A DNA stretch of 64,000 bases from Xylaria sp. FL1777 (Eukaryota; Ascomycota; Sordariomycetes; Xylariales; Xylariaceae), in the NCBI GenBank assembly GCA_022578965.1, contig MU400521.1:372001-436000 (forward strand), given 5' to 3'. The notes beneath the pieces were generated by a model. It did no database searches and had not been told where the DNA came from. It was given only the letters and a program-made list of their open reading frames with translations. Shown here piece after piece: positions 1 to 64,000 of the stretch. A program made the position numbers and the translations under genes. The first letter of the stretch is position 1. Every line of letters begins with the position of its first letter.

Positions 1-812
1 CTGGGTTCCAGCCCAGTTGACTACCTCATGCTCAATGCAGCAACTGGCATGATCAAGACGGTGGCTGAAACAGGGCCACACGGCTCAAGATGGATTGAGC
101 CGTATCTCGTCAATCATCTCTGTAAGTCTAAGTCAGTATTGTCACAACTATGAGTCTATAACTAACACCAGCCGTAGCACAGCATTACCTCGTCCATCTA
201 TTGCGACACAAATTGGAACAGTCTAAGACCCGCATCGTGTTCGTCTCTTCTGGTGCCGTGCGAAATGTGGAAGATCCCAGTAAGAAGCTCCTCAATGCGC
301 TCACAGCCAGTAGCAGAACTAACTAGACTCGTTTCAAGACACACTTGAGAACGAGATGCTGGTCACGAAAGATACAGGCGATGTAGTCTACCCCGCTACA
401 AAGTTTATCCAACTCCTTAATGCACACTGGTGGCGCCGTCAACTCGGAGGTACTTGCAAGATTGTGGCCGTGTCTCCCGGACTAATCCCACATACGGGCC
501 TCGGTAGAGGAGGTAATTTTACAATATCCGATTCTCTTCCCGATGCCAAGAGTATTCCTGAAGGTGTGTGCCTCATGATGCAGTTTCTCCGCATGTCCAA
601 CCAGAGTAGCTAACCCGGAAACAGGTGCTCAAAGTGTCCTCAGGGCTTTCACTCGTGACGACTTGCCAGAGGACCCAGAACAGATCTTCCTCACGAGTTG
701 GGGTGAGTGGTGGCCTAAGGATGTCTACAAGCTGTCGCTTGATAAGAAGCTCCAAGACAAGTGGTCCCCCAGTCAGGCGGATATTGAGAAGGAGGAAGGG
801 GTCACCGCTTGA
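1..812 (+). CDS. Short-chain dehydrogenase/reductase, 5' end outside the window
   Basis: NAD(P)-dependent oxidoreductase of the classical SDR fold; substrate unknown. Four exons can be joined in frame: 1-121, 172-279, 327-563 and 625-812, giving the last 217 residues and a TGA stop. Visible SDR landmarks are the LMLNAATG strand (NNAG-like), a RIVFVSSGAVRN strand carrying the catalytic serine, the YPATK (YxxxK) catalytic pair and VAVSPGLIPHTGLGRG after it. The TGxxxGIG cofactor motif must lie upstream of base 1. The HWWRRQL segment after YxxxK resembles fungal SDRs annotated as protochlorophyllide-reductase-like, but this does not fix the substrate. It converges on the P450 at 1325-3470, so the two could share a small metabolic cluster; that link is only inference. 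Confidence 0.85.
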
Positions 813-1324
813 TAACACCAATGTGCGCAAGTACGATTTTTCGACTGTATGGCAGTGTTAAAATATTGTGTAGCCCTAGTTGAATAGCTAGTTCAGGACA
901 GACTAGTAGTTGTCAAGGCACGCTATATGTAGACAAATGGCTATATCAGCACCTTATTGAATAATGCCCAATAATCCCTAACACAGGAGCATCATGTATA
1001 ACACCGGTATGTTTGGTAATGACCGATGAAACTGTTTCGAATATTCGTTTAGCGGCCGCGCTGGAAAAGTATGACATGGAGCTTATAATCTCCCATACTA
1101 TATACTGCCGTCTTATTCTGATACGGTCACCCTGACACCTTTGGAGTCAAAGGGCGGCATTGGGAACAAAAGACCACTGCAACCAGGGGTTAGCAATTGG
1201 CTACTCCGTGGGGAAATGGAAGAATTGGGGTGGGGGTCTTGGGGAGTAATTAAGTTGAAGACTATTTCAAGTAACTTCGACGGTCTTTTCTCTTATCACC
1301 CGCCAATAAAGAATCAGAGAATCT
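813..1324. other. Intergenic spacer between convergent genes
   Basis: About 510 nt between the stop codons of the SDR and the P450, so it should hold both 3' ends. No coding pattern, RNA gene or clear repeat is visible. Confidence 0.6.
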
Positions 1325-3470
1325 CTAAAATGCATACTGGACTGCCACGATATCCCTTAGTGTTGTATCGTGAAGAGACAGTTTAGGAGCCCCAGGTCGG
1401 AAGAGGCGAGACAGCGTGTGGAATATCTGCATGTAAACGAGGCTGACTCTAAGGATTAGTTCAAGAATAACATACGGCAAGGACTATCCGAGCAATGATG
1501 TCTTTCAGTAAGAAGTGGTCATGTAACTCACTTCCTGCCAACACAATTTCTACTCCCCTTCGCAAACGGCACGTGATACATCTGCATAGTGTTCAGCTTC
1601 TGGGGGTCGGCCGTGAGCCATCGGTTAGGTTCGAAAGATTCTGGGTTGGGAAATACGACGGGGTCGTTATGCATCCAATAAGTTGTCATGGATATTGGTG
1701 TCTATGCCAGAGTCAGGTTTTCATCGTCGATATATCATCAATATTGAGCAAACTGAAAAAAAGGGGGGATGGGGCAAACAAACCCCTGGAGGAATAACCC
1801 AATCACAAATTTTGATGGCATTGTCTGGGAATATTCGGGGCGTACGATTCATGCCACCAACAGCCATCCTACGCAAATCGTAAGTTATGCAAGGATTCTT
1901 CAGCTATCACAAGTTGGAAGCTCACCTCAACCCCTCGGCCACCACAGCACTCAAATACGGCGCCTTTTCCAGCTCAAGCCAGGATGGTGCAGTCAACTTG
2001 CCATCATGCTGATACCAAATATCCTCAAGCTCTTTGCGTAATGGCTGGAGTTTCTCTGGGCTCATTAGCAGGTGGGTAATGATGGTTCCAAGTGTGTGCG
2101 ACACATTGTGTGCCCCGGCCTGCTGGATCAACTGAGCAAGACGTGGAAATCCGCCCTTTCCAAGCTCTTTCTCAACAAGGTCACTGTGTACTAGATAATC
2201 GAGAACAGTATTTTTCTCTCGCGTTTTCGATGCATCGGAAGGGCGTTTACGGATGAGGAGAACCTCACGGCGCGCTTTCTATATTAGATCTTAGTTGTGT
2301 GGTGATGTAGTATGGAGTGATCCACACGGAGATGTGTCATTAGAACGCTGATTAAAACAAGCGGGATATTACGATGATGTGTTCCAGGGAAACTTGCCTC
2401 GTCCCAAACAGTCCAGCGGGTTACATAAGTTACGACAGATCGTAGGAGTGGCTTTCCAAGAACACTGCGATACTTCATTAACATATACCATCGTAATACC
2501 CGGGAAGTCGAGATGCTATACCCAATTGCCCACGGTAGGTGTTTAAACACGAATACACTTCGTGTGCCCCATTTCAGGGTCTCATACCATTCGCTATTGA
2601 AATCGGGGTCTCCAAGGTAATCACTAGGTTCCTCAAAGATGACTGAGGAGATGATATCCGTCGTGAGTGAACTTAATGCATTTGTCAAGTTCACTACTTC
2701 CCCACTTCCTTGGTAGCTTGAGAGTCTATCGCACAGTCTTGCTACGCGGTCAGCAACTCGTGATTCAATGCGCAATATACTGCTGCGTGCAAATAGCTTA
2801 TCAAGAGGAATTCGTAGATGCCGATGTGAATTATGTGAAACGGAGATAGCTGTCATGTCTAAGTCCATACCTGATTAATCCGCTGTTCGACTAGCACAAT
2901 ATGGGCCTAAACCTACCTTCAAACCCAGTACCACTACTAAATCTTGGATAGGAATCTGTCTTTCTCACAGCTCCAACGACGAATATTTCGTTATAAGCAG
3001 ATGCTTCCATGACGTGAATCTCTTCTGGCGTGACGCGTACGACGGGACCTGGGTCTCTGTCTTAGTAGAGAGGTCGACTCTAGCTAGTCAGACGCTCACA
3101 CACCATATTTGTCGTGCAATTCTCGAATTCTTTCGTAGTACTTGCCCGTGTGTACAACATTATAGTAGAATTCATACCAATGGGTGACTTTGGCGAGAAA
3201 TGGGCCTGGAACATGCGCTAGAGGACTCAGGAAGACACGATGTATAGCTAATATGAAAGCGTAGGACAAAGTGCACACAGAAATGAGAATAATACGTCGC
3301 CATGTTAAAAATTCTCCGCAATGGGGGATTATAGAATGGGGAGCCATTGTGAAAGTATAGAAGAAAATGCACACGGGAACGAGGGGGACAATGATGCGCG
3401 ACCATGTTAGCAATGCTGGGCGAAACGTCGGTTGACGAGACATCGTGGTGGTATCTTTATCTGAATTCAA
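1325..3470 (-). CDS. Cytochrome P450 monooxygenase, seven exons
   Basis: Membrane-anchored heme-thiolate monooxygenase. Joined exons are 3470-3104, 3048-2917, 2870-2398, 2278-1926, 1868-1784, 1701-1532 and 1448-1325; all phases agree and give 567 residues. Two hydrophobic segments lie within the first 75 residues, followed by the proline-rich hinge HVPGPFLAK. The PERF-like motif is FEPNRW and the heme loop is FAKGSRNCVG, with the proximal cysteine near residue 523. The C-terminal RLFRPGAPKLSLHD segment is typical of fungal P450s. The I-helix reads AGAHNVS (about 378-384), so the usual acid-threonine pair is absent. The intron between exons 3 and 4 uses a GC donor (GCAAGT). The N-terminal half resembles fungal secondary-metabolism P450s of the trichodiene-oxygenase type; the reaction is unknown. 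Confidence 0.88.
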
Positions 3471-6400
3471 AGTCGAGCAGTTTGAGCCAGTCTGCTCAAA
3501 GTGAAGGAATAAGAACTTGAACTACTGCAGGAGGAAGGCTCGAGGAAATGAATGCTATTAACCTAAGGGAGGAATTCAGGACATATATCCAACATGTGTA
3601 AATTATCGGCGGGGGAAAGCCAATCGACTGATTAGGGTAACACTTAGATACGCCGAAGGGATACAACTTGAGGTGGCCATGGTTAGGAGAAGTAGATGCC
3701 TGGGCTAGATTCGGAAATTCCCGACCGATGTAGTGGCAACACCAGTCTATGGGCCCAAAGAAACTATTCTCGGGTCAAAATGGAAAGTTATTGGTATAGA
3801 ACAACCGTGTGTACGTTGACAAGAGTTCTTTCATTGGTAGAGACTAGACCAGACTAGATAATACCTGGCTGATCTAGTGGCGTCGTTTATGCATTCGTGG
3901 TGTAGGTATACCTAACTCCTCAAAACGAGTCCAGCTTCATTGGCTCTTTAGATCTGTCTGATTGTAAACTTGATTATATCTACTACGCTTTTTTATAGCT
4001 GGGAATCATAGATACGTAAAAATCGATTGCATTTATTATTCTTAACTGGCTGATCTTATGAAAATTTTCAGGTACTGTTTACTGCTCTTTAAACCTAAAC
4101 AACTAGAACGTTTCCAATCAGTGACTGAAAATAGCATACGATAACACGGCCTTTTAGTAATCGACTCTATAGCTCTAGAATCAGCAAGCATAGAAGCATT
4201 AGGCTTCTATATGGAGTGAAGGCGATTATCCTATCTGGCACGGTGACCTCAAAAGCGTCGAGTTGTTAAAGAGTGCATCGGAGGAAAGATATCGATTTTT
4301 CACGTCCAAAGAACTTGGAAACTCAGAGCGTCATGATTCATTGACTTTATGTTGGAATTGAACAAGTTGTAGGCGTATATTCTTTAACGCCTCTTATGAT
4401 ATTTAGATTGTGGCCCATGGGATGTCAGGTGAAACAAGCCATGATATCGTACATAATGATATTTATGATTACCCGAACATCCTTGAAAAACAGGTATCAC
4501 CTGTCTTGGGCTTTTTTGTAGGAGCCACTAGCGCGGTGTATAGATGACTTTTAAACATGAATTCATATGACTCGAAATCTACAAGATAATAAAGAGGCGC
4601 CTGTTGTCACACGTGCTAAACCTGCTGAACACTTTGTGTTATCTCTAGATGTATAGTTTGGTGAGACACCGGGACCGTACTACGCTGAACTGAGACCTAC
4701 TGAGACTGTCTCGCGTATCCAGATGTGAAGCTATTAAGCCCTCGCTAATCTGAGACATATTGGCGGACCCCGGAGGTTAGAAAGCCCGAACCAATTGTAT
4801 ATAGACTCAAGGATAGCCACTATGCTCAGTAACAACCCTAATGGAAGGCATAGACTTTTGCAACCATAACACACATTATTGTATTTAGAATAGAGAGTCA
4901 ATAACTCAGTTTCAAGCCCTGACACTAGCCCTTGTTATACCTATAATTAGGTTTATTTAAGTTATTGGTTTCTATGACCGGCACAACTCTTTCAATTCTC
5001 AAAGTTAGATTCAATGTATTGCAAGGGAAAAGGGGGGCTAAATGGCTAATTAGCTCAATTGCCATATAACAATTCAATAAATGGGTTAAGAAGGAGAGGG
5101 CAACGCCAGACATATTGTGTACCTAGGTATGCGCCTAGCTGTGACGTTACAAAGGCTACTTGGAAAAAGGGTTGTATTGCAACAGGTGGTTTGAACTAAT
5201 CTTGAGGTGGGATGGCACAACAGAGGCTAAAATACTCTGTTGGTATTGGTAGTCTAAGGGTTTAGGTGTAGTTTTCCCTAACATCAAAAGGTTTAAGATT
5301 ACTAGTTAAAGAAATATAGACTCCCTTAATAAGTAAACGCATCACACTAAGATATAAGTAATACAAGTTTAATGGTCTTTTAGTTCTTTAGGTCTTCTCT
5401 CGAAAAGGTTAACATTATAAAAATCTTAAGTGCACTAATAGCTAATCCATTTTTGCATTTTATAGTCGAGCGAGGAAATCCTTGTGTGTCGTGTATCTCT
5501 GGATGGCGCTCGTGTTGATAAGCCTAGAATGCCCTCCCTTGGTGCCCCGATCGTATTCACAAGGCTGACCACTTTAACAGACCCTTGACCTGTCTTGGTT
5601 CTCGTCTCATAACGAGAGCTAGGACTTAGATTTAATGGGGATTAGCATAGCCGCCTAGAAGAGAGGAGACTATATATAGTACATCACGGTAGTACTACAC
5701 TACAGTGATATGAGTACCTAAGATATATAACCTAGCAGGTTGCTTCAAGTGAATTCCACATTCAAATACCAGAAGGCCCGCTCGTCTGCTCGCTGGTTAT
5801 GATACCATACACTCTGGGCGATATCCCCTAGGTCGAGATCCTGGACATAATAAACATCTCGAATTCAACTTCGCTCAGGGCTGTAGCTATATTCTCCATA
5901 ATCCCGGCGATATATCTGAAAGCAAGTTACCCAATTGGCTATTAAAATAGTCTGGCAGCCTCACATAATGTGGCCTTTCTATTGATTTGTTCCGCATTCA
6001 TTACTTCTTCTCGAGGGTTAATCGCCTCTCAGTTTTATAACTTCTTTCCCTAGCATAGCGACAAGTGGGTAGGCATATACCTTGCAGTATAATCGCAGCC
6101 AGCAATTCGCTAACTACGTCATAGGCCAATTACAGGACGTCGAGATGGCTTAGCTCAGGAGGCGGCAAGTACAGCGTGTCAGTAAAGCTAGTTGTCACCT
6201 GTTTACGTACTGATGTATCCAAGTGTGCTAAAATAGCTGTTCGTGAGCGCACGGGGTTCTCGGCGTTATACCGCCCGTTATCGTAACGCTAGGCGCGAGG
6301 ATCGACGAACTAGCCCATGCTGAATTCGGCTGTAGATAATTGCTGTCGCTGCTGGTTTTATACGAAACCCGAGCTCGTATATATGGAGAGAATATTTGAC

Positions 6401-7798
6401 TGCTGTCGGCCGGAAAAGATGCTGTAGCGGAGCCGAAGTAGATATCACCCTTATAGGCCGGACACGACTTTCAAATGATGGGTATTGGTAACTATACAAT
6501 ACATTATCGCGCTTAGAGCTGCTGTTGATGTCGCCATGTTCGGTTAGAAGCTAAGGGTCGGGACAGGTAACACGATATTCGTGCCCCTTGACTGGGCGGT
6601 TCGCGGCATTCCTATCCACCTCGCGGATATAATACGGCATTCCGTACGCAGGATATACGGCAACGAAGACGAGTCAGTCAAAATTGAGTTCGACTAGTAT
6701 GAGATTGCTTCCCACAAGACTATACAGGTTTTGTAAATCGGAGTGGACTCTCGGCGTAACCTAAGACGAGATCAGGATCATCTCTTTCAAGGAAAGGGAG
6801 ATATACATCGCATGGTCATGAGTTATATCGACTGCGACCATTACTCATATTTTATTTGGGTCGCTGGTGCTCTCCGGCTTTCTCCATGTTGGATTCCGTG
6901 ACACACTTGTGGTTATTTTAGACACGTGGTGCCCATCTTGATATACCACGTTTGAGCTCGCGGGTATCCGTCACCGGTATGTAGCAGAGTCCAGCCAGAG
7001 AGGCTCCATAGATGGAAGATAAAACTGTTAGGCATAGACGAGATATACATGATGACGTTTACGCTAATACCTAGATAAGCGACAATTATGAACACCCCTC
7101 ACTTGCCCATGGTACCGAACCCCTGGAACTGGGGTGACTGGGGACGGCCTAGCATGCACGCGCCATGACTTTGGTATGTGAGCTGATTGAAAGGATCATC
7201 CTTGCTCAACTATTGATAGTAGTCACTCCGCGGACTATACTAGGTATTGTTTGATAGTACGTATAAAGCTACGATAGATAGCGATTCAGAGATGGAACGA
7301 GATATGCGAAGGTTCTTTTAAGTAAACGTAAAAAGATTAGGTGACTGATTCACAGGCCTTAGGTCTACTAGAGTATCATCACAATGCTTCAGCATCGCAG
7401 CTCCTATATTACTCTGATAGCCTAAGACAATGCAACTATTAGTCTACAGGCATACAGGAATTGCCTAGGTATCCCCTTACCTGGTAGACAGACGCTCTAT
7501 TCAGCCTATATGGTGATATACACTAGGTACACATAAGCGCAATTTCCCTTGCAGCCTCGAATACGGCGCAACAGGTACCTACATGATAACGCGATCGGCC
7601 ATCTTACACAACTAGCCTAGGTTGTTCTGCCTTTACACCTGCCAAATCTGTCTTAACGCGCAGTAAACACCGGGGATAACATAGCTCATAAATAGGCCTT
7701 GAATGAGCATTACCTTTCGCGTGATATTCTTTCTTTTGGCACTCTCCTAGTAAACATTGAACGGAGGAAGCAGTAGGAGGTATTGATATTTCGAAACA
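3471..7798. other. Gene-free TA-rich island, possibly decayed repeats
   Basis: Over 4.3 kb no reading frame on either strand longer than about 90 codons looks coding, and stop codons are dense in all six frames. The left two thirds are visibly A+T rich, with many TA steps and short direct or inverted stretches; 5500-7800 is closer to balanced composition but still full of CTA and TAG triplets. This is what old repeats hit by repeat-induced point mutation look like, but I recognise no transposon domain, terminal repeat or target duplication, so the origin is open. Confidence 0.5.
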
Positions 7799-9534
7799 AT
7801 GGAGCTGTACGCGATATTCTTCTGGTTGTTTTGCTATAGCGGACTTAGCTCCTTGGCTTCCGCACACTCCCTACCGCCAAGACAGCGCGTGCCAAGACGA
7901 GTCGAAGCAGCTAGCAGCAGCTCGGTGGTATCGCAGAGTCACGTTGCGTACTATTTCGACCAGACTGTAAGCGGGTTTAGTACCAGACCATGATATCCTC
8001 CCGTTACACTGCTGACCGTAATTAAAGATCGACCACTTCCCTCATAGCGCACGCTATCCCTCTCACGTAAAGGGCACATATAAGCAGCGTTACTTCGTAG
8101 AGACATCCTATTACAAGCCCGGTGGACCTGTCTTTCTCTACCTAGCCGGAGAGGGTCCCATTGATAGCGATACACATCTCGACAATAGCCTGATAACTCA
8201 GTTTATGAAGGCATTTAATGGCATTGGCGTTGTCTTAGAGAACCGCTTTTACGGTACCAGCGTACCATTCAACTCCTCGACGACAGATGAGTTACTCTAT
8301 TTGGCCACAGAACAGGTCATTGCCGATTTCGATCTCTTCGCTAGGGAGGTGAAGCTCCCAGGCGTTAGCAACATCAATGCTCCCTCAACTCCCTGGATCC
8401 TCTATGGCGGCAGTTACCCAGGCGCGCTCTCGGCGTTCACGATCAAGACGTATCCCAAGACATTCTACGGCGCCATCTCCAGCAGCGGCGTCATCCATGG
8501 TCAGGTCGACTATCCGCAATGGTATGCTCCAATCCAGCTTCTCGGCCCGCAAGATTGCATCGCCAGCATCAACGACATCGTAGACAAGTTTGACTCTCTA
8601 GTTCAAACGAACAACCATGCCGCCATCCAGCAGATAAAGGAGATTTTCGGCCTCAGCGCACTCACAGATATCCGAGATTTCGCGCAGACCATCGCGTTCC
8701 CCATTGGCGGCCCGTTCTACTACCCGACGAACACATGGCAGGAGATCAACTGGAACCCGCAATACGGGCACCAGGATTTTTTCCAGTTCTGCGATAACGT
8801 TACGGACATCAACGCGGCGCCTAGCACTACAGCCGTAGATGGGGCGCTTGCCAAGTACACCGGTGGCCAGGCCTGGAAGAACCTAGGTAACTACGCGGCG
8901 TACATCAAGCGTGTCGTTCTCCCGCTGTGTGAGAGCGGCGACTACAACAGCCCAGAGTGCTTCGGGACGCAACATCCGGACTGGTGGGCGAACACCACGA
9001 GCGGCAGCGAGCGAAGCTACCTGTACACGACCTGCACCGAATTCGGCGCGTATCAGGCTCCGCAGCCATACGGTAAGAAGTCGCTGCTATCACGGGTCAT
9101 CGACAGAACGTACACCCAGCAATGGTGTAACTGGGCTTTCCCCAAAGGTAAGAAATCATGTCATCCGTTCTCTAGTTCCTCTAAATCGCTAACGCAACCG
9201 ACCAATAGGGAAATACAACACTATACCCGCTAGCCCAGACCTAGCTAAATGGAACGTTTACGGAGACTTCGGCTTCAAGGCCGAGCGGCTTCTGTTCGTC
9301 GACGGGAGCGCCGACCCCTGGAAGGATCTGTGTTACCATTCGGACCTTGCGCCTCAGCGCTATTCGGATTCGCAACCGGAGCATTTGATCAACGGGGCCG
9401 GGCATGTGTGGGATCTCCGGGCGCTCGACGACATCAATGCCGAGCCGCAATTTATCCGCGCCGCTACGAAACTTGAGATTCGCACGGTTGGGACGTGGCT
9501 CAAAGAGTTTGCCAATTCGAAATTTGCCGAGTAG
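7799..9534 (+). CDS. Secreted serine peptidase of family S28 (prolyl/thymus-specific type)
   Basis: Exopeptidase cleaving next to proline, expected outside the cell or in acidic compartments. Exons 7799-7966, 8028-9147 and 9209-9534 join in frame to 537 residues. The N-terminus is a hydrophobic signal peptide ending near SLASAHS. The sequence then shows IDHFP, FLYLAGEGP and ENRFYGTS (S28 hallmark), the nucleophile elbow GGSYPG with Ser near residue 185, the acid in LFVDGSADPW and the histidine in NGAGHVWD, so the Ser-Asp-His triad is complete. Several N-x-S/T sites (for example FNSST, ANTTS) fit secretion. Full length for the family, with no sign of decay although it borders the degenerate island on its left. 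Confidence 0.93.
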
Positions 9535-9821
9535 CTTCTGTGTAGTCCGAGATGATTCTTGGGTATATAGCGACGGCTGATTAAATATACTGAAAGATAA
9601 TATAGATCCAGTTGCTGACTATAAGCGTCACACGTCCTGCATAATTGATAATAATAAGGTTAGAGACAGGAAACTGAAACCGAGAGTTTGTAATGCCTCT
9701 TGAGCTTCATAAGATTTTATTCCGTTTTGACATATTATCAACGCTTTTCATTATATCCGAAGAACTATGCAACCGGTACTTTTTTTTTATGCACTTTCAA
9801 TTTTAGTTGATTTTTCACAAA

Positions 9822-11156
9822 CTAGCTGGTCTCCATGGAAACACCATTTTCCGCCGGCGGCACTGTCTGTTGTAGAGGCGGCAGGTGTCTTCTAGCCTCA
9901 TGCCTGGCCATCTGCTGCATAAGGTTGTCCATTATCACTAACGCGGCCATGGCTTCAACGATGGGCACGGCCCTGGGTACCACACAGGGATCATGACGTC
10001 CCTTGGCTGCTAGTACGCCTTCTGATTCGCCGTCGTACGTAGCGGTTGTCTGTTCCTGGCTAATAGTCGCAGGAGGTTTGAAGGCTACACGGAAGTAGAT
10101 GGGAGCACCGTTCGAGATGCCGCCTTGTATACCACCAGAGTTATTCGTCTTGGTAGTCAGTTTCGGTCTTGGCACACCATTCCTTGCGGCGCCGTAATCT
10201 GCAGTTGAGGGGGTATCTGGAGCTCGGATGAAGGGGTCGTTGTGAATAGAGCCGGGCACCTCACAACCACCGAAGCCGGATCCGATCTCGAAACCCTTTG
10301 TGGCGGGTATGCTAAGCATGGCGTGGGCAAGTTCCGCCTCCAGCTTATCGAAACAGGGTTCGCCAAGACCGCTCGGTACGTTCTTAATTACGCAGGTAAC
10401 TGTACCGCCTATGCTATCATGGGCGTCCCGGAACTTGGCGATGTATTCCTCCATCTTTCTTGAGGCTTGCTCGTCCGGACAACGCACGGGGAGGAACTTA
10501 TCGACGGTGGCCCGGTCAACGGTTTGAAGAAGATCCATGAAAACCGGGTTTTGACTCGGTGTCGGGTGCTCTGGTGTGGGTGGGAACATATGTACAGCGC
10601 CGACCGAGGTGACGAAAGCGGTGATTTCTACACCGTATGACAACTTCAAGTACTTCTCAGCTATCGAACCCGCAGCTACGCGTCCAATTGTCTCGCGAGC
10701 CGAGCTGCGACCACCACCACTGCTAGCCTTGACGCCGTATTTCTCGAGATAAGTCCAATCGGCATGGCTCGGTCGAGGATACAGGTCTATCGTCTTGTTG
10801 CCATAATCCTTGGGCCTTTGGTCTTCGTTTAGGACTATTAGGCCGATAGGTGTGCCCAGCGTGACTCCAAATTCAGTACCGGACTGAATTACCACGCGGT
10901 CTTTCTCGTTTCTGGGAGTTGTTATAGCGCTCTGGCCGGGTCTTCGACGAGTCATCTGGGGTTGGATATCGTCTTCAGTAAGCTGCATGCCCGGTGGACA
11001 GCCGTCAACAATGCAGCCAACGGAACGACAGTGCGATTCACCATAGCTAAAACAAGACTCGTTAGAAAATATATGCCGTTGAATTGTACGCATAATGGGC
11101 TACTAAAGGGCAAAGACATACGTGGTGACCCGGAAAGCCTTCCCGAAAGTCGACAT
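9822..11156 (-). CDS. ARO2: Chorismate synthase
   Basis: Last step of the shikimate pathway: converts EPSP to chorismate, the precursor of aromatic amino acids. Two exons, 11156-11122 (35 nt, [12 protein letters not shown]) and 11046-9822, give 419 residues. Family signatures are [18 protein letters not shown] near the start, [32 protein letters not shown] and SIHNDPF, followed by [16 protein letters not shown] and [20 protein letters not shown], covering the reduced-FMN site and the invariant histidines and arginines. Length is slightly above bacterial AroC and typical for fungi, which usually carry their own flavin reductase function. A perfect TGAGTCA box lies about 200 nt upstream. Divergent from the lipoate ligase. 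Confidence 0.97.
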
Positions 11157-11671
11157 CTTGTCGGTGTTGGATATGTTGAAGGGTTGAGCAGGTCAAAATA
11201 GTAGATTAGAGAGGCTACAGATAGTAGGCTAATTGAATTGAGCCTTCGCTATTAGATGGTTCAATTTAGATGGTTTAATCGGTATAAACCATTATCGTCA
11301 AGACCACAGCCAATAAATGCAGCTCAATGGCAAAACGCGAACAAAAGGTGAGTGTGAGTCAAGAACATTCGATGCCTATCACTTTATCACTATCCATGGT
11401 TTTTGGGCGATGACATTAGTGGCATGTTGGTGGGACTTTGCTCCGATCGGAGCCCCGCGACTAGCCCACTAGGACCCTTGTAAGCCAAGACTTTACCCCC
11501 TGTAAGTACACCTCTATCTCTCTATCTGCATATTAACATTTTCACCAGTCTCACTCACCCACTCACTCACTTTAGTTTAAGTCAACGCAGCAAAACCAAT
11601 TTAATAGATCAAATCCACTAATACTGTTACAATGATGTTCTTTATATAATAATTCTACCAGCCGGTGTTCC
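11157..11671. promoter_or_regulatory. Divergent promoter region of ARO2 and the lipoate ligase gene
   Basis: 515 nt between two start codons facing away from each other. It contains the TGAGTCA box at 11355-11361 and, at about 11500-11580, a pyrimidine-rich stretch with repeated CTCAC units next to the lipoate ligase gene, as often seen just upstream of fungal transcription starts. No coding pattern. Confidence 0.6.
11355..11361. promoter_or_regulatory. TGAGTCA box, candidate CPC1/GCN4 site
   Basis: Exact match to the palindromic-type TGAGTCA element bound by GCN4/CPC1 bZIP activators of general amino acid control. It sits about 200 nt upstream of the chorismate synthase ATG, a known target pathway of this control, so a functional site is plausible. 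A 7-mer can also occur by chance. Confidence 0.55.
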
Positions 11672-13144
11672 ATGGCCCTTAGGGCTCTCTCCAGCCGTTT
11701 TTCAGCGGCCCATCATCACGGCATCAACTTCGAAAAAGTGGGATGCCGGCATAGTCGCTTAGCGATACCATTCCGTTTCTTTTCCGCCGAAGCCGTCTCT
11801 CATCCCTCAAACTTGGTCCAAGTATACATATCTCGGAGCAGAGATCCTTACTTGAATCTCTCAATAGAACACTTCTTGCTCCAAAAGTCACATCCGGACT
11901 CCGTGGTTCTTCTCCTATACACGAATCGCCCCTGCATCGTCATCGGGCGGAATCAGAACCCCTGGGTCGAGGTGAATCTCGGCTTGGTCAACCAGCGTGG
12001 AATTCTCAGACAGCTGCGGGAAGCATCACAACTCCCAGTAGCAGGGAATGGGAACACAGTGGTGAAGGAGAGAGGTGGAGCCGGAGAAAGAACTAGTCCG
12101 GTCGAGGAAGATAACGGCGCAGACGACGATGTTCTCCTCGTACGCCGGCGCTCCGGCGGCGGGACGGTGTTCCACGATGCAGGCAACGTGAACTACAGCG
12201 TCATCTGCCCGCCGGCCGCCTTCGACCGCAACAAGCACGCCGAGATGGTGGTGCGGGCGTTGCAGGGGTTGAGGAAAATCCCCCATGGCGTGCGCGTTAA
12301 CGAGCGCCATGATATTGTGCTAGATGTCTCTTCCACAGATGTAGCGTCCAACGAATCACGCTCCACGGTCACGAGGATAAATGGCGACGAAGTAAAGACG
12401 TTCAAGATCTCGGGCTCAGCCTACAAACTAACGCGCACACGCTCCCTGCACCACGGAACCTGTCTCTTGTCTTCGCCCCACCTCCTCTTTCTCAGCCAGT
12501 TGCTTCGCTCGCCCGCAGCGCCCTACATCAAGGCCCGCGGCGTCGAGAGCGTGCGGTCGCCCGTTCGCAACGTTGGGGTATCGAACGCGGAGTTCGAGGA
12601 TGCAGTTGTCGCCGAATTCATGACCATGTACGACGGAGCACGAGCGCGATATGAGGGGAATGAGAAGGGTAAGATCGACGTGGAGATCCTCGACGCGGCA
12701 GATGTCGAGGACATCCCCGAGGTCCAAGCCGGCGTCGCCGAGCTGAGGTCCCGGGACTGGATCTACGCGCAGACGCCGCAGTTCACCTTCTCTTCGCATC
12801 CGACGGCAGACGACCCGCGGCCGCGACCTGATCTGCCAACCGACTTGCCGTCTTCGTTCTTTCCGACCAACCAAGAACTTAATTCGACAACCTCGGCAGA
12901 CCCTATTGCGCCTGGTCTGCAGATGACTGTGCGGCATGCAGAGATTACGGAGGTTGCTGCTCCTAATGCGGATTCTGGAAATACCGGCGGCGTTATTCCT
13001 ACTAGCGGTGCTAGTAATAGCAGCTTAGTAGACTCTTTGAAGGGCCTACACCTACACCACATCGATGATTGGCGTATACACGTCGGGAGCAAAAACGAGA
13101 GTATAGGACGTTGGTTAAACGGTCTTTTTGGTGTTAGAGGTTAG
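11672..13144 (+). CDS. AIM22: Mitochondrial lipoate-protein ligase A homologue
   Basis: Attaches lipoyl groups to E2 and H proteins in mitochondria (family of bacterial LplA and yeast AIM22/LIP3). A single 490-residue frame with no intron. The first 40 residues are rich in Arg, Ser and Ala without acids until FEKVG, as in a mitochondrial presequence. Family motifs are DPYLNLSIEHFLL, CIVIGRNQNPW, RRRSGGGTVFHDAGNVNYS (substrate-binding loop), NERHDIVLD, and KISGSAYKLTRTRSLHHGT, where the first Lys is the conserved catalytic or lipoyl-AMP-binding lysine. Two lineage-specific insertions are visible: a charged loop at about 125-150 before RRRSGGG, and a Pro/Ser/Thr-rich tail region at about 380-440. 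Full length and intact. Confidence 0.93.
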   Translation: MALRALSSRFSAAHHHGINFEKVGCRHSRLAIPFRFFSAEAVSHPSNLVQVYISRSRDPYLNLSIEHFLLQKSHPDSVVLLLYTNRPCIVIGRNQNPWVEVNLGLVNQRGILRQLREASQLPVAGNGNTVVKERGGAGERTSPVEEDNGADDDVLLVRRRSGGGTVFHDAGNVNYSVICPPAAFDRNKHAEMVVRALQGLRKIPHGVRVNERHDIVLDVSSTDVASNESRSTVTRINGDEVKTFKISGSAYKLTRTRSLHHGTCLLSSPHLLFLSQLLRSPAAPYIKARGVESVRSPVRNVGVSNAEFEDAVVAEFMTMYDGARARYEGNEKGKIDVEILDAADVEDIPEVQAGVAELRSRDWIYAQTPQFTFSSHPTADDPRPRPDLPTDLPSSFFPTNQELNSTTSADPIAPGLQMTVRHAEITEVAAPNADSGNTGGVIPTSGASNSSLVDSLKGLHLHHIDDWRIHVGSKNESIGRWLNGLFGVRG

Positions 13145-13425
13145 ACATTTATGGAGAACGACCGAATTTCATCTTATAGGGGTCAGCTGAGAGGCTCAAC
13201 ATTGAAACCTATATTACTATGTTGAAAACCAAGCATGCTCGTTAAACGGGCAGTTTGGATCACTTTCAACTGTATACTATCTACAAGTATATGTACTCAT
13301 TATGTTTAGACAGGGCGGCCCAGTACATTAAACGACCCGGACCAAGCAGATCAACAGATAGATAGATACCCAGCCATTATACTGTGTCGTAGTTAAATTG
13401 TATATATCATACGCCATGACATTTC

Positions 13426-16400
13426 TTATTCTAGTCCACCGGCTCCCATCACGCCTTGACCAAACCATTGTGCGACCGTCTTGAAACGCTCGTCACTTTT
13501 GCTAAGCGCGTCACGGAAAAGATCATGGCGTTCAGCCCGCTCTTCCTGTCCGCGCTTCATAGCCCTCACAGCAGCGTTGTTTGAGGCGCAGACGGGACAC
13601 TCGGTTTTATCACTCCCATCACCGTCTCCACCGGAGCTATTTATCTTGAGACACCGCTGATGAAAGCTGTGCTTACATAAAAAGTGCACAACGGGCAGAT
13701 CTAGTGGAGCGCCACATCCTGGGCACCTTTGAGCTTGGAAGACGGCGGGTTTACTACCGAGTTCCGCAATCTCAACACGCTTTTGTTCAGTTTCTTTCCG
13801 GAATGAAGCGATCTGTCGCTTGTTGGTGGCGATTTCACGGCGTTCTCGCGTAATTGTCTCATGCAAATATGGTTTGATCATTCCCATAGTTGCGACGGCG
13901 TTGGACCCCAACGTCTCGATGACTTGCAAAGGTGCCATGAGGCCGTCTGCGTCGATTTTGTTTAGTACGTTTGCCAGCTCTTCAGAGCCCGCCTCGTCGA
14001 GAATACGTGGGTCCGATGTAAAATATGCGAGTGCTGCAGGGTAGAGCTGGGGCTCTCGCGGTCCGTATTTCCGTAGAGCTTTGATGGCTCCCCGCGTGTC
14101 TTTCGCTGAAGTATAGGAGCGGAAGATGTCGAAGAGAAGACCCGACTGCTCTTTCACAAGTGTTGTACCGTCATGGAAATCAGATAAGTGAGATAAGAGG
14201 AGGACATTTGAATTTTCGATGGGTAAATCGTGCCCTTCTATGAGCTTCTTCGCCTTGAGCTCCCATTCCTCTTTTTGCACGCCTTTCCCATCTTTCGCTT
14301 TGTGGAGGTACATTTCAAACAATGTTGTGTAGATGTCGGCGATATCTCCCTCTTCGAGGGTATTGGACTTGAGACATGCTTCAAGAAAAACAATAAACTC
14401 GTTAGGGTGATCTATAAAGGATGAGAATGCAGAACGAGGTGGTGGGGGAGTATATTTTGCAACAAAATCGTCGTCTTGCTCTGCATTTGGAGTACCAGGT
14501 CCAACTATAGGCTGACTGTCGCTTTGCGTGGCGGGCGAAGAAATACTAGAAGTACCCATGTATGGTAGAGGTAGCAAGCTCGTAAAATTCTGAACAGCAT
14601 TGGCCGCGCCAGCTGCTAAACGATTTCCGGATGGTGCGGAGACTACTTCGACAGGTGCAGTATGTATTTTGGGTTTGTATTTACCCGTATAATAGTCAAT
14701 GAAAAACTCAGCTGTACCGTTGGGGCAATGCTCCAACAATACTCTGGCATATTTCATCAAACAAGGATATGCCTATAGAAGATTAGTAGAGATTTAAACC
14801 GAGAACCGGGATTACCAACTGTTTCGGCATCAAGGTGCCAGATGAAATCTAGTGCTTCAGAATAGAGCTTAGAGTCCTCTATCAAGATATCCACGACTAG
14901 ATCGCTCTCCCCGTGCTTTGTGGCAAGATATGCTGCTTGCTCGAAGTAGCCTCCTTGTCTACACATGCTAATAGCCGTTTCCAAATCAAACTTTAGATCC
15001 CCTTCGGACCTAATAAACTTCTCGAGCTTTTCGACATCCTTCAGTTTCGCGTAGCAATTGAGCAGTAGAGTGGTATGATCTGCTGTTGCTTTGTGATGCT
15101 CATGCAGTTCTTCGAGATATTCAATGAGGTTATGTATCCTTTGTGTATCAAGAAACTCGATGGTTGTCAGAGGAAGAGCACTAGTAATTCTGAGGGAAAC
15201 CTTACCTTGCGGATAACTAGAGAGGGCTCTGTGTTATCGATCGCTTTAATATACTGGGTCATGGCGCTGTCATAGTCTCCCTTCTGGTACAAATAATCAC
15301 CGTACCTTCTGTAAATGAAGTTTTGTTGTCGTATGCCCATACCGCATTTATGAGCAAGGCTAATGGCAAGCGGAAATAGATTTCGTTGATACAGTAGCTC
15401 GAGCCTTTGATTTAGCGGCTTTTCATGATACCTGTTGATCTAGCTGACATTAGCATACGTGTCATACAGATTCTTAAGCGTTATTTCTTACTTTTCCATC
15501 TTGAGTTAAGATAAATAGATCACCCCAAATCTGAAAGAGTGCTTTTACAGGCGAAATGAGGGTTTCTGAATGGGCCACTATTTGCAACTGAGGATCAACC
15601 ATAGTGAAAGTTGCGGCATTGAACAATGATTCTGTACTCGCACCACCGAATCGTCTCCGCATGTTATCCGATGTACCATTTTTTGAAGGCGGCGAAACGA
15701 GGGCGACGTAATCTTCAAATGTCGACACAAGGGTGGTAGCTCCATCATTAGCAAAGCAGAGTCCTCTACCATCAACAGTATAATAGTAGACAGCATCCTC
15801 CCGGACCACGATAATATCATCGGTTTTCCTGTTTACAGTCATACATCCCGCGGCACACCCTGAATCTTCGATGGTTCGTGGTGGTTGGCCATGGCCTCTT
15901 CCGGATATGACGAGCTTCAAGAGTTTGGAGGTAGTTGCAAGAAACAGCGTAGTTAGCTTCGGGTCAGACACAAATTCGACTCCAGTTATCGGCTCTTCAG
16001 ATTCGTATACAACTCTCTGCTTCGTGCCCCGGTCGTGTATTAAGTCGCCTCGTATTACTGTAACTGCTCCGTTTGCGAAGCCTACGGCGAGCTGAGAGAG
16101 ATCGTCAAGGGCGGCGAAGGCAGATATCTATGAGCGTTGGAATTTGCACATGCAGATCGAGCAGGGGGGGGGTAGTGCACCTACTGGAAATTGCTTGCGT
16201 CCGTTGTTTATACTGATGGTGCTCAAACAGGTCGGCAGTCCTGTTTTCCTAACCGGCTTGTCGAGCGCCCAGACCTTGAGTACTGGTTCGTTGCTCAGGT
16301 CCTCCTACCCAGAGTTAGTACGAAGCCAACCCCCGATATAAGGTCCTAGGCAGTCCATACCGAAACGGTAACCAACAAGCTCGTGCCCTCCACCTGGCGC

Positions 16401-16698
16401 ATGTGGGTGACGCGCCCTGTTTCGTGTGCCTGGAAACTCCTGACGACTTTCCAGCTAGGGCCAATTATGCGCACGTATCCATTATCGCTGCCGAGGAAAA
16501 GGCTCTCGGAGCCGGAGCATACGCTGGAGATCTCGTTATTCTCAAAGAACGATCGCGTTTCGTCGTCACCGAGCTTGACCTGGCTGACTTCGAAGAAGTC
16601 AAATGCTTTCCACTAAAGGGTAGACAGATTAGCTATAGTCCAAGTCCTGCTACTCTTTGACAACTTTATCGAGATAGACATACCAAAAGCAAAGCCAT
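13426..16698 (-). CDS. VPS11: Vacuolar protein sorting protein VPS11 (CORVET/HOPS core, RING finger)
   Basis: Core subunit of the CORVET and HOPS tethers for endosome and vacuole fusion. The gene has at least seven exons. The first is only 15 nt (MALLL, 16698-16684) and splices to WKAFDFFEVSQVK. Next comes a WD/beta-propeller part (GSDNGYVRIIGPSWKVVRSF, LKVWALDKPVKKTGLP), then a clathrin-type alpha-solenoid (LNQRLELLYQRNLFPLAISL, SMCRQGGYFEQAAYLATKHG, MKYARVLLEHCPNGTAEFF). The C-terminus has a coiled-coil stretch followed by a RING: CPGC, then HFLCKHSFHQRC and CPVC, with a Gly/Asp-rich loop between zinc ligands. One intron near 16158 holds a run of G residues. Tandem with MLH3 upstream. Length matches VPS11 proteins (about 960 residues estimated). 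Confidence 0.94.
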
Positions 16699-17011
16699 GG
16701 TGCATGCTCAAGATTGCGCGACTGCTATACAGGCATAATGGGAGCTCTGCTTCTTCATCGATGTATGCAACAGGAGCTTCGACGTCACAGCACGGTGCTA
16801 AGTTGCAATGGTGTAAGTTAGGCAGAACAGTCCTGTGGCGGTGCACGACAGTTAGTGGCTTGTGCTGTCCGTAAACCCATGTACCTATTGGGCTACACAG
16901 GCACTCACTCTAAGATACGGTACTCTATAGACAAGTTTAATTAATTTCCATTATCGTTATTATCAACTACCTCAACCTAGAAATATATACCTAAAATATT
17001 GTGACTTAATC
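16699..17011. other. Spacer between MLH3 stop and VPS11 start
   Basis: About 310 nt holding the VPS11 promoter and the MLH3 3' end. It is A+T rich toward MLH3 (16920-17000). A short frame on the minus strand here is not supported by any motif. Confidence 0.5.
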
Positions 17012-19984
17012 TCATCCTTCTTGATCTTTTTTCTTCCGGTCCGCATTCCATGCCTTAAACGCCTTTCCAAAAAAGTCGGCCGGTTTCCCTTTATTAGAAG
17101 TGGAAGCCATATCATTACCCAAGTCTATCAGTGGTACCATCGACGGTCGGCCATGGGCGCATTGAAAAGGAAACGCGCAATCCGCGAGACTTGTCAGTAG
17201 ATTGGCGCATTCCTCTCGGGAGAGGGGATCATTGAACATGATTGAGCTACGACATGCCCTAGAGTTAATCATGTCCAAGACTCCTTCCGGGCATCCGTGA
17301 AACCGGGTAATCCAGTGTGGTTTGGTAGCCTCGCCCTCTTGAGGGCTTGGGCCCCTAACGGCATTGTTATCATGGTCGTGCTGGTCGAGTTCCCAGGCTT
17401 CTTTCCTTAGGAACTCGATCAGGAGACGTGGCTCAAGCCTGCATCGTTCGGCAATACTTGGCGGTAGTCTTGTCACCTCGACTTGTCTGTGACTATTATT
17501 CCTAGCTGAAGACGCCAGGACAATATGATAATGAATACCCCAGTGAACAAAGTGCGGTGCCATATGTTCAAGCTGTGCTGCATCTCTGAAAGATATATCA
17601 AATTTCAATGGCCGCTCCAACAATTCCGTACAAGCTATGAATGTTCTCGACACTGACTCGGCCCTTGAGGCCGGTATGTCGCTCATACCCATCCTGTCAA
17701 TGTTCTCAAAATAGCTTTTCATTAACGATTCAACTCGGCATCTCTCATCTGCAGCATGTTGATCAATAATAATTAAAAGCGACGCTGATGAATGTGGTGC
17801 TGTAGGTTCATGTGCATATGAGCCAACTAGAACCTTGGCAAGAATGAATTTTCTATCAACCTGTGCAACAATCTCAGCATTACGCAATGCGGCCTTGCTT
17901 ACTCGGCCCTGAATAGGTGGTCCTACTCCTGAAGAGCCTTGGAGCCAGGTACCGCATCCGGAGGAATGCAGTGGTTGACCCAAACTGTTCACCTCACTGT
18001 ATGCGCTGGGGATGTGTGGCTCTGTAGTCTTGAAAATGGGGTTTTCCCAAGATGATAGTAGGTCTCCTAGCCACGCGCTCCGATTTCCATGAGAGGCTGA
18101 CGTATCATGCGGAAGTCGTTCTTGACATGCTAAATCGGCTTGTTCGCATTCTTCTTCGGCGTCTTTGTTTCGTGGTTGCAGAACAAACCCGGTTATTGGA
18201 TCAATAATTGAAGTTTCTTTATTAGCTGGATTTGTCCACCTGATATTCTTATCTGATCTTCTGTTTTTTAACCTTTCGGATTGGCGCTCTTGATTCATGC
18301 CGCAGGTCATAGAGTCTAATGCTGCAAAAGGCGCCCGCAATAGGCTTCCATCGGCCCCAAACAGAGGGGTGTCAGAACCAGGGTTACTTTTACCAAGAGC
18401 TGGAGCCACTACTTGAGAAGAGCTAGTAGATTCATGACCTCCGGACTGCTCTTGAACCTTTTTACCACTTGGTGCTTGTTGGGGGGAGCCTGATTTGATT
18501 CGAGACCAGAGATCAAATGGAGATTCTGGTCGCAAGCCTAAGCTACGATGATCGCAACGAATGCTTAGTTGCGTCGTAGCCAGGTCTCCAAGAAGCTCGT
18601 GCTTCCGAACTCCAGCTGCCGACGTTGATCTTGAACTAGACTTCCTAGACAGACTTCTTTGGGGTGAATCTTGCTTCGAGTATTTTCTTGGCATATCTTC
18701 TCTTGAATTCCTAATGCGTTTTGGGCGAAAATGATGTTTCTTCAAAAATTCGTAGGCCACCGCTTTTAGCATATCTACTATGGCGACCAGGTTTCCGTGC
18801 CGTTCATCAAGGAGCTCATCTGCTTCTTGGAATGCAATAGAATCTTTGCGTTCGCCGACATAGATTTTGATGTAGAACATTGGCCAACGATCTACACTTT
18901 TTCGACCCTTGAGCTCGTGGTTGGTGAACCTATCCCTTCCATGATGGCCATTTTCTACCCTCCTTTTATGCTCGTCGCTTGTAATATTATCAACTTCTTC
19001 TTCTATGCCATAACTCGAAATTGAAAATATTCGATTGATTTCTTCATATAGGACATTCGAGCCATGCGCATTGGAAACTGGATGAATCCCTATGCTGATG
19101 AACTGGATTCGTTTTGTTGCGACGGGATGTAACGACACTGCACCCACAACTGATAGACTTTCGGCCGAGGCCTTCAGCGGAACCCACGTCTCCGTCTTGT
19201 TTTCGTCAGATAGTTGAGCTTGGTACAAGATCTTTGACACCCGTGTTGTGAAATTGAGCCCAGATTCATCATTAGATGCTTGATTGTCATGAACCAAGAC
19301 TGTCCAGCGGTTGACGGACTCTTGTACTGACACTGAAACGAGCGGACCCCACGCGAGTATTAGTGCGATAATATCGCGTTTAAGAAGCTCCCATTGTTTA
19401 GAATGTATACCTCTTTCTGCATCGATACCTCTCTGTTTCACCCTGACGGGCATTGAACCAAAAAGGTCTCGTACGACCACTCTGGTACCATGAGGGAATT
19501 TCAACAGTCTTTGATCAGGAGGTGAAGGTATATGTCGAGCTAGGATGTCCGAATTATAAATCTGGATTGAGTTGTGGGTATGATACTGGTGATGACGAGA
19601 AGTGATGGAGAGTAGCGACAAGGATGCCAAAGATGCTAAGAATGTACCATATTTCCCATGAATACCTTCACGCACAGGATGTTTAGAGGTGTCTTTATGA
19701 TAATGGTCAGCCGAACGAGATATTCCGGATTATTAAGGCTACCCGGGCTTACAATGGAGCTTGCCCAAACCACCACTGGGCTGAAACTCAGCAGGCAGTA
19801 TTCCCAGCCCATCATCCTCAACACAGCAGTTCCCTCGCACGTAGTCTACAGATATGTTTACTTTCGAGGCTCCGGAATCAAGGGAGTTTCTGAACAGGCC
19901 ACAGACAACACCGTTAAGAGTTGTGATAGTGGTTGAAGACTTGATCTGAGCAACCACATTGTCTGGCAATGGCTGTATGGACAT
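17012..19984 (-). CDS. MLH3: DNA mismatch repair / meiotic crossover protein MLH3 (MutL homologue)
   Basis: MutL-family ATPase and endonuclease; MLH1-MLH3 nicks DNA in meiotic crossing-over and assists mismatch repair. Two exons, 19984-19753 and 19692-17012, give 970 residues. The N-terminal GHKL ATPase shows VVAQIKSSTTITTLNGVV, the DDGLGI loop, a GKLHYTSKH segment and HGTRVVVRDLFGSMPVR. A long low-complexity linker (about 330-640) follows. The C-terminal domain has the metal-binding endonuclease motif DQHAADERCRVE near residue 680, then ACRSSIMFND and FQCAHGRPSM, all diagnostic of the PMS2/MLH3 branch. The shape of the QHAADERCRVE motif and the long linker favour MLH3 over PMS1. Start is the ATG at 19984, which gives the conserved IQPLPDNVVAQI opening. 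Confidence 0.93.
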
Positions 19985-21004
19985 TGCTGAACAAATGAGA
20001 GTGAATCATGCCCTGCATAATTTTTGACTTCTCCAGAGCTGATAACCGTGGTTTTCCGACTTCTAGGAGTATAAGGTAAAGCCGAGTTGGAATGAAAATA
20101 TAGAATCTTTGCTCTCTCTCCGTGCAAGGAGGCCCCAGTAAATGCGGTCAAAAGAGCTGACTGATGATGGTACCTTGGTACTGTGGTATGTACATGTACG
20201 ATGAAGTGAGTGGGTACAACCTTGCAGCTGATGTCCACTACTTATCAGAAACCTGAAGTACTCACTCACATACAAATACTACTTAGGTACTACCTAAGTA
20301 CTTACCTTAGGTACCTAAGGTTTTGAGTTGCTATAGCCGATGACGCAATAACCAGGGACCGAGCAGTACATAAGTAAGTACTTTAGAAATCATCAGAGCT
20401 AGATAGGGCAGAAATAGCGACCTTATTACCCTTCAAAATGCGCTACTACTTACTGCTCTTAGGGGAGCACCTCTCAGGTGGCCAGTATATACAAATAGGT
20501 ACGTGTAGCGTCCGTAAGTACCTAAGTATAGTACCTGAGAGTTAAGGTGTCAGTACCCATGTACACCATAGTTACCTAATAAGGCTCCTAAATTACTTTT
20601 AGGCTCTCCTGCACAATGCGTACATATAGTACTGTGCCAAGCTTGGGCTTTTTTGAGAACACAACCTTTCACATTCCTCACGCTTCCCTTTTCGCCGATA
20701 CCACACTCAAATAGTACAAAGATCAACACCTTATCTTGCTCGCCCTCTGAACTGTGGTCAGCACCCCGTCCATACCCGAGATCCTACTCCTTAGACTCGA
20801 TCAATCAAGGCGCTACACAGTGTTGCTGATCGTCTGCTGGCAGCATCCCCAGCACGGACTTTACCACCAAAACCACCTCCAAATACAGACACTACGCCCA
20901 AGCTCTGTCGTACATTGTCCTTCATCCAGAGTCGCCGAGGCCCTCGGTAAATCTATTCAGTACCCGAGCTGTTTCAATTTGCCAACCGTCCATATTCCAC
21001 ACAA
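19985..21004. promoter_or_regulatory. Divergent promoter region with GTACCTAAGG palindromes
   Basis: About 1 kb between the starts of MLH3 and the next plus-strand gene. At 20280-20335 and 20500-20575 there are dense copies of GTACTTA, GGTACCTAAGG and related inverted words. Otherwise no coding signal; the last 300 nt are pyrimidine rich as in a fungal leader. Confidence 0.5.
20280..20335. repeat. Cluster of TACCTAAGTACTTAGGTA-like palindromic words
   Basis: Overlapping inverted copies of ACCTAAGTAC and TTAGGTACCTAAGG in about 55 nt. The same word family recurs in other spacers of the window (see 27800-27830, 28500-28550, 29560-29590 and 29772-29797). Confidence 0.7.
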
Positions 21005-22359
21005 ATGGCCATGAATGAGACCGCTCATCTCCCAACAGGTAAATCCATTCCATCCCACAGCCATATAATTCCCACCCAGAGCCGTGTCCTCTCAGTATGG
21101 GTGATGCGAATACCCTCACGATGTTTCGTAAGACAACAAATCTAACCCAGGCTGGACTAGACCACCCGGAACGCGCAAGTCGTCGACGGCCTTTTACCAC
21201 CTGGGTCAAGAAGCTCGCCAACTTTAAGACTACATCGTCGTCTACCGCCGGCGGCCGAAATGGCCACTCTAAGCGCGAAGCCGCTTTCAAGGGCTCCAAG
21301 AAGCGAGCGTTCAAGAACAACAACCCCTACCCTCAATCCGGCCGTATCACCGCCCCCCCACGAAGTTCGCGGAGCAACCCGTCGCCCTCGACTTCGCGAG
21401 CTGGTATGGGTTCGAACCAGTCGCTAGCCCGAAGTCGAGACTCAAGCCCTTCGTCCACGGACGACGTAGCCCATCGCGCGGCACGTACCAATTCGACGGC
21501 GCATACACTTTCGACAGACCATCACTCCATTCATGCACCATCACATATGGCATCCTCGGTAACTGGGACGAGTCGAACTGCTGGTGGTGGTTTCGATCTA
21601 CGCAGAGGCGGAGACAGCACATTTTCGTCGCCCGCTCCCTCAGTACGATCCCTGACGACCACGCTTACAACCATCCAGTCCATGGCTCCGAATGGCGGCG
21701 CCAACGGCGGGCACACCACTGGCGGGCATTCGTCGCATCATAACAATACTCAAACAATACAATTCTCTCAGCCTTTTCCCACAAACTCACCCGCCTCCGC
21801 CATCCCGCCGCATCTTGCACCTCATGGTCACCCCACAACTTACAACTCCGCCACGGCCAACAATCTGTTGACAGATAACGCATCCATTCTCACGCTTGCT
21901 TCTTCTAGCAAGAGAAGACGTAGACGGTCCATGGATACCGACGCTTCGGTTCGGGCTCTGGCTCCGTCATCGGTTTGGGGAGGCAGTCGTGAGAGTCTGC
22001 CGCTAAGCGTTCTTAGCGCCAATATGGACGGTATGCGGGACATTCCCCCTACTCCAGGTCTACACCAGTCAACCACAAGAATTGCGGGCAACGAGCGGAC
22101 AAGCATCTACTCAACAACTGGCATAGCACCAGCTCTTACTGGGGAGCGCAATAGTCTCTATGCCGGCAAGCAGAGCATGGGGGATGGCGCGAGTATCCGT
22201 AGCAGCCTTCCTGGACACGGTAGGGCTGATAGTATCAGTGGCAGTGTTGCTGGTGTTAACAGCCCCTTGGCAAGTCCAAGGGAGGTATCTGAAAGGGGTC
22301 CCGTTGAGGGGAAGGATGAGAACCGGGCACTCAAAGAGAAGGGAAAGGAGACAGATTAA
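21005..22359 (+). CDS. Fungal-specific Ser/Thr-rich protein of unknown function
   Basis: The main exon encodes about 420 residues from the ATG at 21097. It contains GLDHPERASRRRPFTTWVKK and NNPYPQSGRI near the N-terminus, a Ser/Thr/His/Gly-rich middle, then the block LLTDNASILTLASSSKRRRR followed by DTDASVRALAPSSVWGGSRE, and PLSVLSANMDGMRD. This block is so regular that I expect it to be conserved among ascomycetes; it may carry a phosphorylation or nuclear-localisation signal (run of Arg). There is no membrane segment or catalytic motif. A short first exon at 21005-21038 (MAMNETAHLPT) followed by a roughly 41-nt intron would join in frame; I include it, but the start could be the ATG at 21097. 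Cellular role unknown. Confidence 0.7.
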
Positions 22360-22918
22360 CAATGAAGGTGGACCACCTTCAGCGTCTGCGGTGTATGTGA
22401 GCGAGGGTCCATTTTATGAATACCCAGGTGCTCATTCTCAGGTTGACGTACATCTCTATTATACGAATTGCAGCTAGTTTGATTTCAAGTAGCGGATGAC
22501 TACTATGCGAGGTTTTAGGTTGTTTATCCCAGGTACGGAAAGGCAAGGTAGGGGCAGGGCAGGACTGGGTATGTCGGGGTGATTAGGCGTCGGACCGGAC
22601 TATGAAGCCGGTTAAGTTATTTGATACCCGAATTTTTGTCTTTTTTACAGCGTTTCAATAATGCGAAGGATTCAAGTCACATACATGGATGAGAAGCACT
22701 CATTCACCAAGGGTTGGGCGTGTGGACGATACTACATTTAGATAGATAATCAGCTCAATTGAACCAAAGCTATGGAGTTCAAACTATGTATGATGCTGTA
22801 AACTATCGAGCAGCAAACGCAGGAGATTGTGGACAATTTCCGAGTTATTCTGGTATATATAATACTTTTCATTTGAACCTAAACTATGTGCAATCAATCT
22901 CGAGTTATACTGTAATGC
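22360..22918. other. Intergenic spacer between convergent genes
   Basis: About 560 nt between two stop codons. No coding signal or RNA gene seen; a T-rich tract near 22640-22650 could belong to 3'-end formation. Confidence 0.5.
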
Positions 22919-25042
22919 CTAAGCGTAGTACGGCAGAGGATGTAGATCCAGGCCTTCGACAGACAACTTAAAGGCGTCGTTTCTGTTTACGTTTCCCGGA
23001 CTGTTAGCTTGCATAGTCATCAATTGTCTAGTGAGAAGAAACATGGCACAGAAGGAGAAACACGAGAGCTAAGAGAGGAGAAGGAATGAGAAGCTCACCG
23101 CGAATAGCTCCCCGCCGCATCTAGATCCAGACGTCCACGGACGCAATCCTCGAGATCAACATCCGCGTAAATGAGCCCTTCGTCATCCTCCCACTGCGGA
23201 CCGGCGAGCACCTCCCCGAAAGGCGAGACGATGCTCGAACCGCCGCGCGAGACGAACTTCGCCGTCGGCTGTGCGGCTTTGTTCTCGTCGACCTCGTCCT
23301 CTTCGATGACGGCTGAGGACGACGAAGGAGCAGCAGCAGCAGTGGCGGCGAACTTGGATTTAGGAGATTCAACAGGACTGCTCAGCACGATCTCGTTTCC
23401 GTCCTCGTCGAACACGGACCGACGACGCGCCTTCGAGGCAGACCCGGCGCCATGGCCAGCTAGCGGGTTCGCGGATGCGCTGAAGGACCCCGCTCCCTTC
23501 CGAGACCCCGATGCCGGGAGGGCAATTTCAAATCCTTCCTTCGTGATGCATGAGTTTCGCCTCGGCTGTGGTTTGTCCTTGGCGCCCTCTCGCACGCACA
23601 TGTTGGAGCTCACGACGAAGCAGCGGCCTTCGGTTCCAATTGTACGCACTATATGGGTAGCAATCCTTGTTAGTGTGTCGTCAAGTGTCTCGGTCAGACG
23701 AGGAGATCGAAGTTCACAAGAAGGGTGACTATGCGGGATCACCTACTGAGGGAAAGCCAGGTATCTCTACCATCAGCCGTAGGTGCAAAATACAAGTTGA
23801 TGCTGTGACAATATTTACGTCAGCAAGTGTAAGTTTTAATAAACAGGATGTCTACGTACTTCTGTGCATAAAGCGACTGTCTCAAAAGTGGCATGTAGTT
23901 TTCCCAGCCTGTTCACCTTGTCATCATAAAATCCTTATTTCCATTTTTTACGGAATGGTTCAGACTAACAGATGGCGGCAGCAAGGTTCACACGAGTACC
24001 ACGGATAGTGGTGCTAACGGCCTGGAGTGTAGCAGGCGAGCCTTGTGCCCATATGAGCCGTTCCGTGCCTGTCTAAGATGTTGCATTAGCCATGGATCTG
24101 CTCTCAGTATCAAAATTCGCTTTCTGACTACTCCCTTCTTAGGGAGATATGTCTTCGAGACATCAATCTCGAAGGGACAGTGTCGTTCGACAGCTAGCAG
24201 ATACCGCTAGACATCCTGTAGCTATCGAATCATATCATCGCCCTCCCTTTGAGCATCGAGGTTTGATACAGCCGCTTATTCACAGAGAGACGTGTTGACC
24301 CCAGTCTGTCGGCCAGGACCACCGACATAGACACAAGAGAGCGAACGCATAACAGCACAAGACTCACTGGCATCACCTTCCTCCTCTTCCCGATCATGCC
24401 GCGTCGAGGGCACACGTACACAACGGCACAGTATAGGCTCCCGCCAGCACGTTCGACAAGTCCGACAACGATGAAGACGCCCGTCTCACGAGCGACACGT
24501 TCGAGTTCCTCACGTGTACCGTCGCCCCTCCCCCTCGCCGGTCCTTCATTCCCAGGACCCTCGTTCCGCACCTCGTCCTCATCTCCCACATCACCCCCTA
24601 ATTCCCTCCTCACCCACTTCCCCAACCCGCCAGCCCCAGCAGGTCCAACGATGTCGCCCAGGTCAATCGCCCCCCGGAAGTACCTTCGGAACTCATCTCG
24701 GCCTTCCTCGGTTCGTCCCCCGATCTTGCACCCGAAATCGGAACCTCTGGGGTATCCACCAAAGTACGCTCTGTGAGAACGAAGCAGTCAGAGAATCTGC
24801 CACCGCTAAGCATATATGGATTTGCGAGAATGCAGAAACTTGCGGAAGCAAAATGCTTTGCAGAAGAAAAAAACCCCCCGAAAATTAACGACTCTGGCAT
24901 ACTCAGGCAAGAGCAAAAAATCTGCTTTCTTCTCCCCCGCAGACCGCGCCAGCCTTTCAAGCTGGGCAAGTGTTTCCTGCCCTGTGCTCTGCGTAGCTGG
25001 GGACGCGGTGGCGAGGCGAATCTTAGTCGAAGGGGCTGCCAT
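22919..25042 (-). CDS. Nitrilase-family carbon-nitrogen hydrolase with low-complexity insert
   Basis: Hydrolyses nitriles or related C-N bonds through a Glu-Lys-Cys triad. The gene has about seven exons, starting at [16 protein letters not shown]. Glu lies in FLLLPE (residue 47), followed after an intron by [20 protein letters not shown]. Lys is in GKRRKVMP, then [10 protein letters not shown]. Cys is in NLAAAICWENYMPL; its TGC codon is split by an intron (T then GC). Next come [13 protein letters not shown] and [13 protein letters not shown] stretch of roughly 80-100 residues rich in Ser, Ala and acids separates this from [20 protein letters not shown], where ordinary nitrilases have only a few residues. 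The end is [20 protein letters not shown] then TAG. Likely active; cyanide hydratase or aromatic nitrilase specificity cannot be read. Confidence 0.88.
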
Positions 25043-25997
25043 CCTTTCTTCCAACAGGTAATTGGAGGCGAATACGGTATGAATAATATGCTGTGTCAAG
25101 TTTGATAGCTAGACAATTGGGCAAATGCGGCATAGGTATAAATTACTTGGATTAACGAGAATGTAACCCCAGCTTAGCGCTAGAATTTTCGGGCTCTTGA
25201 CGTTAAGGAGCCCCCTCGAACCAACAGAGCACCAGCAGAGCCGTTCAGCTTTTGGAGTAGAAACACGGTATGCCTTGTTAATCTAGTAATTGAGAATCTA
25301 GTGAAACCGCATAAGACGGGGTATTGAAAGTAGACTTCGCCCTAGACGTAGAATGAAGTTCCTAAGACGCCGCATGAATTAGCCTAACTTGGAAAGCGTC
25401 CGCGCGTCCGACGGAGCATTCAAATTAATAAATAGCTTTGAACGGCATGTAGTATGTTGTCAATGTCACGCGGAGAGGCATCTCATGGCTGGCCGGGAAT
25501 AAGCAACTACCCCGCAGCAGACAGCCCACGTTATAAACTTCAGTAACATCTGGATTTTTCAACACTAGAGATGTCTCGTTATTATGGAAGGAAATTTAAT
25601 GTTTTTACGGATGAGATATTTGATCATCCGATATTCCGTGGCGACTAACGACCATGTCCCAAGGTATGCGTGAGAAAGTGTATTGATTAACGTCCGTAGC
25701 GAAATTGAACTCCCAACACCTGATGCTACCGGGCTAGGGAAGGGTATCTCAGATACGGTATTAGTGGTCTGACTCTGGACCTTAAGTCATTTATACATCA
25801 TAAAGAAAAAACTGGACCCCTTTGGTTTTCCACGTCCCGAAGCAAGAATTTAGAGCCTCCTCTTCATTGTAAGTCGTCCACGCACAAGTTCACTAGCATT
25901 ATGTGACCCCGGGACTCTGTCCCTCATATCTAAGGTAGGAAATACTGAATCCTGCCACAAAACTCAAATTCCGTCGGAACGAGCATCAGACCAAAGC
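25043..25997. other. Intergenic spacer
   Basis: About 950 nt holding the nitrilase promoter and the 3' end of the CFEM gene. I see no coding pattern, RNA gene or strong repeat. Confidence 0.5.
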
Positions 25998-27082
25998 TTA
26001 CAGCATCAGGGCAACCAATCCTGCAGCAGCGACAAGGCCGACAGGTGCAGCGGTCTGCCGAGAACCGCCGTCCGAACCAGTGGTGGTAGGAGCGCCTCCC
26101 GTACTGGTAGATTCGCCGGTAGCGGAGCTGGTAATCTCGGTCGAGCCGCTGGCAGTCTTCGTCGACTCAGTGAATAAGGTAGACTCTGAGGCAGATCCTG
26201 ACTCCGACGGTGAATAAGAAGTACCCGAGGTTGCGTAAATGAGGCTAGTGGAAATCGTAGTAGTCACTACAGACCCGTCGCTGTTGGTCAAGGTTGAAAC
26301 GACTTCGGTCGTGGAGATGGGGGTTTCAATTCCCGAAGTCTCACTTGAACCATTAGAAAGGGTGGTAATAGAAGCGCTCTCACTGCTTGTGGCAGCCGTG
26401 GCAGAGGCAGTACCCGACTCAGTGTTACCACCTCTAGTGGTAGCAACAGCAGAGACAGTGAAAGTGGGCGAAGAGGCAATCGCAGGATCCTCGTAACGGA
26501 GTTAGTAGATCACAAGATAGAGATTCTTGGCTGATGATGAAAACGCGGCAAATATCGATCCAGATGAATGATATTGTAGTCGTGACTGAGGCAAAGTATA
26601 ACTAAACTAGTGAGGGGGTGACTCACGGGAGTGGCACTAAGACCGCTAATGAAGATACCCTTCTCTATAGACTTCATGTTAACGACCTATCACGGTCAAG
26701 TGTTATTATAGCTAAGTAACGTACCACCGCACCAGTTAATGCCATACTGGATGACCGTAGGGGCCACGCCATTGGGACAGGCCGCGTTTGCGCAGTCAAT
26801 GATTCCATAGGAAAAGTCAACATTCTTGCAGAGACAGGCACCATCGACAGCGTTCTCGGTAGAGCCTCCCCCACCGCAACCAAGTTGGGAGGCTTGGCTA
26901 AGCATATTGCCGAAGCAGGTTGTCTGCAGGAAAAGGTCAGCTATACACAGAGATAGGATACGCCATACACAAGGAGAGAGAGCACAACTTACACCGCAGG
27001 CAGGGAAGTTGTCGGGTGGAGGCAATAGCTCTGCAACAACCAGGCCAGCCGAGACGGCACAAATGAGGACAGAAGTCTTCAT
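25998..27082 (-). CDS. CFEM-domain GPI-anchored cell-wall protein
   Basis: Extracellular, cysteine-rich fungal protein; CFEM proteins act in heme/iron uptake, adhesion or host interaction. Exon 1 (27082-26993) encodes a signal peptide MKTSVLICAVSAGLVVAELL and PACG. Exon 2 starts at 26923 (TTCFGNMLSQASQLGCGGGG) and continues to NWCG. A small exon (EKGIFISGLSATP) and a last exon (DPAIASSPTFTVSA to stop) follow. Eight cysteines lie in CFEM spacing: PAC, TTC, LGC, GAC-LC, DC, AAC, WC. A long Ser/Thr/Glu-rich stalk follows. The C-terminus GGSRQTAAP plus a hydrophobic GLVAAAGLVALML tail is a GPI signal. No iron-coordinating Asp can be assigned with certainty. Confidence 0.9.
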
Positions 27083-27799
27083 CTTGGGCGATGTTAAACA
27101 CAGAGCAGTGATGGGATTGTCTGTCTGTCTGTCAAAGACGGTAAGAACCTGCTGTTCCAGAAAACAGATGCTAAAAAAGCGTGCAAAAAAAGTTGAATAC
27201 GTAGTAGTGCGAGTGTGAGTGAATGAAGAGTCTGTGATGCTGGGGGAAGATGGTGATCGGAATCTGCTGATGCGGGAATGTTATGAGACGGAAGAAGAGG
27301 GAGGAGAAGGGAGGAGAAGGGAACAAGGACGGGGGAGAAAAGGGCGTGGAAGTGTGGGCTGGGTTCTTGACAAGAGTGCATCGCGAGAGAAGGAAGGCAC
27401 ACGTGTTGGTAAAGCAGCAGGCAGGATATGAGGAAGGTGCACGGTAGGTGATGCGGGCCACTCGAATGCCAGGACAAAACTGGCTGCCGGCGAAGCAAGA
27501 TGCATTCGATTTGACGATGCAGGTCTTTGGTCCAGTGACTTACATAGGAAGGGGGAGAGGGTCTTAAGGTAAGACACGAGTAGACTAATAGGTACGTTGT
27601 CAGTAGGAGAGACTGCGTAGAGACGGCAGAGGCAAATAATGAAGCATGTGTAGAGGTGGTGGATGAAAAGAAAAAGGTGAGAAGCAAGGGAGATACAACA
27701 CTTGGAGGGATGTACCTCGGTACTGACGTGGGAAGGGGACTTGGGCTAGGACAAAACGAAGGAACAAGGGGCATTCGACAACGCGGTTTTATCATGAAC

Positions 27800-27832
27800 A
27801 CTCTAGGTACCCAGTACCTACCTAGGTAGTCT
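27800..27832. repeat. CTAGGTACC / ACCTACCTAGGTAG palindromic word cluster
   Basis: Several overlapping copies of GGTACC and CCTAGG within 33 nt; same family as the other listed clusters. Confidence 0.6.
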
Positions 27833-28504
27833 AAAGCGAAGGGTATTGGAGGGGAAGGTGGAAAGAACGGTGATATCAAACAAGCTGCGAAGTGAATACC
27901 TAGAAGAAGGCCCGACGCTGCGTGTTCCAAGTGCTGTAATGATATCAAGCTAACCTTAGGTCCCTACCTAAAGCGACCTCTAGCCTAGCATATGGGAGGT
28001 AGGAAGAGAGCAGAGGGATGTATGTAGCATATAAGGATCTGGAGCTGGATATGTGCGTTGCGTATAAATGGGAAACCAATATATAAATGTAGGAATATGG
28101 AGATATGTGCTGTCCTTCCAGCGAGACCAATTAGAACGTTTCATACCTTGAGATACAGATTACTGATGAATACCAGGTTGATGGCTGCTTCCGTTGAATT
28201 TCAAAGAACTCAAGACACCGGTGATTTTCTCATTTGGCGTTGAAAAGTAGGAGAGAGGCGGGAAGTGTGTTCAAAGGTGGGTGAGAGGTTTTGATACAAA
28301 TTCATGTTGTACATATTATGCAGGAGAGACCTACCACAACCTGACTAGGTAGTCCGATGTGACTGCAAGACGTCTGTTTTTGTGTCACGGGCAGTTTCGT
28401 CATAGTGGCTTTCTTCAGTGTCCCAGATGTTGATATTTTCTCCGAGGTACCTACCTGCTCTCTCTACATATACCTCTACTGTAAGTATTTACGTAATTGT
28501 GTAC

Positions 28505-28550
28505 AATCTATACCTACCCACCTACCTAGGTACCTAAGGTAGGTAGGCTT
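28505..28550. repeat. TACCTAGGTACCTAAGGTAGGTA palindromic word cluster
   Basis: Perfectly self-complementary core around CCTAGGTACCTAAGG flanked by ACCTACC on one side and GGTAGGT on the other, so the whole stretch can fold back on itself. Confidence 0.7.
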
Positions 28551-29554
28551 CATACCCAGACTATGAGTATGACTTTGCCCTTCTAACAAGAAATTCGTCA
28601 ACTATTTATGATTTGGTAAGGCGCGTTCATATTTGGAGGCCAATTTTCTCGGGATGGCACAGGTTTGACTATCTAAGCGCTATTTCCCGCTTAGAATGCC
28701 CAACTGCATATGTACTGGAAGGTAATCAGTACCTAATTGGCTTCACATTGCCTTGATGACACAGTAGACCTATCATATGCATATATTTTCCACATCATAC
28801 GGAATTATTCCTGTTTATTTTTTGACGCTAGCTAATAGGGTTGTTGTCTTCTATCGTTGTGTAGACGCCACTTAGAAGACTATCCAAGAGTGTGTGACGT
28901 AATATCGGGATTGCATGCGGTACAATGTCACACTATTTTCGATAATTTACCCAGCAACCATCAAGCCACTACCTCATTGTAAGTTCCTCTAGTGTAGTAT
29001 CCACCCAGGTAGTCTCTCGCCGACAAACCTCACCTCTCCAAGGTGTTAAGCTTGCCATGATTGCAGGTTTAGTATTCCAAGTTTCGGGACGATTTCACGA
29101 CAACACCTACCGTACTACGCTGCCTAATGCAAACATTGCGGTTGTACTCTTCGTTAAATCATCGAGTATGGCAAGCATGTCATTCCAGACCCCTTCAACT
29201 ATTAATACTAGCTCAAATAGGTATACTAGTAGGCTATCTTGTCTTATTTGAACACAGTGATTTAATACTGGTATCAGTGATTCTGGGAAAAAAGCAAATG
29301 TACTCACTCACTCCTGCAAGCTTATATAGCGGGTAGGTACAGTCGGTACGCAATGCATGTAGGTATTGCCGTGGTGCTCTACTAGTGAGGATCTTGCCAA
29401 ATCAAGTAGCTAACCAGGGGCTATAGCACTTCTCATTGGCTAACTTTCCAATGTCTCAACCCGATCTCAGATCTTGGATCTAAATTCAAGTGGGCTGTCG
29501 TAGCAATGCAGTGACCATACAGAGCTGGGGAAATAAAATTTTGCTTTTTTTTTT

Positions 29555-29592
29555 TAAGTACCTAGGTTAAAGACTCTCAGGTACCTACATTG
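29555..29592. repeat. TACCTAGG / GGTACCTA word cluster
   Basis: AAGTACCTAGGTTAA followed by CAGGTACCTACA directly after a run of T; same word family as elsewhere. A further copy, ACCTACCTAGGTACCTAACC, lies at about 29775-29797. Confidence 0.6.
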
Positions 29593-30072
29593 TAATTAAA
29601 TGTTCCGACGAAATAACTTTTTCTGGTTGCTGTGCTCGTCACACAGCAAATAATATACCTACATCCACCTGGTACCAATAGAGTCGGATACTGCGGGTAA
29701 AACTGTTAATTGCAGGTACATTCTCTGTGATCGCTATATGTTAGGATATCCTAAGAAAGGTGTCGATGCATTCAACTACCTACCTAGGTACCTAACCTCT
29801 ATGCTTACTCCCCTCTCCTGTAGTTTTTAGGCCACCCATTTGCCAGGCATACTTCCCCCTGCCTATTATTACAGTATAACTGAGCAAGCTGGCAACCAAG
29901 TTTACTCAATCATGGCTCCATCTCTGAAAAACTACTACTATAGGTATTCAACCCAGCCCAATTGACCTAGGCGATCCAGTGCCGTTTTACTAGCCGCTGC
30001 AGGTAACTAACTACCTAGTCTAGGTGCTACTATGTATGTAATGATCTATAACGACCAATTCTCAGTGACGAT

Positions 30073-31306
30073 TCAGGAACTGTTAATCCATCTATTGCCA
30101 GACGCTACACGTCCGTGTCTTCTGCCGCCTGTATCCATCTGCCTGTCAATTTCGGGGCGATCTGATAGTGCCTTTAGAGATGCGTAGGCTTGTATCGCCC
30201 CCTCAATACTCTGTGTCAGGCCGAACAATACCGTCAAAATCAGCACCAGAACCGCGACCCAGAACGTATACCATTGGACTCCATTCCGTCGGTCATGCCA
30301 CCATTGCCTCAGTGTTTGTGGCTGGGCCTCATCGTATACTTGCTTCAACATGACTAGTCTATCCCGCCATATCTCGAACCTCTCAATCTGCCTCAGATCG
30401 GTCTTGAGTCGACCGCATCGGGATATCCCTGTATCTACCGCCAATGGTAGTTTCGAGATCCATTTTCGAGTCTCGCAGTCTGATGAAGGAAACAGTAAGG
30501 CTAGAGTTTGAAGGGTTTCCGCGGCTAAACTTGCTGGAAGCAAGCTTCGTGAGCTGTCCTAATTAGCATTCAAACTATGGGGAAGCAAATCGAAATACTA
30601 GATCTCACCTCCAGCGCTGAGATTCTAAAAATGATGCATGGTGAAAAATATGCACCTTGGTATCGTCATCCGTCAACCTCAAATGGTCAACGAGGTTGTC
30701 AGTCCAGATGATCTCCAGGCCAGCGATTCGACCAAAATTTCTCGCCTTGAATGTTTTTTCCAGTTTGATATTCTCATGCGAGAGTATAGGCTGATCACCG
30801 AAATAGTTGGCGAGGAATTCCCTCAGAGAATCATCCTTCCATTGTATCTCAGTGCTCCCAGAAAAGCCGTGCGAGGATATACCACAGTCGCACATAACTA
30901 CCAGGCTCGCAGCCAAGTCGATGGTATTTTCCAATAACTCGTCTTCGTTGGTATGCTTCGTCTTCAGCTTGGATCGCAGTCTCTGTTTTATATCCCGTCT
31001 AGTGGCACCCGCTTTCAGCAGATAGACTACATCAATGACATCGCGATGTGTCCTAACAGCCACATGACGTCCGCCATCATGTAAGGAAAGAGCGATTGTC
31101 TTGGAATAGTAGTTCCAAAAGATTGCGAGATTGATGTCTGCGCCAAGTAGCCGGGGAGAATATCCAGCACCCCAAAGCTCATGGCAAATCTCGGCCTGCG
31201 TCTGTGATTCAATTGGTGTCTCCAAGAGACTCATATCAATAGTTGAAATCATCTGAGTAGGTGTAAAATGGATGAATCTGCGGGAAAAGAATATCGGAAT
31301 TCTCAA
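30073..31306 (-). CDS. Fungal protein with C-terminal transmembrane anchor, unknown function
   Basis: Two exons, 31306-30609 and 30553-30073, give 392 residues. I recognise no enzyme motif. The N-terminal half has a repeated-looking fungal block: ELWGAGYSPRLLGADINLA, WNYYSKTIALSLHDGGRH and VDVVYLLKAG-type charged helices. The C-terminal part reads RQIERFEIWRDRLVMLKQVY, then WWHDRRNGVQWYTFWV leading into one transmembrane helix (VAVLVLILTVLFGLTQSI) and a short tail. This tail pattern recurs in fungal proteins of unknown function that sit near STAND/NLR-type or HET loci; that is from memory and weak. It is transcribed divergently from the protease-PNG1 fusion with only about 165 nt between starts, suggesting co-regulation. 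Confidence 0.75.
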
Positions 31307-31471
31307 TCAGCTTTCCTTGGCGCATGTATATACCAATAACAAGTGCAAAACTATCTAAGCCTCAGACACGTAAGCTGCTAATCCTGTGAGGGGCTCAACC
31401 GATCTCCTGCGACCCCCAACCTCCGATCAGGGCAACCAGTATTACGCGTTCGGCCTACTGATGCAACCGAA
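31307..31471. promoter_or_regulatory. Short bidirectional promoter
   Basis: Only about 165 nt separate the two divergent start codons, so both core promoters must overlap here. No named site recognised. Confidence 0.55.
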
Positions 31472-34400
31472 TTGCGTATTCTCAGCTTATTGGAATACAG
31501 AGCTAGGCTGACTGAGCTCTCTTATAGCATTAACAAAGCACAAACTCCTCTTCCAATTAGTTCCCATGCCTTTTCTCAATTCGATCCTAACTTCAAAAAC
31601 TTGTCAGCATCGCTAGCCAGCGTTTCTATCTTAGAAATGTCTACAACCCAATATCATCTGCCCGCTCGACTGGCTTCACGGGAGACGGGGCTCTCTGCCA
31701 TTCTTCGGAGAAAAACTGCCGCACAAAAGATATGGCCCAACCCCGAGCGTTCAGTAGGGCGCTTTATCTGCAAGGTTGGAAAGGAATCGATTTGGGAAGC
31801 CCAGGGTGAAGCACGGGAAACATTTAAAACGATCGCGCCAGACATTAAATGCTATTTGGATAGTTGTGTTGAGCCCATCCCGAGCTGGGTTACGGTAAGA
31901 AAATTTCGGAGTCGTCCTTCTCCTTATTCGGCTACTCTAAAAAGAATAAGAGCTCCCTTTTAAGCTACAATTTCGCCTTAGGAGTCTTTTAAATCTTTGA
32001 AAGGTTTTTTTAGGTCACGAGCAAATTGGCAATAACTAACTCCATGTGCTATAGTGGTCAATGTATATGATGGGTACTACTTTGGGTAGTGCATGCCCGA
32101 CGATCGTTTTCTGCTGCGATGTTGCTGCACATCGTCGTGAGGTTCGAAATACTATTAAGCACAGTGGAATATTAGATAGGTATCCTGGGGTGAAGACAGG
32201 ACATATGCCAAGAGCGCCAGATTTCGACCGTCTCATACCGTTAGCTGCAGGCAATTGCGGTAACAAGAGTACGATTCAATTACAAATGTCGCAGAGCGCG
32301 CTGGGAATGCCGCTGCTCATCACGGGCTACGCTCATGGCCAGGAACTAACAACCAAAGCAACCGTTGGCGGAGTGATTCGCGTAGGCGGCAAGTATTTCT
32401 ATACGACGGCAGCTCATCCATTCCAGACACATCTCGATGTGACGAACTCTCTAAAACAACAAGTCATTGAAAATCAAAATAACGAGAATATCGACGATGA
32501 CTCATGCAGTTTTGATGGGGACTTCGATTCAGCCTTTGAAGTCGAGAACGAGCTTTCACCTCTCAATAATGTAACGATAGGGGAAGGAAGGGCTCACGTC
32601 CACGAAGATCCGTTCTCATTGATGACGAAGGAGCAAGAGGCTTTGGAGCAGTCAACTGGAAATGAGAATAGCCACCATACTATATTAAGGTCAACAGAAC
32701 CTAATCTAGATCACAAAAGCTGTCTTATTTCTAACGCCTCTTTGAGGGTACTGCAATTTGACTACCCTGGAGAATTATTTCTTTTACCACGCAACAGTCC
32801 AGACACCGAGGCAGACTTTGCTCTTCTAGAAGTCACCGATAGCCGCCATTGGACTCAAAATGTGGTCTCGATAATACCAAACGGGAAATCCAAGGTTATT
32901 ATTACATCACTATCAGATACGGACAGCAACGATACACCCATCACTCACATTCAAGCTATCACATCACGTGGAAATATCCATGGGAGACTATCCGACACAC
33001 CTTTCTATGCACGCGCCCCCAATGACAAGGCCTTTCAGAAAATGCTTTGTGCAACCTTTAGCAGTAAATTAGAGAAAGGGGATTGCGGCGCGTGGGTTAT
33101 CAATACGGACACGGGTGGCTTGTACGGTCATATTGTTGCCGGTTCTCCAGACTCGGGGACTGCTCTGATCGAATTATTCCAAGACGTTTTCGAAAATATT
33201 CGATATCGCACAGGGTACCTTCCAACTCTCCCTACTGAGAACCCCAAAGGGAACTTACAGGAGGGCCACTCGATAACTGCTGGACTCAGGGCTGGTAGCA
33301 TCTCTCAGAGGGACCCAAGCATGGGTCAAGAGAAACATAACCCAGAATCTCTGTCGAAACACACAAAAGGCCGCATAATAGAAGGATATACCAGCTCTAG
33401 ATTTTCGTTTTCAAGCAAGTCTAGCAGTTCGCATCATATCTCCCGTGTCCACAACACGTCTGAGGAAATAATGTTCAAGGGCAAAGCAATCCAGACAAGT
33501 GAATCTACTGCAGAAGAACAGATAGAGTCTCTGACTTACAGATTTCAACTCAATACACGAAAGGGGGAAAAATCTAAGAAACTCGTCTACCCGGCGCTAT
33601 TACACTCTAATAATAACGCCAATTTTAGAACGGCCGCCATGGATTCAAGGCTCGACAAGGATTATGATAAACCGCCATCCTACGCATCATTGCAATCACA
33701 ACGGTCACTACGCTCAGCTAAGGAATCTCAAAAGTTCTGCAATCTTCTTAACTCATTATCTCGGACGCCTCTCGGGTGGGAGAACTCGGGGCTACTTGAC
33801 GAAGCTCTGCGAAGAATTCCACTAAGTCGCATCTACGACGATGCCGAAAACGAATTTAATACGTTTCGCGCTATTGCCATGTCTATAGAATCACCGCGCC
33901 CAGATTGGGGATATGAGGATTGCGTGGTGCGTGCATTGATGCGATGGTTTAGGAGAGATTACTTCACATGGGTCAACAACCCAGTCTGCGATGCCTGTCT
34001 ACACCCTACCGTGAGCAAAGGCGTGACCGGTCCGACACAGGAGGAGAATATCTTCGGCGCTCTTCGCGTCGAGCTGTACCAGTGCACTCAAAAACGTTGT
34101 GCTCGGCTCACCCGGTTCCCTCGATACACAGACCCATGGGTATTGATGGAGACCTGCCGGGGCCGGGTCGGGGAGTGGGTACACGTTTTCAGCCTATTCT
34201 GTTGCGCAATTGGGGCTCGGACGCGATGGGTTTGGAACGCTGAAGATCACCTTTGGGTGGAGGTCTACTCGAAGCACGTAGAACGGTGGGTGCATGCTGA
34301 TGTGCTCGAAGGCGCTTGGGACAACCCTGTCTTATACAGCGAGCGTTGGGGAAAGGCTTTATCCTACTGTATCGCTTTTTCGACCGAAGGAGCCGTCGAT

Positions 34401-34835
34401 GTGACCAGGCGTTACGTTCGTCAGGAAAAACTGCTTAAGCCACGGGACAGATGTTCCGAACTAACCCTCTTCTATATGCTCAAGAAGATCACTGCGGAAA
34501 GACGTGATAAACTGAGCAAGGAGACTCAGGAACGCCTTCGGCTAGGAGATGCCGCGGAACAGGAAGAGCTTCAGACGTTCCGGGTCCTATCTACGGTAAG
34601 GGAACTAATTGTATCTTTGGCTCCGCCGTCCGAACCTGGCTCTAGCCAGCAGCGCCCGAAAAATCGGGAATCAAGGAACCTTCCGCCGAAACTTGCTTTG
34701 GAAGAGAAATGGCTTGAAGACACGCGCAAGGTAAGGCCCCAGATATATACTATCATCTTGCTATATGCATTTACTAATGTTACAAAGTTGATGAATGATT
34801 ATTGTGAATGGGACAGCGTATCGCCTCATCGTTAG
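31472..34835 (+). CDS. Fusion of chymotrypsin-fold-like (His-Asp-Cys) domain and PNG1-like transglutaminase domain
   Basis: Exons 31472-31894, 32055-34730 and 34788-34835 join in frame to 1048 residues; the last intron has a good donor and CTAAT branch but has no stop, so it may be retained. Residues 1-200 form a conserved-looking fungal module ending WVTWSMYMMGTTLG, CDVAAHRREVRNTIKHSGIL and GVKTGHMPRAPDF. Next is a trypsin-like fold: GGVIRVGGKYFYTTAAH (His262), ADFALLEV (Asp395), GDCGAWV (Cys485 in place of Ser) and GLYGHIVAGSPDSG. A roughly 180-residue Ser-rich linker follows. Residues 700-1048 match peptide:N-glycanase PNG1: LLDEALRRIPLSRIY, WGYEDCVVRALMRWF, zinc ligands CDAC and CTQKRC, then GRVGEW where the catalytic Cys should be (Val846), NAEDHLW (His873) and RWVHAD (Asp890). 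N. crassa PNG1 is likewise acatalytic. Role unknown. Confidence 0.85.
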
Positions 34836-35590
34836 AATTTTTCCCAAGTACATAATCTCTCAAGTATCCATGCAAGGAATTAGGGGGTATAGTCACATAT
34901 CGACCTCCAGTGGTCTATATAGTGGACTTGGTGTATATATACTGGGCTATTCCCCCAACTGGTATTGAGAAGCCCTAGGGCCAACAGGTTAACCGACGGC
35001 GACCAGTAAAGACGGTAACCAACCTGGAAATCACTCTGACGAGGAGATTGGTCGGGCGAGCACATCGCTGAGCGGAAGCATACCCCTCCAATGCCGAGCT
35101 CATAAACAAGAATCTGACGGATGACACCTACCGGACCAAGTCGTGCACCGTCCGCGTTTAAAGGGGCAACTTCATACAGCCCTGTTTCACGGCACTTCGG
35201 GCTTAGAGAAGAGAAATCTAGACTTCGGTGAATTGCCCCGTTCACGTCGGAGTGGTAATAGAGGTACTGATTAAGGACGCCATGCCAGTACAGTCTCCAG
35301 TATCTCTGAGTATTGTCTTAATTGAGCCAACATAGGACTTTTAGCCAGGATTGAAGCCCATCGGAAACAGGAAAGACGAAAACGTCTCCGTCCCTTGGGG
35401 TTTCAAAGGCCAAATCCTCGTTCTATAAGCGCGAGGGAATGGGGCATCGCTATTCCTGGGTTAGCAAGGCATATGAGTAGCGGCACAAGGAGGGTAGACA
35501 TACTAAGACCGAGGTTAAGGTTCATCCCAGATATCACAGCAATCTAAGACTTGTGACATTTTCTTGTTCTTGCGCGGGCGCGGTACCTAC
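34836..35590. other. Spacer with a possible decayed coding fragment
   Basis: On the minus strand, 35400-34880, a coding-like translation can be read in pieces: DGDVFVFPVSDGLQSWLK, then YWRLYWHGVLNQYLYYHSD and, farther on, VGYRLYWSPSVNLLALGLL. The repeated RLYW words vaguely recall fucose-lectin propeller repeats, but a stop codon interrupts the frame near 35320 and no start or splice sites restore it convincingly. I treat it as a possible remnant of a gene, not as a gene. Confidence 0.35.
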
Positions 35591-38063
35591 TTAGCTCGGT
35601 ACCTTTAGATCGTCATGAGCAGCAGGCTGCTCGGAAGATTCCCATGGCCCGATGAAATTCATATCCCAGAAAGAGGACTGGCCCATCTGATATGGTTCAA
35701 ACGATTCTAGGGTGACTGACGGGAAGTTTTCGTCTAAGCCATCTACGCATCAGCATCTCCGATGTGTCCTTCGCTATCGGGAGACTCACTTTCAAACTGG
35801 GTCATAATGTTAAAAGAGTCTGCATTGTCCAGATCCATATTGCTTGATAGGTTATCGGAAGAGGACTGTAGGCTAGAGAGCGATGTGGCTTGGCCTAGTC
35901 GGTTATTGAACAGGAGCGTAAGTGTTTCGGAGGCTTTGCGTGCATCACGTGAAGAATTACTCAACCTAGACCAGATATCGTGAGCTTTTCGAAGAGCCGC
36001 CTTTATCTGATCTTCCGTACTTTGGGTATGGTCTGGCCAAAGCTTGTCAACACCATGGTGAAGCATCCAACATAATATCATAGTTGCTGTTAGGAATTCG
36101 TGGTGTAGGAAGGAAGACATTCTCCAGCGCACGGCATGTAAGAGACCACCTAGCTTAATCTCTTCATCGAAGATTTGCTGGATATCTACCAGCTGTAGGG
36201 AAGCATCAAGACAAGCATTACGGGAGTAGGCGAAGTTCGCATCGCCGCCTTCAGCCTGGCTCGCATTCAAATATTTGCGATGCAGTATGATGGTCCCCTT
36301 AAGAAACATGATAGAAATGAAAAGTCGATGCATGATGACCTGTGGAGAGTCCGTTACTGATAGCTGGAGGGGCTTCATCCTTAGAGGGAGTGGAATACTC
36401 TCCCTGGCTTCTTGCAACATGCGATCAACTCTCATGACTTCGCTATACGGAAATGGCACTACCGCAGCTGTCAGATCAACCGCAGTCCCCACAGCCTTGA
36501 ATACTCTTCTCCTAGCTATGATATGTAGCGCAGTGGTCATTTCAGTTTCAGGTCTGCTGGGAGGGAGTACTTTTGTGTTTTCATCGAAATCCGTATCATT
36601 TAGATTGCGAGGTTCTAATACGTCACATTGCCATTCCTTTATGAGACGTGGCATACCCATTTGTGTTGAGATGAGTATATCACCCTGAAGAAGGGTAGCC
36701 CATGCTCGGCGACGCATCTCTCCAACAATAGGGGATATGCCGGGAAAGTGAGAGGAGTCACGATGGTAGCCCATCCCCATGGCAAGATTGACGATGGTAC
36801 CAAGCAGGAGCCAAGTATTCTTGTCTGCGTCTTTCCGGACGGAAAACTCAATAGTGAGGTAGTGGAAAAGCGTTTCCAATACGTATGGCCCTTGATTGGT
36901 ATACTCACCAATGGTAAGACACTGCACGATCCTCTCACGATACATGTCTATAAGAGGGTTGTACTCTTCTCCGGCCCACGTGTCGGCGGTTTCCTCGGCG
37001 AGGGCCGAAAGACAGAGCATGGAGAAGAGTAAGCCAATCCAAATTATTGGAGCTTCAACAGGTGCTATCCAAAATTTCTCGTACTGTCCGAGTCAGTCTT
37101 CTGTGACGTATTGCCAGAGAACTTTACATGTGAGGCTTACTTCGCGAAGGAATTGGGTGCTGTGCACAGCAGCTAGCAGGTCGCGAATAATCAGCACTCG
37201 ACAACAAGATAACTAAGGACCGATTACAGAACCTATTACTCACACGGTGCTAGATCTAGTAGGTTGAAGTAACGTGATATACTACGGTCAACTATATGTC
37301 TCGGTGGTAGGGTCGCCAAAATAGCATCTCTCGAGGTCGGCGTGCACCCATACAACAATTGAGGATGAGAGGACCGCGAGCCATGGCCTTGTTGATCGAC
37401 ATCCTCCCTCAGATCGGCTATGCCGTCAAGAATAGCAGCCCAGTGAGCACCACCGACATACCGTGACTCATTAGCACTGAGCCACAAGCTGCCGTTGTCA
37501 GAAGGGGTCGATGCAGCGGTAGGGGTGCCAACAGGCTCATCAGCGTTTTGTTGAGGGACGCAGATATATGTGTCTGCCGGCACTGGGGTAGGCGCGTTGC
37601 TATGGGATATGCTCTGATTCTGATTCTGGTTTTGTACGACATTCATCACAAGCTGCTCTAGTTGAACTAGGCGGTCCTGAATACTTGGACGGGAAGAACG
37701 AGATTGCACTAGTTCGGGGTTGTTTTGGTGCGTGTACGAACACGCCAGGGACAGACCGCGCGATGAACAAGTATGGCAAGGCTGTTGGCGGTCACAACGC
37801 AATCTAGCGATATGTCAGCGAGCAGCATCCGGCGCCGTCGTGTCCTCCAGGGGGAGCCATGTACTACGATTTACTCGTCCTAGACGACGGACGCCTACTT
37901 CGATAGTCTGACTCATCTCGACTCACTTTCGGCGACGGCAGAGATTACACGACAACGTAGGCTTGGCCCGTCGGCCACTGCCGCCGTGTCCCTGCCCCTG
38001 TCCATGCCTCTGGCCTTGGCTTTGCTCCGGTGGAGCGGGAGGATGAGGTACAGGATCTCCCAT
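35591..38063 (-). CDS. Zn2Cys6 fungal transcription factor
   Basis: Nuclear regulator with an N-terminal binuclear zinc cluster and a fungal-specific middle homology region. Exon 1 (38063-37927) ends in SCNLCRRRK; exon 2 starts at 37803 and completes the cluster C-x2-C-x6-C-x5-C-x2-C-x8-C (CNLCRRRKLRCDRQQPC then HTC to C). A Gln/Asn-rich linker with a coiled-coil (RLVQLEQLVMNVVQNQNQ) follows. Exons joined through VHSTQFLRE and YEKFWIAPVEAP lead to the middle region: GYHRDSSHFPGISPIVGEMR, RRRAWATLLQGDILISTQMG and GMPRLIKEWQCD. A 47-nt intron with GTGAGT donor near 35800 joins TQFE to the last exon NGLDENFPSVTLES ending DDLKVPS. Divergent from the MFS transporter, so probably its regulator. Confidence 0.88.
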
Positions 38064-39001
38064 TCTAGGGCACGAAGTCCAGATTTCCGTCGAGAAATTC
38101 TCTATTAAATCATGCGAGCAAATGCAGCGATAGCAGGTATCCTCGGTAGGAGCATGAGTTGAGAGCAGGAGAAACAGATGGATCAACTAGATAGGCCGAA
38201 GAAGAAGGTTACTTGAAAAGAAACACTGTGTGTAACACGAGGCTCGGAGGGCTTTTGACGTGTATTACAGGGATGATGTTAAGGAATCTAGTGGCACTAC
38301 TGTTTCTTCCTTCTTATGAGCTAGAGATCAAAACTGACGAGGGCATAATGATGAGAGAAACCAACAATGATACTGTGTGGTACAGCTTACAGGTACCAAC
38401 AGCTCAGATAGCGCTAGTCTATTCTCGTAGTAGCTTAAATCCGAAAGACATGGTGAAAGTCTCGCGCCGAAGTACGTCTATATCCGTCGTCCGCGGAGCA
38501 AGGTGGGGAATAGGACTTTTATGTAATGTGCCTTCACGTTGTTGGGGCTGGCTCTTGTTTTCACGAGGCATAATAGTCCGTTATTTATAATGTTGCTACC
38601 TAATTATAGTGTTTTTACGTACTTATAATGTATACACTCTTTATGCCTCCTCCGTGTCTCGTCTTAGGGTATCCACCTCACCTCATCCGAGATGCCTCAA
38701 CTACTAGTCCGCGGACAGAATACTTGGTGGGCTATTCATGACAACGGAGCCATGAGACACGCTTCGACCAACATCCGCGGTCAGAATCAAGTGCCACGGA
38801 GATTTTGATTGTTACGCCTTAGGAGGCGCAAGTTCAGTAGGCTGAGATAAGATGAATATATTATAGATCAAAATGAAGACTGTATTTCTATTAACCTATG
38901 CGCCCCTGAAAACTCATGAAGCTACACACTTATGTTTAATCTGGTTAATTTATCACCGTCATTAGGGTCTACAGATTTTGAGCTCACGGGTGACTTTTTT
39001 T
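38064..39001. promoter_or_regulatory. Divergent promoter between the Zn2Cys6 factor and the MFS transporter
   Basis: About 940 nt with no coding pattern. It contains several CGG and CCG triplets (for example the inverted CCGCGGA near 38490-38500 and 38710-38790, which reads TCCGCGG), the type of half-site used by Zn2Cys6 factors. No exact known operator can be named. Confidence 0.45.
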
Positions 39002-40768
39002 ATGCGAGACATGGACGACAAGGGCAGTACCGATGTCGAGGTCGGTCCCGGCAGTCTGGGGCCGCTCCCCGAGCAAGAGCCTCTTCGGGTCGACTGGTCT
39101 GGCCCCAGTGACCCCGAGAATCCCCAGAACTGGCCGACACAGAAGAGCTTTGGGCATGTCATCATCGTCGCCGTGCTGTCCATGGTCGTGAACATCGCCG
39201 CCACCATCGTAGCCCCCGGCGTCTCCGGCCTGATCGAGGAGTTCCACATCCAGAACGAGACCGTCGCAACTCTGACCGTGACCATCTACCTGCTTGGCTT
39301 TGCTCTCGGCCCTCTCTTCATCTCTGCCTTTTCCGAGATGTACGGCCGCTTGGTTGTCTATCACGCCAGCAATGTGGTGTTCATCGCCTTTGTCGTCGGC
39401 TGCGCCCTCAGTCGCAATACGCCCTCATACCTGGTTTTCCGCTTCATCTCAGGTTTCGCGGGCGCCGCTCCCCTCACCATCGGCGGCGGTACCATAGCCG
39501 ACGTAATACCTATACACAAGAGGGGGCTAGCAAGCTCGCTTTTCGGGCTTGGTCCTCTCCTAGGACCCGTCTGTTCCTTCATCCAACAAAACTATCCAAT
39601 GGGCACTAACACGTATCACAGGTCATTGGCCCCGTCGTCGGTGGTTTTTTGTCTGCTGCTCTGGGCTGGAGATGGACTTTCTGGCTGGTTGCTATAATAG
39701 TATGTTAGAATCACCTAGCAATCACAATACTCCTTGAAATACGACTGACTGTCTGACAGGGCGGCGCTGCCGCCATTGGAACCCTAATTTTCATGCGCGA
39801 AACGCACCCAAATATCCTTCTTGAACGCAAAGCTGCGCGGCTTCGCCGTGAGACCGGAAATCCGGCGATCAAGTCCAAATTCGACAAAGGTCTAAAGGGG
39901 CACCAGGTTCTGTTTGCATCGCTCGTTCGCCCAACACAGCTCCTGATATTCTCACCGATTGTGCTAGTAATGTCAATCTACGTCGCCCTCGTCTTTGGTT
40001 TGCTATACCTACTGTTCGCATCATTCTCCCCCTTGTTCGAGGACGTCTACGGCTTTAGTACCGGCGTCTCTGGCCTATCCTATCTAGGCATCGGCGTTGG
40101 CGAACTCGTCGGCCTCCTCGTGTTCGGCTTACTAAGCGACAAGATAATGCAGAAGCGCATGGCTGCTGACCAGACTACCAAGCCCAAGCCCGAATACAGA
40201 CTGATAATGATGATTTGGTTCTCCCCTATCATCGCCGCAGGGTTATTCATCTTTGGATGGACTGCTCAGTACCACATACACTGGATTGTTCCTATCATTG
40301 GAACTTTCTTTGTGGGATTCGGCGCATTCTTCGTCATTGTTGGTTTACACACGATCTCCTATTCACTCCCGATCAGTTACTAACCCACTAGTCAGTTGCC
40401 GTCCCAATTATACCTAGTCGACTTGTTCGGCTCTGAAGCTGCGGCTTCTGCTCTTGGAGCCAATACTCTCCTCCGATCTCTCTCTGGTGCCTTTCTCCCC
40501 GTAGCAGGACCAGCCTTGTGTAAGCTAACCCCTATTCACACCCAACATAGCACCAAGCTCCAAAGTCTTTCTGCCAGTTTTGGGGATTTCATTATTCGAA
40601 GACTATCAACTATAGGCATTTCTAATCCTCTTTTTTCAAGATGCTACTTTGAACTATGGCTGGGGAAACACATTGCTAGGGTTTCTTGCTTTGGCTTTTG
40701 CCCCGGCTCCAATTGTTTTTTACAAGTGGGGAGAATGGCTGCGCAGCAAAACAACAGTTACATTTTAA
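39002..40768 (+). CDS. Major facilitator superfamily transporter, DHA1 multidrug type
   Basis: Plasma-membrane proton antiporter of the fungal drug/toxin efflux group. Starts at the ATG at 39002 ([14 protein letters not shown]). After a cytosolic tail with the [15 protein letters not shown] motif, typical of this group, come twelve hydrophobic helices: [33 protein letters not shown] (motif A), [20 protein letters not shown] and [16 protein letters not shown] (motif C region). The frame continues through at least four introns: [40 protein letters not shown], a central loop with [15 protein letters not shown], then [18 protein letters not shown] and [19 protein letters not shown] last helices, ending [15 protein letters not shown]. 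Intact. Paired with the divergent Zn2Cys6 gene. Substrate unknown. Confidence 0.9.
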
Positions 40769-41388
40769 TTGTTGTGGTAGATAAGCACATTTGCAAATAG
40801 ATTCCATATTGATGGTCGGTCCCGAAGAACATCAGAGTTTTACTTAGAGTATAGAGGGAACAGGATATAGATCTTGTATATAATACAACATAGCACCATT
40901 TAGTCCGTCTGCCATTATTTATATGGTAATTAATCCAGATAGATTATCTAAGTATCCGGATACGAGTCACTTGGTTTGCCTATTACATATATTCACTAAC
41001 CCTTGTTAATATCATGATAGTCAAATTACTACTTCACGACCTTATGAAGTCTTGGTCAGATGAGTCCTTGCATCGACACATGGTTGTCTGAGGCTTAAGG
41101 AGCAATACTAAACTGAAAAGTATAAACGCCAAGCCCCTTAGTCGCCACCGCATAGCAAAAAGGTCTCATAATCTGTACAATACACCGAGATTATACAAGT
41201 GTCGAGCTCAATGCCCCCGGTGCGTATGATCCCGAGCCCGCTTTTAGGAATGGATCGAATTATCCCATCAAAAAACCCTATCCATGGAATATTCGGCTCG
41301 TACTTCGTCCGTCATATTAATCTATTTATCATCACCCATTGCATAAGATCGTCACTTTCTCGATTTCCATGTAGACCCGTTGACTCAT
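40769..41388. other. Intergenic spacer
   Basis: 620 nt between the stop of the MFS gene and the stop of RNR1 (convergent). A+T rich from 40860 to 41000; nothing coding recognised. Confidence 0.5.
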
Positions 41389-44288
41389 TCATCCACTGCA
41401 CATAATGCATTCTTCACGGTTCTCAATGCTGCCTATAACGTTGTTAGAGGGTATTGAAAAGGGGCTAGATAGATTGGGACACTTACAAGTTAGAACAGCG
41501 TCAGCATAGATGTCATACTCACGCTCCTTGCTCTTGTCCTCGTTATCTTCCTCTTGTTGTGGTGACTTAATGTCCTCAAGGGCAGCCTCTGGTAGCGCAT
41601 CCACCTTGGGCTTCTCTGTAGGCTCGGTCGCCAAAGCTTTAGGGCTTTCACCCTCAGGTGCATCCGCCTGGAAGCTTGAACCGTTGGCGGACACGACTGG
41701 TTCCGGTACAGTTGTGTCCTTTAGAGGTGGGGTGGCACTGGGGGTCGGGACCCCATGAGGGGAGTTGAGAATGTTGGAGTCTTCCCTCTTAGCATACATT
41801 GGTCGTGAAATAGCAGGCGAAGGGGAAGATGTGTGAGTACCAGAAGGAGGTGCTCGTTTCTTCAACGCGCCGGGTCTAGCGGCTGCTGAATCGGCGACTT
41901 TCAATGCTTCTTGATCAACTGTGAATTGAATTGGTTGAGCGGCAGCTTGTGTTCGCAGATAGTACATGCCAGTCTTCAGACCAAGCTTCCACCCTGTAAA
42001 GTGCATGCTGGTGATCTTGCCCATTGTCGGTTCTCTCATATGAATATTGAGTGACTGTGACTGATCGATGAAAGCACCACGATCAGCAGCCATTTGGACT
42101 ACTGTTCGCTGAGAAATTTCCCAGACAGTCTTGTATAAGGCTTTGACTTCCGCTGGAATGCTAGGAATATTCTGAATGGAACCACCCTCAGCAATGATGC
42201 GGTTCTTCATATTGTCAGACCATAGACCCAGATCGACCAGATCCTTCAGCAGCCATGGATTGACGACTTGGAATTCACCGGCCAAGACACGACGAGAGTA
42301 GATGTTCGACGTGTAGGGCTCGAAGCATTCGTTATTGCCCAGAATCTGAGAGGTACTGGCGGTCGGCATGGGAGCCATCAGGAGACTGTTACGCACGCCG
42401 TGTTGTTTGATCTGCTCCTTGAGAGTAGTCCAGTCCCAAAGGTCGGAGGGAGTGACATTCCACATGTCATATTGAAGAATACCCTGAGAAATAGGAGAGC
42501 CCTCGTACGTGGAGTAGGTACCTTCTTCTTTAGCAATCTCCATCGATGCAGTCAAAGCAGCGTGATACATTGTCTCAAATATCTGCTTGTTCAGTTGTCG
42601 AGCCTCGGGCGATTCAAAAGGCATGCGAAGAGCAAGGAAGGTATCAGCTAGACCCTGGACACCAAGACCGACAGGGCGGTGGCGCATGTTGCTGTTACGT
42701 GCTTCGGGGACGGGATAGTAGTTTGCGTCAATGACTCTGTTCAGATTGCGTACGACGACTTGGGTGACCTCGTGCAACTTTTGGAAATCGTAACTCTCCG
42801 AGTTATAGTCCACGAAAGACGGTAAAGCCATAGAAGCCAGATTACAAACAGCGACTTCATCGGGAGCACAGTACTCGATGATCTCAGTGCACAGATTAGA
42901 ACTGCGGATTGTACCCAAGTTCTTTTGGTTGCTCTTGCGGTTGGCATGATCCTTATAAAGCATGAAGGGGTTTCCAGTTTCTGTCTGAGCCTCTAGGATG
43001 GCATACCAGAGCTTCTGGGCCTTTATCGTTTGGCGGCCGCGACCTTCAGCTTCGTATTTCTCGTAGAGGGCCTCAAATTCATCGCCGTAGATATCGGCAA
43101 GACCAGGACACTCATTTGGGCACATCAGAGTCCAGTCACCGTTCTTTTCAACTCGTTTCATGAACAAATCAGGAATCCAAAGGGCCAAGAAGAGGTCACG
43201 AGCACGAACTTCCTCTTTACCGTGGTTCTTTCGTAGATCCAAGAACTCGAAAACATCTGAGTGCCACGGTTCCAGGTAAATAGCGAAAGCGCCCGGTCGC
43301 TTATTACCACCTTGATCGACGTAGCGGGCGGTGTTGTTGAAGACGCGTAACATGGGCACGACACCGTTTGACGTACCATTGGTACCGGCAATATAGGAGC
43401 CCGTGGCACGAATACGGTGTACATTTAGGCCGATTCCTCCAGCCATCTTAGAAATCATAGCACACGTCTTGAGGGTGTCATAGATGCCCTCAATACTATC
43501 TTCCTTCATGTCGACCAAGAAGCAGGATGACATCTGAGGCTGCGGTGTCCCGGCATTGAACAGCGTAGGGGAAGCATGTGTGAAGTATTTGAGAGACATG
43601 AGGTTGTAGGTCTCGAGGACTTTCTCGATATCGTCTCCCCAAATGCCTACAGCCACACGCATAATCATGTGTTGAGGCCTCTCGACAATCTTTCCATTGA
43701 TCTTCAGGAGATATGATCGCTCCAGAGTCTTGAAGCCGAAGTATTGGTAGTTGAAGTCACGATCATATACAATGGCCGAGTCAAATTCGTCTTTGTGTCT
43801 CATGACACAGTCGTACGTCTCTTGTGAAATCATAGGCGACGGCTTGTTGTTCTTTGGGTTGATGTAGTGGTATAGGTCACTGACGACAGAGGACCATTGT
43901 TTCTTTGTCTGCTTGTGGAGGTTTGATACTGCAATACGCGCAGCCAGGATCGCATAGTCTGGGTGGGTAACGGTCATATAGGCGGCGGTCTCGGCAGCCT
44001 ATTGAAGAGTGGTGTCAGTACTTGCTGGCTAGGTCGAGGTGCGTGGGATGGCTTACGAGATCGTCAAGCTGGACAGTAGTGACGCCTCCGTACACACCCG
44101 AGATGACCTTCTGGGTAATAGCAACAGGGTCGACATGGTCGGTGTCGAGTCCATAACACAGGCGTGATACACGAGCAGTAATCTTGTCGAATTGGACCCG
44201 CTCCTGACGGCCATCTATCTACTGTTCAGCAGCCGGAAGGATCAGGGGGGTTCTTAGCAGAACATACCTCTCTTCTTGACATACATCG
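41389..44288 (-). CDS. RNR1: Ribonucleoside-diphosphate reductase large subunit
   Basis: Reduces ribonucleotides to deoxyribonucleotides; catalytic and allosteric subunit of class Ia reductase, cytosolic. The first exon is only 19 nt (44288-44270, MYVKKR); then [20 protein letters not shown] begins the ATP cone. Catalytic landmarks: [11 protein letters not shown] (first redox Cys), [11 protein letters not shown] (Asn, Cys and Glu of the active site), [35 protein letters not shown], and [15 protein letters not shown]. The C-terminus carries a long Ser/Pro/Glu-rich extension (about 150 residues) before the last exon, which ends with the redox pair CIMCSG; the reading crosses one last intron at about 41490. 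About 910 residues. Five CGCG-core boxes lie upstream, fitting G1/S control. Confidence 0.97.
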
Positions 44289-46143
44289 TGATACGCGGGT
44301 TAGAAACAACCCGTGGGAATAGGAGTTGGTGAGGGGAAGGCTGAGGACAACAACGTCGGCGGCGAGGTGAATTTCAAGGAACTGCAGCGATTGAGAAAAA
44401 TGGGATTCAGGTTATCAGCAGTCTCTATGCTGATAATAGTTCATGGGTATCAAAAAGAGACAATTATGTGCTGTGGTAGACCTGTTGGCTGCTTGGTGAT
44501 GTTGAGCAAAAGTCAAATGAAAACGATGCATCTGCCTTCGAACTTTAAATAGAGACGCGCCGTTTGCTAGGAGACCGCGTCTTGTCACTCTTTAGCGCGT
44601 CAAACAACAAGCTAGGGGCAATATAGCACCCCTACAGTACTGATTTATTCAGCAGGTGAGTCACCAGCCACTCAACGCGCACTGACGCGGATCTTTAATG
44701 GCGGGGTTACGCAAGGTAAAGTAGGTAGGTACGGTACACCCAGGCAGTACCGCCCTGGTACCATGCATAGAGATCGAGAATTACTTGCATTGCATTGCAT
44801 CATGTTGCCCCTTCAGCTGGCCGCATCAGCTACCAATTCCCCTGCCTAAGTAGTCTTGTTTGTGCCTTGAATGAAGGCATGGTTTCCTATTTCTTATAGT
44901 CCGTTCTTCTTGCCATTGCTATTCACTATGGAAGATGATAATTCTCCAAAGTTAACTCTAAAGGTACATATTGTCTTATCTGTATGACCACAAGTTGTAG
45001 ATAGGCGAGGCGCCCCACACCAGACTAAGACGGGCATGAGGGAACGCGTTAATGGGTTTAAATACAGGAGTGGGGCAGCAATAAATGAGGAAAATGCTGT
45101 CTAGAGCACAGTACCAGAGCATCAGGAATATCCCCTTATCGACAAACATGTCAAGAACCGTACTCTCTAATAGGTTCCATGTAATTGATAGGCGAATTGT
45201 CGGTAGGGTTACTTGTCCCCAAAATCCGGGGTCGGTTCCGAACAAATTGAGGCTACGGTCATCATCGGCAAAACCCACTGCCGAAGTCAACAAGAACGGA
45301 GCCGGGAACGGAGCCCGGGTACTTGTTAGTGGGCAAGGCAAGGGCCTACATATAATTACTAATGCTACATACAGGCTGCCTTAAGAATTACTTGGGAACA
45401 AAGAGGATTTACCCTTTAAATCAGTACAGGATGAAAACTTGCCATTGTGAGCACTATGGTATCTAAAGTGGGAAAGGGAGAAAAAATGAATACAAGATCA
45501 ACGACTTAATGACGATGCAATTTCGAGCCAGAAAGCGAAGACATAGGGTAAAAAAGCCAAGACATCATATGCAATTGTTTTCGAGTGTTTCAAAGAGAAA
45601 GTGAGACTCACGGTTCGTCCCCAACATCGGAGCGGTGGAACAAGCTAAGTTGTTCATCAACACTCTCAAGAATCCAAAAAGACCATAGGTGAATGTCTAT
45701 TCAATACCCGTGCTAAGCAACCTAACTACAAGTTAAAACACTCCCAGCAGATCCCACGAAGGACATCGGGCCACTATATCCCGGTACCCCAATAGCTATA
45801 TGACTCTTCGGTATGCAATAGACCGATAAGGCGGTAGATAGGTGTATAGCTTACATTAGCTAATGCTACACTACCTAAAGAAGTAACTACTCATCAAGTC
45901 GGATTAGTTTTGACAACATCCGCATCGAAATATTAGGTAGTCGATTGGATCCACACGATCTATTGGCGCAAGTCATGGTTCCGCAAGAGAGGCCGGGATT
46001 AGGAGCCCGGATCTCCTATCATATCTGCCGAAGAGAACATCACTGGAATCCGCAACAATACCGTTAGTTAGGAATGATCTATCCGCCTCGCCCTGGACCT
46101 CTTTCCTCGCTTATATCGGTGGCCATTTATCTCAATTTTCAAG
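44289..46143. other. Long spacer upstream of RNR1
   Basis: Between the RNR1 start and the following SDR gene. The RNR1-proximal 400 nt hold the CGCG boxes listed separately. The rest, including 44976-45384 where open frames exist on both strands, shows no recognisable domain or exon structure. GTAGGTAGGTACGGTAC at about 44725-44740 belongs to the palindromic word family. Confidence 0.5.
44554..44690. promoter_or_regulatory. Cluster of CGCG-core boxes, candidate MBF (MluI-cell-cycle-box-like) sites upstream of RNR1
   Basis: Five CGCG-core words occur in 137 nt: GACGCGC at 44554-44560, CCGCGT around 44575-44580, AGCGCGTC at 44594-44601, AACGCGC at 44674-44680 and TGACGCGG at 44683-44690. They lie about 270-400 nt upstream of the RNR1 ATG. 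MBF drives S-phase genes including ribonucleotide reductase in yeasts through ACGCGT-like sites, so function is plausible. A TGAGTCA word also lies at 44657-44663. Confidence 0.55.
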
Positions 46144-47209
46144 ATGTCTATGGGATTCGATGAGTGCGGGGTAGTCAGGGACGGATTCCCTCGACCGGTC
46201 CCGGATACTTCTACCAACGTCTTGGAGCAGTTTCGTATGAAGGGCAAGGTAGTTGTCGTTACCGGCGCCGCGGACGGTATCGGATACGCCGTATCGGAGG
46301 CGATGGCCGAGGCAAATGCTAATGTTGCCTTGTGGTACAACTCGTGAGTTGAGAAGGGCTAAAATCTCAGGAATGAATTTTCTGGTGCTCACAACTTCTA
46401 AAAGAAATGATGCTGCTATCGCCAAGGCCAAAACCTTAGCTGATATCCACGGCGTCAAGACGTCGGCGTACAAGGTTGATAGTGAGCTGCTGCGCCCTTC
46501 TTTACTAGTGCTATGGCTAAACCAGCCTCTTTAGTCTCTAACCCTCAAGAGGTACAAGACGGGATTAGAAAAGTCGTGAAGGACTTTGGTAGGATAGATG
46601 TTTTTGTTGCTAATGCTGGTAAGTGTCTGCTATGCACTATTCGGGGAAACCGGTGCACGCCAGACTAACAAGTAGTCAGGTATGTCGATATCGAAACCTA
46701 TCCTAGAACAAACACTTGAGGAATATAGAAAGCAGATGTCGGTGAACGGTAAAGTGCAGTCCTAAGTCTTATAAGGGTATAATTCATGCACTAACTTACC
46801 ATCCACAGTCGACGGTGTGGTGATTTGTGCCAAGTACGTTGGTGAGGTATTCAAAAGCCAAGGCGCCGGGAACCTTATCATAACATCAAGTATGAGCGCG
46901 CACATTGTCAACGTGCCAACAGACCAGCCTGTGTATAATGCCACGAAGGCTTTCGTGACACATTTCGGGAAGTCTTTGGCGCGCGAGTGGCGGGATTTCG
47001 CCCGAGTAAATATTGTTTCACCTGGGTTCTTCGATACTAAAATGGGCGCTAGTCCAGAGGGAATCAATGAGGCTTATCGAATGGCGGTTCTGGGAAGACA
47101 GGGCCATGTCAAGGAGATCAAAGGCTTGTATCTGTATCTTGCTAGTGATGCTTCCACGTATATGACTGGGAGTGATGTCATTATTGACGGCGGATACGTT
47201 TTGCCGTAG
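46144..47209 (+). CDS. Short-chain dehydrogenase/reductase, polyol/sorbose-reductase-like
   Basis: NADP-type oxidoreductase of the fungal mannitol dehydrogenase / L-xylulose and sorbose reductase group. Five exons: 46144-46343, 46405-46481, 46535-46618, 46680-46748 and 46809-47209; phases agree and give 276 residues. The N-terminal FRMKGKVVVVTGAADGIGY holds the TGxxxGIG cofactor loop. FVANAG (NNAG-like), NLIITSSMSA (catalytic Ser) and YNATK (YxxxK) follow, then RVNIVSPGFFDTKMG and TGSDVIIDGGYVLP, the usual end. Four short introns interrupt it at conserved phases. It stands alone in the same direction as TatD, with no obvious operon-like partner. Precise substrate uncertain. Confidence 0.9.
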
Positions 47210-47568
47210 GGTTACTACGTAGTAAGATGATGCTGTGGCTTGGTAGATATTTGAGCCATAGATATTTAAATTCTAAAATATCTTTCTTCAGTATTCCAGT
47301 AATGAAGAAAAGTAGCAAGATTAAATTTTGATGACCGATAGACCATGTAGCGGTGTGCTGTCGACTATTGCTAGTAAATTCAATCAGTGTAGAATATGCA
47401 ATACTCGGGGACTTGCTACCAGTCACATATCAATCTCCAGAGGATCACAAGCTAGCGATGCGAGATCTGACCCGCCAAGATCGCGTGTAAGACCTAGATA
47501 CCATGTTGACTCATTCATATTGATGCAAATTCCCTTCTCTATTATCTATATTAAACGAAAGACACTCG
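47210..47568. other. Spacer between SDR and TatD genes
   Basis: About 360 nt, A+T rich near 47270-47330. No gene. A TGACTCA word lies at 47507-47513, close to the TatD start. Confidence 0.45.
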
Positions 47569-49218
47569 ATGATCCGAAGTAGAAGTCTCTTTAACTGTGT
47601 TGCACACTCTAAGACCAGCAGATTACCACTTTCGAGGCTTCTGGTGAGACCTCTCTCATCTTTCATCCCAGCGATGGCATCCGAGGACGCGGGCTCTGCG
47701 CCTCCTGCCGCTACTCTGGATAGTAACCCGATATATAAACCACGCTATATCGATGTGAGTTAAGATGATAACCCATGTCACAAATTCACGTCCAGGCGTC
47801 CTCTGAAACATTCTGGGTTCACATCTGGGAAAAGTGTTTAGGATATGAGCAAGCGAGATTCCATCGCAGATATATGAAATACTCGTCTACAGTCGTTTTC
47901 ACTAACTTTCTATACGGCTCCTCATAGATTGGAATAAACCTCGCAGATCCCATCTTCAGAGGGGTGTATCATGGCAAGGAGCGGCATCCAGATGATCTGC
48001 AAGCCGTGGTGTCGCGCGCGCAAGAGGTCGGATGCCAAAAACTGATCATCACCGGGTCTGACTTCACGAGTTCAAGGCATGCGCTCGAAATAGCCAAAGA
48101 ATATCGTATGTTACTTTATTTGTCGTTCTACAGGTTCAGAGACAGCTACTGATAATTATATAGCGGGCATTGTATACACAACAGCAGGCATCCACCCCTG
48201 CTCAAGCTCCATCTTCAGCTCATTACACGCCCACCAGGACGCACAGGAGTATACCATGCCGAGCGACCCCGACCCAGAGAGGCCCGTGTCGGAGGATCAC
48301 GAGCCGGGCCCGGGGAAGACGCAAGAGATCATCTCGGAGCTCCGCGCCCTCATCGAGTCGGCCCGGAGCACACACCCGGGGGCGCTCGTCGCCTTCGGCG
48401 AGTTCGGTCTCGACTACGACAGGCTGCACTACTGCTCTCGAAAAGTGCAGCTCCATTCCTTCGCGGCGCAGCTCGACCTCGTGCTATCGCTGAGTCCACA
48501 GCCGCCGCTATTCCTGCACTCGCGGGCGGCGCACGAGGACTTCGTCGGGCTCCTGAAGGCGAAATTTGGCGGCAAGCTCGAGAAGCTCGAGCGCGGCGGC
48601 GTCGTGCACAGCTTCACGGGCACGGCGGCCGAGATGCACGAGCTCGCCGACTTGGGGCTGTACATCGGCACGAACGGGTGCAGTTTCAAGACGGAAGAGA
48701 ACTGCGCCGTCGTCGGGGAGATACCGCTGGATCGGCTCATGCTCGAGACGGACGGGCCGTGGTGCGAGATCCGGCCCACGCATGCCGGGTGGCGGCATCT
48801 TCTCGATGCCAAGGCTAAGGCCGAGGGTATCTATGCTGGTCTTGATAGCAATGGCGACGACTCGACGCTTGCGACGTCGGAATCCACGCCTGCGTCTACT
48901 GCGGTCCCAACGCCGAATATCACGAGAACGGCAACGCCTAACCCACAGCAAGACGCGTCTGCACCGGTACAGGCAAAACCAGCTAAGCCACCCAAGAAAC
49001 CTAAGAGGAAGGAACCTGAGGTTCCGGAGCGCTGGCGCACTGTGAAGAAGGAGAAATGGGCCGAGGGCGCTATGGTCAAGGGTCGCAATGAGCCGTGTAT
49101 GATCGAGCGTGTTGGTCAGGTCGTTGCCGGCGTGCGGGGCGAGCCGCTTCGCGACGTGTGCGAGGCTGCGTGGGCGAATACTGTCAAGGTCTTTGGGCTC
49201 GGTGAGGTTGAGAAATGA
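47569..49218 (+). CDS. TatD-family metal-dependent nuclease
   Basis: Deoxyribonuclease with 3'-5' exonuclease activity in the TIM-barrel amidohydrolase fold; yeast and human TatD take part in apoptotic DNA breakdown and oxidative damage repair. Exons 47569-47754, 47928-48105 and 48164-49218 give 472 residues. Metal and active-site motifs: YIDIGINLAD (first strand, although the usual H-x-H is replaced by N here), TAGIHPCSSS, FGEFGLDYDR (metal Glu), LHSRAAHEDF, VVHSFTGTAAEMHEL and LETDGPWCEIRP (metal Asp). The first 35 residues (IRSRSLFNCVAHSKTSRLPL) are basic and hydroxylated, like a mitochondrial targeting peptide. A low-complexity Pro/Lys/Thr insert of about 90 residues separates the barrel from the C-terminal helix WRTVKKEKWAEGAMVKGRNE. 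Confidence 0.93.
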
Positions 49219-49648
49219 ATAGCGATCTAATCAAGTGTGCCCTGCCTACACCAGGGGGGTTTAAAGGTCGTGGCGCGCTATTTTAAGAGAAGAACTGGAC
49301 TCATACCTAGAGAATAGAACGCTAGATGCTTGGAAAGTGAGCCATTGAGACAAGAGACGAGATGAGCACTTCATATCATAGAATAACAGGATGCGCGGAC
49401 GCAAGCCTACTTGTTGCATTTTTCCGGATCATGCCTCAAGAATCATACCAAACGTGGTGGTGAGCTTGCTTTTGATGTTATCTATAGACAACATACGGCC
49501 GCGGTAGCAATATCTGGACCCCAGATGTCTCAAGCAACAAGGAGCCGATAAGATATCTCTCATCATGCCCAGAGTCCGACGTCGACCCCACCATCTTCCT
49601 CACTCCCCCTCCCAAACTGTTTACACAGGCCCCAGATTCCCGGCAAGA
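49219..49648. other. Spacer between convergent TatD and CHL4 genes
   Basis: About 430 nt between two stop codons. No coding or RNA signal recognised. Confidence 0.45.
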
Positions 49649-51373
49649 TTATAAACCCGAACCTTTAAACCTCTTGATCCTCCCATTCCTTACAGCTCCC
49701 ATGGTAACGCCTTCTTCGCCCGTCATCCACCCCGGCATACGCTCGCCATCGATAAAGCCAGCTTCGACAAGTTGACGGATTCCCGCGAAGACGTGAGGTC
49801 CGCGGAGAGAGAGCCGGACATTGGGACGCCAGGCCCACTTCTCTCGATCCCTACCCCCTTCTCGGGCCTGCCGCCCTGCCACACGGGGTGGGTCTCCGTC
49901 CGAGTCCCCAGTCTCCTGGTTTTGATTTCGGCGCTGTTGCTCTCCGTCTTCGTCTTCATCTTCATCTTCGTCTCTTTCGGCCTCTTCCAAGAGACTGGCC
50001 TCAACGACGCTCCGACGACCCTTTGGTTTACGAGGACGTGCCTGTTGTACTTCTTCCGCATCCTGGTCATCACTTTCCCTCTCCAAATCCGCCGCGGATA
50101 TTGGGAAAGGGTCTTCGATTAAGATATCCACTCTTTCGACACCTTTCCCATCGTCCATCTTCGCATTGTCACCGAACCGTGCTTGCGCAACGAGCCTGGC
50201 GCGCTTATGCCGCTTTTCCTCCTCCACTGTCTCAGGATCTAAGGTCCGCTTACGGGCCATTGTCTCCTGATTCCTTGAATCAATGGTCTGCTCTTCGTCT
50301 TCCTCGGCAGCATCGTCCGACAATGGTGGGGTAGGCAACAACGAGTTGAGCGGACTATGGATTCGCGCATCGGCTGCTTTGTCGCTCGCATACACACCCC
50401 ATCCGCCAGCAGCCGTGTTGCTGCGTCCCGAACCCCGGAGGCTAAGCATAGCGTCGAGGTTTTTCGTCTGCAGGTTGACGGGTTTGAGAGTGTACCGCTC
50501 GCGCGGGCGGGATAGGGCTTTGGGAATGCCCTCTACAACGAGCGCGCGTAATGATCGTGTCTCGGCGTGGGTTGTTGGCCCCACGCTTTGCGATTTGCTG
50601 ACGAAGATGTGTGGTGAGGCATCGGGAAACGCAACATAGATGGTGCGCGAGGCGTCGAAACTCGTCACCGTGCGGGCTGCCGAGGACGTGGATCCCACTG
50701 CTGCAGAGACAGCGAGGTCTGTGTTGTAGGGAGAGTCGAGCACGAAGATACGGAGAAGAAGGAGTGGAAGGCCTTTGGGTCGGTCGAAATTGTAATGCGC
50801 CTTAACGTCTGGGAGTACTTCAGCTTGTAAGTTCTGTAGGAAAGTGCTAGGGTGGAAGCGTGGGACGTGCATCGCCGTTTTATCGATCTTGTCATAGGAA
50901 CGATTTTCTTCGACGTCGTCCTCATGGCCAGGCGTCCGCAAACGCTCGATCTTGTAGCACGCCCATTTCAACGTCCCTGGATGGTCGTATAGATATTGTA
51001 GATCAGCCATGGCAAGTTGATACAAGCTTAAACCTTCCCGCCAATCGCCTTCGAGTATGCGATCCACGACTTCACGTCTGCTACCCTTTCGTGTCTGCAT
51101 ATCTGTATACAGCTCCCGAAGCTCAGCCAGCGAATACGCTGGTGGATAAAGGTCGCTTTCGAAATCATCCTCGTCTTCTTCGTCGGATAAGCTATCGCGT
51201 AGAAATGGAGGGCAGAGAGATTGGTTGCTGGGGTCGAGCCAGTCAAGAACGAGGGACAAGAGTGATGACCGTGAGAGGCGGCTCAGGGCCTTGATGATGG
51301 ATTTGTTGGAGTTGTTGACGCGGAGAGACGAGGGCAGACGGGCCGCAGTTGGAAGAGAGAGGCGGGGCGCCAT
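49649..51373 (-). CDS. CHL4: Kinetochore protein CHL4/CENP-N family
   Basis: Subunit of the inner kinetochore (CCAN); CENP-N/Chl4 (Mis15 in fission yeast) links CENP-A nucleosomes to the rest of the complex. Single exon of 574 residues. N-terminal helices are KALSRLSRSSLLSLVLDWLD, SLAELRELYTDMQTRKGSRR and EVVDRILEGDWREGLSLYQL, followed by AMADLQYLYDHPGTLKWACY and YKIERL. These closely fit the CHL4/CENP-N N-terminal fold. The middle has LLLLRIFVLDSPYN and RTIYVAFPDASPHIFVSKSQ. A variable acidic region (about 440-510, Glu/Asp/Arg runs) follows, and the C-terminus WRPNVRLSLRGPHVFAGIRQ then LVEAGFIDGERMPGWMTGEE closes the family domain. A start ATG at 51373 precedes MAPRLSLPTAARLPSSLRVN. Intact. 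Confidence 0.9.
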   Translation of the reverse strand: MAPRLSLPTAARLPSSLRVNNSNKSIIKALSRLSRSSLLSLVLDWLDPSNQSLCPPFLRDSLSDEEDEDDFESDLYPPAYSLAELRELYTDMQTRKGSRREVVDRILEGDWREGLSLYQLAMADLQYLYDHPGTLKWACYKIERLRTPGHEDDVEENRSYDKIDKTAMHVPRFHPSTFLQNLQAEVLPDVKAHYNFDRPKGLPLLLLRIFVLDSPYNTDLAVSAAVGSTSSAARTVTSFDASRTIYVAFPDASPHIFVSKSQSVGPTTHAETRSLRALVVEGIPKALSRPRERYTLKPVNLQTKNLDAMLSLRGSGRSNTAAGGWGVYASDKAADARIHSPLNSLLPTPPLSDDAAEEDEEQTIDSRNQETMARKRTLDPETVEEEKRHKRARLVAQARFGDNAKMDDGKGVERVDILIEDPFPISAADLERESDDQDAEEVQQARPRKPKGRRSVVEASLLEEAERDEDEDEDEDGEQQRRNQNQETGDSDGDPPRVAGRQAREGGRDREKWAWRPNVRLSLRGPHVFAGIRQLVEAGFIDGERMPGWMTGEEGVTMGAVRNGRIKRFKGSGL

Positions 51374-54215
51374 AGCTACTTAGCTACGGCTGTGCGCTCT
51401 GCAGATGAGAATAGTACTTGCTATTTTATTGAAAATTCCCATGAGGTAGTAACTGTTCTCTCATTGTAAGGTGAATCGATTATTAGTATAGTTTGGGTTT
51501 AGTTATGTTATATTGAAATACACAATACACAGGCGGGATGCGGCCGGACAATGGCCCAAACACGCGCGACGCGTCTCAAAAAATGGGTGTTAGGAATGTT
51601 AGCGTTCTGAGTCTAGGGACCTAGATCAAGTAATTCGATCGTAACAGGGCGTCAGAACAAAGCATACATTCGACGTCATTAGCTTCAGAAAAGAAGTCGC
51701 AAATTTATTTGGTAGTTATTCTGAATCTGATAACCCATCAAATCATGATCGTAACAACATGCTTGTGCTTCTTGTTGGAAGGGTTAGGTAAGCTCTCCAC
51801 AAGTACCTTATCGCGATAAGGCCGAGCTGAGGGGATAAGGTTAAACTTGGAACCAAACCCAAATAGGCAGTCCTAACCATCTACGTAATCACAACATAAA
51901 ATGTTTTCATAGTCCATAAAGCTGAACTCCATTAGGTGTAACCTACCATACCTTTCGATAAGACCAATTTAATTTGCGTACTCTTCAATCAACTCTCACT
52001 AACCTACTACGTACTTAAGGCCGTCTAAATTTATATTCAGTCTAGTTAATACCGTGATTATAACCGCCGGCGCCATGTTTAGTGATACACCATAAACGAG
52101 ACTAAGTTCGGCATCTGCGCTGACTGCACATGTGCTTTGTAATGACACTGCTTATAAAGCATCTCTGGAGTCGAAATACGTTGCCATATCTTGGCCCAAA
52201 GGTAACATACACTAGAGACCAAAAGAGCAGTTGCTAAACAACTGAGACGTCTGAGTATGCGGGAGAGTATGCAATATGTATGCATGTACTACAATTGCAG
52301 GCCAGTAGGAATGTCTGGAAACTCCCTACAGCATATACTGCATTATCGTTTATTGTATACTGCCTACTTTGTAAATACCTACTTGTATACCCCGCTTCTC
52401 CATGCGCCATATTCTGGCTAAAAGTTGCGACCAGTGTATGCACATGTATTGGGGGAAGGGAAACAAGCAACAGACAGTCCCCAGATTGCAACAATTTCCT
52501 GCAGCTTCGTGAGACGGGCTTTGGAGCTTATAAATCCACGACGCCTCTGAAGAACCGACGTAGCATCCAGCCAATGGCACTAAACTAGCGGTAGTATAGT
52601 GCGTGTACCGAATTATAGGTCGGTAGTGTATGTTGTGCATGCTCTCGGTTGCTTCTCCGGTAACGGGGCTGCAGATGCGACTCCTGGGCGCATTTGCCAT
52701 TTGCAAAGCCGGATGCCCCCGAACATGCCATTTGAAAAAAGAGATCTGGCAAGCTCCCTGAAATCAGCCCGTTAGCTTCCGGAAATGGGCTTGCGCATCA
52801 TGGGCAGACAATGCAGAATGAAGAATGCCTGACAAAACAGAGGCGAAAATATCCAGGTGGGGGGCAATACATTTTCTGGTCCGTCTCTTTAGAGATCTCG
52901 CTACCAAGTAGCGGCGCATACTACTAACTAACCTAACCTAACCTAACCTAACCTCAGTTATATAGTACATCAGCGCACCATATCGGGAGCAGTGAAAACT
53001 CATGTAAATATTTGTAGCAAAATCTATTTTCTGTTACACAGTCGACAGATAGGGAAGTAATATACCTACATAGATTGTCAACATTGTACTACCAGCACAT
53101 ACGTAACACAATAGGTAGTACCTTACCCGCAAGTACACTAATTGGCAGTGGCAAATAGGTATTTCCTTGCTAGTAACCTTGTTATCTTACGCGTCGGGAA
53201 CAATTAGGTAAAAACGAGCGTGGGATGAAGATGCTGCCAGGTTTTTATTGGTCAATGTGGGCTGTTGGCCGCGGTTTCAAGTCAAGCGCACGAATCTACA
53301 GTGGTATACTATGTATACAACCCACGTTTAGGTACAACGTTCCTCTTTCAGCGCCGCCGGCAAGCCATTCCTTGCGTTCACGCGCATGTACGCAGTATAC
53401 CACCTAGTAGGTATCCTCTCCTCAGCCCAGACTCAGCCTACCAACCTAGGTAGAGTAGTTTATATGGCTCTGTTAAAATCCTTATTCAAAGTTCAATTTA
53501 TAAACAACTACGTATGGTATAATGCGATCCCAGCTGAGAGGCAATATCATTCCATTCCATTCCACCACACATCACCCGCCAGTATTTACATAGGAGTCTA
53601 GGTACCTTTCTCTCAAGAGTAAGTAAGTAGGTTATATAGGGCGTCAAGTAGACGTCAGGTGAGCATCAGCCCTTCTCAAGCAACCCCCCACCTGCAGCCA
53701 AGAAGGTGGTAGAGAAACATGGGTTCTCGGCTAGCCTGTTTGGGTGTTATACCGCTTAAGACCGGTCGCCATGGCGGTCTTTTTACGGGGTTCTTTGAGG
53801 GTGAAATATCTAGTGGCCTTTGATGCTCCGATTCATCACCATTCCGGTCGACCCACCGAGCACTATAGTAATTGATACCAGCGCTAAGTATTTCCTTTTT
53901 TCCGTTTCCAAACTCTCTCAGGTCTGCAAAATCGACAACCCCTCCACAACTATTGCCAACGAGCTCGAATCGAGACACAAAGCAGAAAGCTCAAATCGAC
54001 CAGAAGAAGGCAATATAAACCACAGGTCCCAGTGTATCCTCATTTCGAGGTTGTTGAGATAGAGGTGACACCAGGTCACTGCTGCGCCTGAGCTGAGTGA
54101 ACGCTCACGCTGGTGGATCGAATTACCGAATCTTGGTTTCCTTCGCCAAACACGGGTCAGTCGCTGCCAACGCCGACGACGACGGCGACGGCTACGACAA
54201 CTACAAACCGACGAC
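51374..54215. other. 2.8-kb non-coding region with microsatellite
   Basis: Between CHL4 and the bZIP gene. A (CCTAA/AACCT)n pentamer array lies at 52926-52954 and several palindromic TACCTAGG words at 53430-53610. The final 500 nt before 54216 are the probable promoter and leader of the bZIP gene. I recognise no gene; ORFs of under 120 codons on either strand show no domain. Confidence 0.5.
52926..52954. repeat. (CTAAC)n pentanucleotide microsatellite
   Basis: Five to six consecutive CTAAC (AACCT) units in the centre of the region between CHL4 and the bZIP gene. Fungal telomeres use TTAGGG (CCCTAA), so this 5-mer array is not a telomeric repeat. Confidence 0.8.
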
Positions 54216-55856
54216 ATGTCTGGGTACACCGGGCGTCGGGGCAACCCCGTCAATGTGTCGCAACTATTGCAGGATCTCAATCGAATTCCTGAACCTGCAC
54301 CACAGCCCGACGACAATCTGCCTAGTCTCGACGAGGAGCTGGCTATGTTCACAAACACCAATTTTATAGACTGGGATAATGGAACCCCTCATGGAAGCGG
54401 ACACGAGACGTCGTCAACCACATCGCCGACGACAGAGCGCGTCTCTGAGGCAATCAGCAGTGAACTGCCAAATTTCGACTTCAACTTGTCAGGTTAGTGC
54501 ATTTATGCTTTGTCATCTACAGATTGCTCTAGCTTGGCTTTATCGTTACATTGATTTTCTTTGTCTGCATCGAGGTTTCAACGCCTGTAATGGCGAAGCC
54601 ATGTTCGAGCCGTTTGCTTTTGCTACCTCTGCCCGCCTTGTCTCGGCCTTCAACCCCCGCATGGAACAGTCAGCAGCCCGGTTCTCGTAATCCCGACGCG
54701 AGATGTGCAAATCTACACATGCACACGCCGAACGGCTTCCTGGGTTCCTATTTGCCGCAGACCGTTTCTCTGCAGCTTCCTGGGGACGCAAAGACCCTTT
54801 TTCTGGGCATCCGAGTCATTCCCATGTCCGAGTGGATCAATGGTGCATTTTGCTTGGCCGAGGGTTCATGATAGTGTGCAGAGAACGGCTCCTGCGCTCC
54901 ATGGCTTCTTCGCCAACTGTCTCCTCGAGCCTAGAGCCCACCCGTTCCCCACCGCAAATCGCCGCTCTGACGGCCGTGATTGGCTCGCCGCTCCTGCGTG
55001 GGGGCCCCGGACCCCGGCAAGCGCCTGAAGGTTCATTCGCTCGACAGAATAGCATGCTATGGCGCAATCTACGCGATGGTGCAATTCCCCGTGATCTTGA
55101 GGTGATCATAGGGGAAGCCCGGCGGCCACATGCAAATGGACGGCTTCCGCAGTCGAGCTTGCTGGCGCCTGTTAGGCATGGCATCAATTTAAACTTTACT
55201 TATGCTTTCCACTATATTTCTTTTTTCGCAATATTCTGAAGTTGCCATCCAAGGTGCGGAGCACCTTATTTTAAGCTCTGCCTTGCTTGCCTCGTTTGCC
55301 TCATGTTTGTCCGCTTGTTTTATATCACGCCGTCTAACATCACGTCATGACTTCAGGCGATTTTAATGGCTTCGATTTCCACAATTACCCGACGCCAAAC
55401 GTCAACAGTTTCTCAGAGAACTTAGGCACACTGGCACCAATTCAGCCTTCCCCTACCTACCCCTCCAGCGGGGGTCAGGGCTCTTACGGAACATCCATGC
55501 ATGCTGGCGATAAGGCCGCCGAGGCGGCTCCTAGACGCCGCCAGCTCTCCTTTGAGGAGCAGTCGAGGTTAGCTGCAGAGGAGGACAAACGCAGGCGGAA
55601 CACAGCGGCCAGCGCCCGGTTCCGAGTAAAAAAGAAGGCCCGTGAGCAAGCACTCGAGAAGCGCGAGAAGGAGCTCAGCGATAAAGTTGGCGTGCTAGAG
55701 AGCCGCATTTCATCTTTGGAAACGGAAAATAAATGGCTCCGAGAGCTTGTCATGGAAAAGAATGGCGGCAGTGACTCGGTAGTGTCAGCCTTACTCGACA
55801 AACAAAAGCCCGAGTCAACAAAAAAAACAGCACAAACTAAATCAGAATCATCATGA
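54216..55856 (+). CDS. cys-3: bZIP transcription factor, CYS3/MetR-like
   Basis: Nuclear leucine-zipper activator of sulfur acquisition in filamentous fungi (CYS3 in Neurospora, MetR in Aspergillus). Exon 1 (54216-54492) encodes MSGYTGRRGNPVNVSQLLQD and an acidic activator part with EELAMFTNTNFIDW. Exon 2 (55357-55856) encodes the bZIP: basic region EEDKRRRNTAASARFRVKKK (NxxxxxxxR pattern), then heptads LEKREKELSDKVGVLESRIS and LETENKWLRELV with leucines every seven residues, as in CYS3. Total 258 residues. The two exons are separated by an 864-nt intron, long for this genome; an in-frame ATG at 55347 sits ten nt before the acceptor, see findings. The zipper end KNGGSDSVVSALLDKQKPES is typical of the family. 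Confidence 0.88.
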
Positions 55857-56344
55857 TGAACTTCAACAACGACACTGCATTGGTAACGCGCGCATGATTG
55901 TATTACGGAACCGGCGTTGAAGAGGAAGGCAACATCCGGGGAATCTACATACCCTTTTGGAGCTGGGACGTGGTGGGGTCGGATGCATCAATGATTCGTA
56001 CATAATTTGCTTTCGAGCGTTTTGGTCGGCCTTTGGGTCACGTATATACCGCTCTTGGCAGTAATGTTCTGCCGTGACAATTATCATTTTGAATTTTGAG
56101 TTCATTGCATCTGGCATACATATTTTCGTATATCGTAACCACTTCTCTCATTTTAAAATATATCCCTTTTCTTGACAAGCAACAAATCTTACAAGATTAT
56201 ATATACTACACGCATGATTATACCGCAGGTCAACTCCACATCTCACACCAACTGGTATCTTCAGTGGAAATGTAACATAGAGCCGTCAACAGCCCGCCGT
56301 AGAGATATCATGCCATTCCGCATCCAACGACAATCTTAACTCAG
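55857..56344. other. Spacer between convergent genes
   Basis: About 490 nt, A+T rich at 56120-56200. No coding pattern recognised. Confidence 0.45.
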
Positions 56345-57036
56345 CTAGCTCTTTTCTGACCGCTCATTTTCAGAACTACTAGATTGCGCTGCGCGAAGTT
56401 TCGCGAGACGCATCTGGTTTCGTTTACCCACTGTGCGCGACGATCAGCGCGATTACATTACAGACCCGGAGGATATAACCTCAGAGTAGAGGGGCGAAGG
56501 GTGTTCATCTTAGTTTTGAACACATGAATAAGAGGAAAGGAAAGGGGGCGGGGTTGTCGTGGGGTGTCGCGAGGGACAGAGATGCACTTACATATCCGTA
56601 GCGTGTTTTGCTGCTCGATATCCGTCATCTTCTCCCAGTTCGTGATCCAGCTCATCGTGCCGTCCTCGTTCACCACGAGCGGTCCCAAGTGGTCCATCCG
56701 CAGCGCCGCGCCGCCTACTTCGAGAGTCGACGATGCGCCGTCCCCCGCCGCTGGGAGTGCTGGGAGTGACGGTGGGGTTGCGGGAGATTGGGATTCGGGC
56801 TGTGTGCTAGTGTTGGTTTCCATCTTGGGTTCTGATGTGTCCATGTTTGGTGGTGATGGTGGTTGGTGAGAGGAGGGTGAGTTTGTAGAGGTAGAATATG
56901 ACGGGCGCGCAGAGTGAAGGGGCTTTGAGAATACTATGGACGGTTGAAGCAGAGTGGGATGCTGTGCTTGAAGCTTATCCTTATTTTGGGCAATGGCTCT
57001 GCGAAGTGTGGGTTGAATTCTACTGCCCAGTCTCAT
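56345..57036 (-). CDS. Small conserved fungal protein with LGKRNQ C-terminus, mitochondrial-looking
   Basis: Two exons, 57036-56592 and 56430-56345, give 176 residues. The first 50 residues are basic, Ser/Thr rich and lack acids (SRIQPTLRRAIAQNKDKLQA then SKPLHSARPSYSTSTN), resembling a mitochondrial presequence. After a low-complexity Pro/Ser linker comes the core: RMDHLGPLVVNEDGTMSWIT, NWEKMTDIEQQNTLRILGKR and NQMRLAKLRAAQ. This core, containing a conserved N-x-W and a terminal LGKRNQxRL helix, is a fungal family of unknown function that I know only as a conserved hypothetical. The splice adds L codon T|TG. No neighbours share function. Confidence 0.78.
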
Positions 57037-59401
57037 GTTTTTAATAGTCTTAGTAGTGGTGGTGATGATGTGCAGTATCGAATATTCTGGTGTTTTCGAC
57101 TGCAGAATGTGATGAGGATATTATAGTAAGTATGAAAGTCCGTTATCTCAGGCCAGTGTAGTGTTCTACTTCATCACTATGCTTTCAATCAAGATATTTG
57201 CTACAACATAGACACAGTCTAGAAGTGATTAAGCACCTTATTTAGTGCGGTAGATAGTAGATATATATTATTCACTCGATGGGGAGTTTTGTTGATGGGT
57301 CGGCAATTGTTGATAACAGCGTTTCTGGACGTTTCTGGAATGATAAGAGTTAATTGATTCGTGGGTCTTGTTAGAAGAGGTCACGTGGTTTCGTGTTCTT
57401 ACCCCCGCAGCTCGAACCTCTCAATCATTACCACAGTGAGCTACATGAGATAGATAACAGGAATTTAAGCGAACCTTCAGATGCGCAATCTGAGGATTCA
57501 ACAAAATATATTAATATTTATACTAAGATCCTAGAGGGACGTGGTTAATTGAATTACTAAATTCTGAAACAGAGCCTGTAAGATGTGTTTCGAGCATGAA
57601 AATCCACATAATATGGCAGGTTATGTATATGAAAATGTCACTATCAAATCAAGTAAACCACAGTAAATTCATTGATTCCTTATTCTTGGATTCCAGTCAA
57701 TAAAGCCTAGACGAGAAGGTTTTTTGGATTCAAGCTATCTACCTCGAGTAAATTTTTGGCGTTTCCATGAGATTCGAGACATGAATGTGAAAGCCCATGA
57801 ATCTGCAAAATGAGCGGTAACGCTCGAATTTAGCAAAATTATTGTGGAGGGCACATCATGCTTCCATTTTCAATTGATTAACAAGGAAATCAGTTGATTG
57901 AACAGGTAGAAAGCCCCAAAATTGTGCCCTTTGGCTGGCCTCTCTTCGTGCTCGGATTCTCAATTAGAGTCCGCTGGAAGAGAGACGAGCTAGATCCAGC
58001 TTCGCCTTTCGTACAAGTGTCCCCGATAGTCATTATCCGTAAGCGCAACCATTGCAAGTTGAGTACGTAATTAGTTCAGATCCTCTGCCCCTCACTTGAC
58101 ATGATCCTCGTCTCACTTGCTGCCGGCACAGAACCTCCCTGTCTCCCCATCCTTCCCATAGTCGAATGCCACAGAAGGAGCACCTCTGATATATGTAATA
58201 AAATAAACACATTTCTGGCCTAGGTGAATGTCTGGCTGATGGTATCCTCTGAAGATATAAATGTGAAATAAGTCGTTTGGGGAAGAGTCCCTTAAAGGTT
58301 AGATGTTTGATAGATGGTGTATTTATTCGAGGTGATTTCGATATAACTCGCTCTGGTTGATTTGTTGGAGAGGCCTTGACATTAAGCAGACTTCGCTGCC
58401 TTTTTATATATTATAGAGGTGGTTTCAATTCAGCCCTTGATCCAATTTGGTGACACTCTTATTATCGTTTATACTGTCCTCGTGATATAAAAACTTATGT
58501 GCTGGGGGCCTTGTGCTAGGTTGATGGAAAAGGGATTGGGCTGTTATCGAGGAAAATGAGAACAAACACGGGTGGTCGTTTCAGCAGTTTAACACGAGCA
58601 GTCTCGCTTTGTACGAGTTGAGAAGTAGCTGGGCACTCCCTTGTGAAAATGTAGCCTCCCTGGCCTGTGGCGGATCGGGATCGGGGGAAACCCTCAAGTG
58701 GTTATTGCATGGCATGCCTGTTTATACTACTCGTATTAGTCATATTTTTACAATCATATAACGTTACGCGTGTAGAACAAATCCCAAGTCGTATCATAGT
58801 AAATATGTTCAACCTGCCTCCTGGTCTCTATCAACCATTTCACCCGCTTTATTCCTGTTGACGCCTGAATATGCGGCAGAGACTGTCAAGACGACTAGGT
58901 GTGAGTCCTGCCCTAAAAAGTTAGCCTATTTACATGAGCAAGTTGGGATCGGGGAGTTTTTGTTACTTGTAGCATATTTTAAATGTTTGATAGTTCTGTG
59001 TTCTTATATACCTTATATGCCGCGCCACAACAACAGGGCACTTAGAGGTGGTAATACAGTAGGTTCACCGCCAATGTGTTTGTACCGAGTATGCAACATT
59101 ACTTGGAAATTCAGTTCATGATCATCTCAGCTGTCCACCTTATTATCCCGAGGATTCATCGGGAGAAATAACGCTCAATGCTAATCTAATTTTCTTTCTC
59201 GTCTCCGTTGAGCCATGTTGTGCAGAAGTGGGTATATACCGTTGTTACACTAAACGCAACAACAGCGTTATTTTGCATACAAATATTGAAAAGCCAGTAT
59301 AAAAGCCTTTACGACTAGGAGTTTTCTGGAACGTCGCTTGTAGCTCTGCCGTGGTATGTGCTGCCCATGGACCTCCGAGATAATACAGCGTGTTGCCCAG
59401 G
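57037..59401. other. 2.4-kb non-coding region
   Basis: A+T-rich stretches (57180-57300, 57480-57700, 58200-58500) with no supported gene. ORFs up to about 90 codons at 58667-59121 and 59245-59520 lack recognisable motifs; the latter partly overlaps the end of the rhodopsin-like gene in another frame. Confidence 0.5.
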
Positions 59402-60626
59402 TCATACCCTAAATGACCCGGGCCTTGGACTGGCTGAGATGCTATCCTGGCTCGCAAGATGAATCTCTTCGGAGTTCTTGGGGTTAGACCTGTATTGCTG
59501 TGAAGCGGGAAAGCTAGCATCCTGCTTTATAAGGCTACCTTGACTTCCATGCGCAAGGCGATAGCGTTCAGCTAACTTCCGGCCCAGGGGAAGCAAAGCA
59601 GGGAGACATGCGCAGAGGATGCTTATTCCGGGCTCAGCGGATATCCAGATGAAAACAGGTATGGCTGCCCCTGAAAAAAATCGTCAGTACCCTGTACTCT
59701 AGATATCAAGTAGAAGACTTACATGTGATATCATTATTTATTCCATCCCCAGTTCGTGCGATCTGTATGAAACGCCCAATCGATATGACGACAACGCTAT
59801 GAAACAATCAATCTTAGGACGAAACACCTGCCGTAATATTGACGGTCGAACGCTCACCCGTAACCAAGAACGAAGATGATGCCTAGTCCAAACTTCCTCT
59901 TCACACTGATCTGGAGGACCCATAGCTTGGGTAGTGGAAGGAGGAGAATAGCCACATCGATAATGGCGTCCGGAATTGCGTTTCCGAGATACAGATTGTA
60001 GTCCGTCCCGCACGTGCCCGTAAGCGTTGGGTCCCAGTTCTTCTGCACGGGGTCGCAGAGGAAGACGGTGGCAAAGAGGATGCCGACGATCCAGGCAGTG
60101 TTGAGAGCGTAACAAGCCCAGAGGCTATAGTTGAACCATCGAGAGTTCACATGCGGAGGAAACACGCGAGAGAGGAAAAACAGGACGGAGAACTTGGTGA
60201 ACGATACGGCTGTGAAGAAAAAGAAGGTGCCGGCATATAGCAGCTTGAAAAACAGTTTGAACTGTTCTTGTGATAGTGTTGAGAGGTGTTGACCAAAACC
60301 AGCATGGTGAATCGCGACTAGTCCAGTAGTTACCTGGGCCAATAGGAGCAGCTACAGCATAGTGCGTGTCAGTCTCGTGTGTAGATGAATGACGCTGCCG
60401 GCATTGTGTTGGGACGTTATAACCCCTTACTCACCACAGCGCCCAGAGCGAACCAGTCATCCCACCAGAACAAGCGATTATCGCGCAATGCCGGATCGCG
60501 CCATGCAAGGCTCCGGGACCAAAACCGGAGGGAGATGGAAGTGACGGCGATGACGATGATGGCGATTATGAAGCTCTGGAGCCCGCCCGATCTGTTCGCC
60601 TCAACGTCCACTGTAGAATCGAGCAT
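59402..60626 (-). CDS. Rhodopsin-like fungal integral membrane protein (PTH11-related group)
   Basis: Seven-helix membrane protein of the fungal rhodopsin-domain family. Starts MLDSTVDVEANRSGGLQSFI; helices follow: FIIAIIVIAVTSISLRFWSR, DDWFALGAVV (exon 1 end), LLLLAQVTTGLVAIHHAGFG, KLLYAGTFFFFTAVSFTKFS, LFFLSRVFPPHVNSRWFNYS, WIVGILFATVFLCDPVQKNW and IPDAIIDVAILLLPLPKLWV. The family hallmarks are WDDW near helix 2, FTKFSVLFFLSRVF, CDPVQKNWDP and DxxxDVAILLLPLPxxW. Exons join through VVVISIGRFIQIARTGDG, GAAIPVFIWISAEPGISILC and a Ser-rich tail ending ASPRPGSFRV. At least four introns. Members in plant pathogens sense surfaces or are of unknown role; nothing here fixes a ligand. Confidence 0.85.
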
Positions 60627-61672
60627 CTTGGCTTTGTCGGGCTCAGTTGCCGTTGGCCTGGCCTAATAGATGAAGAAAACTCTCATGTAGATAACGCAAA
60701 CTCGAGAAAATCGAACAAATCCGTGAACGTCGGGGTAGGATGTTGAGATGGGCACCCGTGGGCTTTTCCGTGTAGAGTAGAGCGCTCCTATGGACAGCCT
60801 ATCACGCCCTCAAGGTAAGCGCCGAGAGCTGTTGTAAGCTAGCGTTGTACTGATGCCGTCATGGGCTTACATGAAAACCACCGAAATGCATGTATCTGGC
60901 GGAAATCCCTTAGAGATACTTATGCGTAGGACTTACTCCTTATCGTGTATTTCTATTAGAAAGGAGCTAATTATATCTTCGTATCACGTAGTCATGCACA
61001 TATACAGCAAATTGGATGTACCTCGTGTTCAAACGCACACTTCGCACAATTCTTCCTTTTCTTTTCTTCTTTAAGTAGTTATCTAGTTCATTTTTATTTA
61101 CTATTAAAGTGTTGCCCTCTAAGTATTTGGGGGCTGGTATCGGCGTAAGGGGCCTCAGACGCGGTAGGGCGGAAGTGTTATAGCGCCAAGAAGCATACGC
61201 AGTATATGCAAAGCCCCCAAATCCTACACTACCTACATCCATACTTAGGTAGTGTAACACAGATGTCGATCCTGCAACCTTCTTGCCGCAAATACCGAGC
61301 GTCAGCTACAGCCTACAGATAGGATAGAACTTGCGGGAGACGCTCCAGTAATGTTCTACAGTATATCAACATGCGAGGCCCCGTCTTGATAGGAGCCCTT
61401 AACAAGCACTGCATAAATGCAGCTTATATGTTGCATCCAGATTCACCGCCTCCTCCGTCACTCCGCTATGAGTGTTGTGGCGATGCGGAAAATCTCGAAA
61501 TCGGCATGTTATGATATAACAGCGCAATGTCGTTTGGAAATTTGACACCTCTATCTAGGTAGTGATCAAGAGCCTCGTAAGAGGTTAAGTATCTGTGCGG
61601 TCGGGTCAAATTCTAAGAGATTCTATTTATCATCTCCACTCAGTCTTGGACGAGTCGAGTCGCCGTGGAAAC
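60627..61672. other. Divergent promoter region between rhodopsin-like gene and PKS
   Basis: About 1 kb between divergent starts. TACCTACATCC and ACTTAGGTAGTG words near 61225-61255 belong to the palindromic family. No coding sequence recognised; the start of the PKS could also lie a little upstream at 61595. Confidence 0.5.
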
Positions 61673-64000
61673 ATGAACATAGAGCCAATCGCGATCGTGG
61701 GTGTTTCGTGCCGGCTGCCCGGAAATGCCAATGATCTGAGCTCACTATGGAGCTTGCTTGGCGATGGCGGCGAAGCTTGGTCTCCAGTGCCGCCCGACCG
61801 GTTCAACGAGACGGCATTCCATCATCCCGATACCAACGATCCCAATGGCACAACCAACCATAGGGGCGGTCACTTCATCAACGGCGATGTTCGTGATTTC
61901 GATCATGCCTTTTTCCGCATCTCGCCATCACTCGCCGCCGCCATGGACCCCCAGCAACGTATTCGTAAGCAGTTCCTACGTCTTTCTAGAAATAACAAGT
62001 TTGGTCATATTCTAGAGCGTGCTTTCTGGCTGTCTCGAGTGAAAGAAGCTGCAGACTTCTCCTTTCTCGGTCTATAATAAGAGCACGTGCTTAGCTGGGA
62101 TGTAATACAGTGCTCGAGCTATCGTATGAGGCTCTGGAGAGTGCAGGATGGGCACGAGAAACGCTCGCGGGGTCCCGTACAGCTGTGTATGCGGCTATCT
62201 TCGGTTACGACTACGAGCGAAACCTATGTAAGGACGTTCTCGATATGCCTGTATATCAAAGCGTTGGTACTGGCATTGCAATTTTGGCGAATCGCATCTC
62301 TCATACCTTTGATCTCAGAGGCCCATCGGTAACTCTCGACACGGGCTGCTCTGGCGGGCTCGTCGCGTTGCATCATGCATGCCAGACCCTGCGAAATGGT
62401 GAGTCCGAAATGGCTCTGGTAGCCTCTGCAAACTTGCAGTTGATGCCCGACCATTACATTGGCATGAGTGCTCAGAACATGGTAAACAGCCATGGGCGGT
62501 GCTACCCTTTTGATGTTCGGGGAAAAGGCTACGGTCGCGGTGAAGGGTTTGTCGTTGTTGTTTTGAAACGTCTGGGTGATGCGATTCGAGACGGGGATCC
62601 TATACGCTCCGTTATCCTCAATACCGGTGTGAACCAGGATGGTTTCACTGCTTCTGGTATTACTCATCCCAATCACGTTGCCCAGGCCGATCTTATCCGC
62701 AGGACATATGCGAATGCTCTGCTGCGTCCGGAAGATGTGGTATACATCGAGGCACATGGCACGGGTACTGTTGCTGGAGATCAGCAAGAATTGAGGGCAA
62801 TTGCTGATGTTTTCGTCACATCGAATCGCGTACTTCCTCTGTATATTGGGTCGAACAAGGGAAGTATTGGTCATACGGAAAGCACCAGCGGGCTTGCTAG
62901 TCTTCTCAAGGCGATGTGCATTCTTGATCACGATGCAATCCCCCCAGTCGCTGGGTTTTCCACTCCTAAGCCAGGCTTGCCATTAGATAGGATTCAAATT
63001 CCTACAGCGAGGTTACCGTGGCCCAAGGACGTGGCACCGCGTATATCTATCAATAGCTTTGGCTACGGCGGAACAAACGCCCATGCCATCGTAGAAAAAG
63101 GACCGCCGGTGGACAGAGAGCATTGCAGGCGTAAGAGTCTATCTTCTTATCATCTTTTTGCGTTTTCGGCGAATAGTCAGGCATCCCTCAAGTCTATGCT
63201 TAAAAAATATGCCCGTTGGGTTGAAACAAACCCAGATATCTCTCTGATTGACCTCTCACATACACTCTTCCATGGCCGATCAGAGTTACAGTGGCGCTTT
63301 AGCTGCATCGCCCAGAGTTCGACAGCGCTGGTGCAAGAACTTCAAACTGGCCTAAATAAGGTCACAAGCAAACCAACCCTTTCTACGAGGGATCTCATAT
63401 TTGTTTTCAGTGGCCAAGGGGCGCAATGGGCCACAATGGGCCGTGAGCTACTTGTCGGAACTACTTCCAAATTCTCAAGCTCTATTCAAATGTCCCGCGA
63501 TATCCTCTGCGAGCTTGGGGCTACGTGGGATCTCGAAGTTGAGCTCCTGCGCCCGGACGAGGACAGCAATATCAATACAGCCGAGTTTGCGCAGCCTGCT
63601 ACCACGGCGATTCAAATCGCCCTCGTAGACCTCCTGCGAGCCCAAGGAGTTCGGCCCGCAATTGTAATAGGGCACTCAAGTGGTGAGATTGGTGCCGCTT
63701 ATGCGGCCGGTCGCATCTCTCGAAGAACTGCGCTTAACGTATCTTTCCATCGAGGCTTCATGGCGGCCGCAGCCGTACAACGCGGGCTACCGTGTGGAGC
63801 TATGGCTTCAATAGGACTGAGTGCGTCCGATACTGCCCCTCAGCTCGAAGGGTTATTTCGAGGAAAGGCGGTCATTGCATGCATCAACAGCCCAAACAGT
63901 GTGACTATATCGGGAGATGCCGATGCTATTGACGAAGCTGTTGCCAATATTATGAACTCAGGGGACAACATCTTTCAGCGGAGACTACGCACTGATACAG
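61673..64000 (+). CDS. Type I iterative polyketide synthase, KS and AT domains, cut by window end
   Basis: N-terminal part of a large fungal PKS of the highly-reducing type, making an aliphatic polyketide. Exon 1 is 61673-61964 and exon 2 runs from 62111 to the window end in one frame. KS: EPIAIVGVSCRLPGNANDLS, ISPSLAAAMDPQQRILLELS, DTGCSGGLVALHHA (active Cys), YIEAHGTGTVAG (His) and GSNKGSIGHTES (His), then NSFGYGGTNAHAIV. Linker, then AT: IFVFSGQGAQWATMGRELL and VIGHSSGEIGAAYAAG (active Ser in GHSSGE). Usual KS reads DTACSGS, so Ala and Ser are Gly here. An in-frame Met at 61595 would add 26 residues. The rest (DH, MT, ER, KR, ACP) lies beyond 64000. Divergent from the rhodopsin-like gene. 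Confidence 0.92.

Follow-up and report, generated by a model that had tools for sequence, protein, structure and literature searches.

Plant NLRs with integrated decoys are immune receptors in which a copied host protein serves as bait. A similar layout is proposed here for a fungal locus, with a protease as the presumed receptor in place of an NLR and a putative bait role. The protein copied at this locus belongs to the PNG1/NGLY1 family, which has a transglutaminase-like fold, four zinc-binding cysteines and a Cys-His-Asp triad. PNG1 of N. crassa has lost catalytic residues, and the available parts of the reports on it (PMC3346758, PMC2866665, PMC9102325) describe no protease fusion. Of the gasdermin genes of fungi, over 80% reportedly cluster with genes whose protease products act as their sensors, and in HET-Q1/HET-Q2 and the CHAT/gasdermin clusters the gene for a multidomain protease sensor adjoins that for a membrane-acting protein (PMC12881547 and PMC10197012, in their accessible sections). 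On the protease side, the comparison includes the alpha-lytic/streptogrisin-type bacterial serine proteases and the plant NAL1 proteins, of which maize NAL1 is termed a serine protease (PMC12915138, in excerpt).

The locus lies in a stretch of 64,000 nucleotides of Xylaria sp. FL1777 (Xylariales), here called the window, from a genome of 58.7 Mb. It has a gene for a chymotrypsin-fold protease fused to a PNG1 domain without its nucleophile and, head-to-head with it, a gene for a protein with a transmembrane helix. Because the protease/gasdermin clusters share this logic of a protease sensor gene adjoining a membrane-protein gene, a two-gene sensor/partner unit is favoured. In contrast to those clusters, the protease is neither S8 nor CHAT, the partner family has a C-terminal transmembrane helix and no gasdermin match in the sequences scanned, and the sensor tails resemble host proteins instead of WD40, ANK or TPR repeats.

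The sensor-protease gene and its domains

The sensor-protease gene is a single gene of 993 aa on the forward strand, from an ATG at 31637 to a stop at 34835, and its spliced translation is exactly identical to P0001, a hypothetical protein of the same Xylaria strain. The 924-aa frame 32061-34835 contains the main exon and spans both the protease and the PNG1 domains. The features, in window coordinates, are:

31637..34835, + strand: sensor-protease gene, exons 31637-31894, 32055-34730 and 34788-34835
31895..32054, + strand: intron 1, GT..AG, with an ACTAAC branch-like site (spliced model and sequence)
34731..34787, + strand: intron 2 (spliced model)
31727..32246, + strand: N-terminal alpha/beta subdomain, residues about 31-150, split by intron 1
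32274..33236, + strand: chymotrypsin-fold (PA clan) protease domain, residues about 160-480
32415-32417, + strand: His207, protease triad
32814-32816, + strand: Asp340, protease triad
33084-33086, + strand: Cys430, protease triad, nucleophile position
33243..33713, + strand: low-confidence linker, residues 483-639, pLDDT under 50
33714..34631, + strand: pseudo-PNG1 domain, residues about 640-945
34167-34169, + strand: Val791, nucleophile position, aligned with the Cys191 position

A sequence-only reading of this DNA had seen a protease-fold module and a PNG1 domain without catalytic Cys in one gene, and this core observation is confirmed, as is its first intron, which the model identical to P0001 keeps. 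The start it had given, 31472, is an upstream TTG, replaced here by the ATG of the P0001 match, and at the other end it had missed intron 2 and the last exon. Its protease residue numbers, minus 55, become His207, Asp340 and Cys430, the codons of which were read back. It is scarcely credible that two separate genes were joined here through misassembly or misannotation: both domains lie in one frame, the deposited model is identical, and 57 other proteins share the order. The same exact model, and the same join in those proteins, oppose two separate transcripts, and the two-gene artefact was rejected.

The predicted structure of the protease domain has the double beta-barrel fold of PA-clan peptidases, as the sequence-only reading had expected, and its triad follows the His-Asp-Ser/Cys order of the clan. 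The solved structure that aligns over the N-terminal subdomain and the protease together is plant NAL1 (rice NAL1-type trypsin-like protease; 12% identity, rmsd 5.6), from which the window protein differs in its Cys nucleophile and extra C-terminal domain. Unlike the alpha-lytic/streptogrisin-type enzymes, it is multidomain, has a Cys nucleophile and carries an acidic insert of 132 residues between His207 and Asp340. Among 84 modules, the triad His is found in 81 (three gaps) and the Asp in 83 (one gap), with a nucleophile that is Cys in 77 and Ser in 6 (one gap); for the 58 PNG1-fused modules the numbers are His 56 (two gaps), Asp 58, and Cys 53 or Ser 4 (one gap). Exchange of Cys and Ser at one site fits a working nucleophile, and the conserved residues suggest that the module may be proteolytic. 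One PNG1 fusion, P0039, has an HSF-type DNA-binding domain at residues 259-340 (E 2.8e-12) within the His-Asp insert, together with a Ser nucleophile and C2H2 fingers in the linker, which could be a prediction error.

The pseudo-PNG1 domain has the transglutaminase-like PNGase fold in the predicted structure, again as anticipated, and with a threshold of E 1, Pfam detects Transglut_core and Rad4 alone in the 924-aa frame. As in PNG1/NGLY1, the His and Asp of the triad (His818, Asp835) and both zinc-binding pairs (Cys731/734/763/768) are present, whereas the nucleophilic Cys is replaced by Val791, in agreement with the sequence-only reading, and from this residue deglycosylating activity is expected to be absent. 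The replacement extends to the other fusions: across 43 aligned sequences the position is Val in 34, Ala in 4, Asn in 2, Gly in 1 and a gap in 2, so that Cys is lost in all 41 readable ones. A partial fusion outside this set, P0037, keeps it. The zinc pairs are kept in 41-42 readable sequences of the 43, and the four zinc cysteines, together with the positions of yeast Arg210, Glu222, Trp231 and Asp235, are invariant where readable. At the position of His818, however, 7 of 42 fusions have Tyr or Arg, and variation is also seen at Trp220 (2 of 42) and Glu238 (3 of 42); the PNG1 cleft is therefore not wholly kept.

A separate stand-alone PNG1, which the sequence-only reading had proposed to look for, is present at C38 (L001/P0056) with RCGEW, His and Asp, and appears intact. 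The PNG1 part of the window protein is like N. crassa PNG1 in its lost catalytic residues, and unlike that fungus, Xylaria also has an apparently intact copy. Such a pair in one genome bears on why fungi keep inactive PNG1, and makes it possible to test PNG1 as a recognition scaffold apart from catalysis. In the four species having both forms, the fusion core is always the more diverged, with 65-84% identity to Xylaria sp. FL1777 over 170 aa, against 91-96% for the stand-alone core. One branch of the PNG1 tree separates fusions from stand-alones (SH-aLRT 97); since the yeast and mouse branches are very long, a nesting of the stand-alone clade within the fusions is neither supported nor opposed by rooting. 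Among the stand-alone PNG1s examined, 77 of 99 keep the Cys, whereas most filamentous fungi are generally said to have lost it.

Distribution and history of the fusion

The fusion is already in databases, labelled 'hypothetical' or 'PNG1', and the 58 proteins that have it do not support an architecture peculiar to this genome. Among the titles and abstract openings listed by literature search, none describes a PNG1-protease fusion. PNG1 is carried by 58 of the 84 module-bearing sequences examined, the window's own gene included, a share that gives no estimate of frequency because the searches were seeded with PNG1 fusions. The module stands without PNG1 in the other 26, and the domains found in its place include patatin (P0195, E 7.3e-18) and DUF7896 (P0049, P0202).

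Many of the fusion matches have no source name, and the genera listed here are those that could be named. They include Xylaria, Ustulina, Neoarthrinium, Monosporascus, Apiospora, Coniochaeta, Fusarium, Dactylonectria, Neonectria, Lasiosphaeria, Chaetomium, Cytospora, Cordyceps and Lindgomyces; the last is a Dothideomycete, and the others are taken to be Sordariomycetes. The fusion likely arose once for the main module clade, judging from the tree, where a group of 58 rows has support 98; all but P0047 and P0048, in which no PNG1 match is found, are fused. P0184 (Lindgomyces) and P0191 lie outside this clade, and the module tree therefore needs five changes, at least three of them forced by starred branches.

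This distribution bears on the idea that the fusion is a polarity scaffold, doing what N. crassa PNG1 does without catalysis, with a regulatory or inert protease part. Catalytically dead yeast Png1 rescues the hyphal-extension defect of N. crassa (PMC2866665, in the part available); the protease triad, however, is conserved in nearly every readable module, and the module occurs without PNG1 in the 26 sequences above. This idea is rated highly improbable.

The divergent membrane partner and the sensor tails

The partner gene starts on the reverse strand, back-to-back with the sensor gene:

30073..31252, - strand: divergent partner gene, 374 aa, open gene model; exon 1 31252-30609, intron 30608-30554, exon 2 to the stop at 30073
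30214..30270, - strand: C-terminal transmembrane helix of the partner (YTFWVAVLVLILTVLFGLT), Kyte-Doolittle 19-residue mean 2.26
31253..31636, no strand: shared intergenic region of 384 bp, putative divergent promoter

The partner model is a putative one, its intron being the shortest of three that keep the frame open. Pfam scans of its two exons, of the C147 partner and of one exon of that at C135 give no family above cut-off and no gasdermin match. A PDB profile search with the partner alignment gave no convincing relative; its single match, a designed helical repeat (E 4.4e-4), was judged uninformative.

A genome search with the first exon of the partner returned, besides its own locus, three others at E 1e-5 or better, and all four adjoin a protease-module locus. 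Approached from the other side, the partner stands head-to-head in five of five cases, at the window locus and at the four others (C72, C54, C58, C102) that module similarity alone brought up; this search scores the best candidates only and may therefore miss module genes without partner. For a single partner locus to fall no more than 1 kb from any of these five module starts, the rough chance is 8.5e-5. In total, ten partner loci linked by phmmer were followed in this genome, the one in which pairing was examined; an eleventh, weak match (C7, E 0.005) was kept outside the set. Eight of the ten have a head-to-head module gene and two (C135, C17) stand beside NB-ARC genes. A transmembrane helix is found in nine of the ten; the C135 partner has two hydrophobic stretches and that of C58 none.

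The tails of five of the eight sensors (window PNG1, C72, C12, C92, C54) were compared with the genome, C147 and C58 being left out, and no tail was found on the C102 sensor. Four of the five resemble another gene of the genome, as an integrated decoy resembles its host protein. The window PNG1 tail has 52.6% identity over 331 aa to the stand-alone PNG1 at C38. At C72, a copy of 36 residues stands soon after the protease module, and 28 of them (77.8%) are identical to the C-terminal region of ATG13, encoded on C3 (PF10033, E 5.7e-35; match E 1.2e-8 with the whole C72 protein as query). The C12 tail (L022 980-2053) is an RRM that shares 44% identity, across 128 aa, with a separate RRM gene on C123, which resembles Whi3, and the C92 tail is 30% identical, across 152 aa, to a C38 gene that has no name. 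The C54 tail has no convincing genome match (E 0.0187). By analogy with the plant receptors, these copies of host regulators suggest bait; many proteins have paralogues, and ordinary paralogy could give such matches, so that tail similarity alone is no proof of it.

Here it is proposed that the sensor would be an intracellular chymotrypsin-fold Cys protease with a captured copy of host PNG1, lacking the catalytic Cys, as its tail, and that the partner would be a tail-anchored membrane protein. The PNG1 copy may serve as recognition domain or bait for cytosolic N-glycoproteins or for a foreign factor that attacks PNG1 or ERAD. Binding to this copy would activate the protease, which would then cleave the membrane partner and so trigger a response, probably damage or cell death. 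Taken as a whole, this chain is given an even chance, with higher confidence in the fold and the pairing and lower in the bait role and the immune outcome. The earlier suggestion of a sensor or immune protein gains support from the paired membrane-protein gene.

The main rival is a proteostasis enzyme, that is, a glycoprotein quality-control protease in which the dead PNG1 recruits misfolded N-glycoproteins, or Rad23 and the proteasome, the protease degrades them, and the partner is an ER or membrane anchor. It draws on the PNG1 fold and the several residues around the catalytic site that stay invariant despite the nucleophile loss, on yeast Png1, which binds Rad23 and passes substrates to the proteasome (PMC2791212, as far as available), and on NAL1, which aligns over both N-terminal subdomain and protease and degrades regulators (PMC12915138, in excerpt). 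ERAD alone, however, does not explain sister sensors that combine unrelated tails (ATG13 motif, RRM and others) with the same partner family, and the stand-alone PNG1 can already serve ERAD; the proteostasis enzyme is considered unlikely.

The sensor/partner unit may, tentatively, be one of a family of two-gene surveillance systems in filamentous fungi, protease counterparts of the integrated-decoy plant NLRs. As baits they would display the cell's homeostasis proteins, namely PNG1 from ERAD, ATG13 from autophagy and an RRM regulator, in inactive or incomplete copies, and the tail-anchored partner would be cleaved by the sensor protease on contact with the bait. Should the proposal hold, the pair would bring another protease class into the fungal clusters of sensor proteases with membrane proteins, make a membrane-protein family without Pfam entry a candidate executioner, and place bait-type recognition outside plant NLRs.

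Sister loci and their neighbourhood

The sensors at C54 and C58 match the module profile at 99.8% over 351 columns, and the C72 sensor (L013 1548-4292) has a Ser nucleophile. The modules at C147, C12 and C92 are strongly diverged: the plain profile finds C12 at E 1.9e-5 and C147 at E 2.2e-4, and does not find C92 at E 1, the assignment of which rests on similarity to C12 and C147 and on a GISGSW motif. Taken together, the three reach a probability of 96.7% against the module profile (E 3.8e-10; 50 columns around the nucleophile), and none of ten column-shuffled controls exceeds 0.5%. They were found by looking beside the partner, and so are not independent of it.

A selfish or allorecognition pair, either a poison/antidote or a heterokaryon-incompatibility unit with variable tails marking self, would account for an uneven distribution, and the matches listed include stand-alone PNG1 of Hypoxylon, Daldinia and Nemania and no named fusion from these genera. 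It would also fit the HET or NB-ARC genes near three partner loci and the C102 pair, both genes of which look reduced; since the window's own partner shows an intron, the stops in the C102 partner may be introns, and what is firm is a sensor reduced to a fragment. Tails that resemble conserved proteins speak against such a pair, which is rated improbable.

The window holds 22 ORFs of at least 170 aa, of which 21 were scanned with Pfam. The genes identified are those of chorismate synthase, a lipoate ligase-like protein, VPS11, ribonucleotide reductase, TatD, CENP-N, a carbon-nitrogen hydrolase, MFS, P450, S28 peptidase and Fungal_trans proteins; no fewer than six ORFs have no Pfam family. No immune cluster is seen among the Pfam-identified neighbours of the pair, and as these are ordinary genes, an accessory or secondary-metabolite island was rejected. 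NLR membership was likewise rejected, the 924-aa frame having no NB-ARC or NACHT NTPase domain by Pfam. The link that the sequence-only reading had drawn to the N-termini of fungal NLRs was not confirmed on the literature side either: the lists in PMC4986451 and PMC9815663, in the parts available, include S8 and CHAT peptidases and have no chymotrypsin-like peptidase among the domains listed. A bacterial defence library gave sub-significant matches only (2TM_IV for the C147 partner, E 0.0068; RT-Protease for the C72 sensor, E 0.0054).

Some individual features of these loci can be added. The C58 sensor (L016 4174-5612) has Leu at the nucleophile position (GDLGSW) and is possibly a pseudoprotease. 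The C147 pair has a HET-domain gene nearby (L021 6927-8375; PF06985, E 1.7e-30), about 1.6 kb past the end of its partner. The partner members at C135 and C17 (L024 150-2121, L025 196-2104) adjoin NB-ARC/DUF7779 NLR-like genes on the same strand, the NB-ARC match at C17 (E 2.1e-4) being below the Pfam cut-off. Kinase-like ORFs occur near the C54 pair (L014 7501-8406) and near the weak relative of that pair on C17 (L031 3-602), which suggests a duplicated segment.
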